Source of the DNA: a bacterium
GTDB taxonomy: Bacteria; Hinthialibacterota; Hinthialibacteria; OLB16
Assembly (NCBI GenBank): GCA_022072055.1
Contig: JAJVIK010000021.1
Location: 1-64,000, forward strand
Direction of reading: 5' to 3'
DNA: 64,000 bases
Shown here one piece after another: positions 1 to 64,000 of the stretch. The position numbers were made by a program, and so were the translations under genes. The stretch's first letter is position 1, and each line of letters begins with the position of its first letter. Below the pieces are notes generated by a model, which ran no database searches, was not told the origin of the DNA, and saw only the letters and a list, made by a program, of their open reading frames with translations.

Positions 1-887
1 TTGCCGGATGAGCTGAAAACTTCAATCCCGTGGGAAACATTGCCGGAGATCACGTTGCCCGCTCCGACCGTTGTCCCGCCGATCACATTCCCGCCGCCCC
101 CGTCGATCAAGACTCCAAACGACTCAGGCCCTGTCAGGCTCGCGGTTCCGGCGGCGTTGGCGCCGATGATGTTTCCCATCACCTTGTTCCCCGTGGCGGC
201 CCCGCCACTGATCTCAAGGCCATGAAAGACATTCCCCGAGCTCAGATTGCGCGCGGCGGGGGTATTCCCTCCGATGGTGTTGTTGGGTGATGCGATGAAC
301 AGGCCCGAAAAGCCATTCTGTTGCACCGCCATTCCCGTAACATCGGTTCCGATGAAGTTGCCCTCGATTGAGTTGCCGCCCAAGCCCTCCAGCTGAATTC
401 CCACTCGTGCGAAGCGGTTGATCGCCAGCCCTCGAACCGTGCTGCCTCCGGCGGTGATTGTCAGGCCGTTGGAAGCGCCGGCATTGGATCCGTTCAGCTC
501 GACCTTGATTTGCGCGTTGATTGGTCCCGTGGCGTTGGTGTTCACGGCCGAGCCAACCTGTGTGTGGCCGTCGATCAGGACAGGGTCGGTGATTGTCGGC
601 AGCGCGGAAGTGGGGCTGATGGTGGCGACGCCTCCGGGCAGAACCTTTTCGGTCTCTTCCAGGCCACCGGCGCCCTTGGCCGGAGTCGGGATGTTGAAGG
701 CGATTGTATCGAAAACCCCGGCGCTCTGATTGGAATCGAGGATGGCCTGACGGAGAGACCCGGGGCCTGAATTGTCCGGACTTGTAACCGTAAGGGTGGC
801 TCCAAGAGAGGCCTGGTGGGTTAAGGACAGACAAAGGAAGACACGGATGAGAACACGGGGTTCCCTGGGCGGCAGAGAACGGGACAT
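1..887 (-). CDS. Secreted parallel beta-helix repeat protein, 3' part beyond window
   Basis: Reading the minus strand from an ATG at 887 (preceded by AGGGGGTAA, a good ribosome-binding site) gives an open frame that runs off the left edge. It starts with a hydrophobic signal peptide (residues about 12-30). A DNSGPGSLRQAI segment follows, which is the N-terminal signature seen in CSLREA-type secreted beta-helix proteins. The rest is a chain of Gly/Asn-rich turns of the type GNVIG, GNVISGN and NTIGG, diagnostic of right-handed beta-helix (NosD/pectate-lyase-like) folds. No catalytic residues can be assigned, so it may be an adhesin, a surface protein or a polysaccharide-active enzyme. It lies downstream of pyrC on the same strand, about 170 bases away. 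Confidence 0.8.
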   Translation of the reverse strand, partial: MSRSLPPREPRVLIRVFLCLSLTHQASLGATLTVTSPDNSGPGSLRQAILDSNQSAGVFDTIAFNIPTPAKGAGGLEETEKVLPGGVATISPTSALPTITDPVLIDGHTQVGSAVNTNATGPINAQIKVELNGSNAGASNGLTITAGGSTVRGLAINRFARVGIQLEGLGGNSIEGNFIGTDVTGMAVQQNGFSGLFIASPNNTIGGNTPAARNLSSGNVFHGLEISGGAATGNKVMGNIIGANAAGTASLTGPESFGVLIDGGGGNVIGGTTVGAGNVISGNVSHGIEVFSSSG

Positions 888-1053
888 GGCGAGTTACCCC
901 CTATGATTGAGTCCAAGCGTGGCTGCTCCGCGCCCGCCCGTACTGTCTTTCGAGCAAGCGTTGTCCTGGGTGTGGGGCTTATTCTTGCCTGAGGAAGAGC
1001 GGTCCGGAAGGGGGGGGTGAAAGTTCTATGCCGAACCTGGGTTGAACTGACTG

Positions 1054-2346
1054 TTACCCCACCACGCTTCTCTCCCGCATCACCACCTTGCCCCCCACGA
1101 TGGTCCCGACCGGCCAGCCTTGGAGCTCCGTCCCGATGAAGGGGGTGTTGCGGCTCTTGGACTGAATCTCCGCCTCGGTGTAAACCCGCCGGAGGGAGAG
1201 GTCCACCAGGGTCAGGTCGGCGTCCGCGCCGGGCCGCAGGCTCCCCTTCTCCAGGCCCAGCACCCGCGCGGGTTCGATGGTCAGTTTGCGGATCGCCTCC
1301 GAGAGCGACAGGTGTCCGGCCAGCACCAGTTGGGTGTAGGTCAGCGGAAACAGGGTCTCAAGACCGATGATCCCGAAGGGGGCCAAGTCGAATTCCTGCT
1401 CTTTCTCATGTCGCGTGTGCGGGGCGTGGTCGGTGGCGATCAGATCGAGCGTCCCATCCCGCAGCCCCTCGATCACCGCCTCGCGGTCCCTCGCGGTCCG
1501 CAGCGGCGGGTTCATCTTGGCGCTCGTGCGGTAGCCCCGCACCGCCTCGTCGGTGAGCGTGAAGTGATGCGGCGTGGCCTCGGCGGTGACCCGGATCCCG
1601 CGCGACTTGCCGATCCGGATCAGGTCCACCGCGCGCGAGGTGCTGACATGCTGGATGTGAATCGACCCGCGGGTCTCATCCGCGAGGATCAGGTCCCGCG
1701 CGATCATGACCTCCTCGGCGGCGGGGGGGATCCCCGGCAACCCCAGGTAAGTGGACCAGTATCCCTCGTGCATGGAGCCGTGCGCGGAGAGGTTCGTGTC
1801 TTCCTCGTGCAACAGCAGCGGCAGGCCGACCATCGCGGAATACTCCAACACGCGGCGCATCACCGCGCCGTTCATGATCGGGCGGCCATCATCGGAAAGC
1901 GCGATCGCGCCGTTCTCCTTGAGGTCGGCGTACTCGGTCAGTTCCTCGCCCTTCTGGCCCACCGTGGCCGCCGCCACCGGGAAGACATTCACAATCGCCT
2001 GATCTTGCGCGAGATAAGAGGCGTACTTGAGGTCGGCCTGCTTCTCCACGATCGGGTTGGTGTTGGCCATGGGGACCACAGAGGTCACACCGCCGAGCGC
2101 CGCGCTGCGTGTTCCGGAGGCATAGGTCTCCTTGTGCTCCTGGCCGGGCTCCCGGAAGTGGACATGCATGTCGATCAGGCCCGGCAGCGCATGCAGTCCC
2201 TTGGCGTCCCAGGTCTCCGCATCCGAAACATCGAGGTTCGGCGCGAGCGCGAGGATCTTTCCGTCCTCAATCAGGATGTCCCGAGGTCCTTCGAGTCCCT
2301 GCGAGGGATCCACCACCGTGCCGCCGCAAATAAGCAGTCGCTTCAT
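1054..2346 (-). CDS. pyrC: Dihydroorotase
   Basis: Catalyses the reversible cyclisation of N-carbamoyl-aspartate to dihydroorotate, the third step of de novo pyrimidine synthesis, in the cytoplasm. The 430-residue product has the zinc-binding DMHVHFREPG motif near residue 60, the HKETYASG segment following it, and the ATDHAPH metal/substrate motif near residue 300. These are typical of class I (long) dihydroorotases. The chosen start (MKRLLICGG) has a GGAGGAAC ribosome-binding site and overlaps the upstream hisN-like stop codon by 4 bases (ATGA), implying translational coupling. A longer frame upstream exists but lies inside the neighbouring gene. pyrD and pyrK lie a few kb away, on the same strand. 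Confidence 0.95.
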   Translation of the reverse strand: MKRLLICGGTVVDPSQGLEGPRDILIEDGKILALAPNLDVSDAETWDAKGLHALPGLIDMHVHFREPGQEHKETYASGTRSAALGGVTSVVPMANTNPIVEKQADLKYASYLAQDQAIVNVFPVAAATVGQKGEELTEYADLKENGAIALSDDGRPIMNGAVMRRVLEYSAMVGLPLLLHEEDTNLSAHGSMHEGYWSTYLGLPGIPPAAEEVMIARDLILADETRGSIHIQHVSTSRAVDLIRIGKSRGIRVTAEATPHHFTLTDEAVRGYRTSAKMNPPLRTARDREAVIEGLRDGTLDLIATDHAPHTRHEKEQEFDLAPFGIIGLETLFPLTYTQLVLAGHLSLSEAIRKLTIEPARVLGLEKGSLRPGADADLTLVDLSLRRVYTEAEIQSKSRNTPFIGTELQGWPVGTIVGGKVVMRERSVVG

Positions 2347-3146
2347 GAGGCTGTTCCTCCGAGAATGCGCAGGACCTCCCGGTGAAGAGTCGGATTGGCC
2401 GCCAGCCCGCTCTTGCCGTGGATGGTCGGGGATCCCTCCCAGTCGGTGAACACCCCGCCCGCTTCTTCGATGCAGACCTGGACCGGAGCGGCATCCCACA
2501 CATTCCAGCCCCAATCCAGCATGACATCGGCCTTGCCCTCCGCGACCAGCATGTAGCCGAACCCATCCCCCCAACCGGGCGCGTAGCGGCACATTCCGAG
2601 AAGTCTGGAGGTACGCTCCGGGTGCTCATGGAACAACCAGGAGTAGCTCGAACAAAGGACCGTGGCGGATGAAAGGGTCGGAGTCGAGGACACCCGGACC
2701 GGTGATCCGTTTAAGCGCGCGCCGTTTCCGCGGCTGGCGAGAAGCATGCGGTCCAAGCCCGGATTGTAGATGGCCCCGACCAGGCTGCGTCGCTCATGTT
2801 CCAACGCCACCAAGACCGTGTACTGGGGCACGCCCGCGACAAAGGCGCGGGTGCCGTCAATCGGATCGAGCACCCAGCGATACTCCGCGCCGGGACGGGT
2901 TTCTCCGAACTCCTCTCCGAGAATGCCGTGCTCGGGAAACTCCTGTTCAATCTGGGTGCGCAGGGCCTCTTCCGCGCTTCTGTCGGCGATGGTGACCGGA
3001 GAGTGATCCGCCTTGGTTTCGACATGGAAGTCCCCCCGGAAGAACTCGAGTGTGATCCGCCCGGCCTCGCGGGCAATTCGTTCCGCGAAAGCCTCGAAAA
3101 CCAGCAGGTCCTTGGGGGTGAGGGTGGATTCGGAGAGACAAGTCAT
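2343..3146 (-). CDS. hisN: Inositol-monophosphatase-family phosphatase, probably histidinol-phosphatase
   Basis: A 267-residue Mg-dependent phosphatase of the IMPase/FBPase fold. It shows the first metal-site Glu region (GEEFGE, about residue 77), the second motif LDPIDGTRAF (about residue 93) and the C-terminal metal motif WNVWDAAP (about residue 215). DGTRAF, rather than DGTxNF, is the pattern seen in HisN-type histidinol-phosphate phosphatases. That activity is therefore favoured over inositol-phosphate or 3'(2'),5'-bisphosphate nucleotidase activity, though it is not proven. It is the first gene of a two-gene unit with pyrC, which it overlaps by 4 bases. No Shine-Dalgarno sequence is visible before the ATG; see the promoter entry just upstream. 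Confidence 0.85.
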   Translation of the reverse strand: MTCLSESTLTPKDLLVFEAFAERIAREAGRITLEFFRGDFHVETKADHSPVTIADRSAEEALRTQIEQEFPEHGILGEEFGETRPGAEYRWVLDPIDGTRAFVAGVPQYTVLVALEHERRSLVGAIYNPGLDRMLLASRGNGARLNGSPVRVSSTPTLSSATVLCSSYSWLFHEHPERTSRLLGMCRYAPGWGDGFGYMLVAEGKADVMLDWGWNVWDAAPVQVCIEEAGGVFTDWEGSPTIHGKSGLAANPTLHREVLRILGGTAS

Positions 3147-3157
3147 ACCAAAAGGGG

Positions 3158-3186
3158 ACTATAGCGGGGGGAGGGGGGTGATCCAA
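3158..3186 (-). promoter_or_regulatory. Possible sigma-70-type promoter for hisN-pyrC
   Basis: On the minus strand TTGGAT (3186-3181) and TATAGT (3163-3158, 5 of 6 matches to the -10 consensus) are separated by 17 bases of C-rich sequence. Transcription would begin near 3151, only about 5 bases before the ATG at 3146. That fits the absence of a Shine-Dalgarno sequence. The -35 match is weak. Confidence 0.35.
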
Positions 3187-3322
3187 GGTGGAGCAAGTGG
3201 CTTGACGTCGGTGGACTTTCGCTTTCCGCCTGGAGTAAACTCAATCGGCCTGGGGAGAAGGTATCAGGGGATTCCCCCCGTCGGCTTCCCAAGTCCCCGG
3301 AAACAGCTCCAAAGGTTACGAA

Positions 3323-6130
3323 ATGGATTCCGCGAGTTCGTTGAACAGTCTGAACCTTGCCTATCTGGAAGGGCTCTTCGAGGACTATCTAAGCGACCCG
3401 AACTCTGTCCCGAGCGAGTGGAGGGTTCATTTCGAGCAAATCGCCCGTCAAGACGGCTCCTGCGCCGCCAAACGGTTCGGTCCCTCCTTCAAGGCGAGCA
3501 GCCTGTTCAATCCACCGGGGGCCCCGACCAACGGCGCCGTGTCCACCCGCGAAGCGGAGATGGCGGCGATCCAGCACAAGGTCGACCAACTGATCCGCAA
3601 CTTCCGGGTCCGTGGTCATATCATCGCCGACCTCGATCCGCTCGGGATCCCTCGCCCCGAACCCCCGGAGCTCCGCCCGGAGTATTACGGCTTCAGCGAA
3701 GCGGACATGGGCCGTCCGGTGTCGACCCTCACCGTGGCGGGCGCGAGGCAGATGACTCTCGGCGTCCTCCTCGAAAAGCTCAAAAACACCTACTGTCGCT
3801 CGATTGGCGTTCAGTTCATGCACATCGATGATCTTTCGGTCCGGGAGTGGTTGCAGGAACGCATGGAGGGAACCGAAAACCGCCTGGAGCTCTCCCGCGC
3901 GGAACAGCTTCGGATTCTGACTCGCCTGACCGACGCGGTCATTCTGGAAGAGTTCATCCGCAAGAAATACACGGGGGCCAAGTCCTTTTCCCTTTCCGGT
4001 TCGGAGAGCTTGATCCCTCTTCTGGACCTCGCCATCGAACGCGCGGGGGAGCTCGGCGTGGCGGAGATTGTCCTGGCGATGGCCCACCGAGGGCGATTGA
4101 ACGTGTTGGTCAACATCCTCGGGAAAGGTCCGCAGCGGATCTTCCGCGAATTCGATGACGCCGACCCGGACCTTCACGAGGGGCGCGGGGATGTCAAGTA
4201 TCACCTGGGCCACAGCAGCGACTGGACCACCGCCTCGGGCAAGAAGGTTCACCTGTCGCTGTGCTTCAATCCGAGCCACCTGGAGTTCGTGAATCCGGTG
4301 GCCTTGGGACGGATGCGGGCGAAGCAGGACCGAGCGAGCGATCAGGCCAGGGCGAAAGGGCTGACCCTCTTGATCCACGGGGATGCCGCGCACGCGGGCG
4401 AGGGGGTCATTCAGGAAACCCTCAACATGAGCGAGCTGGAGGGGTACACGACCGGTGGGACCCTCCACGTTATCCTGAACAACCAGATCGGATTCACCAC
4501 TCCGCCCGAGGAGGCGCGCTCCACCCCCTACGCCACGGCGGTGGCCAAGATGCTTCAAATCCCCATTTTCCATGTCAATGGCGAGGACCCCGAGGCGGTG
4601 GCCCAGGTGGTCCGGCTCGCCCTCGACTTCCGCATGACCTTCAAACGGGATGTGGTGGTTGAGATGTATGGCTATCGTCGCCATGGCCACAACGAGGGGG
4701 ATGAACCGAGCTTCACCCAGCCATTGCTCTATCGCGCGATCGAGAAGCGCAAATCGGTGCGCGAGGGATATCTTGACCACCTGCTTGCGTTGGGGGGCGT
4801 GACCCGCGAAGAGGCGAACCGGATCGCGGAGGAGCGTAACGCGCACTTGGAGAGCGAACTCACCGCTGCGCGTCGCGAGGACTATGTCCATCCGGTTCAA
4901 TCGCCGGCCGGGATCTGGCGTGGCTATCATGGGGGACTGGAGCGGGCCGCGCCCGACGCCGACACGGGGGTCCCGACCGAGCGTCTCGCGGAACTGCTCG
5001 AGACCCTCACCCGTCTGCCTGAGGGCTTTCGACCTCATCCGAAGCTGGTCCGCTTCCTGGAGGCGCGGCGCGAGATGGCGCGGGGTGAACGGGCTTTGGA
5101 TTGGGCCGCCGCCGAGGCGCTGGCGTTCGCGAGTCTGGCGGTTGAAGGTTACCGTGTGCGACTTTCCGGTCAGGATTGCGAGCGCGGAACCTTCAGCCAA
5201 CGGCACTCGGTGCTGCATGATTACGAAACCGGCGAGAAGTTCTTTCCGCTTCAACATCTGCGACCGGATCAGTCTCCGGTGGAGATCTTCAACAGTCCGC
5301 TTTCGGAGATTGGGGTCCTCGGATTTGAATACGGATTCAGCCTGGACTGGCCGGATGGCTTGGTTTTGTGGGAGGCGCAGTTCGGAGACTTCTGCAATGT
5401 GGCGCAGGTGATCATTGACCAGTTCATCGCCAGCGCGGAGGACAAGTGGCATCGTCTTTCCGGCCTGGTCCTGCTGTTGCCTCACGGCCTAGAGGGGCAG
5501 GGGCCGGAACACTCCAGCGCGCGGCTGGAGCGCTTCCTCACCCTTGCCTCGCAGAACAATTTCCAGATCGCATGCCCGACCACTCCCGCGCAGTACTTTC
5601 ACCTCCTGCGCCGTCAAGTGCTCCGCCGTTGGCGCAAGCCGCTTGTCGCGCTGACCCCAAAGGGGCTGCTGCGTCACCCCAAGGTGGTTTCGCCACTCGA
5701 GGATCTGTCGCAGGGTTTTTTCCACCGCTTCCTTCCCGATGAAATCGGGGAGACAGCGGGGATCGAGCGGATACTCCTCTGTTCCGGCAAGCTCTATTAC
5801 GAGCTGCTTGAGGAGCGTGGGCGTCTGGGGCTTAAGAATGTGGCGATCCTCCGGATCGAGCAGCTTTACCCGTTCTGGGAGGAGGTCCTCGACTCGATGC
5901 TTTCAAAGTACCCGCCGCGAACCGAAATTCAATGGGTCCAGGAGGAGCCTGAAAACATGGGCGCTTGGCGGTATCTTCGCGCGCGCTTTGGAACTGAGCT
6001 GTTTGGCAAGAATCCCTTTTCGGGGATATCTCGCCCGATCTCGGCCAGCCCTGCCACCGGTTCGGCCAACAGTCATAAGCGCGAACAGCGAAAACTGATC
6101 GAGGCCGCGTTCAAGGGCCTTGCCAAATAA
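3323..6130 (+). CDS. sucA: 2-oxoglutarate dehydrogenase E1 component
   Basis: Thiamine-diphosphate-dependent decarboxylase subunit of the 2-oxoglutarate dehydrogenase complex (TCA cycle; cytoplasm). The 935-residue length is normal. The N-terminus ([19 protein letters not shown]) is the E2-binding segment characteristic of OdhA/SucA. The thiamine-diphosphate/Mg region includes [16 protein letters not shown] and [10 protein letters not shown] (about residues 350-395), followed by the conserved [18 protein letters not shown] segment. The C-terminal transketolase-like half ends with the typical [11 protein letters not shown] motif. The E2 gene follows 21 bases later, so the two form an operon. 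No lipoamide dehydrogenase (E3) gene is adjacent and must be encoded elsewhere. The gene is preceded by a 176-base divergent gap shared with hisN. Confidence 0.97.
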
Positions 6131-6151
6131 CCTCCCATCAGGAGCTGGGTC

Positions 6152-7360
6152 ATGTCGGTTCAACTTGTCGTGCCGTCCATCGGGGAATCCATCACCGAGG
6201 TGTTTATCGGGAAATGGCTCAAATCCGAGGGGGAGTTTGTCCACAAGGATGAGCCGCTTGTGGAGCTCGAATCGGACAAGGCGACCTTGGAGCTCCCCGC
6301 TCCGGTGTCGGGAGTCTTGTCCCGGATCCGGAAGAAACAGACTGAAACCGCCGCCATAGGAGAGGTGATCGGACTGATGGAGGAGCGAGTTCCGGCGACT
6401 GTCCCGGCCCAAGTGGAGACACCCGCGCCCGTCGCCGCGACAACCTCTCAGTCCACATCTAAACCAAAGGAGGGCCCGCGGGTGATGCCCGCCGCCGCGC
6501 GGGTCCTGGCGGAGCGTGGGATCGAGGTCTCGGAGGTGAGCGGGACCGGACCGGGAGGAAGAATCCTCAAGGAGGATGCCCTCGCGCACACTCCCGGAAC
6601 CGCTCCGGACAACGGAGGGGCGGGCCTTAAGACCGAGTTTCCCTCCATCTCCGGGAACGGGCGCGAGGTTGAGGTTGTGCCACTCAGCCCGATGCGCCGA
6701 ACCATCGCGGCGCGTCTTGTCGAGGCCCAGAAGAGCGCGGCCCTGCTCACCACCTTCAACGAGATCGACATGTCCGAAGTCATGGCGCTGCGGAAGAAGT
6801 TTCAGGATGCCTTCCTGAAGAGATACAACATCAAGCTGGGTTTCATGTCGTTTTTTGTGAAGGCCGTCGTGGATGCGCTCAAGAGCATTCCACAAGTCAA
6901 CGCGGAAATCCGGGATCAGAGCATCGTGTACCACAACTACCAGGACATCGGGATCGCGGTGAGCGGGGGCAAGGGGCTGGTGGTGCCGGTGCTTCGGAAC
7001 GCCGAACGAATGAGTTTCTCCGAGATCGAGATCGGCATCGCGGATTTCGCGCGCAGGGCGGGGGAGAACAAGATCGGCCTGGATGAGCTGGAGGGAGGGA
7101 CCTTCACCATCAGCAATGGGGGCATCTTCGGCTCGCTGCTCTCAACCCCGCTGGTGAACCCGCCGCAAAGCGCGATCCTCGGCCTGCACGCGATCCAGGA
7201 TCGACCGGTCGCGCGGGACGGCCAAGTGGTCATCCGCCCGATGATGTACGTGGCCCTGTCCTATGACCATCGGATCATCGATGGACGCGAGGCGGTGACC
7301 TTCCTCAGGCGGATCAAGGAGACGGTGGAGGATCCCGCGAGGATGTTGATTGAGGCATAG
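6152..7360 (+). CDS. sucB: 2-oxoglutarate dehydrogenase E2, dihydrolipoyllysine succinyltransferase
   Basis: Transfers the succinyl group from E1-bound intermediate to CoA through a swinging lipoyl arm and forms the core of the complex. The 402 residues show one N-terminal lipoyl domain with the lipoylated Lys in [14 protein letters not shown] (Lys near residue 42). A Pro/Ala-rich linker follows, then an E3/E1-binding domain ([15 protein letters not shown], about residues 110-145). The C-terminal catalytic acyltransferase domain ends with the active-site [13 protein letters not shown] (His near residue 371). The ribosome-binding site AGGAG lies 8 bases before the ATG. The gene follows sucA directly. 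Confidence 0.96.
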
Positions 7361-7381
7361 AACAACCGAGAACGAATTCCA

Positions 7382-8575
7382 ATGAATGACTTCGAACTGG
7401 AAAGCCTTCTGGTAGATCTCGAATCTGATCGGGTCGAACGGAAGGAAAGCCCATCGGATGTTGAGAAGCTCCGACAGGCCATTTGCGCCTTCTCAAACGA
7501 CATGCCTTGTCACGGCGGGCCAGGGGTTCTTTTTGTTGGGGTGAGTGACCGCGGAGAATGCGCGAACCTGAAAATCACCGACGAGATGCTGCGGAACCTG
7601 TCCGCCATCCGTGATGACGGTAATATTCTCCCGCTCCCCTCATTAACCATTCAAAAGAAGACTCTGCGGGGGTGCGAGATGGTGGTGATCGAGGTCATGC
7701 CCTCGGAGTTCCCGCCCGTTCGGTACAAGGGCCGTGTGTGGATTCGCGTGGGTCCGCGAAGGGCTATAGCAACACCCGAGGAAGAGCATTGGCTCGCTGA
7801 AAAACGCAAATCAAAGGACTTGCCTTACGATCTGCAGCCGGTCGGATCGGCTTCAATCGAGGATCTGGACCTCCCGCTTTTCCAGCTGACTTATCTTCCT
7901 TCCGCGGTGGCGCCCGAAGTTCTAGCGGAAAACCAACGGACCATCTCGGAGCAGGTGGCCTCCCTCCGGTTCATCACGGCGGGAGAACCCATTCTTCCAA
8001 CAGTGGTCGGTCTACTGGCCGTTGGGCGGTCCCCCTCGAGCTTTATCCCAGGGGCTTACATTCAATTCCTCCGAATTGATAGGACGCGTTGGGCAGACCC
8101 CATCGCGGACCAGAAGGAAGTTCAGGGAGCTCTACCGGATTCCTTGCGGCGTGTAGACGAAATCCTCTCGGCCAACATTCACATTGCCACGGACATCCGG
8201 TCCTGCCTTGTGGAAAGACGCTATCCGGATTATCCCCTGGATGCTCTCCAACAGATTGTCCGCAACGCGGTCATGCACCGGGAGTATGCCCTCTCCAATG
8301 CCCCCGTTCGATTGACTTGGTTCTCGGACCGTGTCGAAATACTGAGCCCGGGTGGACCATACGGGCAAGTGACACGAGACAATTTCGGTCTTCCAGGGGT
8401 CACGGACTATCGCAATCCAAACATCGCTGAGGTGATGCGAAACCTTGGTTTTGTTCAACGATTTGGCTTTGGAATCCAGATTGCAAGACGGTCTCTTCGC
8501 GAAAACGGCAACCCTGAGCCGGTTTTTGAGGTTCAAGACAATTACATCAGGGTCACGGTCAGCAAGAATCGCTGA
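7382..8575 (+). CDS. AlbA_2 (Schlafen-like) domain protein with C-terminal ATPase-fold domain
   Basis: A 397-residue protein starting 21 bases after sucB. Residues about 15-140 (ERKESPSDVEKLRQAICAF, GVLFVGVSDRG, GRVWIRVGPRRAIATPEE) match the AlbA_2/Schlafen-type nucleic-acid-binding domain. Residues about 285-395 (IVRNAVMHREY, VRLTWFSDRVEILSPGG, GFGIQIARRSL) match the divergent GHKL-type HATPase_c_4 domain that follows it in this family. Members are annotated as putative transcriptional regulators or as accessory genes of defence islands; none of these roles can be read from this sequence. No obvious Shine-Dalgarno sequence precedes the ATG, so it may depend on translation of sucB. Its position between TCA-cycle and pyrimidine genes suggests it was inserted by transfer. 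Confidence 0.8.
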   Translation: MNDFELESLLVDLESDRVERKESPSDVEKLRQAICAFSNDMPCHGGPGVLFVGVSDRGECANLKITDEMLRNLSAIRDDGNILPLPSLTIQKKTLRGCEMVVIEVMPSEFPPVRYKGRVWIRVGPRRAIATPEEEHWLAEKRKSKDLPYDLQPVGSASIEDLDLPLFQLTYLPSAVAPEVLAENQRTISEQVASLRFITAGEPILPTVVGLLAVGRSPSSFIPGAYIQFLRIDRTRWADPIADQKEVQGALPDSLRRVDEILSANIHIATDIRSCLVERRYPDYPLDALQQIVRNAVMHREYALSNAPVRLTWFSDRVEILSPGGPYGQVTRDNFGLPGVTDYRNPNIAEVMRNLGFVQRFGFGIQIARRSLRENGNPEPVFEVQDNYIRVTVSKNR

Positions 8576-8648
8576 TTCGCTCGGGGGTGGGTCGTTCGTC
8601 CGTCAAGGACACTCGACAAAAAACTGGTCCAAGGCGCGAGAAGTAGCC

Positions 8649-9575
8649 TCACCCATGCGCGGCTCCCACGATTTCTCGTATCTTCTTTATCCCCCGCTCC
8701 CCCATCCACTCCCTCATCCCCTCGATCACCTCGATCATCGTGAGCGGGTTCACGAAGTTCGCGGTTCCCACTTGAACGGCAGTGGCGCCCGCCATCAGAA
8801 ACTCGATGGCGTCTTCCGTCCGAGTGATTCCTCCCACGCCGATGATCGGTACGGCGACCGCTTCATGGAGCTGCCAGACAACCTTCATGGCCACCGCCTT
8901 GATCGCCGGACCCGAGACCCCTCCGAACCTCGCGCCGAGGACCGGGCGCCGCTTCTCGATATCAATCACCATGCCCCCAAGGGTGTTGATGGCGACAATC
9001 GCGTCCGCTCCGGCGCCCTCGGCGGCCTTGCCAAGCTCCGCCGGGTTCGAGACATTCGGCGAAAGCTTGATCCACAACGGCTTTCGCGTGCCGGCTCTTA
9101 GCGCGCTTGTGATTCGCTCGACTCCCGCGCAAGTGGTCCCATACTCAAGCCCCTTCTTCACATTCGGGCAAGAGAGGTTGATCTCGAATCCCGACACCCT
9201 CTCATGAGGGTCAAGCGCTTCGACCACCTCACGGTATTCCTCGACCGAGTCCCCCACCACATTGACGATCAGCGGCGGCGAGTAGTCATGGAGAAATGGG
9301 AGCTTCTTTTCGATGAAGCCCTGGGTCCCGACATTCTGAAGTCCGATGGAGTTGAGAAGGGCGCTCTTGAGCTCCACCAGTCGGGGAGGCGGGTTTCCAT
9401 GACGCGGGAGCGTGGAGACCGCCTTGCTGACCAGCGCGCCCAGGCGGTTAAGGTCGAAAAGCCCCGCGAACTCCTCGCCGTACCCGAAGGTCCCGGAGGC
9501 GGGCATGACCGGATTGGCGAGCGTGAGGGAGCCCACCCGGACCTCCAGCGATGGTGGGTTTAGTGGTTCTCCCAT
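8649..9575 (-). CDS. pyrD: Dihydroorotate dehydrogenase class 1B, catalytic subunit
   Basis: FMN enzyme oxidising dihydroorotate to orotate. The 308 residues begin with LEVRVGSLTLANPVMPASGTFGYG, the usual start of the class 1B fold. They contain the active-site Cys in EINLSCPNVKKG (about residue 135), the FMN-binding Lys in LWIKLSPN, and the phosphate-binding GVGGITRTEDA and MAGATAVQVGTA loops. The active-site Cys, instead of Ser, marks a cytosolic class 1 enzyme that passes electrons to PyrK and then NAD+. Its start overlaps the end of pyrK by 16 bases, so the two subunits are translationally linked. Confidence 0.96.
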   Translation of the reverse strand: MGEPLNPPSLEVRVGSLTLANPVMPASGTFGYGEEFAGLFDLNRLGALVSKAVSTLPRHGNPPPRLVELKSALLNSIGLQNVGTQGFIEKKLPFLHDYSPPLIVNVVGDSVEEYREVVEALDPHERVSGFEINLSCPNVKKGLEYGTTCAGVERITSALRAGTRKPLWIKLSPNVSNPAELGKAAEGAGADAIVAINTLGGMVIDIEKRRPVLGARFGGVSGPAIKAVAMKVVWQLHEAVAVPIIGVGGITRTEDAIEFLMAGATAVQVGTANFVNPLTMIEVIEGMREWMGERGIKKIREIVGAAHG

Positions 9576-10372
9576 GACACTCCATACCCATCCACAACCG
9601 GTCCATCAATGCAAGAGCGGATGAAGTCCCCGTCGGGAGTTTCGTAGACACAACCCAGGCAGGCTCCGAGACCACAGCCCATTTGAACCTCGAGCGATGC
9701 CTCCACCGGAACCTTCCGCTCGCTCCCGAGCCGGAAGGCCTTGCGCATCATCACCCAGGGCCCGCAAGTGAAGATCTTGGCGTACCTCCGCTCCTCAAGG
9801 AGTCGCTCGGCGACCTCGGTGCAGAATCCGTGATGGCCGGAGCTGCCGTCATCGGTGGAGACATGAATCCGAATTTCATTCTCCCGTCCACTTAAAAAGT
9901 CCAAGGACTGAATTTCCCCGGCTGTCGCGACACCGTAGCAGAAATCCACAAGCGCGCCGGGTTCCGCTTCGAGGGCGGCGGCGACCAAAGGGGCGACCCC
10001 CACGCCGCCACCGACCATCAGCACGGATTCCCCGGAGCGCACCGGCGAGTATGCGGTCCCCAGGGGTCCCAAGGCATCCAAACAATCCCCCGGGCGCGCG
10101 CGATGGAGGAGTTCCGTGCCGATTCCGACCTCGCGGATCAGCAGCGTGGCGACCCCATCGCGGTAGGATTGGAGGCTGATCGGCCTGCGCAGAAGGGGAT
10201 AATCCTCCTTCGTGGGGCGAAGATGGAGGAACTGGCCGGGCTTCGGACGGAAGGTCTCCGGAAAACCCTCCAACTCAAGGAGGTATAACCTTCGCGCCAA
10301 ATCCACGACCTTGCGAACCTTGGGCTGGAGGAGCTGGGCCTCCGATTGGCGGGTCCGCTGGTGGACAGCCAT
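9560..10372 (-). CDS. pyrK: Dihydroorotate dehydrogenase electron-transfer subunit
   Basis: FAD and [2Fe-2S] subunit that moves electrons from PyrD to NAD+. It is 270 residues long. The N-terminal FAD-binding barrel includes RRPISLQSY (about residue 60). The NAD-binding half contains LMVGGGVGVAPLVAAAL (about residue 120). The C-terminal cluster ligands are the four Cys in MGCGLGACLGCVYETPDGDFIRSC (Cys spacing C-x4-C-x2-C-x12-C). The start codon overlaps the stop of the upstream nucleotide-sugar dehydrogenase by one base (TGATG), so all three genes form one transcript. Confidence 0.95.
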   Translation of the reverse strand: MAVHQRTRQSEAQLLQPKVRKVVDLARRLYLLELEGFPETFRPKPGQFLHLRPTKEDYPLLRRPISLQSYRDGVATLLIREVGIGTELLHRARPGDCLDALGPLGTAYSPVRSGESVLMVGGGVGVAPLVAAALEAEPGALVDFCYGVATAGEIQSLDFLSGRENEIRIHVSTDDGSSGHHGFCTEVAERLLEERRYAKIFTCGPWVMMRKAFRLGSERKVPVEASLEVQMGCGLGACLGCVYETPDGDFIRSCIDGPVVDGYGVSWENH

Positions 10373-11697
10373 CAGGACCTCACGACCCGAGCCTTGGGCT
10401 TCTTGACCTTGGCCATGGCGTTGCGGGTGTCGATCACAAGGCGCGCCTCTTTTCCGACCAGGTCGTAAGAGACATTGCGGTGGTCGGTCACGATCAAAAC
10501 CGCATCGGCCTTTCGGAGCATCTGCTCGCTGAGAGGAACCGATTTCATCCCGAGGTCGCCTTTGCGACCGGCGGGGTACACGGGAACATAGGGGTCGTGA
10601 TAGGAGACTTCGGCCCCGAGCTCACGAAGCTTGCGAATGATCTCCAGGGCCGGAGACTCACGGACATCATCCACATCGCGCTTGTAGGCCACTCCAAGGA
10701 CCAGAACCTTCGAGCCGGAGAGCGACTTGCGCTCCTCGTTCAGGGCATGGATGACCTTATTGATCACATAGTCCGGCATGCCGGTGTTGATCTCGCCGGC
10801 CAGTTCGATGAAACGGGTGTTGAAACCATACTCGCGCGCTTTCCAGGTGAGGTAAAAGGGGTCGATGGGGATACAGTGTCCCCCAAGCCCCGGTCCCGGA
10901 TAGAACGCATTGAAACCAAAGGGTTTGGTCCTTGCGGCCTCGATCACCTCCCAGATGTTGATGTCCATCGCCTCGGTGACCATCTTGAGCTCGTTGACCA
11001 GGGCGATGTTGACCGAGCGATAGATGTTCTCGAGGAGCTTGGACATCTCCGCCACGCGCGGACTCGAAACAGTGATGACTTGCCGGTAAACGCGACCGTA
11101 GAAAGCGGCCACGGCCTCCCTGCACGCGGGCGTCTGCCCCCCGATCACCTTGGGGATGTCACGCCCGGAGAAATCGGTGTTGTTGGGGTCCTCTCGCTCC
11201 GGGGAATAGGCCAGGAAAAAGTCCTTGCCGACCCTAAGCCCGGAAGACTCAAGGATCGGGAGCACCAGCTCATCGGTGGTTCCCGGATAGGTGGTGCTCT
11301 CCAGGATGATCAGCTGCCCTCGACGGAGATGCCTTGAAATCACTTGCGCCGTTTGCTCGACATACTGAAGGTCCGGCTCCCGGTGCTCGTTTAGTGGCGT
11401 GGGAACACAGATGCTGATCGAATCCGCCTCCGGCAGCCGGCTGAAATCGGTGGTCGCCTCGAAACCCTTCCGGGCGGCTTGCTTGATCTGTTCCCCCGGA
11501 ATGTAATTGATGTAGCTCTGGTGCTTGGCGAGCTTGCGGGTCTTCCTTTCGTCCACATCGAATCCGAGGGAACGGAACCCCGATTCGCTGAAGAGCATTG
11601 CGAGAGGCAATCCGACATACCCCAAACCGACCACTCCCCCCACGAATTCCCCGGACTCCAACTTCTTCAAAAACGCACTCTTAGCGGCTTCCGCCAT
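10372..11697 (-). CDS. Nucleotide-sugar dehydrogenase, UDP-N-acetylglucosamine 6-dehydrogenase type
   Basis: Oxidises a UDP-hexose or UDP-N-acetylhexosamine at C6 with two NAD+, supplying uronic acids for envelope polysaccharide. The 441 residues start with a Rossmann motif GVVGLGYVGLPLA (about residue 19). The family segment ICVPTPLNEHREPDL and the catalytic Cys in GPGLGGHCIPIDPFYL (about residue 264) follow. The C-terminal nucleotide-binding domain contains VLGVAYKRDVDDVRESPA. The sequence resembles the WbpA/WecC branch more than the UDP-glucose branch, but the substrate cannot be fixed from sequence alone. It is the first gene of a unit with pyrK and pyrD, with an AGGGAA ribosome-binding site. 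No other envelope-sugar genes are next to it. Confidence 0.88.
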   Translation of the reverse strand: MAEAAKSAFLKKLESGEFVGGVVGLGYVGLPLAMLFSESGFRSLGFDVDERKTRKLAKHQSYINYIPGEQIKQAARKGFEATTDFSRLPEADSISICVPTPLNEHREPDLQYVEQTAQVISRHLRRGQLIILESTTYPGTTDELVLPILESSGLRVGKDFFLAYSPEREDPNNTDFSGRDIPKVIGGQTPACREAVAAFYGRVYRQVITVSSPRVAEMSKLLENIYRSVNIALVNELKMVTEAMDINIWEVIEAARTKPFGFNAFYPGPGLGGHCIPIDPFYLTWKAREYGFNTRFIELAGEINTGMPDYVINKVIHALNEERKSLSGSKVLVLGVAYKRDVDDVRESPALEIIRKLRELGAEVSYHDPYVPVYPAGRKGDLGMKSVPLSEQMLRKADAVLIVTDHRNVSYDLVGKEARLVIDTRNAMAKVKKPKARVVRS

Positions 11698-11765
11698 CGG
11701 TTCCCTACCTTCACAGTCATTCAGATTTCAACAGGCAGTCGAAACTTGGGAGACACCAAAATCGG

Positions 11766-11824
11766 AAAAATAAGGGCGCTTTCGGGGAAAGGGAAGGGGT
11801 TCGCCTTCGGGCGGGAAAGAGCCC
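11766..11824 (-). terminator. Intrinsic-type terminator after the oligogalacturonate-lyase-like gene
   Basis: On the minus strand GGGCTCTTTC (11824-11815) pairs with GAAAGCGCCC (11783-11774) with one mismatch, and is followed at once by TTATTTTT. The long loop contains its own CGCC-CGAA-GGCG hairpin. It sits 18 bases after the stop codon of the gene ending at 11842 and before the nucleotide-sugar dehydrogenase start at 11697, so it separates two same-strand units. Confidence 0.6.
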
Positions 11825-11841
11825 AAGCCCCGGAGACCACT

Positions 11842-13194
11842 CTACCCTTCCTTGCCAGCCCCCCCGGCCTTCACCGATTCACGAAACTCCTCCGTGATGT
11901 GGGCCACATAGATGTGCGGGACATGCCGGCGGTCCGAGCGGAAGACTCCGATCCGGCCATCCTGGCTCAGCGCGGGGTGCGGGTGGCCGAAGTGGAAGTG
12001 GTCCTGTGTCGCCTCGGCGAAGCACAGCGCCTTGAAACGGGCGCTGGGGACATGGACCAATTGAAGCCCTTCATCAGGATTGTTGGTGTCGGCCAGAATC
12101 CACTCGCCGTCATAGGAGGCCCCGGAGTGCCAGAAGTAGGGCCCCTCCACCAGTTTCCGAGGCTCCCTGTTTTCCTCCGCCAGCCAGATGCAGGTGTGGG
12201 GACGTTTCCCGCAGCCTTGGAGGACCGTTTCCCTTCCGAGGAGAGTCATGTGAGCGAACATCGCGGGGCAGACAAAGCGCGCGTCCCCACCCTTTTCGTC
12301 GGTGCTCCAAAGGCCGAGCTCCTCACCCTGGTTCACAATGATCCGTGTCCCATCCGGCCCGGCGGCGGTTCCCCAAAGGACCTCGCCGCGTTGGACTAGA
12401 AGGCGCGGCTCCTTTTGGAAGCACCCCATCAGGTGACCTTGGGTCTCCACCCACTCCACCTGGCCGGTGCTCAAGATCACGCGCGCCGCGCCCGGAACCG
12501 GGCTGAGATGAGCGAGGAAAAGGTCCCCATTTGAGGCAAACGCGGCGCGATTGAAACCACCCTCCGGACAGACTTTGCTCAGGTCCAAGAGGTCTTCGGT
12601 CTTTCCGGTCTCGACCTCCACCGCGCAGAGGACACGGTTCCAGACCACGTAGATGGTCTTCCCATCCAGCGCCAGGATCGCGGTCGGGCATCCGTAGTAC
12701 CCATCCTTGGAGGCTTCCTCGGTTCGCTTGGTCAGTTGAATCAGGCCCAAGCCATCCGTGTCGCAGCGAAAGAGATCCCAGGGGGCTTCTCGCGAGGCAT
12801 AGCGCTGCCCGAAAAAGACGACACGCTGGTTGTCCGGAGTGACACTGGGCCAGTCATAGAGGAAGTGCGCGTGAGGCAGGGGGTAGCTGGTGAGCTGGAT
12901 GACCTTGATCCCGGTCTTCGGATCGATCCGTTGATCGCGTTCACTTCCCAGATTCTTGTTGGGGGCGACATGGGGCGCCTTGGCCTGGGACCCGGGTGAG
13001 GCTGGGACCTGTCCGGTTTCGGAGGCGGTCTTGCCGGACTCCGCGCCGGCGGGCGTTCCACTCGCGAGCGCCCCAGCGGCGGCCACCGCCGAGGCGGAGA
13101 GGAACCCTCGCCTGTTCAAGGCGAGACTCCCCGCGCGCTTGTTCAAGCTCGGCGCTTCTCCCTTAGTCCGATCATCCTTTGGTTCCCGGTTCAC
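11842..13194 (-). CDS. Tat-exported oligogalacturonate-lyase-like beta-propeller protein
   Basis: A 450-residue protein with a twin-arginine signal (LNRRGFLSASAVAAAGALASG, residues about 27-47), so export in folded form is likely. The rest is a TolB/WD40-like propeller. DPKTGIKVIQLTSYPLPH near its start, several DG/SxDxG blade motifs and a late GHPHPALSQDGR segment resemble the oligogalacturonate lyase family (PL22), where a His-x-His pair binds metal. That enzyme cleaves unsaturated pectin fragments. Known pectinolytic versions are usually cytoplasmic, so the Tat signal is unusual. The start follows a DUF1080 gene by 30 bases and belongs to the permease-DUF1080-propeller unit. Substrate is not certain. 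Confidence 0.65.
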   Translation of the reverse strand: MNREPKDDRTKGEAPSLNKRAGSLALNRRGFLSASAVAAAGALASGTPAGAESGKTASETGQVPASPGSQAKAPHVAPNKNLGSERDQRIDPKTGIKVIQLTSYPLPHAHFLYDWPSVTPDNQRVVFFGQRYASREAPWDLFRCDTDGLGLIQLTKRTEEASKDGYYGCPTAILALDGKTIYVVWNRVLCAVEVETGKTEDLLDLSKVCPEGGFNRAAFASNGDLFLAHLSPVPGAARVILSTGQVEWVETQGHLMGCFQKEPRLLVQRGEVLWGTAAGPDGTRIIVNQGEELGLWSTDEKGGDARFVCPAMFAHMTLLGRETVLQGCGKRPHTCIWLAEENREPRKLVEGPYFWHSGASYDGEWILADTNNPDEGLQLVHVPSARFKALCFAEATQDHFHFGHPHPALSQDGRIGVFRSDRRHVPHIYVAHITEEFRESVKAGGAGKEG

Positions 13195-13224
13195 CGATCG
13201 CCTCCGCGCGTTGGAATGAAACCT

Positions 13225-14781
13225 TCAGTTCAGTTCTTGAACCCAGATGTTGCGATACCACACCGGGTCGCCATGGTCCTGCAATTGCAGCCCGCGCGGT
13301 TCGTTGTCATTGAGAGTGGTCCCTCCGGGGGTCCTCTCCGGCAATTCAAAGTTGTCGTGGATGCGGACCCCGTTGTGGTCGACCGTGATCCGGGCGTTCT
13401 CAACGAGCGCGCCTTTGGAACTGAATTTGGGGGCGTGATATTCAATGTCGTAGGTCTGCCACTGGAGCGGGGGGGCGCACATGTTCACGCGCGGATTCGC
13501 CACTGTGTAAAGCCCGCCGCACTCATTGTCCAGCCCCTCAAGTCCATAACTGTCGAGGATCTGAATCTCGTATCGCTCCTGGACATAGACCCCACTGTTG
13601 GCGCGCGCCTGTTCGCGGGCCTCGGGCATGAACGGGAGGCGAAACTCGAGGTGAATCCGGTGGTCGCGGAACTTCTTCTTGGACAGAATACTCCCTTGCC
13701 GGACCTCCATGACACCGGGCTCGAGGATCAACCAGCGACAAGGCTCGGAGGTCTTGTCCGCGAGGTCCAAGGGTTTCCAGTCCGCTTCTCCCCCTTTTTC
13801 AGGGGCGAAGGCGGCTTCAAACAGGTCGGACCCACCCTTTCCCTCCACCAAGTAGGGACCACTGGCTTGCCATTGGAAGACAAAGCCCTCCGTGTCCGAC
13901 AGGGGAACCCCCTCGCTGTTCCCCGGTTTCCCAGTGGAGTCAAAATCATTTGTGAACCGGATGTCCCCCATCACCTCGCCATCCGGCCGATGAACCTCCG
14001 CCACCGCGCCCCACCCCCCGGAGATCTGCACAATCTTGAGGAGAAGGTCGTTCCATCCGGCTTTGAGATGCACCTTCACCTTGTCGTCTCCGGGTTCGGT
14101 TCCGCGCGTGGTCATGAACGCATGGACCTGGGTTCCGTTCAGCCAGGCCTTGATCCCATCATCGCTGCCCAACCAGAGCGCCGCTTCGCGGTCTTCAGGC
14201 GACCAAAGCAGCGTGCGCAGATAAGCCAGGCGATCGTTGCCGCCATAGACCCTCCCGAAGTTGACCGTTCGCGGATCCCCCTTGGTGTGTTCCCACTCGT
14301 CGGTGTGGGTTCCGTCGAAGAGAATCACCGCGTCCTCGGGCGGCTTCGCGCCGAGTGTCGGGGAGAGTCGTTCCACATGGGCCATCTTGAAGCTGCCGGG
14401 GGTCTTCCCGGTAAAGCTCCCCGTGAAGGCGTTGTCCGAGATCTCCGCGCGCCAAGCGGTCCCTTCCAGCGCTCCCATTTCTCCCTTCCCCTCAAACACG
14501 ACCTTCCCTTCCGCGAGTTTCCCCGCGAGAACCGCCAGAACCGGCTCGCGAGTGTCGAAACGCGAGAGGATGTTGGCCTGGTAGGCGCCGCCTCCCAGGG
14601 CGATCACTTGGGCGCACAAGCTGGAACCCTTGGCCCCTTGCCAATCACCCATGTAGGAGTCCGAGGCGCGCTGGAGCGGGCTTCCCTGCTCCAGGGGCAG
14701 TCCCGCTGCAAGCGAGACGGGTGAAGCGATGGCGAAAACGAGCATGAACGCGGAGCAAATGGTGAATCGGTGTGGTATCAC
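13225..14781 (-). CDS. DUF1080 (3-keto-disaccharide hydrolase-like) secreted protein
   Basis: Chosen start is the GTG at 14781, preceded by AGGGAAGGGA and followed by a signal peptide (FMLVFAIASPVSLAAG); length 518. Further upstream in-frame codons would overlap the permease gene. After a roughly 110-residue N-terminal module, residues about 170-260 look like a PA14/galactose-binding-type domain (DDGIKAWLNGTQVHAF). The C-terminal 220 residues are a DUF1080 concanavalin-like fold (SGVYVQERYEIQILDSYGLE, LQLQDHGDPVWYRNIWVQEL). DUF1080 proteins act on 3-keto-glycosides or serve as carbohydrate-binding enzymes outside the cytoplasm. It is the middle gene of a three-gene minus-strand unit (gaps 32 and 29 bases). 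Confidence 0.8.
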   Translation of the reverse strand: MIPHRFTICSAFMLVFAIASPVSLAAGLPLEQGSPLQRASDSYMGDWQGAKGSSLCAQVIALGGGAYQANILSRFDTREPVLAVLAGKLAEGKVVFEGKGEMGALEGTAWRAEISDNAFTGSFTGKTPGSFKMAHVERLSPTLGAKPPEDAVILFDGTHTDEWEHTKGDPRTVNFGRVYGGNDRLAYLRTLLWSPEDREAALWLGSDDGIKAWLNGTQVHAFMTTRGTEPGDDKVKVHLKAGWNDLLLKIVQISGGWGAVAEVHRPDGEVMGDIRFTNDFDSTGKPGNSEGVPLSDTEGFVFQWQASGPYLVEGKGGSDLFEAAFAPEKGGEADWKPLDLADKTSEPCRWLILEPGVMEVRQGSILSKKKFRDHRIHLEFRLPFMPEAREQARANSGVYVQERYEIQILDSYGLEGLDNECGGLYTVANPRVNMCAPPLQWQTYDIEYHAPKFSSKGALVENARITVDHNGVRIHDNFELPERTPGGTTLNDNEPRGLQLQDHGDPVWYRNIWVQELN

Positions 14782-14813
14782 GGTCCCTTCCCTTCCCTGA
14801 AATCTTGAATGGT

Positions 14814-16388
14814 TTACTCCAAGGGTCCGTCGGACTCCTGTGGATGCTTGTTCAGCCAGGCGCCGAAGCACGTGAAAAGGACGGCCACCAGGAGGTATGC
14901 GACCGTGAACTGGGGCGCGGTCCACAACCCAAAGTGATTGGCCACGAAACCGTTGAGCATCCGGTGGGAATGGATCAACCCCACCGCCGAAAGAACCGCG
15001 GCGGTGAGCATCCAGATCGCGGCCGCGAAAAAGGTTCTCTCAATCAGCGCGACCGCCGCCGCAGCCCAGATCATGCAGCTCAGGATAAACCCTTGATTGA
15101 GGGCGATCAAACCCAAGACATGCATCCCGCCGGCCTCGAAGGCGGGGATCATCTCCCCCAGGGTTTTTCCGGCCACGTTCAGCGTGTTTCCGATCACCAG
15201 ATATCCCCAGGCGGCCACGGCGGGAAACAGGCCGATGGCCACCGCGGGGGCGTGCTCGCGGGGAGTGGACTGAAAGGCCTGCGCGGTGATGATGATTCCA
15301 ATCCAGAGCACCACCGCGACCCCAGCCTCGATGGGAACGAGCGCCAGGACCAGCGGCATGGCTCCAAGGAAGCAGATCAGGCTGATGAAGACCGCGTTGT
15401 AGATCGAATAGCCCGCGCGCGCGCCCATGCGCTTCCAGCCGGGATGTCCGATGTAGATGGTGGTTGGAAAGCAGCTCCCATAGGCCGCCGCGAGCAGGGT
15501 TCCGATCCCATTCACCGCGAGCGAGGAGCGCGCGGAGTAGGAATCGCCCGCCGCCTCGGCGCTTTCGATGTTTTGAAGCGACCCGACCACGTTGAAGAGG
15601 CCCATCGGGAGGATCACGCTGAAGTAGCTCCACCCCTCCGCGAAGGCTTCGCGCCAGCTCCCAACCGAGAGGTCGGGCATGTGGGGGCTGAGTTGGGCCG
15701 CCGCCGGGCCAATCTTGGCGGAGTCCATGATCGGCTGCCCAAACCAGCCCGAGAGCCACGCCAACAAGGTTCCCGCGAGAACCGCGAGCAGACCGCCGGG
15801 AATCCCGAGCGGGTAGCGCAGGCCGGTCAGATATTGGAGGAGCAGGATCCCCAGAGGGACAAACGCGATCAGGGGACGCTCGAAGATCTGCAGCGCGAAC
15901 TCCATCGAAATGAAGGTGACCGCGATCCCGGCCAGGGTGGAGAGCAGGGCCGCGCGTGGGGTGCGCTTGCGAATCCATTCCGCCACGAATGCGCCGGCAA
16001 ACTCGATGGTTCCACTCCCCAGGCAGGCGATCAACCCGACCTTCCAGGCGAACTCGGCATCACCCGTGGCGCGAAAGACCGGGGCGATGACCAGGAAGAT
16101 ATAGGCAAAGACGCTCGGGGTGTTGATGCCGTAAGGGAGCGCCGTGACATCCGTCCGACCCGTGCGAAGCATCAGTTGACGAGCCTGCCAGGCGTAGAAG
16201 AGGTTCCCGACTACAATCGAAATCGCCGCCCCCGGGAGGATGCGCCCAAAGACCAGTTCGCGGGGCATTCCGCAAACCGAGGTGCACAGACCGACAATCA
16301 CAATCAACTGGACCAGGTTATCAACCGCCAGGCCGAAGAATCCATCGAGATCGTGGGGAACAAACCATTTGGGAGCGCGCGAGGGCAT
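14814..16388 (-). CDS. NCS2-like (AzgA-type) membrane permease
   Basis: A 524-residue polytopic inner-membrane protein with about 12-14 hydrophobic segments. Family traits include the early [14 protein letters not shown] helix, the [15 protein letters not shown] motif (about residue 85) and the half-helix region [17 protein letters not shown] (about residue 275). Together these resemble the AzgA side of the nucleobase/xanthine-uracil permease family, which imports by proton symport. The start at MPSRAPKWF is chosen because it gives the expected N-terminus; no clear Shine-Dalgarno sequence precedes it. It heads the unit with the DUF1080 and lyase-like genes, so the cargo could be a sugar-acid or nucleobase; the link is only by position. 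Confidence 0.8.
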
Positions 16389-16465
16389 GACAGGGAGGAA
16401 GGATAGCGGTCCGCCTGGCGCGAGGGGAGTGGTGGGGAAAACCTCTTGGGACAGGAGGGCGATTC

Positions 16466-18232
16466 GTGGTACGGTCCCGCTGCCGCCGTATGGGAACCGC
16501 ACATCCATCCTCCGAGCTTGCCGTCTGGGGCCACTTCAAACGACTGAACGAAGCGGAACCGTTCCTGGCGATCCGACTGGCTCTCATCCAGGGCGCCATG
16601 GCGTTCGGTTTGTTTTGGGTCGGCGAGCCGCGTGGTCAGGTTCCGGAAGAGTTTGTCGAATTCCCGGCGAGTTTTCTCGGGTTATTCGACGAAGCAAGTG
16701 TGATCTTTCTCGGGTACCCCCTGCGCGAGGTGGTTTGGAGCGGGGAGTGGTGGCGCCTGATCGCGGGCGTGGCGCTCCCCCCCAGTCTGGGGTGGTTCGC
16801 CTTCTCTCTGATCGCCTTTCTTCCTTTCGCCAAGGTCCTGGAGGAGCGTCTTTCGCGGATCCATGCCCTTGCGGTGTATTTACTGGGGGGGGGTATCACT
16901 CTCACCTTCGATTTCCTGACCTCTCCAACCCCGACCGCCGGAGGGTTGGGTATGGTTTTCGCGGCTGGGGGCGCTGTGGTCGCGATTCGGATGAGCGATT
17001 CCAGGGAGAAAGGAGTGGAGCCCACCTCGATTCCGACCAGCGCCTGGATGAGCCTCCTGCTCCTCGGCGGACTCGCCTGGATCAGCACCGAGGGTGCGGT
17101 GCTTTTGGCCCAGTCCTCGATCTACTCAGGCATGACGGAAATCAGCCCCACTCCCCTCGCCCTTGCCCTCGCGGGGGTCACCGGATTCGCCATGACCCTG
17201 CCGCTTCACTCCATATCCGAGCGCCGCATGGGTGAGGATGAGGAGGATCCCCACGGGGAGGAGATCCCAGTTTCAAGGGGGGGCGGTTGGAAGTTGGCTC
17301 TGCCCGCCGCCTGGATGGTTCTTTTGGTCGGATATGGCGGGTATGAGTGGAGGAGGGCGACCCGCGTGGACTGGACTCTCTGGCGCATTGAACCCCAGCT
17401 TCGCCGGGGGGATGCAGACGCTTTCCGGATCGCGGAGGGGCTCCTCACCCTCAAACCGGAGGATGCATTCCTTCAGAAGCGGATCGCGGTGGCCCATGCC
17501 GAAACCGGAAGCTATCCCCAGGCTCGCGACCTTCTGGAGAACCTTTCCCGCGCGACGGAGGCCAAGAAGGGCAATAAGACCCACCTTCGCGCGGAGGCGC
17601 TCCGCAGGCTCCGGGCCTTTCGTCTCAATCGACGCGACTCGAAAACCTTATTGCCCTGGAGACACTCGGGTTTCTCCTCCAATTACGACACGGACAGTCT
17701 TCGCCTGCTGTGGGACCGTGGGCATGTGGCCCGGCTTCAAGGGGCCAGCGATGAACTGGCGACCGTGAGAACCAAACTGATGGCCGCTGTCGAGCAATTC
17801 GCGCCCGCGAGCAATCGGGTCTCCAAAGAGCTTTCCAATGAGGCAAGGTGGCGCGAGGCGATGGTCCTGAATCACCGGGCCTATGTTCGCGCGGAACTTG
17901 GGGGAGATGTGCGCCAAGCCTCGAAGGAGGCCACGATTGCGGTTTCCCTATCCCCCACGGCGGAGAATCTCGACACGCTCGGGTGGGTGTTGGTGAAGCT
18001 GAACCGCCCGGAGAATGCGGTTCCCCTTCTGGAGCGGGCGCTGCTTTTTGAGGATCCCGATTCGGCGGGTACGATCCACTACCACCTGGGGCGCGCGCTT
18101 GGGCTTTTGGGGGAGGAGGAGGGCTCCCGGAAGCATTTCGGATCCGCGCTTTCCTTCGACCTCGAATGGTGGGAGGAGCTCGACATCGCCGCGAGATGCC
18201 CCTCCTGCCTCGAAGTCGAATCTTCGCTGTAG
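16466..18232 (+). CDS. Rhomboid-fold pseudoprotease fused to TPR repeats
   Basis: Starts at a GTG with AGGAGG 7 bases upstream (588 residues). Residues about 25-250 are hydrophobic and follow rhomboid order: WSGEWWRLIAGVALP (the GxWWRLxT region), KVLEERLSRIHALAVYLLGGG, then TAGGLGMVFAAGGAVVAI. In active rhomboids this last motif is GxSG; here the Ser position is Leu161. The later helix that should carry the catalytic His (SPTPLALALAGVTGFAMTL) has none. A further helix near 275-290 leads into a soluble C-terminal half (about 300-585) with TPR-like helix pairs. It is therefore probably a membrane scaffold, not a protease. It is divergent from the permease (77-base gap) and precedes rpoN. Confidence 0.75.
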   Translation: MVRSRCRRMGTAHPSSELAVWGHFKRLNEAEPFLAIRLALIQGAMAFGLFWVGEPRGQVPEEFVEFPASFLGLFDEASVIFLGYPLREVVWSGEWWRLIAGVALPPSLGWFAFSLIAFLPFAKVLEERLSRIHALAVYLLGGGITLTFDFLTSPTPTAGGLGMVFAAGGAVVAIRMSDSREKGVEPTSIPTSAWMSLLLLGGLAWISTEGAVLLAQSSIYSGMTEISPTPLALALAGVTGFAMTLPLHSISERRMGEDEEDPHGEEIPVSRGGGWKLALPAAWMVLLVGYGGYEWRRATRVDWTLWRIEPQLRRGDADAFRIAEGLLTLKPEDAFLQKRIAVAHAETGSYPQARDLLENLSRATEAKKGNKTHLRAEALRRLRAFRLNRRDSKTLLPWRHSGFSSNYDTDSLRLLWDRGHVARLQGASDELATVRTKLMAAVEQFAPASNRVSKELSNEARWREAMVLNHRAYVRAELGGDVRQASKEATIAVSLSPTAENLDTLGWVLVKLNRPENAVPLLERALLFEDPDSAGTIHYHLGRALGLLGEEEGSRKHFGSALSFDLEWWEELDIAARCPSCLEVESSL

Positions 18233-18277
18233 GTTGACCTAGCCACATCCACCTTTGTTCCAGATGAAACTTTTCCC

Positions 18278-18308
18278 TTGACGTCCACGCTGGCTTCGCG
18301 TGTATAAT
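18278..18308 (+). promoter_or_regulatory. Probable sigma-70-type promoter of rpoN
   Basis: TTGACG (18278-18283) and a perfect TATAAT (18303-18308) are separated by 19 bases, somewhat longer than ideal. They lie in the 148-base gap before rpoN and give a leader of about 65 bases. The leader contains small inverted repeats (TTGC-ATGA-GCAA at 18326-18337, and GCGATT pairing with AATCGC at 18342-18347). Confidence 0.55.
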
Positions 18309-18380
18309 CAACTTGGGCATGGCGATTGCATGAGCAAGCGAAATCGCACGTTTGCAAATTAGATCAAGAAGGGTCGGATC

Positions 18381-19898
18381 ATGGAACAACGGATGTTTCT
18401 TGAGCAACGTCTGAGCCAGCGCATGGTGATGACCCCTCGCATGCAGCAAGCCATCAAGATGCTGCAGATGCCCTCCATCGAGCTGGAAGCATTGGTGGAG
18501 GCCGAGCTGCTGGAGAACCCGCTTCTGGAGGAGATCCCGGTGGATGACCTCCAGTCGGCGGAGACCCAGGAGTCCATCGGTTCAAGCAGTCTGGACGAGT
18601 TGAACTTGGGTGAGAGTTTGGGGGAAGACCGCGCCGCCGAGGACTGGGTCTCCTCGGTGGAGGAGGCCCCGCGGAAGACCGAGGGGGAAAACCTCACCGA
18701 GGGGCGGATTGAACTCACCGATGACTGGGAGAAGTTTTTCGAGGATGGGGGCATGGATGTCTACAGTTCGCTCCCGTCCGGCGGAGTCGAGTCCTCCGAT
18801 GATGAATTTGACCGGGTCATTCCGGATGCGGTATCCCTTCGCCAGGAGCTGGAGCGCCAGCTCGATATCGCGGTGGACCTTGAGTTCGAACGCGAAATCG
18901 GTCGCGCCATTCTGAATTCCCTGGATGAGGATGGTTATCTCCCGGCCACCTTGGAGGAGCTCGCCGATCAGACCGGGGCGCCCGCTGAGGATGTGGAGCG
19001 AGTCCTCAAAGTCATCCACGGCTTCGAGCCGGCCGGGATCGCCGCGCGCAGCCTCTCCGAATGTCTGGAGATTCAATACCACGCGCGCGGCATGAACGAT
19101 CCCGCGCTGCTTGAGGTGATCCGCAACCACATCGAGGACCTGGAGCGCAAGCGCTACCAGAATATCGCGCGCGCGCTCAAACTCCCCATCAGCGAGGTCC
19201 AGGCTCTCGCGGATGAGGTCGCCAAGTTCGAGCCTCGCCCCGGCCGCACGCTCACCCCCACCGAGAACGAATACATCACCCCGGATGTCTTCGTGGAGAA
19301 GGTGGATGGCGACTGGCAGGTGCGTGTCAATGATGACGGCATCGCGCCGCTGCGGATCTCCCCGCGCTACCTCCACATGCTTGAAAAGAAAGAGGAGCTG
19401 GACAGGGACACGGTCCGCTATCTCAAGGGCCGTCTGCATTCGGCGGTGGATCTCATCAAGAACATCGAACAGCGCAAACAGACCCTCTACCGGGTGACCA
19501 AGGAGATCGTGAACCAGCAGACCGAGTTCTTGGAGAGCGGAGTGACCCACCTCAAGCCGATGCGCCTGCGCGATGTGGCCGATGTGGTCGGCGTGCACGA
19601 GACCACTGTCTGCCGGGTGGTGAATGGAAAGTACGTGGACACCCCGCAAGGGCTTTTCGAGCTCAAGTATTTCTTCTCCAGCGGCCTGGAGTCCGACAGC
19701 GGAGAGGACGCCTCCTCCAAGAGCGTGATGGCCATGGTCAAGGAGCTGGTGGACAACGAAGATCCGAAGAAACCGCTTTCCGACCAGAAGATCTCGGAGC
19801 TTCTCAAGGCGCGCGGGATCAATGTCGCCCGCCGGACAGTCGCCAAGTACCGCGACATCATGGGTATCCTTCCCACCTCGATGCGCAAGCGCGTCTAA
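18381..19898 (+). CDS. rpoN: RNA polymerase sigma-54 factor
   Basis: Alternative sigma factor that recognises -24/-12 promoters and needs AAA+ activators. It is 505 residues with all three regions. The Gln/Leu-rich activator-interacting N-terminus (QRLSQRMVMTPRMQQAIKML) comes first. The acidic linker (about residues 50-140) follows. The core-binding domain starts near LRQELERQLDIAV. The C-terminal DNA-binding part has the helix-turn-helix VADVVGVHETTVCRVVNGKYV and the RpoN box ARRTVAKYRDI (from residue 483). None of the usual neighbours (hpf, ptsN, lptA/B) are adjacent. AAGAAGGG serves as the ribosome-binding site. At least one good sigma-54 promoter is seen elsewhere in this window (52706-52720). 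Confidence 0.97.
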   Translation: MEQRMFLEQRLSQRMVMTPRMQQAIKMLQMPSIELEALVEAELLENPLLEEIPVDDLQSAETQESIGSSSLDELNLGESLGEDRAAEDWVSSVEEAPRKTEGENLTEGRIELTDDWEKFFEDGGMDVYSSLPSGGVESSDDEFDRVIPDAVSLRQELERQLDIAVDLEFEREIGRAILNSLDEDGYLPATLEELADQTGAPAEDVERVLKVIHGFEPAGIAARSLSECLEIQYHARGMNDPALLEVIRNHIEDLERKRYQNIARALKLPISEVQALADEVAKFEPRPGRTLTPTENEYITPDVFVEKVDGDWQVRVNDDGIAPLRISPRYLHMLEKKEELDRDTVRYLKGRLHSAVDLIKNIEQRKQTLYRVTKEIVNQQTEFLESGVTHLKPMRLRDVADVVGVHETTVCRVVNGKYVDTPQGLFELKYFFSSGLESDSGEDASSKSVMAMVKELVDNEDPKKPLSDQKISELLKARGINVARRTVAKYRDIMGILPTSMRKRV

Positions 19899-19999
19899 GG
19901 GTTGCCGGATTTTCCGATTGGACCTATAACCTCTTGATACTGTGCAAGCCTCGACCGGCGCTCGCTTGGTCCGTGGGGAATCATTTCGAGGTGGATTCA

Positions 20000-21325
20000 A
20001 TGATTGGTCCGGGAGCGGCTCGCTTTCTCCCAGTCTGTCTGTGTCTTCTTTGTCCGTTGGCCGCCGAGGCTCAGATCAAACTCGGCGCGCGCCTGGTCGC
20101 CGGGGGGTTCAGCGAGCCCACCGCGATCGCGCGGCCGAGGGATGGCTCCGGAAGATTCTTCATTGGCGAGCTCGGCGGGCGCATCCGTGTGATCGACTCA
20201 AACGGCTTGACCCTACCGGAGGATTTCCTCCACTTGGGGCAAGGCGGGCTGAATCGCATCCTGCATGGCTCCGAATACGGACTGCTTCATGTGGAGTTCC
20301 ATCCGGACTACATCCTCAACGGGAGGTTCTTTGTCTACTACAACCGCCTTGAGGATGGGGCCACGGTGCTTGCCGAGTATCGGGTCTCCTCCAATCCGAA
20401 CCAGGCCGACCCGACTGAAACGCCGATCTTGACCATTCCCCAGCCGTTCCTGAATCACAACGGCGGCCAGATCGCCTTTGGCCCCGACGGATACCTCTAT
20501 CTGTCGCTCGGAGATGGCGGGTTCCAGACTGTTCAGGATTTCTATAACAACGCTCAAAACAAGAACTCGCTCCTCGGAAAAATCCTGCGGATCGATGTGG
20601 ACTCGGCGCGGCCCTACGCCATCCCCGCGACCAATCCCTTTGTCGGGACCGATGGGGCCGACGAGATCTTCGCGATGGGCTTCCGAAACCCATGGCGAAT
20701 CTCGTTCGACCGCGCCACCGGAAGACTCTTCGCGGCGGATGTGGGGCACCTGGAGCAAGAGGAGATAGACTTGGTGGTCAAGGGCGGAAACTACGGTTGG
20801 CGGGTGATGGAGGGCAACGGCTGCTTCCCCAACACGGTTGGGGGCTGCAACCCCGAGGGAGCCTACACGACCCCGATCCACGCCTACCCCCACACCATCG
20901 GAAGCTGTGTCACCGGAGGGCATGTCTATCGCGGACGGCTGAATCCCCAACTGGAAGGCCTCTATCTCTTCGCGGACTTCTACGCCGGCTGGATTTGGGG
21001 GCTGCTGGAGGAACCCGGCCATGCCTGGCGGCGTTTGAACCTGTGGCAATCCCCTTGGAGCATCGCGACCTTCGGCGAGGACGAGAACGGAGAAATCTAT
21101 TTCGCGGACTACTTCAAGGGGGAGGTCCTTCAACTTGTGGATCTCACAACCTGCGACCTGAACTCGGACTTTTCGGTGGATGGAACCGACCTACAACACT
21201 TTCTCCGTCAGGCCAAGGGCGCGGAGCCGCCGGAGGGAGTCGGTCGCGCGGACCTTAACCTTGATGGCGGTATCGACTACCGGGACATCTTCCTGATGCA
21301 GCGTTTTTGGGACCGCCGGCCCTAG
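20000..21325 (+). CDS. Secreted PQQ-dependent sugar dehydrogenase-like protein with dockerin-like tail
   Basis: Starts at the ATG at 20000 (GAGGTGG upstream), followed by a signal peptide (FLPVCLCLLCPLAAEA). The next 350 residues form the six-bladed propeller of the glucose/sorbosone dehydrogenase family. Signatures are LVAGGFSEPTAIARPRDGSGR, NHNGGQIAFGPDGYLYLSLGDGG, GKILRIDVDS, EIFAMGFRNPWRISFD and GGNYGWRVMEGN. It would oxidise an aldose in the periplasm or outside the cell, given PQQ. The last 60 residues carry two Asp-rich calcium-loop motifs (CDLNSDFSVDGTDL and ADLNLDGGIDYRDI), i.e. a type I dockerin-like module. The stop codon overlaps that of the convergent gene in the shared CTAG at 21322-21325. 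Confidence 0.88.
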   Translation: MIGPGAARFLPVCLCLLCPLAAEAQIKLGARLVAGGFSEPTAIARPRDGSGRFFIGELGGRIRVIDSNGLTLPEDFLHLGQGGLNRILHGSEYGLLHVEFHPDYILNGRFFVYYNRLEDGATVLAEYRVSSNPNQADPTETPILTIPQPFLNHNGGQIAFGPDGYLYLSLGDGGFQTVQDFYNNAQNKNSLLGKILRIDVDSARPYAIPATNPFVGTDGADEIFAMGFRNPWRISFDRATGRLFAADVGHLEQEEIDLVVKGGNYGWRVMEGNGCFPNTVGGCNPEGAYTTPIHAYPHTIGSCVTGGHVYRGRLNPQLEGLYLFADFYAGWIWGLLEEPGHAWRRLNLWQSPWSIATFGEDENGEIYFADYFKGEVLQLVDLTTCDLNSDFSVDGTDLQHFLRQAKGAEPPEGVGRADLNLDGGIDYRDIFLMQRFWDRRP

Positions 21326-22092
21326 ATCAGCTTGAACTGATCCAACGGGCCTTCGTGGAACAGCAGCGCCCCCGAGATCGAGGCCCCCTCGCCCGCCGTC
21401 AAGTCCTTGAACTTGGGATCGGCGTGCATGCAGGGGTGGCGATAGTTTCCCACCAGGGAAAGGGTCGAGCCATACCAGGTCATCACCACATAGCGCTCGG
21501 CGGCATCGGACCTGGTGGCCATCGCCGGGAGGTCCGCGACCGCCTTCCCGGAGCGCCAACCCAGCTTCACGGTTCCCTTCTCCTCGGTGAGGTTCTTGGC
21601 CTCCAGATAGGGAATCCACCCTTTGTCGGGCACATGGACAAACTTGTTGTCCATGGTGTAAGCGGCGAACTCCTTGATGGCCCGGAGGAACGCGCAGGTC
21701 TGGAGCGTGATCTTTTCCAGAGGCTTGCCGGAGCCGTTTTGGATGTGAAGCTCCAGGCCCACCTCGGTCTCCCCTTTCTTCACCAAGCTCCCGCCGAAAG
21801 AGACCCCGTTCGGAAGCGTCCGGTCAAAGGCGATCCCGTTAGTGATCTGGAACCACTCGACCTTGGGCTGGTCGGTGAACACAGTCGGGATGGGAGGATT
21901 GACATGGCTGAGGAACAGGAGTCCCTGGCCGGTAAAGACCGCCTCGGGGAAATCCAGCCAGATGTAATCCTGTGAAGGCCACGGCGGGCTGACCCATGCG
22001 ATGTGCTCCCAGGGGTAATGCGGCCGCCACGCTCCCGGAAGGATGCGGATGCCTTTGGCGTGAGTCTCGTAGGTTTCGGACATGGGGGGCAT
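21322..22092 (-). CDS. Conserved-looking protein of unknown function
   Basis: I do not recognise this 256-residue protein. It starts MPPMSETYETHAKGIRILPG; a second ATG 9 bases on (22083) is equally possible, since neither has a clear ribosome-binding site. It has no signal peptide or membrane segment. It is rich in aromatic residues (WRPHYPWEHIAWVSPPWP, DYIWLDFPEAVF) and looks like an all-beta protein. One stretch (LELHIQNGSGKPLEKITLQTC) is typical of a beta-sandwich discussing a bound ligand or protein partner. Upstream in-frame sequence reads through into the divergent pseudopilin region and is not used. It is convergent with the sugar dehydrogenase and divergent from the pseudopilin gene. 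Confidence 0.6.
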   Translation of the reverse strand: MPPMSETYETHAKGIRILPGAWRPHYPWEHIAWVSPPWPSQDYIWLDFPEAVFTGQGLLFLSHVNPPIPTVFTDQPKVEWFQITNGIAFDRTLPNGVSFGGSLVKKGETEVGLELHIQNGSGKPLEKITLQTCAFLRAIKEFAAYTMDNKFVHVPDKGWIPYLEAKNLTEEKGTVKLGWRSGKAVADLPAMATRSDAAERYVVMTWYGSTLSLVGNYRHPCMHADPKFKDLTAGEGASISGALLFHEGPLDQFKLI

Positions 22093-22278
22093 TATTGGGT
22101 CCGAAAAAGGGATTGGGAAGGAGGGAAATCGGGGAACCTTTCGGCAGTTGCGAGAGAAGGTATACTCCGACCAGGAACACGGCAAAGTGGGTCCCAATCC
22201 TACAGTCCGGCCAAAGTCCCTCCGATAATCGTTTCGGCGGGGACCGGCATTCTGAGCCGTTCTGGGGCAAGGGTTGTC

Positions 22279-22728
22279 ATGGGCAGAGGTGAGTGCGGCC
22301 GGGAAACCGGTCCAGGTGAAGCCGTCTTCTCGGATCGGCGGGGAGTTTCTGTCTTGGAGCTCCTGCTGATACTGATCCTTTTCACCTCGGCGGTGGGAAT
22401 GGCGATCCCCGCCGTCCTTTCCTCCCGGAGGGACGCTCAGGCCCGGGAGTGCTCGATTCGCCTGGCCGTGATTCAAGACGCCAAGCGCGAGGTCTTCGAG
22501 GACATGAACCGCCTGCTCCCCCCCCAGCAGCGATTGCGAATCACCGACCCGCTCAATCCCCTCCATGTGGATCGAATCGCGGCAATCACCCTTCAAACCC
22601 CCTGGCGGTTTCACCCCGAGGAGCGCTGTCCCTCCGGAGGTGAAGTCACCGTTGGGGCCACATTCCTCGACCCGCCGCAGTGTTCTGATGGAACCGCGCC
22701 CGCGTCCCTGGAGACTCTCCGTCGATGA
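22279..22728 (+). CDS. Type IV pilin-like (pseudopilin) protein
   Basis: A 149-residue protein with a class III signal. A 22-residue basic leader ends in RRG, followed by VSVLELLLILILF with Glu at position +5. That is the prepilin peptidase cleavage and N-methylation site plus hydrophobic N-terminal helix of type IV pilins and type II secretion pseudopilins. The C-terminal CPSGGEVTVG...PPQCSDG pattern, with paired Cys, is common in short prepilins of PVC-type bacteria. No pilus motor or secretin genes are nearby. The stop overlaps the next start (ATGA at 22725-22728), so it is co-translated with a metallopeptidase-like lipoprotein. Confidence 0.8.
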   Translation: MGRGECGRETGPGEAVFSDRRGVSVLELLLILILFTSAVGMAIPAVLSSRRDAQARECSIRLAVIQDAKREVFEDMNRLLPPQQRLRITDPLNPLHVDRIAAITLQTPWRFHPEERCPSGGEVTVGATFLDPPQCSDGTAPASLETLRR

Positions 22729-24392
22729 TCGATCTCCGCATTCCGCGTGTTCGAGCCAGGCCCCTTGCCGCTTCACTTGCGCTCCTCGCCGTGGCGGCCG
22801 GGTGCGCCACTCCTGGTCTCATGAAACGTTGGGAGCGAGTCGAGCAGCTCCCTAATGAGAGCGAGCACTTTGTGATCTTCCTGGATGACGAGATCCCCAA
22901 TACGGTCGGAACCGAGGTCCTGGACGCCCTTGAGTTCGCGCGCGAGCGGGTGGGGCGGGCCCTGAACTATTACTCCGACGACAAGGTGGTCTGCAATCTC
23001 TACCGCACCGAACAAAACCTGCGCAACATCAGCGTGGGGCTCCCGCTCGGCTTTTTTGTCCCCCGCCGCACCCCGCTCGCCTATGTTCTCGGGGGCGAGG
23101 TGCATGGGCGACTCTTCACCACCCCCTCCGGAAACGTCTCCCGCCTGTGGGTCAGCACTTTCCCGCATGAGTATTGCCATGTCATGTTCCGCCAGGTGAC
23201 CGGTCGTCACTATTTCCAGTACTCCTGGCTCCAGGAGGGACTTGGGGAATACTTCCGCTTGCTCTACATGGAGGAGAAGGTGCTTCCCCCGGACATCGGC
23301 TCGGAACAGGGGATGCAGGTGGTTCTCGCCAAGGCCGACAGGCGCCCCAAGCGCGACTCGCGGATCTACTTGAACGACACGAGTCGCGGGTTGTGGTCTT
23401 ACTCCGACTGGGAGGTTCGGGATGCCCTGCGGCATGAGACCCTGCGCTCGCCCACCGAGCTCTCGCCGCGCACCTTCATCGGATATTGGCGGAAGTTCAA
23501 CACCTCGGACGCCAACCAGATATACGCCATCTCGGCCTCACTGGTCGAATATCTGGTGGATGTGCATGGCTGGAAAAAGATGCGCGCTTTGCTCGATGGC
23601 CTCCGAGACGAAGCGGACCTGGACCGGGTGATGACCGATGTCTATGGGTTTGATCAAACCGGCTTGAATGAGCGCTGGCGGGCTTACCTCCATGAACGCT
23701 GGCCGGACCCCTGGGAACCGAACATCGCACAGGTTTACCTGGTTCGGGGGAGCTGGGAGATCGACGGGCATGAAGCCGGGATCCGCCGCGCCCTGGCGGA
23801 TCGCAACCTCGAATCCGCCCAGAAGCATCGGGACTATCTGGAGTCCCGCCGCATTCTACTTTCCGAAAGCCCGCTGCTCATGCCGGTGAGCCACCTGGGG
23901 CGAGCCGGAAATGACCCCCGCTTGGTGGACCCGGTGAGCGGCGATGGGGAGCCTCCCCAGACTTTCCCGGCCTTCCGTAGCAAGAAGGCCCCCGCCATCG
24001 AGCATTATGAGGCGGCCATGGCCGCCTATTCGATGGGTGAATACGAGGAAGGGGTCGAACACCTCCAGTCGGCGCTCGATATCGAGCCGGAACAGGTCAA
24101 GTATATGCGCCTGCACCTCGCGCGAGGGTTGTGGTTGACCGGCGAGCGCGAGGAAGCGGTCCGCCTGTACCGCGAGGAGCTGTTGGAGGCCAAGGACCCC
24201 CCGGTGCTGAACGAAATCGCGTGGATCTTCGAGCAGGCCGGACACAAGGGGGATGCCCTGAGGCTCTATCGGACCATCGCCGAATCAACCGAAATACGAG
24301 GATTGGCGGACCATGCCCGCCTGCGGATCGAGGTCCTTGCGCGAGAGCCGGAGGAACGGACCGAGTCGGTTCAGGCCGCCTATCGCCACTGA
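22725..24392 (+). CDS. Lipoprotein with HEXXH (peptidase MA-like) domain and TPR tail
   Basis: The 555-residue product starts with a signal ending in the lipobox LAVAAGC (Cys near 26), so it should be a membrane-anchored lipoprotein. A gluzincin-type peptidase region follows: HEYCH (about residue 148) gives the HEXXH zinc site, and WLQEGLGEYF about 20 residues later supplies the third ligand Glu, as in peptidase MA-like/DUF1570 proteins. Residues about 440-545 are TPR helices (HYEAAMAAYSMGEYEEGVEHLQSALDIEP). It is coupled to the pseudopilin by a 4-base overlap. Natural substrate unknown; a role in processing or handling extracellular protein is an inference. Confidence 0.8.
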   Translation: MIDLRIPRVRARPLAASLALLAVAAGCATPGLMKRWERVEQLPNESEHFVIFLDDEIPNTVGTEVLDALEFARERVGRALNYYSDDKVVCNLYRTEQNLRNISVGLPLGFFVPRRTPLAYVLGGEVHGRLFTTPSGNVSRLWVSTFPHEYCHVMFRQVTGRHYFQYSWLQEGLGEYFRLLYMEEKVLPPDIGSEQGMQVVLAKADRRPKRDSRIYLNDTSRGLWSYSDWEVRDALRHETLRSPTELSPRTFIGYWRKFNTSDANQIYAISASLVEYLVDVHGWKKMRALLDGLRDEADLDRVMTDVYGFDQTGLNERWRAYLHERWPDPWEPNIAQVYLVRGSWEIDGHEAGIRRALADRNLESAQKHRDYLESRRILLSESPLLMPVSHLGRAGNDPRLVDPVSGDGEPPQTFPAFRSKKAPAIEHYEAAMAAYSMGEYEEGVEHLQSALDIEPEQVKYMRLHLARGLWLTGEREEAVRLYREELLEAKDPPVLNEIAWIFEQAGHKGDALRLYRTIAESTEIRGLADHARLRIEVLAREPEERTESVQAAYRH

Positions 24393-24416
24393 GCTGGCGG
24401 CGGTTTAGTCTTCCCC

Positions 24417-25505
24417 ATGCGTCACTTCGTGGAGCGTAACCTGGATGCCTCTCTCAACCGCGTGGCCGAGGGGCTGCGCGCGCTCATGGACCTTTTCCGC
24501 TATGGTCATGACGATGGCGATGCCGCCGCTCGATTGAAGGCCCTTCGACACGAGCTGATACGAGAGATTGCCCCAACCGGCGCCTCGGCCGCCGCATGGC
24601 TCGAAGCTCGCGACAGCCAGGCGGATGTCGGTCGCCCCTCGGAATCAACCTCCCATCATGGGGCTTACCGGGATGAGCTCGATCTGTTCGAGGCCAACTG
24701 CCGTCGGGTCCAAGAGGGTCTCCGCTCCATCGAGGAGACGTATCGTCTCACCGACCTCCCCAAAGCCAGGATCTCCGAGAACTTGAGGTACCGTCTTTAC
24801 GATCTTGAGAAGGCAGTCTTCCCGGCCCTTCTCGCCAGGTCGCATCGTGGAAAGATGAACTTCGATCTCTATGTGGTGACCGACCGGAAGATCGCCGGGG
24901 ACCGCACGCTGGCCTGGGTTGTCCGCGAGGCCATCCGAGGCGGCGCGGGTTGCATCCAACTGCGGGAAAAGAGCGCGGATATCCGCGCTTTCCTCGCGCT
25001 CGCGGGCGAGCTTCGGAGGTTGACGCGCGAGGAGGGGGTGACCTTCATCATCAACGACTTCCTCGAAGTGGCGCTGGAGGTCGAGGCCGATGGCGTTCAT
25101 CTCGGTCAGGAGGACCTGCCGCTGGAGGTGGCGCGCAGGCTTGCGGGGGGGCGCCTCCTGATCGGGATTTCCACGCACAACAAGGAACAGGCCCTCTCGG
25201 CGGAGGCGGGCGGCGCGGGATACATCAATCTGGGGCCTCTCTTTCCGACCGAAACCAAGGGTGTCCCCGTGACCCCCGTGAGCGTGGAGCTTGTCCGTGA
25301 GATGGCGCCCGTGCTCAAGGTGCCGTTCACCACGATGGGCGGGATTCATTTGGAGAATGTCGCCGACGTGGTGCTCGCGGGCGCCGATCGGGTGGCGGTG
25401 GTTTCGGAGGTGATGGGTGCGCCGGATCCCCGTGAAGCCGCCAAGCGGATGGTGGCGGCGATTCGGGAGGCGAAGGAAATGCGGGAAGAGAATCGAGAGC
25501 GCTGA
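24417..25505 (+). CDS. thiE: Thiamine-phosphate synthase with N-terminal ThiD2-like domain
   Basis: ThiE joins hydroxymethylpyrimidine diphosphate with thiazole phosphate to make thiamine phosphate. The C-terminal 215 residues (from FDLYVVTDRKIAGD) have the ThiE barrel motifs CIQLREKSADIRAF, FIINDFLEVALEVEADGVHLGQEDLP, GISTHNKEQAL, GYINLGPLFPTETK and the phosphate-binding TMGGIHLENV. The N-terminal 145 residues (RNLDASLNRVAEGLRALMDLFRY, FEANCRRVQEGLRSIEETYRL) match the helical ThiD2 domain found fused to ThiE in several phyla, proposed to act on the pyrimidine phosphate. The fusion could thus replace a separate ThiD. It lies 24 bases after the lipoprotein gene, and no other thiamine gene is in the window. 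Confidence 0.92.
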   Translation: MRHFVERNLDASLNRVAEGLRALMDLFRYGHDDGDAAARLKALRHELIREIAPTGASAAAWLEARDSQADVGRPSESTSHHGAYRDELDLFEANCRRVQEGLRSIEETYRLTDLPKARISENLRYRLYDLEKAVFPALLARSHRGKMNFDLYVVTDRKIAGDRTLAWVVREAIRGGAGCIQLREKSADIRAFLALAGELRRLTREEGVTFIINDFLEVALEVEADGVHLGQEDLPLEVARRLAGGRLLIGISTHNKEQALSAEAGGAGYINLGPLFPTETKGVPVTPVSVELVREMAPVLKVPFTTMGGIHLENVADVVLAGADRVAVVSEVMGAPDPREAAKRMVAAIREAKEMREENRER

Positions 25506-25537
25506 GGTGGGGGGCCTCGCGTCATCTCGGGATTCTC

Positions 25538-26299
25538 TCACTTCGGCAGCTTCGCCACCGTCCTCCGAACCTCCCTCAAGTATTTCAGGGTCCCCAGGAC
25601 GGTCTGGAGTTTCCTCATCTTGCTGGGGGTGGGTTTGCGCTCATAGTGGAGCTCGAAGGGAACCTCGCCGATCCGCGAAGTTTGTTCCCGAAGACGGAGA
25701 AGGAGCTGACCGGTGGCATGGAAACCGGTATCCAGTCCGAGCCCCCCGATTCCACCACGGAGCGCATCTTGGATCAGCCCAGCCTTGAACAGGCGGTAAC
25801 CGCAGGAATAATCGCGCACATGCGGGAGATGAAAGGCCCATTGGTAGAAGAAACTCGCGCCGCGCGAAAGCAGCCGCCGGTCCCAGGAAACCCCTTCCTC
25901 CCTTGCTCCGGGCGCGTAGCGGGAGGCGATCACCACCTCCAAACCCTCCTCATCCAGGGCTTTGACCATGTTGGCAAGGTATCGAGGGGGATGGGTGTCA
26001 TCGGCGTCCATGGTGGCAATCAGGTCGCTGCAAGCCAGTTCCCGCGCGCTTTCCGTGACTCCGGTCTCCAGCGCCGCGCCATAGCCTCGATTTCGGGGGA
26101 AACGGACCAGGCCGACGGGGACCTTGCCCTCCCACTCCTCGGCCACGCGCGCGGTGTCATCCGAGCTCCCATCGTCCACCACCAGCAGGGACAACTGATC
26201 CTTGAGGCGCGCGGCCAGCTCCTCGAATTGGGGAAAGAGCCGAGAAAGGGCGATTTCCTCGTTGAAGCTTGGGAGAACGACTTGGAGACGGCGTGTCAT
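25538..26299 (-). CDS. Family 2 glycosyltransferase, polyprenyl-phosphate sugar synthase type
   Basis: A GT-A fold enzyme of 253 residues transferring a sugar from a nucleotide donor, probably to a polyprenyl phosphate or a lipid. It starts RRLQVVLPSFNEE, then LLVVDDGSSDDTARV (first DxD region), FPRNRGYGAALETGV and the metal-binding IATMDADDTHPPRYL. The later DYSCGYRLFKAGL and EVPFELHYERK segments resemble dolichol-phosphate mannose synthase-like proteins. There is no C-terminal membrane domain. The ATG at 26299 is preferred; a TTG at 26329, with GGGAG upstream, would add 10 residues. It is convergent with thiE (32-base gap). Confidence 0.85.
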   Translation of the reverse strand: MTRRLQVVLPSFNEEIALSRLFPQFEELAARLKDQLSLLVVDDGSSDDTARVAEEWEGKVPVGLVRFPRNRGYGAALETGVTESARELACSDLIATMDADDTHPPRYLANMVKALDEEGLEVVIASRYAPGAREEGVSWDRRLLSRGASFFYQWAFHLPHVRDYSCGYRLFKAGLIQDALRGGIGGLGLDTGFHATGQLLLRLREQTSRIGEVPFELHYERKPTPSKMRKLQTVLGTLKYLREVRRTVAKLPK

Positions 26300-26609
26300 G
26301 GAAAGATCAGGGGTGCTGCTCGGCGGCAAGAAGTCGTCTCCCTTTCACGAGGCGGGGTATCATGGGGGTCTCCAGGGATAAAGACAAGAACTTCTTGGGG
26401 GAATCCGTCGAAAAAGGGGAGACAAGTGGGCGTATTTGGGGCTATCCTACTGATTCTGGAAGTGCCTGGAAAAGTCCGGATCGGGCCAGACGCCGGGGGG
26501 TGGTTCATCTTTTCACAGTCGCTGGAAAAGGTTTAGAATGCTCGGAAATTGTTCCTTGATTCTTCGACACCTGTCGATACTGCGGATTGGCCGAAGGAGG
26601 TCTTGGAGG
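26300..26609 (+). other. 310-base divergent intergenic region
   Basis: This stretch separates the glycosyltransferase (minus) from the secreted peptidase (plus). It holds a likely plus-strand promoter at 26512-26539 and a tandem ribosome-binding site (AAGGAGG at 26594-26600 and GGAGG abutting the ATG). I see no RNA gene, tandem repeat or small ORF with supporting features in the rest. Confidence 0.5.
26512..26539 (+). promoter_or_regulatory. Probable sigma-70-type promoter of the secreted peptidase gene
   Basis: TTCACA (26512-26517, 5 of 6 matches) and TAGAAT (26534-26539, 5 of 6 matches) are spaced by 16 bases, giving a leader of roughly 65 bases before the ATG at 26610. Confidence 0.5.
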
Positions 26610-29600
26610 ATGTCGTCCCGTTTCCCGTACATGGCCGCAATGCCTCTCGTTCTCCCCATTTTGCTTGTCTTGGCGGGCCCTTTTTCGGCGGCGTTCGCGC
26701 AAGACAATCCAAAGATCAAGGACCTTTGCGATGGCGACCCTGCGCTCGCCAAGATGGGGTCCAACCTCCTGAAGATGCGCAACGATCTGAATTCGGGGAA
26801 ATCGACCGCGAAGGCCGCGATGGAGAAGCACGCCGAATACGCCCTGCGTGAGGGGAAACTTCAGTGTGTGATTGGCGTAAACGCGCTCACCGGGGACCTC
26901 CTTCAGGCCTGTCGCGACGCCGGCCTTGAAATCCGTGGGACACACACATACCCGGGTCTGAACACGATTGTGGTGCGGTGCACCGACCCGCGCCAGCTTG
27001 AGGCGGTGGTTCGGAGGTCGGAGGTTCGAGGGATTGCGACGGAATCCCCGCGATCCTTGCGAGTTGGGAGAGTGACAAGCCAGGCGGATTTTTCCATCGG
27101 AGCAGCGGCGGCGAGGCGTCGATTCGGCGTGGATGGGACAGGCGTCCGGGTGGGTGTGTTGAGCGACAGCATCACGGATTCGAGGGGTGGAACCATCCAG
27201 TCGGGCTTTTTGACCGGGAACCGCGACCAGCAATCCGGGGACCTTCCGGCATCGATCCGTGTGGTAGATCCGGGGCCGGGGGACGGCAGCGATGAAGGAA
27301 ACGGGATGGCGCAGTTGATCTACGATCTTGCCCCAGGGTGCGATATCTCCTTCGGTTCCGCTTTTACGGGGTATTTTGAATTCGCCGAGAATATCAAGAA
27401 CCTTTGGGATGATGACCAGGCGCCAGCCCATGTCCTGGTGGATGATGTCTTCTGGTTCGTGGAACCTCTCTACCAGAACGGGCCGATCGCGATTGCCGCG
27501 AATGAGGCCTACGATAACGGCGTTCCGTATTTCTCGGCCTGTGGAAATAGCGCGGACGAGGCGCATGAACACCCTTATTTCGACGCGAATGCAACGACTG
27601 ATGACACCACTCGTCCGCCCACCGGAAACGATTTCCATGATTTCGGGCTGGCCAAAGGCCTTGCCTCGGACACGCACCTGACCTTTACGGTGGAAGCCCC
27701 CGGGGCGGTTTTTCAAGCAATCCTCAAATGGGATGAACCCTTCGGCGGTGTTTTCGGCGCGGGTCCAGGGGCCGGTGCCGACCTGGATCTTTACCTCGTC
27801 AGCGACACCAGCGTTCCACTCACGGAGGGAGAGTCGGGAAATATTCTGGCTGAGAGCGTCGATATCCAGGGGACTTCCACAAATCCGCGGGGGGAGCCGT
27901 ATGAAATCATCTCAACCGCCATTTTCGTCACGGATACTCAAGAAGTCCATCTCGTTGTGGACCACGTTCAAGGTCGTGAAGGAGTCAACCTCCAATTGTG
28001 GATTCTTGCTTCCGGCAATCTGACAGACACAGCGCTTCTTGGTGACAGAACCGTTTCCGGACACTCCGCCGCGGAGAAAGCCATGGGCGTGGCGGCCATG
28101 GACTATCGGGAGATCGACCTGAGTGGGAGTTTTGAATCTCCTGCAGGGCAGCTGGATGTAGAACCGTTTTCGTCTTTGGGAGGTCAGCTTCCGTTCTGGT
28201 TCCCCGACACCGGGACTCCCAGATTCACAACCGCTCAGCTTCGGTTCAAACCGGAAATCACGGGTCCGGATGGGACAGACACTACCTTCTTCGGGGGCTT
28301 TGACAGCGATGACACAGACTTCCCCAATTTCTTCGGAACCTCGGCGGCTGCGCCGCATGTGGCCGCGGTGGCCGCGCTCCTGTTGGATCGTAACGGGGGT
28401 CTGTCCCCGCAGGATATATACGATGTGTTGCGGGAGACGGCGATCGACGCGGAGGCGGATGGTCCTGATCCCCTCGCGGGCGATGGACTCGTAGATGCTT
28501 TTTCGGCGATAGAAACCACCGACGAGGGAGGTGGCCCGATCCTCCGTCCCACCAAGACACGGACTCCCTCCTTCACGCGCACCCCGACCTTGACCAAAAC
28601 CCTCACCCCCACCATCACGCGGACTCCGACCATCACCAAGACTCCGACCATCACCAACACGCCCACGCTTTCGTTCACCCCCACTCCGACCAACACGCCC
28701 AAGGTCAGCCGCGTGGTCGAAGCTGCCGGCGTGGGAGATGGGCCAGTCTTCGTGTCGTCTGGAAGGACCACCCCCGGCGCCAAGGGAGTCACTCAACCGT
28801 TCCAAGACCTTGCGGTGGCCAACCGCAAGGGGGATAGCATTTCGATTCTGCGCAACGATGGAACCGGCCACTTCCCGGGTCCGGCCACCACCATCCCCAC
28901 CGGAGTGGGAAGCAAGCCCAGCTTTGTCACCTTCGTCGATATCGACAACGATTCGGATGAGGACCTGCTGGTTGTTGCCGCCGGCACGGATCAACTGTTG
29001 GTCCTCCTGAATGACGGTGCCGGGAACTTCGCTTTGAGCCCCGCCCTGTTCCCGCACGCCGCCGATAGCCCCTTCTCGGCCTTCGCCGGTTTCCTGAACG
29101 GCGATGACCGCGTCGATCTGGCGATCGCCAACACGGAATCCGACAGCGTGACCGTGATCCTTGCCGGGCCGGGCGGAATCCTCGATCCGGCCTCCACAAG
29201 CCGGAACATCCCGATCGGGACCGCCGTGCTCGGAAGGCTCCCGACCTACATCGTCGGCGGCCACTTAAACGCGGACATGAATATCGATCTGGTAACCCCC
29301 AACTTTGAGGATGGAACGGTTTCGGTCCTGCTCGGGAATGGGGACGGAACCTTCCAAGACGCGATTGTCCTCGACTCCGGGATCAACACGCGCACCGTGG
29401 CGGTCGCCGATCTCGACGGAATCGCTCCGGATGACATCATCGCGGTTAATCAGGGCGCACCTCAATTGCCGGCGCCGATTCCCGGGAATGTCCAGCTCTT
29501 CATCAACCAAGGGGGTGGGGCCTTCACGGGCCCGCTGACCTTCTCGCCGGGCACCGGGCCCACGGCCGCGGTCCCGCTTGATTTCGACGGCGATGGGGAC

Positions 29601-30161
29601 ACGGATATCGCGGTGGCCAACCAAGGAATACCCGCGCCGCACGCCGACCCGCCGATTCCGGGGGATGTGACCATCGCCTACAACAACGGTGTCGGTATCG
29701 ACCCCGACTTCGATCACTTCCCGCAGGCCGCCCATCCGATTGCCATCGCGCTCGCCAGGCTGGATGACACCCAAGCCAATGACCTCGCCGTGGCCAATCA
29801 AGATGGAGACAATGTCCTGGTCTTCACCATAACCTATCCGCCGGTTGCGCGTCGCATCGCCGATGTGAACCTGGACCGCGCGAGCAATGAACTCGACCTC
29901 TTCTCCTATTCGGTCCTGATCTCCAAGCACGATCCCCTGACCCGCTCGCTTGCGGACCTTTCCGGGGATGGAGTCCTGGATCCGAATGACCTGCTTTCCC
30001 TGCTTGGAAAGCAAGGGGCCGCGGCGAGCGCGAGCGCCGCGGGAGCCTTCAGCGTTCCGGCGACCCCAGAGGTGCGGAAGAGTCAGACCGTGGGCGCCGC
30101 GGACACGAATGGGGATGGGGTGGTGGATGTTTCGGATGTGCTGTTTGATTCCGCGGACTGA
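26610..30161 (+). CDS. Secreted S8/S53-like serine peptidase with FG-GAP repeats and dockerin-like tail
   Basis: The start at 26610 has AAGGAGG 8 bases upstream and a signal peptide ending AAFAQ; 1183 residues. The subtilisin-like domain has the Asp motif VGVLSDSITDS (Asp186) and the Ser motif FGTSAAAPH (Ser578). At the place of the catalytic His the sequence is DEGNGMAQLIYDLAPG with Glu229, not HGT. After the peptidase comes a Thr/Pro linker (28548-28703). Then come about 380 residues of FG-GAP/VCBS-type propeller repeats (LAVANRKGDSISILRNDGTGHF, FVDIDNDSDEDLLVV, LLGNGDGTFQDA). The tail has dockerin-like calcium loops (ADVNLD, ADLSGDGVLDPNDL) and a final DTNGDGVVDVSDVL. It probably works outside the cell; substrate unknown. 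Confidence 0.85.
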   Translation: MSSRFPYMAAMPLVLPILLVLAGPFSAAFAQDNPKIKDLCDGDPALAKMGSNLLKMRNDLNSGKSTAKAAMEKHAEYALREGKLQCVIGVNALTGDLLQACRDAGLEIRGTHTYPGLNTIVVRCTDPRQLEAVVRRSEVRGIATESPRSLRVGRVTSQADFSIGAAAARRRFGVDGTGVRVGVLSDSITDSRGGTIQSGFLTGNRDQQSGDLPASIRVVDPGPGDGSDEGNGMAQLIYDLAPGCDISFGSAFTGYFEFAENIKNLWDDDQAPAHVLVDDVFWFVEPLYQNGPIAIAANEAYDNGVPYFSACGNSADEAHEHPYFDANATTDDTTRPPTGNDFHDFGLAKGLASDTHLTFTVEAPGAVFQAILKWDEPFGGVFGAGPGAGADLDLYLVSDTSVPLTEGESGNILAESVDIQGTSTNPRGEPYEIISTAIFVTDTQEVHLVVDHVQGREGVNLQLWILASGNLTDTALLGDRTVSGHSAAEKAMGVAAMDYREIDLSGSFESPAGQLDVEPFSSLGGQLPFWFPDTGTPRFTTAQLRFKPEITGPDGTDTTFFGGFDSDDTDFPNFFGTSAAAPHVAAVAALLLDRNGGLSPQDIYDVLRETAIDAEADGPDPLAGDGLVDAFSAIETTDEGGGPILRPTKTRTPSFTRTPTLTKTLTPTITRTPTITKTPTITNTPTLSFTPTPTNTPKVSRVVEAAGVGDGPVFVSSGRTTPGAKGVTQPFQDLAVANRKGDSISILRNDGTGHFPGPATTIPTGVGSKPSFVTFVDIDNDSDEDLLVVAAGTDQLLVLLNDGAGNFALSPALFPHAADSPFSAFAGFLNGDDRVDLAIANTESDSVTVILAGPGGILDPASTSRNIPIGTAVLGRLPTYIVGGHLNADMNIDLVTPNFEDGTVSVLLGNGDGTFQDAIVLDSGINTRTVAVADLDGIAPDDIIAVNQGAPQLPAPIPGNVQLFINQGGGAFTGPLTFSPGTGPTAAVPLDFDGDGDTDIAVANQGIPAPHADPPIPGDVTIAYNNGVGIDPDFDHFPQAAHPIAIALARLDDTQANDLAVANQDGDNVLVFTITYPPVARRIADVNLDRASNELDLFSYSVLISKHDPLTRSLADLSGDGVLDPNDLLSLLGKQGAAASASAAGAFSVPATPEVRKSQTVGAADTNGDGVVDVSDVLFDSAD
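28548..28703 (+). repeat. Thr/Pro-rich linker-coding tandem repeat
   Basis: Codes for about 52 residues of TPTxTKTPT-type repeats inside the secreted peptidase, joining its catalytic domain to the FG-GAP region. Units such as ACTCCGACCATCACC recur with small changes. Such linkers are extended, often glycosylated in exported proteins, and the DNA is prone to expansion or contraction. Confidence 0.85.
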
Positions 30162-30196
30162 TTCCGTCCGCCTGCTTTGAACCGAGGGGCTTCATC

Positions 30197-31759
30197 ATGG
30201 ATTATCCCATCCGCGTCGCGCTGATCAGCGTGTCGGACAAGACGGGTATTGTCGAATTCGCCAAGTTTCTCGCCGAGAAGAATGTTCGGATTCTTTCCAC
30301 AGGAGGGACTCTCAAGTCGCTTCTCGAATCCGGCGTTCCGGCGGTCCAGGTCTCGGATCACACCGGGAGCCCGGAAATCCTGGATGGCCGGGTCAAGACC
30401 CTTCATCCGAAGGTTCATGGGGGCATCCTGGCGCGACGCGACCTGGAGGAGCATCGCCGCCAGATGGAGGCGCATGGCATCTCCCCGATCGATTTGGTGG
30501 CGGTGAACCTGTACCCCTTCGAGAGCGTGGCGGCCCGCGCGGATTGTCCCCTTGAGGATGCCATCGAGAACATCGACATCGGTGGTCCTTCGATGCTCCG
30601 TTCGGCGGCGAAAAACGCGGACTTTGTGACCGTGGTCGCCGACCCCGCCGACTACGAGGTGGTCCGCGAGGAGATGAATACCCACTCCGGCTCGGTGACC
30701 GCCGAGACCCGGCGCCGTCTGGCGGCCAAGGCCTTCGCGCGCACCGCCGAGTATGACCTTGCCATCTCCTCGTATCTCTCCAAGGCGACCTCGCCGGACG
30801 CGGATTTCCCGGAGCGGATCGGGCTTCCGCTTATCAAGATCGGATCGCTGCGGTATGGGGAGAATCCGCACCAGCGCGCGGCTTGGTATTCCCTTCCCCA
30901 TGCCCCCGGCAGTGTGTTATCCAAGGCCAAGGTCCTGTCGGGCAAGGAGCTCTCGTACAACAACATTCTGGACCTTGAGGCGGCGGTGCGGATCGCGCGC
31001 GATTTCCCGGATCCCACCGTCGCGATTCTCAAGCACAACAACCCGTGCGGGTTGGCCTCCGGGTCCTCCTTGGCCCAGGCATATCAAGACGCCTACGATT
31101 CGGACCCGGTCTCGGCCTACGGAAGCATCATCGGGCTGAACCGCGTGGTGGACCGCGCGACCGCCGAGAAGATTCACGAAAGTCCGTTTGTCGAGGCGGT
31201 GATCGCGCCGGGGTATGCCGAAGGGGTGCTGGAACTGCTCACCAGCAAGGCCACTCGTCGCTTCCTTGAACTTTCGGGGATGGAGGCCCCGCCTGCCAAG
31301 GGTGGAATGGACATCCGCATGTTCGAGGGGGGCGCGCTGGTTCAGGATCGGGATGTCGTGGCGGATGGTGAGTACGAGTGGAACGTGGTCACCAAGCGCG
31401 CGCCGAGCCAGGCGGAGCGTGATTCTCTCCTGTTCGCGTTTCGCGCGGTAAAGCATGTTAAGTCGAACGCGATCGTGCTGGTGCAGGGAAGGCGGACAGT
31501 CGGTGTCGGCGCGGGGCAGATGAACCGTCTCGAATCGGTCCGGATCGCGGTCGGAAACGCCGGAGAGCGAGCGGTCGGCTCGGCGCTGGGTTCGGACGCC
31601 TTCTTTCCGTTTAGGGATGGGGTGGACGCCGCGGCCAAGGCTGGAGTGCGCTGCATCATCCAGCCCGGCGGCTCCAAGCGGGATGACGAGGCCATTGCCG
31701 CGGCGGATGAGGCGGACATCGCCATGGTCTTCACCGGCATCCGCCACTTCCGTCACTGA
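30197..31759 (+). CDS. purH: Bifunctional AICAR formyltransferase/IMP cyclohydrolase
   Basis: Carries out the last two steps of purine synthesis: formylation of AICAR and ring closure to IMP. Its 520 residues are the normal full length. The N-terminal MGS-fold cyclohydrolase has ALISVSDKTGIVEFAKFL, STGGTLKSLLESG, HTGSPEILDGRVKTLHPKVHGG and NLYPFESV. The C-terminal transformylase has LRYGENPHQRAAWY, the catalytic LKHNNPCG (Lys-His) near residue 280, and the closing GVRCIIQPGGSKRDDEAIAAADE and GIRHFRH. It begins 36 bases after the peptidase gene and may be partly read with it, though the functions are unrelated. Confidence 0.97.
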   Translation: MDYPIRVALISVSDKTGIVEFAKFLAEKNVRILSTGGTLKSLLESGVPAVQVSDHTGSPEILDGRVKTLHPKVHGGILARRDLEEHRRQMEAHGISPIDLVAVNLYPFESVAARADCPLEDAIENIDIGGPSMLRSAAKNADFVTVVADPADYEVVREEMNTHSGSVTAETRRRLAAKAFARTAEYDLAISSYLSKATSPDADFPERIGLPLIKIGSLRYGENPHQRAAWYSLPHAPGSVLSKAKVLSGKELSYNNILDLEAAVRIARDFPDPTVAILKHNNPCGLASGSSLAQAYQDAYDSDPVSAYGSIIGLNRVVDRATAEKIHESPFVEAVIAPGYAEGVLELLTSKATRRFLELSGMEAPPAKGGMDIRMFEGGALVQDRDVVADGEYEWNVVTKRAPSQAERDSLLFAFRAVKHVKSNAIVLVQGRRTVGVGAGQMNRLESVRIAVGNAGERAVGSALGSDAFFPFRDGVDAAAKAGVRCIIQPGGSKRDDEAIAAADEADIAMVFTGIRHFRH

Positions 31760-31828
31760 GCAACCTCCGATAATCTAACCCCCACGCGCGCGACGCGCGT
31801 GAAATCCCCCCCGAGGAGGCTTCGGAGG

Positions 31829-32344
31829 ATGTCCCTTACATCGGCCGATATCAAGAAGATTCTGGACCAAGGCGAGGCGGCGGCGAAGAAGCAGGTCTCT
31901 CTGCTCCGCGTGAACGCGGAAGGAAAAAAGCAGCGCACCAAGATGCACATCGTGGTCGTGGATCGCTCGGGCCGGATACTCGGCCAGCGCTCCATGGAGG
32001 ACGCTTGGCTCGGAAGCATCCACATCGCGCGCGCGAAGGCCTTCACCGCGCTGGCCTTCAGCAGCAACGAAAACGCGCTCTCCAGTCGCTCCATCGGCGC
32101 GCTATCCCAGCCCGGAGGGCCGCTCTGGCGAATCGGCAACAGCAACGCCGGGGATGGGATCATCGAGTTCCCGGGAGGCCTGCCTCTCTACAAGGACGGG
32201 CTCCTTGTGGGCGGAGTGGGCGTGAGCGGAGATGGAGTTGAGGAAGACGAAAACGTGGCCGAGGGCGCGGCCAAGGGTTTTGAGGCTCCCAAGGCGGTCC
32301 GGGTAGACACGGTCACCGGCGGCGGGGTTCCGTATACGCTGTGA
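31829..32344 (+). CDS. GlcG/HbpS-family (DUF336) small protein
   Basis: A 171-residue protein with the GlcG/HbpS fold: repeated alpha-beta units around HIVVVDRSGRILGQRSMEDAWLGSIHIARAKAFTAL and PLYKDGLLVGGVGVSGDG. Members bind haem or act in glycolate or diol metabolism; here the role is unknown. The start at 31829 is set by GGAGG next to the ATG and AGGAGG farther up (tandem). It is convergent with the PBP gene after a 34-base gap. Confidence 0.8.
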   Translation: MSLTSADIKKILDQGEAAAKKQVSLLRVNAEGKKQRTKMHIVVVDRSGRILGQRSMEDAWLGSIHIARAKAFTALAFSSNENALSSRSIGALSQPGGPLWRIGNSNAGDGIIEFPGGLPLYKDGLLVGGVGVSGDGVEEDENVAEGAAKGFEAPKAVRVDTVTGGGVPYTL

Positions 32345-32378
32345 TCGCCGGGACGACCAGGGTCCGGGCAAATCGGTT

Positions 32379-35351
32379 CTAAATCCGAGATCGTTCGCCC
32401 CTCGGGGCGGGACGTGGAATCGCGGGGGGTGGAAGGGGCGGAGCCTCTTCCATTCCCTCACGGGAATCAGGAACAAACCCCCGGTCGGAATCGTTGAGCT
32501 CCACCTGAGGTCCAACCGGAACCAGGACGGAACCGCCCCCCGGTAGGTCTCTCAACCGACGGGTTTGCATGGGCCTTTGGGGGGATGAGGCCCCGGCGGC
32601 GGGCCTCGGGATGGGGCGGAGAACCGCAGTGGAGGCGCCGCTGGCCGAGTAGGTGGCCGAGGCTGCCAGGACCGGGGCGTCCGTGTAGCGGATTCCGCAA
32701 TCCCGGCAGACCATGCTCGGCCCTTCTCCCTTCTTCACCCACATCCACACCGTGTTGCAGAAAGAGTTGGGCTTGTTCTTCGAGTAGGCGCAGATTTCCA
32801 CGCGCTGGAACTCCTTGCTGGGGGTTCCGAACGCAAGCGGGTGCGATGGCAGCGTCGCTCCGCCGCTGGCCGACGCGATCCGCTCGGCGGTCCAGTCACG
32901 GTATTTCTCGAGATGGTGGGGAATAGCCTTTCGCATGAACGAAAGCCACGGTGGAAGCGCGACCGCGCCACCCGCCATCCCATGCCCCAGGCTCCGCCTC
33001 CGGTCATGCCCGATCCACACGGCCGTGCAGAGGTTCTTGGAGAAGCCCACGAACCAAGCGTCGTAATACAGGTTGGTGGTGCCGGTCTTTCCGGCGATGG
33101 GAAACGGGAAATCTTTGGCGCGGGTGTAACCGGTCCCGCTTTGTTCCCGCATCACCGCCACCAGGCAATCGGTGATGAGGAAGGTGGTGTCCTTATCCAG
33201 GGCCGAGGGGTTTCCGGTTTGCAGATGCTTGTAGGCGAGCTGTCCATCTCGCGTTTCAATCGATTCGATGGCGTAAGGCTCCACGAGGACCCCATCGTTG
33301 GCGAAGACCGAAAAGGCGGTGGCCATCTCCAATGGAGTGATATCGGCGGTTCCAAGCGCCGCCGAGAGCTCCCTCGGAATCGGTGAGTGGATTCCAAGAC
33401 GGCGCGCCATGGCAAGGGTCTGTTGCTGGGTCATTGGGTCGAACTCGTAGGCTTGACCAATCAGAGTCTCGAACACTCGGACAGTCGGAATGTTCAGGGA
33501 CTGCTTGATGATATCGCGGATGGAAAAGACACCTCCAATGTTCCCCTTTTCATAGTTCTTGGGCCGCCAGAGGCCGCTCGGAAGCCAGATCTCATAGGGG
33601 GCGTTGCTCACTCGAGTGGCTGGGGTGTAACCACGTTCGAACGCCGAGGCGAACACAATCGGTTTGAACGAAGAACCGGGTTGGTGACCCTCGATGCATC
33701 GAATGCGCTGCCTTCCCACCGCCTCCTCGCTCCAATCGTAGCCGCCGACCCACGAGAGCACTCTTCCGGTGCCCACCTCCAGGGTCACCATCGCGCCTTG
33801 CGCGTGCGGATCCGCATCTTCATCGATGAGCGCGAAGCGAAGCTTCTGTTTGGAAACCAAGCCGCGGTCGATGATGTCTTGTTCGGGGATTTCCCCTTCG
33901 ACACGTTCCAGCGCCTTGACCTGGACAAAATAGGGCGGGGCGAGCACCTCGAAACGCGCGCGCCAGTCATCCGGGCCGGGGTGCGGAACGGCCACGACGG
34001 CAAGCGAGTTTCCCGCCGAGTTCTCCAACTGCACGGTCAGCCAATTCGGCTCCACAAACCCGGTGATCTTCCCCAGCAGGGTCGCGTTGGGGTGGATCTT
34101 GTCGGCGAAGTGGGGACGCTCCGTGGCGGGGAGCTCCGCGCCCGGGCGTGACTTGCGACGCTGCTTTTCAACTCCAACCAGGGCTTTCCGAAGGGACTCC
34201 TCGGCCCACTCCTGCAGGACCGGATCGAGCGTGGTCTTGATCTTGAACCCATTGGTCCGGATGGATTCGCGTTCGGAGGCGCCGATCTGGTCATTGGTCG
34301 GGAGCACGCCGCTCAGCCCGCTGGAGGGGCGGAACACCCGCTCCTCGAAGTAGGATCGCCAATAGGGGTAGCGATTCACGCGCTCGGGGGTCTCGGTGTG
34401 TTTGTTTCGGAGAAGCAGCTCTTCATCCAAGGCTTGCTTGTATTCTTCCTCGGTGATGTAGCCTTCCTCCAGCATCGCCTTGAGGATCACCCCCCGTCGG
34501 GTTTTGGAACGCGCCGGATCGAGGATCGGGGAATAGCGCGTGTTGGCCTTGAGCAGCCCCACCAGGGTGGCGCACTCGGCGAGGTTGAGCTCCATCGGGG
34601 TCTTCCCGAAATACCCCTCGGAGGCGGCCCAGATTCCCGACCAGTTGTGGCCGAAGTGAACCTGGTTCAGGTAGATGGTGAGAATCTCCTCCTTGGAGAG
34701 CTCCTGCTCGATCTTGAGGGCATAGAGCGCTTCCCGAATCTTCCGGTCGGGAGTCATTTCCCACTTGGTGAAGAGGTCCTTGCAAAGCTGCTGCGTGATG
34801 GTGCTGCCCCCCCCCCCGCTTCGGGAACCGGTGGACAGGTATCTGAAAACCGCCTTGGCGAATCGGACCGGATTGATGCCGTGATGCTTCCAGAATTGCT
34901 GATCCTCGGTGGCGATCAGGGCATTCACCAGATTCTTGGGAAGGTCATCAAAGCGCGCGAGGCGCTTGCGCCTGCGCTCAACAAAGAATTCGGCCACCAC
35001 CGAGCCATCGGACGACAGAAGCTGGGAGCTCAGGTCCGGGCGGTAATCATTCACCAGCTCAATGCCGGGAAGATGACTGATGTGGTCCTCAAGCCAGGGC
35101 CAACCAAATCCGATGGCGAAGAAGACCATGACCGAGGCGGTGAGGAGACATCCGACATACAGATAGGAGAGGAGATACCGCAACGTACTGACCGGATCGG
35201 CTCCAGGCCGTCGAACGCGAGGCGGTGGTTGAGGCGGTCGGAGATCGCCGGCGGCCTGCCCTTCCTGTCCCGGATCAGGTCCGCCCCAGAAGCCGAGGTC
35301 TCCCTCGGAATCCGGCGGCCAACCGGTCCCTCTCAAATTCTCCGAGCCCAT
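32379..35351 (-). CDS. Class A penicillin-binding protein (glycosyltransferase/transpeptidase)
   Basis: Polymerises and cross-links peptidoglycan at the inner membrane. The 990-residue product has a Pro/Gly-rich cytoplasmic tail (residues 1-56) and one membrane segment (about 57-84). The GT51 domain begins with the catalytic Glu in EDQQFWKHHG (residue 149) and carries GGSTITQQLCKDLF. The transpeptidase domain has the nucleophile Ser in PGSSFKPIVFAS, the SGT motif and KTGTTNLYYDAWFVGF. The C-terminus adds a Cys-containing stretch (NTVWMWVKKGEGPSMVCRDCGIRYT) and a Pro/Arg-rich tail. A run of 11 G/C pairs lies in the GT51 domain codons. Confidence 0.94.
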   Translation of the reverse strand: MGSENLRGTGWPPDSEGDLGFWGGPDPGQEGQAAGDLRPPQPPPRVRRPGADPVSTLRYLLSYLYVGCLLTASVMVFFAIGFGWPWLEDHISHLPGIELVNDYRPDLSSQLLSSDGSVVAEFFVERRRKRLARFDDLPKNLVNALIATEDQQFWKHHGINPVRFAKAVFRYLSTGSRSGGGGSTITQQLCKDLFTKWEMTPDRKIREALYALKIEQELSKEEILTIYLNQVHFGHNWSGIWAASEGYFGKTPMELNLAECATLVGLLKANTRYSPILDPARSKTRRGVILKAMLEEGYITEEEYKQALDEELLLRNKHTETPERVNRYPYWRSYFEERVFRPSSGLSGVLPTNDQIGASERESIRTNGFKIKTTLDPVLQEWAEESLRKALVGVEKQRRKSRPGAELPATERPHFADKIHPNATLLGKITGFVEPNWLTVQLENSAGNSLAVVAVPHPGPDDWRARFEVLAPPYFVQVKALERVEGEIPEQDIIDRGLVSKQKLRFALIDEDADPHAQGAMVTLEVGTGRVLSWVGGYDWSEEAVGRQRIRCIEGHQPGSSFKPIVFASAFERGYTPATRVSNAPYEIWLPSGLWRPKNYEKGNIGGVFSIRDIIKQSLNIPTVRVFETLIGQAYEFDPMTQQQTLAMARRLGIHSPIPRELSAALGTADITPLEMATAFSVFANDGVLVEPYAIESIETRDGQLAYKHLQTGNPSALDKDTTFLITDCLVAVMREQSGTGYTRAKDFPFPIAGKTGTTNLYYDAWFVGFSKNLCTAVWIGHDRRRSLGHGMAGGAVALPPWLSFMRKAIPHHLEKYRDWTAERIASASGGATLPSHPLAFGTPSKEFQRVEICAYSKNKPNSFCNTVWMWVKKGEGPSMVCRDCGIRYTDAPVLAASATYSASGASTAVLRPIPRPAAGASSPQRPMQTRRLRDLPGGGSVLVPVGPQVELNDSDRGFVPDSREGMEEAPPLPPPAIPRPAPRGERSRI
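34807..34817 (-). repeat. Homopolymer tract, 11 G on the coding strand
   Basis: Eleven consecutive C on the plus strand (G on the coding strand) encode four Gly residues (about 179-182) immediately before the conserved STITQQ motif of the class A PBP. The reading frame stays open. A change of one base would truncate the enzyme early. Confidence 0.85.
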
Positions 35352-35421
35352 GTTTCTTCGTTTCTCCCCGGTGGACTCCGGCCCTTTTTCGTTTATTCAG
35401 GTCGGAATCGCGCACTGCCCC

Positions 35422-36288
35422 TCACTCGCTGGCGTACTCTTCCAGATCATACCGGTTCCGCCTTTCCTGGTAAATGGCGCGGCAGATGGGGAATCTGGGT
35501 TCATGGCTCAGGATCAAGAGCCACTCCTCCCGCGCCGCCCGCTCCAACAAGGCCCTCTTGGTTTCCCCCTTGCGGAGCGGTTCCACATCATAGGCCATGG
35601 TGTAGTGCGTTGGGGCGTGACGGTAAAGCGCGAGCACATCCCCAGTGAACACCGCCGCGCGGCTCGTCCCTTCGATCAGGACCGACTGGTGGCCGAAGGT
35701 GTGCCCCGGCGTGGCCAGAAACCGAACCCCTGGGATGATCTCAGTGTCCGGAGGCGCCGGATCAAGGCGCCTTTCTTCAACCAACGCGCGGTAGTTGAGC
35801 GGGACATAGGCGTTGGGGGTGATCCCGCGTCCCGCCTCGGCATCCTCGAATTCTTGAGCGCCAACCACAAAGTCGGCGTTCGGAAAAGTGGGAACGACCC
35901 GTCCGTCGGGGTCGTTCATCAGAAGTCCGCCCACGTGATCCGTGTGAAGGTGGGTGACCACCACCCGCTCGACCATCCTCGGATCCAATCCGGCGGCCAG
36001 AAAATTAGGGAGCAACCAGTCGGATTCGCTCCCTCCATAGAAGCGCCGCTCCAGCGGGGTGAGCTTATTCCCGCATCCGGTCTCGATCAGGATTGTTCCA
36101 CCCTTCGACTCCACCAGCGCGCAATGGGTGTCGAGGGTGATGCGGTTTTCGTGGTCGGCGGGATACCACTGCTCCCAGAGGGTCTTCGGGACTATGCCCA
36201 GCATCCCACCCCCGTCGATATGGTTGATCCCTCCGCTGATCAGGGTCAGGGTCGTCCCGCCGAGATCGAGGCGCCGCGAAGCGCTCAT
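35422..36288 (-). CDS. Metallo-beta-lactamase-fold hydrolase
   Basis: A 288-residue MBL-fold enzyme starting MSASRRLDLGG. The zinc motif THLHTDHVGG (HxHxDH, about residue 105), the later ATPGHTFGH (about residue 200) and FTGDV metal Asp segment are all present. A conserved GINHIDGGGMLG near the start is typical of the quorum-quenching lactonase/MBL hydrolase branch. A lactonase or other hydrolase activity is possible but not decided. The start overlaps the stop of the upstream ABC-F gene by 4 bases (ATGA), so they are co-translated. No signal peptide is seen. Confidence 0.88.
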   Translation of the reverse strand: MSASRRLDLGGTTLTLISGGINHIDGGGMLGIVPKTLWEQWYPADHENRITLDTHCALVESKGGTILIETGCGNKLTPLERRFYGGSESDWLLPNFLAAGLDPRMVERVVVTHLHTDHVGGLLMNDPDGRVVPTFPNADFVVGAQEFEDAEAGRGITPNAYVPLNYRALVEERRLDPAPPDTEIIPGVRFLATPGHTFGHQSVLIEGTSRAAVFTGDVLALYRHAPTHYTMAYDVEPLRKGETKRALLERAAREEWLLILSHEPRFPICRAIYQERRNRYDLEEYASE

Positions 36289-37901
36289 TTCCGCTGAGAT
36301 TCTTCCTTCCACCACAGATAGTCCTCGTAGCCCCAGGGATAATCGTTGACCACCCCGTTTTCGATTTCGAGCACCCGGGTGGCGAGGCCCTTGAGAAAGT
36401 GACGGTCGTGGGAGACAAACACAATCGTACCCTGGTATTTCAAGAGCGCCTGTAGCAGGCGCTCCTTGGTGACCAAGTCGAGGTGGTTGGTGGGTTCATC
36501 GAGGAGCAGGAGATTCGCAGTCCCGCAGAGGATTTTCGCGAGACACAGGCGGCTCTTTTCTCCACCGGAAAGAACTCCGGCTTTCTTGAAAACCTCGTCC
36601 CCTCGAAACAGGAACGCCGCTAGCAGGTCTCGGACCCTCGCGCGCCATTCATCCGGCGCGTCCTGCTCCGCCTCCGCGAGGACAGTTCGGTCCGGGAGGA
36701 GAGTGCTGACCTGGTCCTGGGCAAAGTAGCGCGGAGTCACCGACATCCCGATTTCCACCTTTCCGGCGGTTGGCTGATCTTGGCCCGCGATCAGACGCAT
36801 CAATGTCGATTTCCCCGCCCCATTGGGACCCAAAAGGGCGACTCGATCCCCACGGTAGATGTTCAGGTTCACCGGGGCGAAGATCACGCGCCCATTGTAG
36901 GCGCGCGTGAGGTCCGAGACCCGGATGACCTCCTTGCCGCTGCGCGGCGCGGTCGGCAAGGTCACCCGCACGGTCGCATCCTCGCGCGGAAGCTCGATGA
37001 CCTCCATCTTCTCGAGCGCCTTCATGCGGCTCTTGGCCTGCGCCGCCTTGGTGGACTTGGCCTTGAAGCGCTCGATAAAGCGCTCGGTCTGACGGATCTC
37101 TCGCTGCTGGTTCTTGAAGGCATTTTCGAGGATTTCGTAACGTCGCTCGCGCTCCTCCAGGTAGTAGTCGTAATTCCCGCGATAATCCCCGATGGTCTTG
37201 TTCCCGACCTCGGCCACCCGGTTCACCGCCCGGTTCAGGAGCGCGCGGTCGTGGGAGACCATCACCACCGCGCCGGGATAGTCACGAATGACCGATTCGA
37301 TCCAAAGGATGTTTTCCAGGTCCAGGTAATTGGTCGGCTCGTCAAGCAGGAGCACATCGGGCCGCCTGATCAGCAGTTTGGCGAGGTGAAGGCGGACCTG
37401 CCACCCGCCGCTGAAGTTCTCGGTCGGCTCCTCCCAGCGATCCTTGGGAAAACCCAGACCGGAGAGCACCGCGGCGGCGTCGCTCTCGGCAAGGTACCCC
37501 CCCTTCTCCTCGAACTCCTCCTGAAGGCGGGCATAGCGGTTGAGGCGACGCTGCATGTCCGGGGAATCGGGGTCGAGCTCGGAGATCAGGTGCTCATAGC
37601 GTCGCAGCTCCCGCTCCAGGGCGAGAATTTCATCCTTTCCCTCGAGCGCCTCCTCCCAGACCGTCCTCCCCCGAATCAGCATGACATCCTGGGCGAGGTA
37701 CCCCACCGAGATGTTCCCGGCGCGCACCACGCGCCCCGAATCGGGGGCAATCTCTCCCGCCAGGATCTTCATGAGAGTGGACTTTCCAGCCCCATTCTTG
37801 CCCACCAGGGCAACCCTTTCTCCGGGATTCACCTTCCAGTTGACTTCCTCAAAAAGCACTTGGGCGCTGTACGCCAGGCTCAGGTCTTGAATCTCGATCA
37901 T
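36285..37901 (-). CDS. ABC-F family ATPase
   Basis: A soluble twin-ATPase protein (538 residues) of the ABC-F type, which acts on ribosomes in translation or antibiotic protection instead of transport. Both modules are complete: Walker A LVGKNGAGKST and LLGPNGAGKST, signatures NFSGGWQVRLHLAKLL and LSGGEKSRLCLAKIL, and Walker B LLLDEPTNYLD and LLLDEPTNHLD. Between them lies the charged helical P-site linker (YYLEERERRYEILENAFKNQQREIRQTERFIERFKAK begins it in part). There are no membrane segments. It is close to the Uup/YbiT subgroups; the precise subgroup is not determined. It precedes the MBL hydrolase. Confidence 0.93.
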   Translation of the reverse strand: MIEIQDLSLAYSAQVLFEEVNWKVNPGERVALVGKNGAGKSTLMKILAGEIAPDSGRVVRAGNISVGYLAQDVMLIRGRTVWEEALEGKDEILALERELRRYEHLISELDPDSPDMQRRLNRYARLQEEFEEKGGYLAESDAAAVLSGLGFPKDRWEEPTENFSGGWQVRLHLAKLLIRRPDVLLLDEPTNYLDLENILWIESVIRDYPGAVVMVSHDRALLNRAVNRVAEVGNKTIGDYRGNYDYYLEERERRYEILENAFKNQQREIRQTERFIERFKAKSTKAAQAKSRMKALEKMEVIELPREDATVRVTLPTAPRSGKEVIRVSDLTRAYNGRVIFAPVNLNIYRGDRVALLGPNGAGKSTLMRLIAGQDQPTAGKVEIGMSVTPRYFAQDQVSTLLPDRTVLAEAEQDAPDEWRARVRDLLAAFLFRGDEVFKKAGVLSGGEKSRLCLAKILCGTANLLLLDEPTNHLDLVTKERLLQALLKYQGTIVFVSHDRHFLKGLATRVLEIENGVVNDYPWGYEDYLWWKEESQRK

Positions 37902-38141
37902 GGTTTTCCCGAAACCCTACATGAAGCGGAAGCCAGAGGCCAGAAGTCCGGTCCTTTTCGGAGACTTGGGCGCATCCGAATCGCATCCGACTGTAACTTT
38001 GGTCCCGCTGAATCGTATTATTGGAATGGAAAAAGTCGAATTGCACCCAGGGCGACATCTAAAACGTTTAAGCACTTGCCTGATGGTGGAATTCTGCTAT
38101 TCTACCCATCCTAATCAAGGGAAAGGAAGGAACCCCAGCTC

Positions 38142-39491
38142 ATGATCGGTTGCACATGGTCTCGTTTTCTCTCTTCACTGGCCATCGCCCTGATGGTCCT
38201 GGCGACTCCGCTGGCGGCGGAACCCATCCTCAAGCAGTTTGTCGAACAACCGGACTCATCCTATAAGTGGGAACTTGTGGATTCCGCGACCCACGAAGGG
38301 GTCACTGTGTACAGCATCCTGCTCACCTCGCAAACCTGGCGGGATATCCCCTGGAGGCATCACCTCAGCATCATCGTTCCGGACAAGTCCAAGGACACCA
38401 AGCACGCCCTGCTGTTCATCACGGGAGGCGGCCTGAAGGATGGCATGCCGAAAATGGGAGGGAAACGCGACGGTGAAGTGGCCCAGATCGGGAGAATCGC
38501 CGCCCTGACCGGCTCTCCGGTGGCCATCCTCCGTCAGGTTCCGAATCAGCCCCTATACGGCGACAAGGTGGAGGACGACCTGATCTCCTACACCTACGAC
38601 CAGTTCCTCAAGTCAGGCGATAAGACCTGGCCGCTTCTCCAACCGATGACCAAGAGCGCGGTCAAGGGAATGACCGCGGTGCAGGAGTTCTGCAAGGAGA
38701 AGGACATCCTGGTCGACAAGTTCGTGGTCTCCGGCGGCTCAAAGCGCGGCTGGACCACTTGGCTCACGGGCGCTGTGGACACCCGTGTGGCCGCGATTGC
38801 CCCGATGGTGATCGACACGCTGAATTTCGCGAAGCAGATGCCCTACCAACTTGAATCCTGGGGTCGCTACAGCGAACAAATCGAGGACTACACAAGGCTC
38901 GGCTTGCAGGAAAAAATGGCCGGGGAAGAGGGCAAGCTCCTCAACAGCATCGTGGACCCGTACTCCTATCTCGACACGCTGACCATGCCCAAGATGCTGT
39001 TCATGGGAACCAACGATCCCTACTGGGTCGTGGACGCGGTCAAGTTCTACTACGACGACCTCAAGGGGGAGAAATCCATTCACTATGTGGCCAACGCGGG
39101 ACACAACCTGCGCGGGAGCGATGACGGCAGCGAAGCGGTGAAAAACCTCGCCGCCTATTTCGCCACGGTGGCCTCCGGCAGGAAACACCCGCAGCTCAAT
39201 TGGGAGATCTCGGTGGCTGACGGCAACCTGACCCTCAAGGCTTCCGCCAACATGGACGCGGTTGCCGGGAGGATCTGGACAGCCGAACAGACCGACCGCG
39301 ATTTCCGCGACGCCAAATGGAACAGCGATTCGGTGGACTCCGACAACCCGCGCGCGGCCACCCTCAAGATCGACCTGCCGTCCGAAGGATACAAGGCGGT
39401 GTACCTGGAAGCCTTTTTCCCCAGCCCGATCGGGGAAACCTATTCCAAGTGCACGCGCATTTTCCTGATGGACAAGAACGGCCTGCTTTGA
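38142..39491 (+). CDS. PhoPQ-activated pathogenicity-related (PqaA-like) exported hydrolase
   Basis: A 449-residue secreted alpha/beta hydrolase. It starts with a signal peptide (RFLSSLAIALMVLATPLAAE) and follows the PhoPQ-activated protein family closely. Family segments are LTSQTWRDIPWRHHLSIIVP, ALLFITGGG, the nucleophile Ser in VVSGGSKRGWTTWLTGAVD (about residue 205), and AGHNLRGSD for the catalytic His. DPYWVVD lies between them. The natural substrate of this family is not established. The ribosome-binding site is GGAAGGA. It is followed by a strong stem-loop and then a GH172 gene. A weak promoter-like pair (TTGCCT 38076, TATTCT 38098) lies upstream. Confidence 0.85.
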   Translation: MIGCTWSRFLSSLAIALMVLATPLAAEPILKQFVEQPDSSYKWELVDSATHEGVTVYSILLTSQTWRDIPWRHHLSIIVPDKSKDTKHALLFITGGGLKDGMPKMGGKRDGEVAQIGRIAALTGSPVAILRQVPNQPLYGDKVEDDLISYTYDQFLKSGDKTWPLLQPMTKSAVKGMTAVQEFCKEKDILVDKFVVSGGSKRGWTTWLTGAVDTRVAAIAPMVIDTLNFAKQMPYQLESWGRYSEQIEDYTRLGLQEKMAGEEGKLLNSIVDPYSYLDTLTMPKMLFMGTNDPYWVVDAVKFYYDDLKGEKSIHYVANAGHNLRGSDDGSEAVKNLAAYFATVASGRKHPQLNWEISVADGNLTLKASANMDAVAGRIWTAEQTDRDFRDAKWNSDSVDSDNPRAATLKIDLPSEGYKAVYLEAFFPSPIGETYSKCTRIFLMDKNGLL

Positions 39492-39520
39492 TCCACAAGC
39501 GCGGCGAACCAAGTCTTGGA

Positions 39521-39552
39521 CCGGGCGGGGGAGCTCAGGCTTCCCCGCCCGG
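39521..39552 (+). terminator. Strong 13-bp stem-loop after the PqaA-like gene
   Basis: The arm at 39521-39533 (CCGGGCGGGGGAG) pairs with 39540-39552 (CTTCCCCGCCCGG), all 13 positions including one G-T pair, with a 6-base loop. It lies 30 bases after the stop at 39491. There is no T tract after it, so it may be a factor-dependent terminator or an mRNA-stabilising barrier before the GH172 gene. Confidence 0.55.
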
Positions 39553-39582
39553 CAGCTGTCCATCCCATCGGAGGCTCCCGTC

Positions 39583-41112
39583 ATGAAGGCATCCCATGTG
39601 TGGATTCCGGTCCTGATTTCCATCTTTTGCGGATTCGGCGCCACTGGGCAATCGATGCCCCTCATGGGAGATCCGCTCGCCGCTCTCACCCGACCTCAAG
39701 ACCACACCGCGCGCCGTGAGAGCAGCTCGAACCCCGACCTCGCGAGCAATGGCGACATGCGAAGCGTTGAACCGGGAGGGACCCTGGTTCTCGCGGAGCT
39801 TGAAGGCCCCGGGGAGATCACTCACATCTGGACCACGGTCGGTTCCTTCGACCCGTTTTATGGTCGCTCACTGATTCTCCGGATGTACTGGGATGGCGCC
39901 GAGCATCCGAGCGTGGAAGCCCCGATTGGGGATTTCTTCGGTCTTGGCCATGGCGCGAACGGAGACTACACCTCGATGGTTTCCACCGCCTCCTCGCATG
40001 GGCGGGCGCGGAATTGTTTTTGGAGGATGCCCTTCCGCAAGCGCGCGAGGATCACGGTGACCAATGAGTCGAAGGTTTTCGACACAAACTCGTTCTACTA
40101 TCACATCGACTGGAGGAGCCTTCCGGAGCTGCCCGAGGACACCCTCTATTTCCATGCCCGCTACCGTCAGGCGATGCCCGCCGAGCCCGGGAACTACTTG
40201 ATCCTGGACACCACCGGGTCAGGCCACTATGTGGGGACTGTTCATTCCGTCCATCAGGTGGAGACCGGCTGGTTTGGAGAAGGGGACGAGTGGTTTTACA
40301 TCGATGGCGAGGAGCTCCCCTCGCTGCGCGGGACCGGGACGGAGGACTACTTCGGGCATGCCTGGGGGTTTCATGCGTTCTCAACGCCTTTCTTTGGGGT
40401 CCCGATCTGGGAGGGTTACTTCGCGGGGGATCGAGTGAGCGCTTACCGCTGGCACATCCTCGATCCGATCCCCTTCACCAAATCGCTCAAAGTGAGCATT
40501 GAGCACCGAGGGAGTGTCTACACGGATGCCGGAGACAGCTTGGGAGGATCGCCGGAACGCCCCGATTGGCTCAGCTCGGTCGCCTATTGGTACCAGCGCC
40601 CTTTGGCGCCGGCATTCGGCCCGCTCCCGCCGGCGGAGAGTCGTCTGGCTCCTTATCAGGTGCTTCAGGCCTCGACGATTCTCCACTCCGCCACCCCGAT
40701 GGACGCGATCAGCAAGCAGGGGCCGATGGTGGATTTCACTCCGGGCGCGAGTGATGGGATTTTGGAGTTCCGATTTGAGGCGGCCAAGGGGGGGAGGCAC
40801 CAGATCAACGCGCTTCTTTGGGAATCGTTGGATTCGGGGGTTTATCAGACATTCCTGGATGGCGCGCCTGTCGGAAGACCGTTGGAGCTGGTGGCCGATG
40901 GGCGCGACCCGGTCTGGACCAGCTTCGATCTCCATGACCTTGCGGCGGGACCTCATTCCCTGCGCTTCGAGGGGCGGGGGCTGCCCTCAAACCGACGCGC
41001 TCTCGCGGCTAAGAAGTATTCGTTTGGGATGGTTTACCTGATCCTGTTACGGCTGGAGGACATGGAGGGATACCACCAAGTGCATGACCGCCAGATTCAG
41101 AAACGGAAGTGA
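39583..41112 (+). CDS. Secreted GH172-family (DUF2961) glycoside hydrolase-like protein
   Basis: A 509-residue product with an N-terminal signal peptide (HVWIPVLISIFCGFGATG). It has the DUF2961/GH172 hallmarks: GDMRSVEPGGTLVLAELEGPGEITHIWTT at the N-terminus, then GDFFGLGHGANGDYTSMV and a central HIDWRSLPELPEDTLYFHARY segment, followed by EELPSLRGTGTEDYFGHAWGF. Characterised GH172 enzymes break down difructose dianhydrides and arabinofuranosyl chains, so a furanoside polymer is a plausible substrate. The C-terminal 130 residues form a beta-sandwich add-on. Its stop codon abuts that of the convergent lptB gene with no gap. Confidence 0.88.
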   Translation: MKASHVWIPVLISIFCGFGATGQSMPLMGDPLAALTRPQDHTARRESSSNPDLASNGDMRSVEPGGTLVLAELEGPGEITHIWTTVGSFDPFYGRSLILRMYWDGAEHPSVEAPIGDFFGLGHGANGDYTSMVSTASSHGRARNCFWRMPFRKRARITVTNESKVFDTNSFYYHIDWRSLPELPEDTLYFHARYRQAMPAEPGNYLILDTTGSGHYVGTVHSVHQVETGWFGEGDEWFYIDGEELPSLRGTGTEDYFGHAWGFHAFSTPFFGVPIWEGYFAGDRVSAYRWHILDPIPFTKSLKVSIEHRGSVYTDAGDSLGGSPERPDWLSSVAYWYQRPLAPAFGPLPPAESRLAPYQVLQASTILHSATPMDAISKQGPMVDFTPGASDGILEFRFEAAKGGRHQINALLWESLDSGVYQTFLDGAPVGRPLELVADGRDPVWTSFDLHDLAAGPHSLRFEGRGLPSNRRALAAKKYSFGMVYLILLRLEDMEGYHQVHDRQIQKRK

Positions 41113-41877
41113 CTACCCGGTCTTGCGGGATCCGTTATCGGAATCGGGGAGGTGCATGTAGAACTTCTCCCCGAGGTAAATCTGGCGGACCCACTCGTTG
41201 TTGATGAGTTCCTCGGGGGTTCCCGCCGCCCCGATTTTCCCCTCGTTGATGATGTAGGCGCGGTCGGTGATCGCCAGGGTTTCGCGGACGGTGTGATCGG
41301 TCACCAGGATGCCCAGCCCCGCTTGGTCACGCAGGTCTCGCACCCGTCCCTGGATGTCCTCCACGGCGATCGGGTCCACCCCGGCGAAAGGCTCATCGAG
41401 GAGGATAAAGGAAGGTTCGCTCGCCATGGCGCGAGCCATCTCCAGTCTGCGCTTTTCGCCCCCTGAAAGACTGTAGGCGAGCTGGTCCCCCAGGTGCTCG
41501 ATCCCGAGCTGCTCCAGGAGCTCCGTGGTCCGGACACGGGCGTAATACCCGTTCACCCCTCGCACCTGAAGAACCGCGCGGACATTCTCGCGGACAGTCA
41601 GGCCACGGAAGATGGAAGGCTCCTGAGACAAGTAACCCAGCCCGGCGCGGCAGCGCTTGTACATCGGCCAGCGGGTCACTTCCTTGCCGTCGATGATGAT
41701 CCGCCCCGAGTCCGGGCGAACAAGCCCCACCATCATCCGGAAGGTGGTGGTTTTCCCCGCCCCGTTTGGGCCAAGGAGACCCACAATCTCCCCCGGTCGG
41801 ACTTCCACGCTGACATCGTTGACAACGGTTTTTCCCTTGTAGGACTTAAAAACCGAAATAGCCTGTAGAAGATTCAT
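41113..41877 (-). CDS. lptB: LPS-export ABC transporter ATPase
   Basis: Cytoplasmic ATPase driving extraction of lipopolysaccharide from the inner membrane for the Lpt bridge. The 254 residues show Walker A GPNGAGKTTTF, the Q-loop segment YLSQEPSIFRGLTVRENV (about residue 90), the signature YSLSGGEKRRLEMARAM and Walker B FILLDEPFAGVDPIAVEDIQ, all typical of LptB (length usually about 240). The expected neighbours LptA, LptC and RpoN-region genes are not next to it here; DUF2752 and a sulfatase lie upstream. Confidence 0.95.
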   Translation of the reverse strand: MNLLQAISVFKSYKGKTVVNDVSVEVRPGEIVGLLGPNGAGKTTTFRMMVGLVRPDSGRIIIDGKEVTRWPMYKRCRAGLGYLSQEPSIFRGLTVRENVRAVLQVRGVNGYYARVRTTELLEQLGIEHLGDQLAYSLSGGEKRRLEMARAMASEPSFILLDEPFAGVDPIAVEDIQGRVRDLRDQAGLGILVTDHTVRETLAITDRAYIINEGKIGAAGTPEELINNEWVRQIYLGEKFYMHLPDSDNGSRKTG

Positions 41878-41954
41878 CTGTAAAGTTCCAGTCAGAATAC
41901 CGGGGGAATCCTAACAACCCGGGGGAGAGGTGGAAAGACTTGAGACCCGACCCA

Positions 41955-42455
41955 TCAGGGGGCAAGGCCCAAGAGCTCCAGCCACATCCGAATCAAGCCA
42001 AAGGTCATGAAGGCAATCAGTCCCACCCAAAAAAGGCCCGCGAGGGCGCCATCGGCGCGATTGAGCAGCCCGACCACACGGAGCCTGGCCCTGCCGCCAA
42101 GGATGAGAAACGAGGACTGGAACGCAAGGTAACCGAAGGTGACCGGGGCGAGGGGATGCTGAGCCAGAGACTCGGCCCAATGCCCCCTCCAAAGATGACT
42201 CAGTCCGCGAGTCATCCCGCAACCCGGGCAGTCCACTCCGAGCGCGAGACGAATCGCGCAGAGGCGCATGGGCATGCCCTGCGGGGGATGGATGCATGTT
42301 GCGAACAAGGCCAACGCGCAGATCAGGGCCCATTTCGGATTGGCCCACTGCCGCGCGGGGAGGCTCCAGCTCGGATCGGCGCGAGGCTGCACGGACTCCA
42401 AGAGCCGAGTCCCCCAGGCCAGCGCGGGTTGGATCGCGGTTTGGCTCCAGGCCAT
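41955..42455 (-). CDS. DUF2752 membrane protein
   Basis: A 166-residue protein with the DUF2752 core: an early membrane segment (WALICALALFATCIHPP), the conserved VDCPGCGMTRGLSHLWRGH motif near residue 80, and two further hydrophobic helices (VTFGYLAFQSSFLIL and LAGLFWVGLIAFMTFGLI). The motif with its paired Cys is diagnostic, but the function is unknown. It starts 3 bases after the sulfatase ends and is probably co-transcribed with it and with lptB. Confidence 0.85.
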   Translation of the reverse strand: MAWSQTAIQPALAWGTRLLESVQPRADPSWSLPARQWANPKWALICALALFATCIHPPQGMPMRLCAIRLALGVDCPGCGMTRGLSHLWRGHWAESLAQHPLAPVTFGYLAFQSSFLILGGRARLRVVGLLNRADGALAGLFWVGLIAFMTFGLIRMWLELLGLAP

Positions 42456-42458
42456 CGC

Positions 42459-43961
42459 TCACCCCTCGCCGGCGCGGCTCCGCACGCCCTCGACCTTGAT
42501 CTCCGCGAGCTGACGGAGGATGTACTCATCCGCGCGACGGTTCTCCCGCTCCGGATCACAGATCGCGCGCAATCCGGCTTCGAGTTCAGCCACTTTGTCG
42601 GGTCGCTTGTCGGCTCGGTTGTCGAGCTCATCCGGGTCGTCGCGCAAGTTGAAGAGCTGGCGCGGGGCGTCGATGTTGTAGAGAAGCTTCCAGTCCCCTT
42701 TGCGGATCAGGTATCCGCTCGCGCGCGTGCCATGACCATGGTACTCCGAGAACACCGCCCGCGAGGGGTCGTTGTCCGGGATGTCCTGGAGCGGGCTCCC
42801 CACCCATTCCGGAGGACGCGCCGAGTCGCGCCCCGTGGCCCGGAAGAAGGTCGCCTGGAGATCGAGCAGGTCCACCGGAGTTTGAACCGTCTTCCCCCGT
42901 CTGAAGCCCGGACCCGCGACAATCAGGGGAACGCGCGCCGAGTCCTCATACAGCGAGCATTTCCACCACATGCCGAACTTCCCCAGCATTTCGCCATGGT
43001 CCGAGGTGTAGGCCACGATGGTCCGCTCGGAAAGGCCGGTTTCCTCAAGGCCATCCAGGACCCGTCCGAGCTGTCGGTCGATAAAGGCGACACAGCCATA
43101 GTATCCCCTGCGAAGTCCGCGGGTCTGCGACTCGGTGAATTGGTCGGTCTGGAAGTGTGCGCGCAGATCTTGGGCGAAGGGGTGTTGGGCGGTTTCCACC
43201 TCACGACCGTATTGGGGCAGGTCCTCGTGGTCGGCGTAATGGTCCCAGAGTTCTTGGGAGACAAAGTGGGGGAAGTGCGGTTTGACCAGGTTCAGGTCCA
43301 GGGTCCAGGGCCGATCGAGCTTCGCCCCCGTTTCTCGGAGCCAGGCGAGGGCCTCGTCGGTTCGCTTGGTGTCATGGGCCAAGTTCTCTTCGCGGACCCC
43401 GAATCCGGAGGCGCGACTGGCGCCATCCTCGCGGATCGCGAGCGGGTTGCGCGAAATCGAGCCGTCGCACCCACCCCGGTCTCCGGGCGAGAGCATCTCA
43501 CTGAATCCCAGCGTCGCGGTCTTGTTGTAGAAATCCGCCTTGCCGGCATGGACTGAGTGGACTCCATTCTCCGCCAGGATGCGGCCGTAGCATGGGTGAT
43601 TGGCGAAGGGAATCGTGCAATTGTTGTAGCGCTGAATCCGGTGGACGCGCAGTCCCGAGGCGAACGAGGATCGGCAGGGACTGCACAGCGGAGAGGGGCA
43701 GTAGGTGTTCTCGAACACCACGCCTCGCTCAGCCAATCGACGCATGTTCGGGGTCTCCACGAAGGAATGCCTGGACAGACTGGAGAAGAAGGGATTGTGT
43801 TCGTCCGACTTGACCACGAGCACATTGAACCACTCAGGTCCTGTCTTTCCCCGAGTCACCACCGCCGGAGCGGCCTCGCTCCAGGCTTTCATGGAGAGGA
43901 TTGCCGGGGCGGCCGCCCCCGCGGACTTCAGAAAACCTCGACGTGAAAGGCAACGGCCCAT
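42459..43961 (-). CDS. Tat-exported sulfatase
   Basis: A 500-residue type I sulfatase that hydrolyses sulfate esters, probably on polysaccharide, in the periplasm. The N-terminus is a twin-arginine signal (CLSRRGFLKSAGAAAPAIL); the ATG at 43961 has GGAGGG upstream. The catalytic formylglycine motif CxPxR is present as CSPCR (near residue 99) and needs a maturase encoded elsewhere. DEHNPFFSS at the start and later AYTSDHGEMLGKFGMWWKCS complete the metal-binding and substrate pattern. It heads the minus-strand unit with DUF2752 and lptB, and is divergent from the small secreted protein. Confidence 0.92.
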   Translation of the reverse strand: MGRCLSRRGFLKSAGAAAPAILSMKAWSEAAPAVVTRGKTGPEWFNVLVVKSDEHNPFFSSLSRHSFVETPNMRRLAERGVVFENTYCPSPLCSPCRSSFASGLRVHRIQRYNNCTIPFANHPCYGRILAENGVHSVHAGKADFYNKTATLGFSEMLSPGDRGGCDGSISRNPLAIREDGASRASGFGVREENLAHDTKRTDEALAWLRETGAKLDRPWTLDLNLVKPHFPHFVSQELWDHYADHEDLPQYGREVETAQHPFAQDLRAHFQTDQFTESQTRGLRRGYYGCVAFIDRQLGRVLDGLEETGLSERTIVAYTSDHGEMLGKFGMWWKCSLYEDSARVPLIVAGPGFRRGKTVQTPVDLLDLQATFFRATGRDSARPPEWVGSPLQDIPDNDPSRAVFSEYHGHGTRASGYLIRKGDWKLLYNIDAPRQLFNLRDDPDELDNRADKRPDKVAELEAGLRAICDPERENRRADEYILRQLAEIKVEGVRSRAGEG

Positions 43962-44156
43962 CGTGTTTCCCTCCAATCAAGGGCGGATCCCCGCCAGCCT
44001 CGCCACCACGATACCCCCCAGGCGACTTTCCGGGAACACCCTTTCCCCATTGGACAAAATCGGATTCCCTGCTTGAATAAGGGTGTCGCGCGCCGCGTCC
44101 AACGCGGATATTGGGGACCATCTCAAAGGGGACCCTTGAAAGGGAGGATGAGGATT

Positions 44157-44456
44157 ATGAGGAATAAGGCGTTAACCATCGCGGTTCTGGCGGTGTTTGT
44201 CCTGGTGGGGGTGGCGCTCACCGCGAGCTCGGCGGACGCCCACCGCCGGTATGTGCCATACCACCACTACAGCTACGGCTACTACCCCGGGCCGGTCTAT
44301 GGCAATTGCTACACATACGACCCATACCCGTACTATCGGGCCTACACCTTCACCCATCCTCCGGTCTATGGCGGGGGTGGGTTCTACTACGGACACCACA
44401 ATGGCCATGATTCCTTCGGAATCAGTGTTCCGGGATTCAGCTTCCACTACCACTGA
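44157..44456 (+). CDS. Small secreted Tyr/His/Gly-rich protein
   Basis: A 99-residue product. Residues 1-26 (NKALTIAVLAVFVLVGVALTASSADA) are a signal peptide. The mature part of about 70 residues is rich in Tyr, His, Gly and Pro (YHHYSYGYYPGP, HPPVYGGGGFYYGHHNGH), with one Cys. Such composition suggests a disordered metal-binding or surface-coat polypeptide; this is an inference. The ATG at 44157 is chosen for spacing to GGATGAGG; the ATG at 44148 is too close to its GGGAGG. The leader has a 6-bp hairpin (CCGCGT-CCA-ACGCGG, 44093-44107). Confidence 0.65.
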   Translation: MRNKALTIAVLAVFVLVGVALTASSADAHRRYVPYHHYSYGYYPGPVYGNCYTYDPYPYYRAYTFTHPPVYGGGGFYYGHHNGHDSFGISVPGFSFHYH

Positions 44457-44502
44457 TTTCGTGGCTCCGGCCCTCCCACGCTCAGAGCGGATCGGTTTAT
44501 AA

Positions 44503-44539
44503 TCCTCCCGCTTCAGCTGCCTCGGAACGGGAGGATTTT
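44503..44539 (+). terminator. Terminator-like hairpin whose 3' arm is the trpD ribosome-binding site
   Basis: TCCTCCCG (44503-44510) pairs perfectly with CGGGAGGA (44528-44535), the right arm being the Shine-Dalgarno of trpD; TTTT follows (44536-44539). Further partial pairing (TTC with GGA after a C-A mismatch) extends the stem. A TATAAT box at 44498-44503 overlaps the left arm and, if used, would start transcripts near 44510 without that arm. Confidence 0.55.
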
Positions 44540-44545
44540 GATTGC

Positions 44546-45634
44546 ATGTCCTTTGTCGACCAGATCAGGCCGCTCCTCGCCGATACGCGAGTCCCTCCGG
44601 CGCACGCCTTGGCGGCGTTCACCGAATTGCTCGAATTGGAGGGGAAGCTCTCCTGGCACGACACCGCCCAGGCCATGCGTTTGTTGGTGGGAGCCACCCC
44701 CACCGAGGAGGATCGCTTGGCGTTCCTGCGGGAGCTTGCCCCGGAGCGCGCCACGGGGGAGATGCTCGCGGCGGCGGCGGCGGTGTTGCGGGAGCTCGCC
44801 CCCGGCATCCCTTTTTCCGCCAAGGTGGTCTTTGACTGTTGCGGAACCGGCGGGGACCGTTTGGGGCTATTCAATTTCTCGACCCTGGCGGCCCTGGTGG
44901 TGGCCGCCGCGGGTGTCCCGGTCGCCAAGCATGGGAACCGAGCAATCACCTCCGGGTGCGGATCGGCGGACATCCTCACCGCGCTCGGTGTCCGGATCGA
45001 GGAAACTCCGGAACAGGTGGCAGAGCTCTTGAACAAGAACCGGATCGCCTTTCTCTTCGCCCCGCTTTTCCACACCGCCACCAAGAATGTCCAGCCTCTG
45101 CGGCTTAAACTCCGCGAGGAAGGGGTCGCGACCCTCTTCAATCTCCTTGGGCCGCTGACCAATCCCGTGCGACCCACGCATCAACTGGTGGGGGTCTTCG
45201 ATGACCGCCATCGCCGCCCCCTCGCGGAGGCCTTCAGCCTTCTGGGCTGCAGGCGGACCTGGATTGTCTCCGGCTGGGCGGGCGAAGGAGTTTGGATGGA
45301 TGAAGTTTCCCCTTGTGGTCCCACGCGAGTGACTGAGCTTTCGGATGGAGAGCTTCGCGAGCGAGTGCTTGATCCATCCGAGGTCGGGATGGAGCCGCCG
45401 CCGCTCGCGGCGTTGAAGGGAGGGGACGCGGCAACGAACGCGGCGCTTGCGCGCGAGGTCCTTTCCGGGAAGTCCTCTCCGATTTCCGAAGCGGTCGCGC
45501 TGAACGCCGGGGTGGCCCTCTTCGTGGCCGAGGCGACGGAAACTCCGCGTGAAGGGTTGGCGCGCGCGCGCGCCCTGCTAAAGTCAGGGGCCGCGTCTGA
45601 AGTTTTGGACCGCTGGGTGAAGATGACCAAATAG
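44546..45634 (+). CDS. trpD: Anthranilate phosphoribosyltransferase
   Basis: Attaches phosphoribosyl pyrophosphate to anthranilate in tryptophan synthesis. The 362-residue enzyme has the PRPP-binding FDCCGTGGDRLGLFNFST (about residue 96), KHGNRAITSGCGSADILTALG, and FAPLFHTATKNVQPLR and ATLFNLLGPLTNPVRP, all in correct order. The second Mg-binding loop (WMDEVSPCGPTRVTEL) is also present. It is isolated: no other trp gene is in the window. The ribosome-binding site is part of a hairpin described at 44503-44539, which may regulate it. Confidence 0.95.
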   Translation: MSFVDQIRPLLADTRVPPAHALAAFTELLELEGKLSWHDTAQAMRLLVGATPTEEDRLAFLRELAPERATGEMLAAAAAVLRELAPGIPFSAKVVFDCCGTGGDRLGLFNFSTLAALVVAAAGVPVAKHGNRAITSGCGSADILTALGVRIEETPEQVAELLNKNRIAFLFAPLFHTATKNVQPLRLKLREEGVATLFNLLGPLTNPVRPTHQLVGVFDDRHRRPLAEAFSLLGCRRTWIVSGWAGEGVWMDEVSPCGPTRVTELSDGELRERVLDPSEVGMEPPPLAALKGGDAATNAALAREVLSGKSSPISEAVALNAGVALFVAEATETPREGLARARALLKSGAASEVLDRWVKMTK

Positions 45635-45682
45635 GGATGCTTTGCCGATCAAAACCACAATGAATGGGAGGCCTGCCGGATC

Positions 45683-46651
45683 ATGGCGAAGAAGAGCGCG
45701 AACCTGAATCTTGTTACCACCCTCAAGGGGTCCATGCTGGAGGGTTATTTCCCCTCCGGCTGGAATCTGGCCAAGATAGACAAAATCTGCTCCAACCCAC
45801 CGGAGGCGATCCTCAACCGCGAAACCTGGTGGCACAAGAAGTTCGAGCCGGTTCCCTGCACCCCCGAGGATTTTCCGGTGCTGATGGGGCACGAGATCGC
45901 GCGCGACATCGCGCGCGCCCGCGAGGCGGGCCGTGAGATTGCCTTCATCTTCCCGGTCGGCCCGATGGGAATGTATCGCTGGACGGTTTATTTCCTTAAG
46001 GAATGGGGAGTGAAATGCAACCATGTGCATGGGTTCAACATGGATGAGTGGAGCGACGCGCGGGGAAACACGCTCCCCCCGGATGCCCCCGGCGCCTTCC
46101 AGGACGCCATGGAGCAGGCGTTCTACGGTCCGCTTGGAAATTGTACGGTCCCCAAGAAGCAGCGGCATTTCGCCACCAAGAACTCCCTTCCCAAGTTCGC
46201 CGGGCAGATCGCTGAAATCCGCAAGCGTGGCGGGACCCTTCATGTGGTCTTCGGCATCGGGCGCGCTTGTCACATTGCTTTTTGGGAGCCGCACTTCGCG
46301 AGGGAATACGCCACGGTCGATCTGTGGAAGGCCGACACCCATCGTCTGGGGGCGCGGCTTCACCCGATGACCATCGAGCAAAACGCAATCACCAGCTTCA
46401 AGAGCCGGACCACGCTGGTTCCAGCCTACGCCAACACGATTGGGCCGGGCCTCTTTCTCAAGGCCAACAAGATCATCGGCGGGTGCGATGGGGCGCTCGG
46501 ACGTGGAATGATGTGGCAGGGGATGTCGCTGTGGATGACCTTGCACCACGAGCCGACGCCGTGGATTCCGAGCACCTTCATGCCGACCCTTGCCGGTCGC
46601 TTGTTCTTCTATGAGGAGCTCGCGGGTCCGCTCCTGGCGGAATGCAACTGA
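45683..46651 (+). CDS. NagB-like (glucosamine-6-phosphate isomerase family) protein
   Basis: A 322-residue protein of the GlcN6P deaminase/isomerase fold. The segments [16 protein letters not shown] (Asp matching E. coli NagB Asp72), [14 protein letters not shown] (matching GVGNDGHIAFNEP, His197 and Glu202 kept) and [19 protein letters not shown] (phosphate-binding-like) align in order. In this protein the NDG triplet is RAC, so the catalytic Asp141 of E. coli NagB is Ala195, and Asn147 is Trp. The activity may therefore differ from the canonical deaminase. An N-terminal extension of about 60 residues ([20 protein letters not shown]) is not in short NagB. No N-acetylglucosamine genes flank it. 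Confidence 0.8.
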
Positions 46652-46687
46652 GGGAGAGCGGAACGCCTTGCGCGGAGCGCGCGGCGT

Positions 46688-47089
46688 ATGGACCGGGCCA
46701 TGCCTGAGATAGCCCGGCGACTGGCCATCCCCACGGACCTCGCGCGCGTTTTCGCCGAGCTTTCCACCCAGGTGGGGTTGGAGGGCTGGCTCGCCTCCAA
46801 GGTGGAAGGGGAGCCGCGTCTTGGGGTGCGACTCAAATTCAGCCTGGGCGCGTTGCCCCTGGATGTGGTGGTGGCTGAAATGGAAGCGCCCCGGGCGACC
46901 ACATGGCGCTGTGTCGGCGGGCCGGACGATTGGATCGGAACCGATATCGTCTTTCGCCTTTCTCAAGAGGCGGGGGGGGTCCATATGGACTTCCGCCACC
47001 GCCGTTGGCGGGAGGAAAACAGTGTCTTCCGGGAGGCGGAGCGCGAATGGGAGGCGGCGCTTGAACGACTTCGAGACAGGTTGGCTTAG
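46688..47089 (+). CDS. SRPBCC-superfamily protein
   Basis: A 133-residue protein that looks like a START/polyketide-cyclase-type (SRPBCC) domain: an N-terminal strand IARRLAIPTDLARVFAELSTQVGLEGW, then beta strands with GARL-type turns (RLGVRLKFSL), a WIGTDIVFRL strand, and a long C-terminal helix (EAEREWEAALERLRDRL). These bind small hydrophobic ligands or act in stress responses; no ligand can be named. A second ATG 12 bases on is possible. Its TAG overlaps the stop of the convergent glnE. Confidence 0.6.
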   Translation: MDRAMPEIARRLAIPTDLARVFAELSTQVGLEGWLASKVEGEPRLGVRLKFSLGALPLDVVVAEMEAPRATTWRCVGGPDDWIGTDIVFRLSQEAGGVHMDFRHRRWREENSVFREAEREWEAALERLRDRLA

Positions 47090-50000
47090 ACCTTTTCAAA
47101 CCCGCGCTCGAACGTCTCATCGAAGATCGCTCGGATTCTGGCGCGATGGGCGGAGTCTCGCTGAAGCAGCGACTCGACCGAAAGGGTCTCCCGAAGGGTG
47201 TCCGTGGAGCGCTTGGCGGCGGTGTTGAGGCACCCAACCAGATGTTCAAGGGTTTCCGCCTCTTGGGGCAGTCCGCGCGAGCCGGACTTATCGAGAAGAT
47301 GCAGGCGGTTTTCGATCTCGCGGAGGAACAGATACCCGTCCATGAGCGCGTGCGCCTGGGTGTGAGTGAGGACATCCAGGTCGCGAAGCGCTTCCAGCGA
47401 CCGGATCGCGTTGGGGGTCCGAATCTCCGGGTGGTCCGTCCCCCAACGGAGTTGCCCCGCCTGTGCGATGAACTCGACATCCAGCAGCCCTCCCGGTCCC
47501 GCCTTCAGAATCTGTTCATGTTTTTCCTTGCCGATTCGGAGACGCATCCCCTTCACTTCCGCGAGAACCGCCTCATCGGCGGGACTGGAAAACACCCAGG
47601 CCAAGAGTTCATCCCGGATCCGGTTCACCAGCTGGGGATCCCCCCAAATCGGCCGCAGCCGCGAGAGCGCGAGGCGCTCCCAGGTCTGACCTTCTTCGCG
47701 GTAATAGCCCAGCGCCCCATCGACGGATGGGACCAGCGGCGCGCTCTTGCCGTGCGGGCGCAGGCGAACATCGACCGGGAATAACCTTCCTTCGGGTAGT
47801 CTGGCGCCCATCGCCACGGTCAAATCCGAGGCCAGACGTTGCGCCGGCTCGGAATCCGGAATCCGCTCGCTGTCATACAAGATCATCAGGTCAAGGTCCG
47901 AGGCGAACCCGAGTTCCCCACCCCCGAGCTTCCCCAATCCGAAAACCAGCATCCCCTCCCTGCCCTGTTCCCAAGTGAGGTCAATACACCGGTCGAGGCA
48001 AAACTCGGCCAAGGTCGTGATGTCCATGGAGGTCTGGCTGATGTCTGAAAGGCCGAGCACAAAGCGCGAGGCGATCTGGGCGTCCGCGCGCACTCGCCAG
48101 GTCCGGAGCAGCGAAAGGTCCGAGGCGACATGATTGGCGTTGGCGCTCCAGGACCTGAACGATTCAGCCGCCTCTTGGCGGGATGTGGGGGGCGCGGTGG
48201 TGGCAAGCGACACGAGCTCCTCCCCCAAGGGAAGCGCGGAGGAGAGCAGACTGGAAAGGTATGGGCTGGCGGCCCCCACGGTCACCAAGAAAGAGATCAG
48301 CTGCGGGTTTTCCTCGGCGATGGACAGGAAGGTCGAGCGCGCGGGGGTGGCATGGCAGGTCGCCTCGAAGGCCCGCCAACCCTGCTCCGGCGAGGGGGTG
48401 TCCCGCAGGGCCGAAAGCAACCTCGGTAAGATCGCCTTGAGCAACCGCCTCAGCTTGCTGTTCAAGTGGGGGGCCTCGGGGTCTTCGGCAAGACCCTGAA
48501 GGGAGCGGAAAATCGCTTCCGGGTCCCGGAAACCAAAGGAGCGAAGGCTTTCGGCCGCTTGAGCGCTCAGGGTCGGCTGGTCAAGAATCTTGCCCACCGC
48601 TTCCTCTTCCTCATCGGCCCGAAAGACAGTCCGGAAAATGGCGTGAACCTGATCCATTGTGGAGAATAGGTCTTCCTCCAGCGCGGCTCCGTTTGAATAG
48701 CCAAGACTCGCGGCGAGAACCTCCAGTTTGGGTCCCGGCGGGGGCAGGTGGTATTTCTGCATGTCATCCATCTGGACGCGATGCTCGACTTTTCGCAGGA
48801 AGCTGTAAGCCTCGGAAAGAAGCGTGTAGTCCTTTTCTCCCATCAGACCGCTTTGGTGAATGCGGCGAATAATCTCGAAGAGGGCGCCGCGACGGAGTTC
48901 CGGAAACTGGCCGCCATAGAGAACCTGGACAGCCTGCACCAGGAACTCGATGTCTCGGATTCCGCCCGGACCGTTCTTCACATTGCGACGACGCGAGGCG
49001 GCATCCGAACCCGCTTGGGTGATGGAGCGCATCCGGAGGTTGCGCATGTCGCGCAGGGTTTCCTCCACCTCGATGGTGTCCACATATTTCCTGAAGATGA
49101 AATCTTCGACCTCCCCCAGGAACGCCTCACCCACGTCACGCCCCCCGGCGGAGACCCGGGCGCGGGTGAGGGCCTGACGCTCCCAGCGTTGCCCCCAGTT
49201 CTGGTAGTACTGCAGCGCCGAATCGACCGTGCGCACCAGCGGCCCGGCGGCCCCTTCGGGACGCAGGCGCATGTCGATTCGATAGACAATCCCCAAGCCT
49301 CCCGGCTCGGATATCAGCTCGATCAAACGGGTCCCGACCTCGGTGAAGAAGGTCTCGAACTCGGTTCCGCGTGTCCTGGCCGAGGGATGGCTCTCCGCCT
49401 TATAGCGGGCATAGGGATGCTGAGCGAGCCACTCGGAGTAAGTGGCCTGTCGGTTTTCGAGCTCGGTTCGCCCCTCGGCGGGCGCGAGAAAAATCAGGTC
49501 CAAGTCGCTGCTGAAATTGAGCTCGCGGCTGCCATGCTTCCCAAGGCTGAGGATCGCCAGTTCGGCGAAATCCCCATTGTGAAAACGTGGGGCGCCGAGG
49601 GCCATCAGGGTATCGGCGTAGGCGCGTTCGTATGCCGCTTGGAGGATCACATCCGCGAGATCCGAGAGCTCGCGCGACAGGATTTCAATGGAGGCTTTCC
49701 GGGTGATGTCGCGGACAGCGATCCGGAAAACTTCATGGAGGCGGAAGCGCGCCAGACCGAGGCGAAACGGTTCGCTCGGCCCAAGGGAGGCGAGATGCTG
49801 ATGGAGCTCTTTTTCATAAACCTCTCGGCTGCTTGAAAGGCTGAAATCATGGTCCGATTCAAAACTGGTGAGCAGTCCCGGCTCACGTTCGAGGATGAAG
49901 GTCAGGAATTCGCTCTGTGACAGGGTCCTACAAAGGATCCCGAGAAGCGGTTTGGGCTTGTCAGCCTCAAACAGCGCCCGTTCCACCCAAGGATGGGTGG

Positions 50001-50130
50001 ATTCGGCCTGGAGAATCCGTCCCAGCCGGACACACGAAATCTCCGGATTGCGGCACTCCGCGAGCATTTGGGAGACCGAGGCCAGACGCGCCCCGGTAAA
50101 ACAGGAAGGTGGAAGCGCGGAGTCAGTCAC
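47086..50130 (-). CDS. glnE: Bifunctional glutamine synthetase adenylyltransferase/adenylyl-removing enzyme
   Basis: Adenylylates and deadenylylates glutamine synthetase in response to nitrogen status through PII. The 1014-residue protein has the two nucleotidyltransferase domains. The N-terminal one (removing activity) has LSLGKHGSRELNFSSDLDLIF (about residue 215) and the C-terminal one (adenylylating) has FGLGKLGGGELGFASDLDLMIL (about residue 735). Both retain the G-S/G-x-D-x-D metal-binding motif, and both are followed by the helical PII-response-type regions (VDMRLRPEGAAGPLV and VDVRLRPHGKSAPLV). It is full length. It is the last gene of the minus-strand unit with apbE and doxX. Confidence 0.95.
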   Translation of the reverse strand: MTDSALPPSCFTGARLASVSQMLAECRNPEISCVRLGRILQAESTHPWVERALFEADKPKPLLGILCRTLSQSEFLTFILEREPGLLTSFESDHDFSLSSSREVYEKELHQHLASLGPSEPFRLGLARFRLHEVFRIAVRDITRKASIEILSRELSDLADVILQAAYERAYADTLMALGAPRFHNGDFAELAILSLGKHGSRELNFSSDLDLIFLAPAEGRTELENRQATYSEWLAQHPYARYKAESHPSARTRGTEFETFFTEVGTRLIELISEPGGLGIVYRIDMRLRPEGAAGPLVRTVDSALQYYQNWGQRWERQALTRARVSAGGRDVGEAFLGEVEDFIFRKYVDTIEVEETLRDMRNLRMRSITQAGSDAASRRRNVKNGPGGIRDIEFLVQAVQVLYGGQFPELRRGALFEIIRRIHQSGLMGEKDYTLLSEAYSFLRKVEHRVQMDDMQKYHLPPPGPKLEVLAASLGYSNGAALEEDLFSTMDQVHAIFRTVFRADEEEEAVGKILDQPTLSAQAAESLRSFGFRDPEAIFRSLQGLAEDPEAPHLNSKLRRLLKAILPRLLSALRDTPSPEQGWRAFEATCHATPARSTFLSIAEENPQLISFLVTVGAASPYLSSLLSSALPLGEELVSLATTAPPTSRQEAAESFRSWSANANHVASDLSLLRTWRVRADAQIASRFVLGLSDISQTSMDITTLAEFCLDRCIDLTWEQGREGMLVFGLGKLGGGELGFASDLDLMILYDSERIPDSEPAQRLASDLTVAMGARLPEGRLFPVDVRLRPHGKSAPLVPSVDGALGYYREEGQTWERLALSRLRPIWGDPQLVNRIRDELLAWVFSSPADEAVLAEVKGMRLRIGKEKHEQILKAGPGGLLDVEFIAQAGQLRWGTDHPEIRTPNAIRSLEALRDLDVLTHTQAHALMDGYLFLREIENRLHLLDKSGSRGLPQEAETLEHLVGCLNTAAKRSTDTLRETLSVESLLQRDSAHRARIRAIFDETFERGFEKV

Positions 50131-50175
50131 GGCGCATGCGCGATCCCGCGGGCGCGAATGCCTGGGTCTGCGCGC

Positions 50176-50712
50176 TCAAGCCTCCTGAGACCTTCGCCCC
50201 ACCAGCCATTCGGGGAAATGTTTCCCCACGAGAGGAAACAGGAGGGCATCCAACCCGGCAAACCGACCGGTCGGGAACACCAGCACCACGATCAGCGCGA
50301 GACCCTCAACCAGGTTCTTGTTCACGATCAGGTAATTGCTCTCGGTTTGCGGCTGAGGAACCCAACCCCAAGGGGGCATCGAAAGATAGAACAGGGTGAG
50401 CAGCGCAATTCCGATCACCGCCCCGGCGCGAGTGAAGAGCCCGAGTAGGAGCAAGGCGCCCGCCACGATCAGGCCGTACATCACGCAGGTGTCGGCCACA
50501 CGCAGCATCCACTCGTTGCCTTCCGTGGCCATCATCCGAAAAATTCCCGCGAAAGGTCCCAGGGAGCCGGACAGGTATCCGGCGGAGCTCCAGGTCATGG
50601 AGTTGAATTTACCGATCCCCTCCGAGAGGAGGTGCCAGCCGATGGCTAGCCTGAGGGTCACCAGGCAAAACCTCTGGGTGCCCGATAAGTCATGTCCTTT
50701 GGGGGATGTCAA
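50176..50712 (-). CDS. DoxX-family membrane protein
   Basis: A 178-residue integral membrane protein with four hydrophobic helices. The first contains LRLAIGWHLLSEGIGKFNS, the DoxX start motif. Later helices are VMYGLIVAGALLLLGLF, AVIGIALLTLFYLSMPP and LVEGLALIVVLVFP. DoxX proteins pair with thiosulfate:quinone or other redox enzymes, or have unknown roles. The start overlaps the apbE stop by 4 bases (ATGA). It is followed by glnE after 45 bases. Confidence 0.8.
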   Translation of the reverse strand: MTSPKGHDLSGTQRFCLVTLRLAIGWHLLSEGIGKFNSMTWSSAGYLSGSLGPFAGIFRMMATEGNEWMLRVADTCVMYGLIVAGALLLLGLFTRAGAVIGIALLTLFYLSMPPWGWVPQPQTESNYLIVNKNLVEGLALIVVLVFPTGRFAGLDALLFPLVGKHFPEWLVGRRSQEA

Positions 50713-51773
50713 AGTAGCGCCTCCAGCGAGTGCTCAGGAATTCCGGCGTGGACCATTTCAATTCCATCCGTTTGGGGGGAACGGCGGACCGCAAGGACTC
50801 CCACGTCGGGATGTTTTTTGCAGTATTCCAGGGTTTTGTCCAGTCCCATGACCAGGAAGGCGGTGGAAAGCCCCTCGGCGCGCGCGGCGGAGGGGGTCTT
50901 GACGGTCACCGAGAGCAGGTCCCCTTCGAGAGGGCGCCCTGTCCGGGGATCGAGCACATGGGAAGTCTCACCCGCCAACAGCGTCTCCAGGCGCTCCGAA
51001 GAGGTCGAAAGCGCCTCGTTGGAAAGGCGGACCTTGGCGATGGGACGGTCCCAGTTGGTGGGGTCCACCACGGTCACCAGCCAGCCCGCTTCCCAGGTGG
51101 AGGACCCGCGCGCCAGGACACTGCTGTGACCGCCATGCAGGAGAAAATGCTCCAGTCCCCCGGCGCGGACCTCCTCGGCCACTCGGTCCAAGGCATAGCC
51201 CTTGCCGATGGCCCCAAAGTTGATCCCCACCCCCGGCCGAGAAAAACGGACCGAGCGGCGCTCGGGGTTCAGCACGACCTTGTCCATCCCGGAGACCTCA
51301 AGCGCCGCCGCGATTTCTTCCGGCGAGGGGGTTCGTCGCGGCCCCTTGAAGACCCCCCATGCGACGAGGAGCGGATGGACCGCCACATCAAAGCAGCCCT
51401 CGGTCTCCTCCCACAGGGCGCGACTCAGCCCAAGCAATTCAAAAAGTTCGGCCTCGACTGCTACTTCACCCTCAAAGGCGGAGCGGTTAAGCCCGCAGAC
51501 TTCACTGGTGTCGCGATAGACCGTGAGCTGGGCTTCGAGCCGGTCGATCCGATCGAGGCCCGCCCGCGCAACGGGCGCAAGGTCGGCGTCGATCACCTCG
51601 ATCAGGATCTCGAAGCGGGTGGCCATGGCCTCGCGACGGAACTTGTACAGCCACCCCTCGCCCGCGCCTTCGGATTGCGGGGGGGCCAGTTCCCCCCCGG
51701 TGAGAGTCGCGGCGAGGCGACCGAGGGTCTTGGGATTGAGGAAATCACGTCGGGAATGGGGGGAAAGGGCCAT
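50709..51773 (-). CDS. apbE: FAD:protein FMN transferase
   Basis: Attaches FMN covalently to Thr or Ser of target proteins, usually outside the cytoplasm. The 354-residue product has the ApbE signatures: AMATRFEILIEV (about residue 50), DVAVHPLLVAWG, GVGINFGAIGKGYALDRVAE (the flavin-binding region, about 175) and a metal-binding tail with LSTSSERLETLLAGETSHVLDPRTGRPLE and VKTPSAARAEGLSTAFLVMG. The N-terminus carries SRRDFL resembling a twin-arginine motif, but no strong hydrophobic stretch follows, so export is uncertain. It is coupled to the DoxX gene. No flavinylation target motif was found in its neighbours. Confidence 0.9.
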   Translation of the reverse strand: MALSPHSRRDFLNPKTLGRLAATLTGGELAPPQSEGAGEGWLYKFRREAMATRFEILIEVIDADLAPVARAGLDRIDRLEAQLTVYRDTSEVCGLNRSAFEGEVAVEAELFELLGLSRALWEETEGCFDVAVHPLLVAWGVFKGPRRTPSPEEIAAALEVSGMDKVVLNPERRSVRFSRPGVGINFGAIGKGYALDRVAEEVRAGGLEHFLLHGGHSSVLARGSSTWEAGWLVTVVDPTNWDRPIAKVRLSNEALSTSSERLETLLAGETSHVLDPRTGRPLEGDLLSVTVKTPSAARAEGLSTAFLVMGLDKTLEYCKKHPDVGVLAVRRSPQTDGIEMVHAGIPEHSLEALL

Positions 51774-51829
51774 GATTCGCCACCAAGGGTATCATAGCCC
51801 TCCAGGGGCGGAAGGCGGACAAGTCTGGA

Positions 51830-51894
51830 GGAGGGACACGCTCGGTCGTGGCCGGTCTTGCGGGGCCACGGGACGCGACGGAGCGCGCCCCTCC
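51830..51894 (+). repeat. Nested palindromic intergenic element
   Basis: Outer arms GGAGGGACACGCTC (51830-51843) and GAGCGCGCCCCTCC (51881-51894) are complementary at 12 of 14 positions. The inside has GTCG/CGAC and a perfect 7-bp stem CGTGGCC (51847-51853)/GGCCACG (51864-51870) with a 10-base loop. It lies in the 147-base gap between apbE and the pseudopilin. It has the shape of a REP-type or small mobile element; only one copy is in this window. Confidence 0.65.
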
Positions 51895-51920
51895 AACGCT
51901 ACATTCAAGCGAGAACTGCT

Positions 51921-52655
51921 CTAGAACGTTCGCAGGGGATTGTAGGTCAGCTTGGCCTGGGCCGTGTTGGTGGTCACCACCACCCACAGATCCCCGCAGC
52001 TCTTTGTCCCGTTGGTCGGATTGAAGACCATCGCCTTGCCCGGATCGCACGGGGGGCATCCCTTCCAGGCGGGACAGTTCCCCTCGCGGTGCCCCGTGAT
52101 CTTGTCGGGACCGGAGGCGAAATAGACTCCCAGTCGAATACCGCGAATATCCTCGGGTGAATTATCACCGAAATACAGAGTGTCATACCCCATCGAAACC
52201 GAACCGTCCGACCAGGGTTCTCGAGTGGCGTCCAATTCGACATAGCGCACCGGGGAGGTCAGAGGACAATGGAGCCCCGGGCCGTTGTATTTCAGTTGGT
52301 ACTCGCCGGGGAGCCCGCCAGCGTCGTTGATAAACTCAAGCCCCCCTTTGCTCCTTACCGAGCCCGGAGGCGGCTCGTTCAACGGACACGGAACATTGAG
52401 GACCGAACTGCCTCTGTTACGAGTCTTCCGCTTGGGTGGATCGTTGAAGTCGGAATAGAAGAACTGGTTGTCGGTGAAGAAGGCCATGGCTCCGGTTTCG
52501 TTGGTGCGAAGCACGGCCTTGGCCTTGGTGATTCGGGCCCGTTCCTGGGCTTCCAGGAAGTTGGGCAACGCGATGGCGATCAGAATGAGGATGATCGCGA
52601 TGACAATCAACAACTCGATCAGGGTGAATGCACGGACGGACTTTTTGCTGAACAT
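51921..52655 (-). CDS. Type II secretion/type IV pilus pseudopilin
   Basis: A 244-residue pseudopilin. After a short basic leader (MFSKKSVRA) comes FTLIELLIVIAIILILIAIALPNFLEAQ, the methylated N-terminal helix with Glu5; cleavage would be before Phe10. Here Ala replaces the usual Gly before the cut site. The C-terminal 200 residues form an adhesive or calcium-binding-type globular domain with many Cys (CPLNEPP, CPAWKGCPPCDPG) and a GYDTLYFGDNS segment. It is typical of PVC-type single-gene prepilins. It has two sigma-54-like promoter motifs upstream (52706-52741). It is a different type from the shorter pseudopilin at 22279. Confidence 0.85.
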   Translation of the reverse strand: MFSKKSVRAFTLIELLIVIAIILILIAIALPNFLEAQERARITKAKAVLRTNETGAMAFFTDNQFFYSDFNDPPKRKTRNRGSSVLNVPCPLNEPPPGSVRSKGGLEFINDAGGLPGEYQLKYNGPGLHCPLTSPVRYVELDATREPWSDGSVSMGYDTLYFGDNSPEDIRGIRLGVYFASGPDKITGHREGNCPAWKGCPPCDPGKAMVFNPTNGTKSCGDLWVVVTTNTAQAKLTYNPLRTF

Positions 52656-52705
52656 GGTTGGACCTCGCTCAAATTAAGGGGTGGTAACAGAGTGAGACAA
52701 GACAG

Positions 52706-52720
52706 GCAAGAAAACTGCCA
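52706..52720 (-). promoter_or_regulatory. Sigma-54 promoter upstream of the pseudopilin
   Basis: On the minus strand TGGCAG-TTTTC-TTGC matches the -24/-12 pattern TGGCAC-N5-TTGC at 9 of 10 fixed positions with the required 10 bases between GG and GC. Transcription would start near 52694, giving a leader of about 40 bases that contains the GAGG ribosome-binding site of the pseudopilin. Confidence 0.7.
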
Positions 52721-52725
52721 CATAG

Positions 52726-52741
52726 TGCTTTTAAGCTGCCA
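52726..52741 (-). promoter_or_regulatory. Second, weaker sigma-54-like motif
   Basis: TGGCAG-CTTAA-AAGC on the minus strand, 21 bases upstream of the better one, keeps GG and GC with the correct 10-base spacing but lacks the TT before GC. It may be an extra RNA polymerase-sigma-54 contact or a chance match. Confidence 0.3.
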
Positions 52742-52799
52742 CGGACCCCCATCCGTGTCAACGACAAAATCGCGCGGGGAACCCAAGTCCAACCGAGGC

Positions 52800-53642
52800 T
52801 CAATCCTCCATCAGCGCGCTCGGATCAAAGGGTCGGATAAAGATGTCCATTTTCTCCTCCACCCCTTTCCACCCGTAGGGGTCCTGCCCGGCCACCAGGA
52901 CCACATCCCGAAAATCCGCCGCGGCGCAATGGACTCCATCCTCGGTGCGGGCGTGCCAGGGAAGTAGCGAAAAGGCGTTCATGTAGTGGTTGACCAGGAC
53001 GCGGCGGAAGCGTTTTGAGCGGTTCTTGAGCGAGCGATGGAGCAAGTACCCGTTGAAGAAGACCACAGTCCCGGCGGGGCATTCCACCGGAAGGGCGGTC
53101 CCTTCATCAAAACCGTGGGATTCTCCGGCCCAGTCAAACTCCCTCGGGTTGCCGTGGTCACGCTGAGGCCAGAGGTAACCCGTTCGGTGTGAGCCGGGAA
53201 TCACCCAAAGGCAGCCGTTCTCGATGGTGGCCTCATCCAGGGCGATCCAACCCCCGGTCAGGCTCCGGTCCCGCGTGGGAATATAGAACTCATCCTGGTG
53301 CCAGGCCTGCCCGGGGTGGCGCGGGGGTTTGATGAAGAGCATCGACTGCATGCACTTCACGTTGGGGCCGATGAGCCGGGAGAGGACCTCGGCGATCCGG
53401 GGATGGGCGACCGCGCGGCGCATGACGGGGCTCAGCTTGTGGGGCTGGTGGATGCACAGAAACCTGGAGATCGCCTCCTCGTCCGTAAGGTCCGCCGGGA
53501 GCGGTTCGATCTGCTCACACGGGTATTCGCCGCGACAGATCCGGATGGCATCCCGGCGCAGCTCCTCGAGCTCTTCGGGCGAGATCAAGCCCTCTAGAAC
53601 GAGAAAACCGTTCTGCTGATAGGCGGAAACATCCAAGGTCAT
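52800..53642 (-). CDS. Phytanoyl-CoA dioxygenase family (PhyH) protein
   Basis: A 280-residue Fe(II)/2-oxoglutarate-dependent dioxygenase. It starts VSAYQQNGFLVLEGLISPEELEEL, the usual PhyH N-terminus. The iron-binding motif is WHQDEFYIPTR (His and Asp of HxD, about residue 118) and the distal His is in FFNGYLLHRSLKNRSKRFR (about residue 212), with the 2-oxoglutarate-binding Arg near it. ENGCLWVIPGSH links the two. The substrate is unknown; bacterial members hydroxylate small metabolites. It is divergent from the SGNH hydrolase. Confidence 0.9.
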   Translation of the reverse strand: MTLDVSAYQQNGFLVLEGLISPEELEELRRDAIRICRGEYPCEQIEPLPADLTDEEAISRFLCIHQPHKLSPVMRRAVAHPRIAEVLSRLIGPNVKCMQSMLFIKPPRHPGQAWHQDEFYIPTRDRSLTGGWIALDEATIENGCLWVIPGSHRTGYLWPQRDHGNPREFDWAGESHGFDEGTALPVECPAGTVVFFNGYLLHRSLKNRSKRFRRVLVNHYMNAFSLLPWHARTEDGVHCAAADFRDVVLVAGQDPYGWKGVEEKMDIFIRPFDPSALMED

Positions 53643-53758
53643 GGCTCGATCTTAGAAAGCCCGCTCAAGCCGGGTCAAGCGAATCCGAACACGGTCGCAT
53701 CCGCGATTTGCCCTTCTGACTGACTTCAAGGTCCGGCGGGAGTAAGATCGGTCTCACC

Positions 53759-55087
53759 ATGATGACCCTCTTGATCGCCCTCGGAGTTCAAATCCTCGGA
53801 TCCCCCCCACAGGCGGGAGGCATCCCCATCCGAACCGTGGCCGATTGGAGCGTGGAGGTCGGTCCCGGCACGGTCACTCTCGATGGACGGGAAATCACTC
53901 TCGCCAGGGGCGAGACTCTCGTGGTGGAGCCTCCGGAGCGTCGCTCGATTCGGGATGAGGCGCATCCTGCACTCCCCTTGTTCAGACCCAAGGCCGGTGG
54001 TTGGCTCAAAGGCTCGCGCCTTGAGAAGTTGATTACTGTGGAGTGCACCGCCACGGGTCTCCTCCTCCCCGAAACCGTCCGAGTCAAGGCCCAAGCGAGC
54101 GAGGGTCCGGTTCTATCGAGGGGTTCCGATTATGAGATGGACGAGTTCTGGGGAACCATCGGTCGCCTCGAAGGGGGGAGGATCGGAGAAGGCATTCCCG
54201 TCCGGATCGACTACGACTACACCCCCTGTCGGCTGGATAGCGTGGTGGTCGGACCGGAGGGGAAGGTGTCGCTTGTGCGCGGGACCCCGGGAGTGGGGAG
54301 CATCGAGCCACCGAGGCTCGCGCCGGGGGAAACCGCAATTGCGAACCTATGGATTCCCGGCCCCATCCCAAAGCTGACCGCCGAGAACCTGTTCCCCATC
54401 GAGCGAGTGGAGTCGCCCCCGGTCGCCCCAGTCGCCGAACGCCTCCTGCCGAAGACACTTGAGAAGCTCCGCGCGGGGAATGAGGTCACCATCGTGGCCT
54501 GGGGAGACAGTGTCACGGATGGCGGAGGGGTCGAGAAAAACCCGGAGCTTCGATACCAAAACCAGTTCGCCAAGGCGCTCCAGGAGCGTTTCCCCAAGGC
54601 CGCCATCCGGATGCTCACCGCCGGATGGGGGGGCCAACACAGCAGGGGGTACATGGAGGCTCCACCCGAGGGCGCCAAGGTCTTCGCGCGGGATGTGCTC
54701 GAACCCAAACCCGATCTGGTGACCATCGAGTTTGTCAACGACGCCTATCTGAGCGAGGAACAAACCCAAGGGCACTACCGGAAGATCAAGGATATCCTGG
54801 AAGCCAATGGTTCCGAGATCATTTTGATCACCCCACACTTGGTTCGACCGGACTGGATGGCGGTGACCACGATGAAATTTGATGAAGACCCGCGCCCGTA
54901 TGTGAAAGGGCTCTATCGCTTCGCGAAGGAAAACGGCGTGGCGCTCGCGGATGGCAGCCGCCGCTGGTGCGAGCTGTGGCGGCAGGGGATCCCCTATGTC
55001 ACCCTGGAGGCCAATTCCATCAACCATCCGGATGCCCGCGGCCATGCCCTTTTCGCGGAGGCCTTGATGGAGCTCTTCCCTGAATGA
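53759..55087 (+). CDS. Secreted SGNH/GDSL-type hydrolase
   Basis: A 442-residue protein. The first 18 residues are hydrophobic (MTLLIALGVQILGSPPQAGG) and act as a weak signal peptide. Residues about 20-220 form a beta-rich N-terminal module of unknown fold. The esterase domain then shows the nucleophile block WGDSVTDGG (about residue 251), the oxyanion Gly region in WGGQHSRGYME, the Asn block VTIEFVNDAYL, and the C-terminal DxxH block SINHPDARGH. It would remove acetyl or other acyl groups from carbohydrate. An ATG immediately after the first is an equal start. A 186-base gap separates it from dxs. Confidence 0.85.
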   Translation: MMTLLIALGVQILGSPPQAGGIPIRTVADWSVEVGPGTVTLDGREITLARGETLVVEPPERRSIRDEAHPALPLFRPKAGGWLKGSRLEKLITVECTATGLLLPETVRVKAQASEGPVLSRGSDYEMDEFWGTIGRLEGGRIGEGIPVRIDYDYTPCRLDSVVVGPEGKVSLVRGTPGVGSIEPPRLAPGETAIANLWIPGPIPKLTAENLFPIERVESPPVAPVAERLLPKTLEKLRAGNEVTIVAWGDSVTDGGGVEKNPELRYQNQFAKALQERFPKAAIRMLTAGWGGQHSRGYMEAPPEGAKVFARDVLEPKPDLVTIEFVNDAYLSEEQTQGHYRKIKDILEANGSEIILITPHLVRPDWMAVTTMKFDEDPRPYVKGLYRFAKENGVALADGSRRWCELWRQGIPYVTLEANSINHPDARGHALFAEALMELFPE

Positions 55088-55273
55088 GAGCGGCTGAACC
55101 CCGAAAGCGATCCCACGGCCATGGGGGGCAAGAATACCTAAAGCGCATAAGGGAAGCGCCCTGTTCATGGGATGCTTTTCATGCTGGAATAGAGACGGAA
55201 ATGTGCTCGATCACCCTCCTATCCGGACCGGTCCTGAGCCTCCGTTTCCGGCATTTCCACTTGAAGGATGATC

Positions 55274-57187
55274 ATGGGAACCCTGCTGCAAACGCTGAAC
55301 CTACCTGAAGATATTGCCGGCTTGGAGCGGGAACAACTGCTCGCTCTTGCGGAAGAGGTTCGCGAGAAGATTGTGGATTCGGTCTCCGTGACCGGCGGTC
55401 ATCTCTCCTCAAACCTCGGAACGGTGGAACTCGCGGTGGCCCTGCACCGGGTGTTTCATTCCCCCACCGACAGGCTTGTGTGGGATGTGGGGCACCAAGC
55501 CTATCCGCATAAAATCCTCACTGGGCGCGCGCACCGCTTCGACACGCTCCGCCAGACGGATGGGCTTTCCGGCTTCTTGAGCATCTTCGAGAGCGAGCAT
55601 GATGTGTTCGGGGCGGGGCATGCGGGCACGGCCTGTAGCGCCGCGCTTGGAGCCGCGCTCGCGCGCGACCTGCTACACGAGAACCGTCGCGTGGTGGCCA
55701 TTGTCGGGGACGGGGGCCTGACCGCCGGGATGGCCTTCGAGGCGCTCAACCACGCCGGTCAACTCGGCAGGGATTTTCTGGTGATTCTGAACGACAACTC
55801 CTGGTCGATCAGCAAGAATGTCGGCGCGATGGCGGATTACCTCAACCGGATCATCACCGGCCAGTTTTACAATCGCGCCAAAGCCGATTTAGAGAGCTTG
55901 ATCGGGAGCCTGCCCTCGGTCGGCGGGAGCATGGTCAAGATGATGCACGCCGCCGAGGAGCACCTTAAGGGCATGATTGTTCCGGGAACCTGGTTCGAGG
56001 AGCTCGGATTCCGCTACTTTGGTCCCGTGGATGGGCACGACCTGCTCAAGCTCGTGGACACGCTCGAGAGCATCAAGAAGCTTCAAGGTCCGATCTTCCT
56101 GCACTGCATCACCAAGAAGGGCAAGGGATATTCTCCGGCTGAGGAGGCCCCGCTCAAGTGGCACGGCGCCACCCCCTTCGATAAGGTGGTCGGCAAACCG
56201 CACAAGAAGAGCCCCGAAATCGCCTACACCGATGTGTTTGCCGAGACCTTGGTATCCGAAGCCCGCGAGGATGATCGGGTCTGCGCGATCACCGCCGCGA
56301 TGGCCACCGGGACCGGGCTGGTCAAGTTCGCCGAGGAGTTTCCCGAACGCTTCTTCGATGCCGGCATCGCCGAACAGCACGCGGTCACGGTGGCCGCGGG
56401 CATGGCGCGAGGCGGACTCAAGCCGGTGGTGGCCATTTACTCGACCTTTCTGCAGCGCGCTTTCGACCAGATTGTGCATGATGTGGCCCTGCAGAATCTG
56501 CCGGTTGTATTCGCGGTGGACCGCGCGGGCCTGGTGGGCGCGGACGGAGCCACCCACCAGGGCGTTTTCGACATGACGTATCTCCGAATGATCCCCAACA
56601 TGACCGTTCTGTGCCCCTCCAACGAGGCCGAACTGGCTGGGATGCTGAAAACCGCCCTGGCCCACGGCGGTCCCATCGCGGTGCGCTATCCGAGAGTGGC
56701 GATCACCGGCGAGCACGAGGACTGGCTGGAAACCCCTCCGGCCCCGATCGGACAAGCCGCCATCCTCCGCGAAGGGAGCGGTGTCGCGCTCTTGGCGGTC
56801 GGAACAATGGTCGGCGAGGCCCTTGGGGCGGCCGAAAGACTCATGGCGAACGGCCTCATGCCGTGGGTGATAGACATGCGTTCGGTCAAACCGCTTGACC
56901 GCTCGCTCCTACGACGACTGGCCGAACTGAAGACCGACATCGTGACCCTTGAAGAGCATGTCCTCGCGGGCGGGTTCGGCGCGGCGGTGATGGAGGCCTG
57001 GGAGGAAGAGGGCTTGCCGCCGACTCGCATGCTTCGCTTGGGAATCCAGGACGCGTTCGTCGAGCATGGCGCGCGGGAGGTGATGTTGGGGAGATTGGGT
57101 CTCGATGCGGCCGGAATCGCCGAGTCCGTGAGAGGCTTTACACACTGCCCCGTGGCGCTGCATCCCGCCGGACTTGCGAGGGGTTAG
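55274..57187 (+). CDS. dxs: 1-deoxy-D-xylulose-5-phosphate synthase
   Basis: First enzyme of the MEP isoprenoid pathway, condensing pyruvate and glyceraldehyde 3-phosphate with thiamine diphosphate. The 637 residues show the N-terminal GHLSSNLGTVELAVALHRVF, the thiamine-diphosphate motif VGDGGLTAGMAFEALNHAG with NDNSWSISKNVGAM, and KGKGYSPAEE. The transketolase second half contains AEQHAVTVAAGMARGG and DRAGLVGADGATHQGVFD. The start at 55274 (AAGGA just upstream) is preferred over the ATG at 55268. Its TAG overlaps the stop of the convergent membrane protein. No other MEP-pathway genes are in the window. Confidence 0.96.
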   Translation: MGTLLQTLNLPEDIAGLEREQLLALAEEVREKIVDSVSVTGGHLSSNLGTVELAVALHRVFHSPTDRLVWDVGHQAYPHKILTGRAHRFDTLRQTDGLSGFLSIFESEHDVFGAGHAGTACSAALGAALARDLLHENRRVVAIVGDGGLTAGMAFEALNHAGQLGRDFLVILNDNSWSISKNVGAMADYLNRIITGQFYNRAKADLESLIGSLPSVGGSMVKMMHAAEEHLKGMIVPGTWFEELGFRYFGPVDGHDLLKLVDTLESIKKLQGPIFLHCITKKGKGYSPAEEAPLKWHGATPFDKVVGKPHKKSPEIAYTDVFAETLVSEAREDDRVCAITAAMATGTGLVKFAEEFPERFFDAGIAEQHAVTVAAGMARGGLKPVVAIYSTFLQRAFDQIVHDVALQNLPVVFAVDRAGLVGADGATHQGVFDMTYLRMIPNMTVLCPSNEAELAGMLKTALAHGGPIAVRYPRVAITGEHEDWLETPPAPIGQAAILREGSGVALLAVGTMVGEALGAAERLMANGLMPWVIDMRSVKPLDRSLLRRLAELKTDIVTLEEHVLAGGFGAAVMEAWEEEGLPPTRMLRLGIQDAFVEHGAREVMLGRLGLDAAGIAESVRGFTHCPVALHPAGLARG

Positions 57188-57855
57188 CCCCCGGGCATTC
57201 CTGTTCGACGCCCCGCTTTCCGGGCGGCGAGAACCTCGAACAGCAGTTCGACCGCCGCGAGCGCCAGGAAGGCCCCGCCGAGCAGCTCCAGGCCCTCCTC
57301 GCTCAGCCTCTTGAGGGGTCTTGTCGCGCCCAACTCCTTCATCAGGCGCCCCATCCCCTGCCCGGCCAAATAGAAGCAGACCCCACCGACAAAGAGCCTG
57401 TGGGACATCCTTCCCACCCCATTCCTCCAGCCGGTAAGACACTCCGAGTGACGGCACAGGACAATCGCGGCTATCGGCGCGGCGATGACCACACGCAACG
57501 TGTCAAACGCCCAATCGAGCTCCAGGTCCTCCCAGCGAGAGTCCCGTTCTCTGTTCGATCCCCACAGGAGCGCGAACGCGAAAAGAATCGACACCCACCG
57601 CTCCTCCGCGATGCTCCCCACCAGGAACGCGGCAAAGCAGGCAAGCCCCGCCACGAAGAGCTGAACCGCTTGGACCCGCTCGATCACCCCCTTTTCGTTG
57701 AAGGCCCATTGAAGCGCGGTTCCCTCCAGGGTCAGGCACAGCCATCCCATCCACACAAGAAGGAGGAATATGTACACTTCGGCAAGAATCGACCTGTAGG
57801 GCATCCGTTGGCCAGCCTGTTCCTGTCTCCCGAGTAAGGATGCTATCCTGCTCAT
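57184..57855 (-). CDS. Integral membrane protein of unknown function
   Basis: I do not recognise this protein. With the start at 57855 it has 223 residues and about five or six hydrophobic helices (VYIFLLLVWMGWLCLTLEG, AVQLFVAGLACFAAFLVGS, a helix containing ILFAFALLW, TLRVVIAAPIAAIVL, LFVGGVCFYLAGQGMGRL and LLGGAFLALAAVELLFEV). A conserved-looking acidic segment, RERDSRWEDLELDWAFD, lies in the middle and could be a site of function. An earlier in-frame ATG at 57912 overlaps the fucosidase start and a later one is at 57804. It is divergent from the fucosidase and convergent with dxs. Confidence 0.6.
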   Translation of the reverse strand: MSRIASLLGRQEQAGQRMPYRSILAEVYIFLLLVWMGWLCLTLEGTALQWAFNEKGVIERVQAVQLFVAGLACFAAFLVGSIAEERWVSILFAFALLWGSNRERDSRWEDLELDWAFDTLRVVIAAPIAAIVLCRHSECLTGWRNGVGRMSHRLFVGGVCFYLAGQGMGRLMKELGATRPLKRLSEEGLELLGGAFLALAAVELLFEVLAARKAGRRTGMPGG

Positions 57856-57910
57856 CCTGGCAAACAAGGAGTCCTCAAGCAGAGTTCGGCGCAAGGGAAG
57901 GAGCAGTCTC

Positions 57911-60040
57911 ATGTCACCCATCGCACGCACCCGCATCGGATCATCTCTCACCCTGCTCGCGGCCATGCTGTGCATGGCTCCCCTCTCCACCCTCGCGGCT
58001 GGGGAGTCCCCCGCGGAGCGCGACCAGCGCATGGCTTGGTGGCGGGAGGCCAAGTTCGGGATGTTCATCCATTGGGGGCTATACGCGATTCACGCCGGGA
58101 ACTGGCGCGGGAATCCCGTCCGAGACGCGGGCGAATGGATCATGTTCAACGCCCAAATACCGGTTGTTGAATACGAGCCGTTTGTCCGGCGCTTCAATCC
58201 CACCCGGTATGACCCGGCCGAGTGGGTACGGATCGCCAAGGACGCCGGGATGAAGTATATCGTGATCACCTCCAAGCATCACGACGGTTTCTGCCTGTTT
58301 GACAGCAAGCTCACCGATTACGATGTCATGAGCGCGCCGATTAAGCGTGATCTGCTCAAACCACTGGCCGAGGAGGCGCGCAAGGCGGACCTTAAGATCG
58401 GCTGGTACCACTCCATCCTGGACTGGCATCACCCGGATTACCTGCCGCGCGGCGATGAAAAGCATCGTCCCTGGGACAAACGCCCCACGGATCAAGCCGA
58501 CTTCAACCGGTATCTGGAGTACATGAAGGGCCAGCTCCGCGAGCTTCTCACCAACTATGGGGATATCGCCGTGGTCTGGTTTGATGGCGGCTGGGAGCAC
58601 ACCCCGGAGGAGCTCCACTCGAGCGAAGTGGTCGGGATGATCCGCGCCCTTCAACCCAACACGATCATCAACAATCGGATTCAAATCCCCCAGGACTTCG
58701 ATACTCCCGAGCAATACATCCCGGCCACGGGGATCCCCGGGCGGGACTGGGAAGTCTGCATGACCATGAACGACACTTGGGGCTTTAAGCGCGATGACCA
58801 AAACTGGAAATCCACCGAGGACCTGCTCCGCAAGCTCGTGGATATTGTAAGCAAAGGGGGGAACTTCCTCCTCAATGTCGGTCCGACCGCCGAGGGCCTG
58901 ATCCCGGATCCGAGCATCGAACGTCTGGCCGCCATCGGCGAATGGATCCGGACCAACGGGGAAAGTGTCTATGGAACCCAGGCCAGCCCATTCCGGCGCT
59001 TGCCCTGGGGACGGGCGACCGCCAAGGCCGGACAGCTTTACCTCCATGTGTTCGACTGGCCCTCCGGACCGCTGGTGGTCCCGGGGTTTGAGGCCATGGT
59101 GACCAAAGCCTACCTCCTGGCCGATCCTTCTCGAGCCGCACTGCCGATCCAAACAGAGGGTGGGGACCTTCTGATCACTCTTCCCAGCGCCGCCCCCGAC
59201 CCGGTTGACTCCGTGGTGGTCCTCGAACTCGATGGCGCGCCCAAGGTGGACAACTCGATTCGGCCAGGCCCAGACGGCAGCTTGACCCTGGAGGCCGAGG
59301 ATGCGGATATCCATGGCAAGACTGTTCGCTATGAGCACCAGGAGAAGAAGGACTGCATCGGGTTCTGGACCGACGCCTCGGATTGGATCAGTTGGGACAT
59401 CCGGCTGCCCAAACCGGGGCACTATGCGGTGGAGCTCGCGATGTCGTGCGGCGTGGGTTCGGGTGGAAGTCGTTACGCCGTGTCGATTGGCGGCGCCTCG
59501 CTGACAGCCACAGTGGCCGAGACCGGGGATTTCCTGAATTTCACCAGTGTGACCCTCGGTTCGCTCACGGTCCCCAAGGAAGGCCACTTCACCCTTTCGG
59601 TCAAGCCCATCACCAAACCTGGACTCGCGGTGATGGATTTGCGGAGGGTTGTGCTCAAGCCCATTGAGGAGCCGATTCCCCAGAAGAAGGCCGCCGTGTC
59701 GCCCACGTCCGAACTCAACAAGAAACCGAAACCTCGCAAGCCGACCGCAGCGGAAATCGAGGCGGCGCTCCGACGGGATCGAGAGGCCGAGGCGATGAAA
59801 CTTGGGGAATCCCCAACCGGGCGCCATGCGATCCGCTCGGGCACATCCGCCGCTTCGCTCAAGCTTCAACTCCGGCCTCGTCCCAAGCTGTCCGAGTTCG
59901 ACAGAAAACTCTCGGAGAGACTTGAGAAGAAAGGGATCAAGCTTGAGGATGTCGAGAGCTTCGAGGCTCTACAGAAAATCCTCGCGGATGAGGAGCCATC
60001 CGAGCCGGACAAGCAAGCGCCGGTTTCCCCAGCGGAGTGA
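57911..60040 (+). CDS. Secreted alpha-L-fucosidase (GH29) with carbohydrate-binding-type domain
   Basis: Releases fucose from glycans outside the cytoplasm. A signal peptide (TLLAAMLCMAPLSTLAAG) leads into the GH29 barrel with WWREAKFGMFIHWGLYAI, KYIVITSKHHDGFCLFDS and the nucleophile Asp in YGDIAVVWFDGGW (about residue 220). Residues about 455-585 form a beta-sandwich that resembles a CBM6/35-type binding domain (LTLEAEDADIHG, ASDWISWDIRLPKPGHYAVELAMS). The last about 120 residues are charged, with an acidic-basic helical pattern and a Pro-rich end (KKPKPRKPTAAEIEAALRRD), not a usual GH29 feature. It is the first gene of a four-gene unit. Confidence 0.9.
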   Translation: MSPIARTRIGSSLTLLAAMLCMAPLSTLAAGESPAERDQRMAWWREAKFGMFIHWGLYAIHAGNWRGNPVRDAGEWIMFNAQIPVVEYEPFVRRFNPTRYDPAEWVRIAKDAGMKYIVITSKHHDGFCLFDSKLTDYDVMSAPIKRDLLKPLAEEARKADLKIGWYHSILDWHHPDYLPRGDEKHRPWDKRPTDQADFNRYLEYMKGQLRELLTNYGDIAVVWFDGGWEHTPEELHSSEVVGMIRALQPNTIINNRIQIPQDFDTPEQYIPATGIPGRDWEVCMTMNDTWGFKRDDQNWKSTEDLLRKLVDIVSKGGNFLLNVGPTAEGLIPDPSIERLAAIGEWIRTNGESVYGTQASPFRRLPWGRATAKAGQLYLHVFDWPSGPLVVPGFEAMVTKAYLLADPSRAALPIQTEGGDLLITLPSAAPDPVDSVVVLELDGAPKVDNSIRPGPDGSLTLEAEDADIHGKTVRYEHQEKKDCIGFWTDASDWISWDIRLPKPGHYAVELAMSCGVGSGGSRYAVSIGGASLTATVAETGDFLNFTSVTLGSLTVPKEGHFTLSVKPITKPGLAVMDLRRVVLKPIEEPIPQKKAAVSPTSELNKKPKPRKPTAAEIEAALRRDREAEAMKLGESPTGRHAIRSGTSAASLKLQLRPRPKLSEFDRKLSERLEKKGIKLEDVESFEALQKILADEEPSEPDKQAPVSPAE

Positions 60041-60055
60041 AGTGGAGAGCAGACC

Positions 60056-60853
60056 ATGATTGGGTATCAGGTGTCGGATGCGGAGGTGGAGAAGTTTCGC
60101 CGGGAGGGGTATCTCCTGGTGGAGGGCATGTTTGGCGCGGAGGAAGTCGAGCTTTTGCGGAAGATCGCCAAGGCGGACCACAAATTGGTCACGGACGCGC
60201 ATGACGCGCGGGATGGGGAGGGGCGCGCCACGCGGCTCTCTCTGAGAAACGAGCTTTCGGATGATGTCTACAGCGCGGTGGTTCGCTGCCGGCGCTTGGT
60301 GGACACGACGGAGCGCCTGCTGGGCGACGAGGTCTACCACTACCATCACAAGATGACCATGAAGGAGCCGTTCGTGGGCGGGGCCTGGGAGTGGCATCAG
60401 GATTACGGGTATTGGTACAACAACGGCTGTCTTTACCCGGACATGGCGAGCGTGATGATCGCGGTGGACCGCGCCACCAAGGAAAACGGGTGCCTGCAGG
60501 TCATTCCGGGGTCCCACCTCTTGGGGAGGATCGATCACGGCAAAACCGGCTCCCAGACCGGCGCTGATGTGGAAAGGGTCGAGAAGGTTTTGGAACGCCT
60601 TCCTCTCCTATACGCGGAGCTGGGACCGGGGAGCGCTTTGTTTTTTCATGCCAACCTGCTTCACCGCTCGGATGCCAACCGGAGTCCGAATCCGCGCTGG
60701 GCGCTGATCTGCTGCTATAACACCGCCCACAACAACCCCTACAAGGTCCACCACCATCCCTGCTACTCGTATCTGGAGAGGTGCGATGACGCCAAGGTTC
60801 TAGAGGTGGCCTTGAGGGAGTGGGAGGAGATGCAGGGAGCGGCGACGGCGTGA
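60056..60853 (+). CDS. Phytanoyl-CoA dioxygenase family (PhyH) protein in glycan unit
   Basis: A 265-residue Fe(II)/2-oxoglutarate-dependent oxygenase of the PhyH type. It starts VSDAEVEKFRREGYLLVEGMFGAEEVELL. The iron ligands lie in WEWHQDYGYWYNN (HxD, about residue 115) and FFHANLLHRSDANRSPNPRWALI (His and Arg, about residue 205). KENGCLQVIPGSHLLGRID joins the halves. It begins 15 bases after the fucosidase and overlaps the next gene (GTGA), so it belongs to the fucosidase-PhyH-ROK-Gfo/Idh unit. An alkane, lipid or sugar-derived substrate is not determined. Confidence 0.9.
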   Translation: MIGYQVSDAEVEKFRREGYLLVEGMFGAEEVELLRKIAKADHKLVTDAHDARDGEGRATRLSLRNELSDDVYSAVVRCRRLVDTTERLLGDEVYHYHHKMTMKEPFVGGAWEWHQDYGYWYNNGCLYPDMASVMIAVDRATKENGCLQVIPGSHLLGRIDHGKTGSQTGADVERVEKVLERLPLLYAELGPGSALFFHANLLHRSDANRSPNPRWALICCYNTAHNNPYKVHHHPCYSYLERCDDAKVLEVALREWEEMQGAATA

Positions 60854-61776
60854 GCTACGCCCTCGGTTTCGATCTTGGCGGGACCCACGTGAAGTGGGTG
60901 GCGGTGACCCCCAAGGGGCGGCTGCTCAACAAGGGAACCTTCACCACCAAGGATGATCCCTCCCATCGCAGGGCGCCCACCTTCGCCCTCTGGGCCGGGG
61001 CCATCCGCGACCACCTCAACGAGTACGCCGACAAGGCCGGAGAGCCGCCCAGCGCGGTGGGAATCGCCGCGCCCGGTTTGGCGGCCACCGATTCCCGCTC
61101 CATTGCCCACATGCCGGGGAGATTGGCGGGACTCGAGGGGCTCGATTGGACCGATTTCCTGGAAAGCGACAATCTCGTTCCGGTCCTTAACGACGCGCAC
61201 GCCGCGCTTCTGGGCGAAGTCTGGAAGGGGGCCGCCAAGGGACTCAAGCATGTTGTCCTGCTCACCCTCGGAACCGGAGTCGGCGGCGCGGCGATGGAGG
61301 GAGGCAGGCTCCTCAAGGGGTGCATCGGACGGGCCGGGCACCACGGACATCTGTGCCTCAATCCGCTGGGGCCACCCGATGTCACCGGCACTCCGGGGAG
61401 CCTGGAGGACGCCATCGGCGAGTGCACGGTGGAGACGCGCACGCACGGGCGATTCTCATCAACCCAGGCGCTGGTGGAGGCGCACCGCGCGGGAGACCAA
61501 GAGGCGACCGTGGTGTGGCTCGCCTCGATCTACTGCCTGGCGTGCGGAGTCACATCCCTGGTGAATATCCTCGATCCCGAGGCGGTGGTGATCGGTGGTG
61601 GAATCTCGGCGGCGGGCGCTGACCTTTTCGAGCCGCTGGATGACCTTCTCAACCGAGTCGAATGGCGTCCGGGCGGTCACCGAGTCCGGGTGCTTCCGGC
61701 CAAGCTCGGCTCTTACGCGGGCGCGCTCGGGGCGGCGAGGAATGCAATTATCTCGACTAAGAAGGAGACACCATGA
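60850..61776 (+). CDS. ROK-family sugar kinase or regulator
   Basis: A 308-residue protein of the ROK fold. The GTG at 60850 starts ALGFDLGGTHVKWVAV, the phosphate-1 ATP site. The GIAAPGLAA segment (about residue 72) and NDAHAALLGEVWKGAAKG (catalytic Asp, about residue 114) follow. LTLGTGVGGAAMEGG carries the second phosphate region. The zinc-binding GHxGH-type motif of many ROK kinases is present as AGHHGHLCLN with reduced Cys content. No DNA-binding helix-turn-helix is seen, so it is a kinase, not a regulator. It probably phosphorylates a hexose released by the upstream enzymes. It overlaps both neighbours by 4 bases. Confidence 0.88.
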   Translation: MSYALGFDLGGTHVKWVAVTPKGRLLNKGTFTTKDDPSHRRAPTFALWAGAIRDHLNEYADKAGEPPSAVGIAAPGLAATDSRSIAHMPGRLAGLEGLDWTDFLESDNLVPVLNDAHAALLGEVWKGAAKGLKHVVLLTLGTGVGGAAMEGGRLLKGCIGRAGHHGHLCLNPLGPPDVTGTPGSLEDAIGECTVETRTHGRFSSTQALVEAHRAGDQEATVVWLASIYCLACGVTSLVNILDPEAVVIGGGISAAGADLFEPLDDLLNRVEWRPGGHRVRVLPAKLGSYAGALGAARNAIISTKKETP

Positions 61777-62846
61777 AGACTTGGACCTTCGCCGGGATCA
61801 GTTTCGATCACATGCACATGGGGGATCTGTTGCGCATGGTCCATGAGCATCCCCAAGCGGAAATCGCCGGGATCTGCGACCATCGAGCCGAGCCGATGGA
61901 AGCCTCGATCCGCAACTTCTCAATCCCCGAGGGCCGCGTTTTCTCCGACTACCGGAAATGTCTCGAACAAACCCAACCGGATGTGGTCATTCTTTGTTCC
62001 GCCACGGGTCTGCATGGGGAATGGACCCGCAAGATCGCCCCCTTCGGCGCCCATATCCTGGTGGAAAAACCCTTTGCCGACAGCCTCGCGGAGGCGGACT
62101 CGATGATCGAGGCGGTCCACAAGACCGGGAAATTGCTCGCGATCAATTGGCCGTTGCGCTGGTATCCCTGCCATGTCACCGCCAAGCGGCTCCTCGATGA
62201 GGGCGCCATCGGCAAGCTCATCGAGGTCCACTATTACGACGGCAACCGCGGGCCGCTTTACCATGTGGCCGACAAGGTGGAAACCGACGTCGAATACAGG
62301 AGCCGGAAGAGTGAAAGCTGGTTCTATCAAAAAGCCCAAGGAGGCGGATCGCTGCAGGATTACCTCGGCTATGGGGTGACCCTCGGAACCTGGTTCCACG
62401 GGGGCGATGTTCCCATTGAAGTGACCACGGTGGTGGATCAGACCCCTGGCCTTGAAGTGGACGAGCACAGTATCACGGTGGCTCGATATGCCAAGGGACT
62501 CTCCAAATTCGAGACCCGCTGGGGCGCCTTCACCGACCCTTGGACGCACCAGCCGCAGCCGAAGTGCGGGTTTGTTCTCAAAGGGGACAAGGGAACCATC
62601 AGCAGCTACGATTATGAACCGACGGTCCGCCTCCAGGATTCGGACCACCCGGCGGGGAGAGACCTGCCCGCAGATGAACTTCAAGCTCCCTTCCAAAACC
62701 CGATTCAATACCTGATCCACTGCCTGGAAACCGGATCGCCGGTGGAAGGACCGCTTTCTCCCGCGATTTGCCGGATCGGACAACAGATTGTGGATTCGGC
62801 GGTTCGGAGCGCGAAAGAAAAGCGGACCGTGCCGCTCCTGGATTGA
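61773..62846 (+). CDS. Gfo/Idh/MocA-family oxidoreductase
   Basis: A 357-residue NAD(P)-dependent sugar oxidoreductase. Unlike the usual GxGxxG, the N-terminal region reads FAGISFDHMHMGDLLRMVHEHPQAEIAGICD, with Ser-Phe-Asp replacing the glycine-rich loop, a variation also seen in some relatives. The central motifs VILCSATGLHGEWTRKIAPFGAHILVEKPF (Lys of EKP, about residue 100) and AINWPLRWYPCH are typical. It ends in the unit with the ROK kinase and PhyH. It would oxidise or reduce a sugar, sugar acid or derived alcohol. The usual catalytic His region lies near DYLGYGVTLGTW. Start overlaps the previous stop (ATGA). Confidence 0.88.
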   Translation: MKTWTFAGISFDHMHMGDLLRMVHEHPQAEIAGICDHRAEPMEASIRNFSIPEGRVFSDYRKCLEQTQPDVVILCSATGLHGEWTRKIAPFGAHILVEKPFADSLAEADSMIEAVHKTGKLLAINWPLRWYPCHVTAKRLLDEGAIGKLIEVHYYDGNRGPLYHVADKVETDVEYRSRKSESWFYQKAQGGGSLQDYLGYGVTLGTWFHGGDVPIEVTTVVDQTPGLEVDEHSITVARYAKGLSKFETRWGAFTDPWTHQPQPKCGFVLKGDKGTISSYDYEPTVRLQDSDHPAGRDLPADELQAPFQNPIQYLIHCLETGSPVEGPLSPAICRIGQQIVDSAVRSAKEKRTVPLLD

Positions 62847-62888
62847 TCGACATTCGGCGCTGGATCGACCAACCCCATGCGGGAGATG

Positions 62889-64000
62889 TCACGGTCCCTT
62901 CATGGACTCCAGACGAACGCGAAACATTGATCGGACCTCGCTCGGAAGCTGATCGTTGGCAATCGCGGCTCGATAGACCTCGGCGGCCTCCCCGTGTTGG
63001 CCGGCCTCCTCGAGGATCTGACCGAGGAGAGTGTAGGCATCGGGATAAGGGACACTCGCCGCGGTGGCCCCTCGGAGCGTGGAAATCGCCTGCGCGATCT
63101 GGCCGTTCCGCCTGAAATAGAAGGCGAGCGTGACCGTGTACTTCGGTTCGTCCGGCGCCAAGGTTCGCGCGGTTTCACACCAGCTGATGGCCTCATCCGG
63201 GCGGTCGGATGAGACCAGCACGGCCAGGTTGTAGGCGGCCACGGCGGATTTCGGATCGCTCGCAAACGCGGCTCTGAAGGCCCTCTCGGCCTCCGAGAGT
63301 CTTCCCAGTTCGCCGAGAAGCAGTCCGAGATTGAGGTTCGCCGCGGAGTTCGTCGGATCCTCCGCCAGGGCGCGGCGCAAGATCGCCTCCGCCTTGTCAT
63401 TCGCGCCGATTTGATTGTACGCAATGGAGGCGTTCACCATCGGGGGAATGCTATCCGGCTGAAATCGCAGCGCGGTCTCGTAGCACTCAATGGCGCGCTC
63501 AAACTCGCCCTTGCGCGCATGATGGATTCCGAGATTGTAATGGGAAAGCGAGTCATCCGAACGGGCGTGGAGAATGTCCAGATAATCCTTTGTGGCCCGA
63601 GAAAGGGATTCCCGGTCGGAGTCTTGGAGACGATCTTCCGGGATGCCGGCAAGGGACGCCGCCGCGCGCACGCGCACCAAGCGCACGGGATCCCGGGTGG
63701 CATCGAGGAGCGCGCGCACCGATGTTTGAGTCAGATATCCTTGAAGGCTTTCAGCCGCGCTACCCCGGATGAGCGGCGAGCGATCTTGAAGGGCATTCAG
63801 AACCGCCGGCCACTTTCTCGGATCCTCGCACCCTCGCAGCAGCCTGACCAATGAGTTGGCGAAGATCTCATCCCGATCCTCATTCCCCAAATACGCGAGC
63901 ATTTCCGGAAGCTGCTTCCAATCATCTTGCCTTGCCGCGCTGATCCAGTGTCCCAGTTGCAGCACCGGAGCCTGGTAATCCCTTGTTCTCCACTCGCGCA
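62889..64000 (-). CDS. HEAT/TPR-repeat protein, start beyond window (possibly part of a multihaem cytochrome)
   Basis: The minus-strand frame is open to the right edge, so its N-terminus is missing. The visible 370 residues begin WRTRDYQAPVLQLGHWISAARQDDW, then a HEAT-type region (LIRGSAAESLQGYLTQTSVRALLDATRDPVRLVRVRAAASLAGIP), followed by TPR helices (DSLSHYNLGIHHARKGEFERAIECYETALRFQPDSIPP and repeats). No haem motif is present in the part seen. This layout is like the C-terminal half of PVC-type multihaem cytochromes with HEAT-TPR tails, but that is an inference. The in-frame GTG at 63965 is only internal. It is convergent with the oxidoreductase gene (42-base gap). Confidence 0.7.
   Translation of the reverse strand, partial: REWRTRDYQAPVLQLGHWISAARQDDWKQLPEMLAYLGNEDRDEIFANSLVRLLRGCEDPRKWPAVLNALQDRSPLIRGSAAESLQGYLTQTSVRALLDATRDPVRLVRVRAAASLAGIPEDRLQDSDRESLSRATKDYLDILHARSDDSLSHYNLGIHHARKGEFERAIECYETALRFQPDSIPPMVNASIAYNQIGANDKAEAILRRALAEDPTNSAANLNLGLLLGELGRLSEAERAFRAAFASDPKSAVAAYNLAVLVSSDRPDEAISWCETARTLAPDEPKYTVTLAFYFRRNGQIAQAISTLRGATAASVPYPDAYTLLGQILEEAGQHGEAAEVYRAAIANDQLPSEVRSMFRVRLESMKGP

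Follow-up and report, generated by a model that had tools for sequence, protein, structure and literature searches.

The window, a stretch of 64,000 nucleotides of bacterial DNA, carries on its forward strand a reading frame (16466..18232) whose product joins a rhomboid-like membrane half to a TPR half. The frame encodes 588 residues from a GTG start and 580 from an ATG at 16490, and residue numbers in the features and alignments described here are counted from that ATG. As read from the sequence, a Shine–Dalgarno-like AGGAGG (16453..16458, forward strand) lies 7 nt 5′ of the GTG. A multi-helix, permease-like gene without a Pfam match over cut-off diverges from it on the reverse strand (14814-16508), and rpoN, encoding sigma-54, follows on the forward strand (18381..19898). 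The source genome measures 5.86 Mb, and the gene is on its contig C13.

The frame is a real gene, since it is present at full length, with the same losses of catalytic residues, in two other genomes at 34–42% identity. These are OLB16 (Candidatus Hinthialibacteria bacterium OLB16, LMZT01000091.1; 42% identity in the alignment) and OFTM149 (Candidatus Omnitrophota bacterium OFTM149, JAJDBZ010000245.1; 34%). The Pfam Rhomboid profile, whose cut-off is 22.6 bits, matches residues 85-191 of the window protein with a score of 29 (E 1.4e-6), and TPR_2 matches at 27.8 against a cut-off of 27. All three proteins match each profile separately, with Rhomboid scores of 29.1, 25.4, and 26 bits.

Full-length members occur in 3 of the 14 genomes of the class, all three belonging to one family. 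When a profile of the membrane half was run against 386 near and far genomes, with the best six candidates taken from each, the three members were recovered at E <1e-140 and no additional member was found; the next matches were eight weak ones, at 4e-10 to 6e-7. The full-length profile, with the best three candidates from each of the same 386 genomes, likewise added none, its other matches being nearly all TPR cross-matches. No relative was returned by a contig scan with the single window protein; with the family profile, the scan returned the relatives in OLB16 and OFTM149, along with a single rhomboid from a myxobacterium, which bears GASG and AHAGG. Viral contigs scanned for family members yielded none, and searches of one literature library turned up no paper on a TPR-bearing bacterial rhomboid that is inactive by nature. 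In a tree of 22 rows the pseudo-rhomboids form a single, fully supported group, but their stem, at 2.75 changes per column, is too long to name a sister group or to fix their ancestry among rhomboids.

The membrane half opens with a short N-terminus, some 25 residues long (33 if counted from the GTG), and TM1 (residues 26-44, 16565..16621), which was located by hydropathy and is matched by a model helix over the same residues. The loop that follows, L1, is 55 residues long. Its core (residues 75-98, 16712..16783; GYPLRE..WSGEWWR.. in the alignment) includes the WR motif at 16751-16756, and EWWR stands in L1 of all three members. With 16 of 24 residues invariant and pairwise identities of 71–75%, this core is the best conserved membrane stretch, whereas TM5-TM6, the former His region, is only 25–33% identical among members. 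Seven hydrophobic segments run across the family; the seventh (TM7, residues 271-291, 17300..17362) falls under the script threshold in the window protein, yet it is a helix in the model (263-305). The TPR region then occupies residues 305-565 (17402..18184), with its best Pfam stretches at 309-355 and 491-518. Between the TPR groups lies a conserved block (residues 386-420, 17645..17749) in which 17 of 35 positions are invariant, and 33 of 110 are invariant over residues 456-565. All of these features lie on the forward strand, as does a C-terminal CxxC (Cys570 and Cys573, 18197..18208), which is invariant in the alignment of the three members. In each member this motif comes after a conserved DLxWWxEL block, and it is possibly a disulfide or a metal site outside the membrane.

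Rhomboid catalysis depends on positions that this family has lost throughout. In the window protein the alignments place Pro97, Trp102, and Ser106 at the former HxxxxHxxxN of TM2 (16778..16807, forward strand), and the same positions hold Pro/Trp/Ser and Pro/Leu/Ala elsewhere in the family, so that the motif is kept in none of the three. The former GxSG of TM4 reads GGLG (16940..16951, forward strand), with the Ser replaced by Leu153 (16946-16948); its equivalents are GSIG and GALG, giving Leu, Ile, and Leu at the Ser position. The catalytic His position of TM6 (17174..17176, forward strand) is aligned with Gly229, and Phe and Ala replace it in the other two members. The sequence-only reading had seen a dead rhomboid core joined to TPR repeats, an assignment that profile, alignment, and model now back. 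It had placed the lost Ser at Leu161, a number counted from the GTG that becomes Leu153 from the ATG, and its missing His agrees with the alignment; the loss in TM2 is additional to what it described.

The intact condition is found all around the family. The eight next-nearest relatives from the membrane-half search of 386 genomes all retain HxxxxHxxxN, GxSG, and the TM6 His; among them, L200 has GASG. A class comparison was made by script on 17 intact frames of other rhomboids, leaving out Pfam matches below cut-off as well as L083, a 939-residue frame barely over the cut-off in which the motifs are absent by eye. In these, HxxxxHxxxN and GxS were each found in 17 of 17 and the TM6 His in 16 of 17, L031 reading WWAHIGG in TM6. 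The window genome itself encodes two more rhomboids with catalytic motifs, on contigs C9 and C7. Loss of all catalytic positions, found in three of three members and absent from the next relatives and the other class rhomboids tested, is thus a property of the pseudo-rhomboid family, and the earlier proposal that loss of Ser and His might be conserved across a clade is borne out, more distant relatives keeping both. Of the long frames among the best-scoring rhomboids listed from 193 genomes, 14 were read by eye, and all 14 retain the Ser and the TM6 His; a list of this kind would miss dead rhomboids and gives no measure of how frequent dead rhomboid-TPR proteins are.

Several other rhomboids of the class deserve a separate mention. 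L076 (G007, contig C139) has intact GASG and HxxxxHxxxN motifs, but its TM6 His is replaced by Gln (AQLGG), making it, on its sequence, a second and independent candidate for a dead rhomboid. L082 and L089 (G001, C130) are one rhomboid gene spread over two frames that shows GASG and AHIGG, a split that may come from a frameshift or from faulty assembly. Two same-family rhomboids, L032 (G000, C7) and L075 (G001, C11), have GASD for GASG; the soluble tail at their C-terminus, about 165 residues in length, is TPR-like by eye. Three of the 14 class genomes (G006, G010, and G012) have no rhomboid over the Pfam cut-off.

Structure prediction describes the membrane half as a six-helix rhomboid-type core plus a seventh helix. 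A first model, with the three family rows as its sole alignment, was poor in this half (mean pLDDT 55.9). Adding 14 rhomboids with catalytic motifs from public viral contigs gave a model of residues 1-320 with a pLDDT of 78.9 and a pTM of 0.77; the presence of these 14 sequences in its alignment makes the model lean to the rhomboid fold. Superposition on GlpG had been suggested as a check, and the predicted core retains the six helices: by VIA-align, 174 of 181 residues superpose at an rmsd of 3.4 (Z 15.8). Scores were Z 14.3 over 227 residues against iRhom1 and Z 14.1 over 236 against iRhom2, both superpositions extending to residue 294 and including TM7, and Z 8.2 against yeast Der1. A Foldseek comparison of the membrane-half model with the PDB returned nothing at E <= 0.001, GlpG being top-ranked at E 9.4e-3. 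With the full-length model, which is too weak in its membrane half for a rhomboid to appear, the 50 matches listed were helical-repeat proteins, mostly TPR. Two lines of support are independent of the deep-alignment model: the Pfam match, and a comparison of profiles in which the partner was an active 6+1 class rhomboid (E 2.1e-7, probability 93.6). The alignment adds WR, LE..LGR, Y, and G positions common to the family and to active rhomboids. A GxxxG packing motif is seen only in TM6 of OLB16 (GTCFG), one Gly being retained in all three.

The distribution of charge fits an N-in orientation as in GlpG: Lys and Arg are more frequent in the predicted inner than in the outer loops of each member (9/75 versus 3/75, 10/71 versus 4/79, and 7/73 versus 3/73). 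If the N-terminus is inside, the seven helices should, by this predicted topology and as in YqgP, leave the TPR half outside the membrane, on the same face as L1. Three Arg directly after TM7 of the window protein run mildly against the positive-inside rule; the 15-residue flank after TM7 contains one Lys or Arg in OLB16 and three in OFTM149.

In each of the three family genomes the pseudo-rhomboid gene is the immediate upstream neighbour of rpoN, in the same orientation and at gaps of about 140–200 nt, and to this extent the synteny anticipated from the sequence alone holds. Between the two genes, on the forward strand, is a promoter-like site (18277..18308) composed of CTTGACGT and, after a 19-nt spacer, TATAAT; the former is identical in all three genomes and the latter is present in two. 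A promoter scan allowing spacers of 16–18 nt did not report this 19-nt site. The conserved elements between the genes suggest that rpoN probably has its own promoter. Nor does the pairing extend to other families: of the 10 other class genomes in which rpoN was found (G013 gave none), not one has a rhomboid scoring over the cut-off on the contig that carries rpoN. The frames upstream of rpoN are other genes in nine of these, and the contig of G012, with under 800 nt upstream of rpoN, is too short for its neighbourhood to be judged. On both grounds an rpoN operon or functional coupling was put low. The divergent permease, which had been offered as part of the setting, is not a constant neighbour, ligA standing in its place in OLB16; the OFTM149 contig starts just before the pseudo-rhomboid gene.

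Among known systems, iRhom1 and iRhom2 resemble the window protein in being naturally dead rhomboids with a 6+1 helix core. They differ in being eukaryotic, in having ADAM17 as partner, and in their large extra domains: iRhoms have a large extra domain in L1 and a long cytosolic N-terminus, both absent from the window protein, which has a 55-residue L1 and TPR repeats. Derlins (Der1, Dfm1, and Derlin-1) are eukaryotic ER proteins of six helices with a cytosolic C-terminal tail; they are not known to have a seventh helix with a TPR domain, both of which the window protein has. They are alike in their dead rhomboid fold and in keeping the WR motif, which is used in client recognition (PMC12615303). 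The closest plan is that of Bacillus subtilis YqgP (GluP), a rhomboid core with 6+1 TM helices and a C-terminal, extracytosolic TPR domain (PMC7231995), an arrangement also predicted here. YqgP, however, is an active protease with catalytic Ser S288, where the window protein has Leu153, and its N-terminal domain, cytosolic and metal-binding, spans about 178 residues, against some 25 residues before TM1 in the window protein. The window protein is, in architecture, YqgP minus the N-terminal domain and catalysis. Active relatives show parts of the same design. L182 (G141) and L186 (G074) share the rhomboid core, an extra C-terminal hydrophobic stretch, and TPR repeats, but have HxxxxHxxxN, GASG, and the TM6 His in place. 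L078, L079, and L080, active 6+1 rhomboids of the same class, share the core and (by eye) a seventh hydrophobic stretch, but have their catalytic residues and no TPR domain; L078 has an EPYVTLRL-like N-terminus in common with the window protein, and L079 and L080 are among the next profile matches. It may be added that, according to the YqgP paper, no activity could be detected for B. subtilis YdcA, although it has every sequence hallmark (PMC7231995).

Taken as a whole, these observations are best explained, by analogy and with moderate confidence, by a dedicated rhomboid pseudoprotease, located in the cytoplasmic membrane and acting as an adaptor or scaffold. In this proposal the L1/WR region and the rhomboid core would bind a membrane partner or clients that are themselves membrane proteins, much as Derlins do and as YqgP does when it serves as an adaptor, and the outward TPR domain would hold a periplasmic partner. 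The protein would then either hand its clients to another machine, for which FtsH is the natural candidate, or assemble an envelope complex. On this analogy the protein is likely to be an adaptor or scaffold, and delivery of clients to FtsH is possible; an FtsH (M41) gene is present in the window genome. Two precedents underlie the mechanism: the L1 WR motif of the yeast Derlin Dfm1 is needed to recognise membrane substrates (PMC12615303), and the dead S288A form of YqgP still serves as an FtsH adaptor for MgtE (PMC7231995). Adaptor function in YqgP requires the N-terminal cytosolic domain and an open active site (PMC7231995), and the absence of such a domain from the window protein counts against the adaptor reading. 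The initial comparison with an iRhom/derlin-like scaffold thus stands in part: the 6+1 core does superpose on iRhom1 and iRhom2, but the nearest architecture is that of YqgP/GluP, and the scaffold mechanism is inferred.

A purely structural envelope scaffold, in which the core does no more than tether a TPR domain that organises a complex in the periplasm, and no clients are handled, is the less probable reading, though one to be taken seriously. The strong conservation of TPR blocks 386-420 and 456-565 while TM5-TM6 drifted, together with the invariant CxxC at the end of the protein, is what it would lead one to expect, but the top conserved membrane stretch is L1/WR rather than the TM helices generally, which fits a binding role for the core. 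A bolder version of the adaptor proposal would make the protein a bacterial counterpart of the Derlins: a descendant of a 6+1 rhomboid that has abandoned cutting and whose L1/WR face and outward TPR domain form one composite receptor, choosing membrane-protein clients and handing them to FtsH along an ERAD-like route, an idea that is speculative and rather doubtful. It is improbable that the protein regulates the cell's active rhomboids by competing for their substrates, as has been proposed for iRhoms; the retained L1 region and the two further rhomboids with catalytic motifs would suit such a regulator, but there is no genetic link, the active rhomboids being on C9 and C7 rather than C13, and the tree gives the family a long stem of its own.

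That the gene immediately precedes rpoN, in the same orientation, in all three genomes could also point to a membrane sensor tied to sigma-54, but a TPR domain outside the membrane would be unable to touch sigma-54, and the promoter-like site and the 10 other class genomes further argue against this very improbable arrangement. Hardly more credible is an unrelated seven-helix protein that matches rhomboids by composition: the poor family-only model might be read in this way, but the Pfam match exceeds a curated cut-off at E 1.4e-6, the profile comparison is likewise significant, and the positions held in common with active rhomboids include WR and LE..LGR. Finally, other Ser residues in the core might be thought to allow cutting with another nucleophile or with relocated residues. 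The window protein has no His at 125-240 and OLB16 none at 115-292, and OFTM149 has only His199 and His203 in this region, so that the members have no possible Ser-His dyad in common there, and continued proteolysis is extremely improbable. The preferred reading remains the pseudoprotease acting as an adaptor or scaffold.

The rhomboid pseudoproteases whose roles are known, the iRhoms and Derlins, belong to eukaryotes, and the bacterial evidence found for a role of this type comes from YqgP, an active protease that doubles as an adaptor. The window protein belongs to a real, family-wide, catalytically dead bacterial rhomboid with a TPR domain. With catalysis lost and the client-binding loop and extracytoplasmic TPR domain kept, it would be a case in which nature has separated the two functions, and the family would thereby test the proposal, made in the YqgP paper, that the adaptor function is ancestral (PMC7231995).
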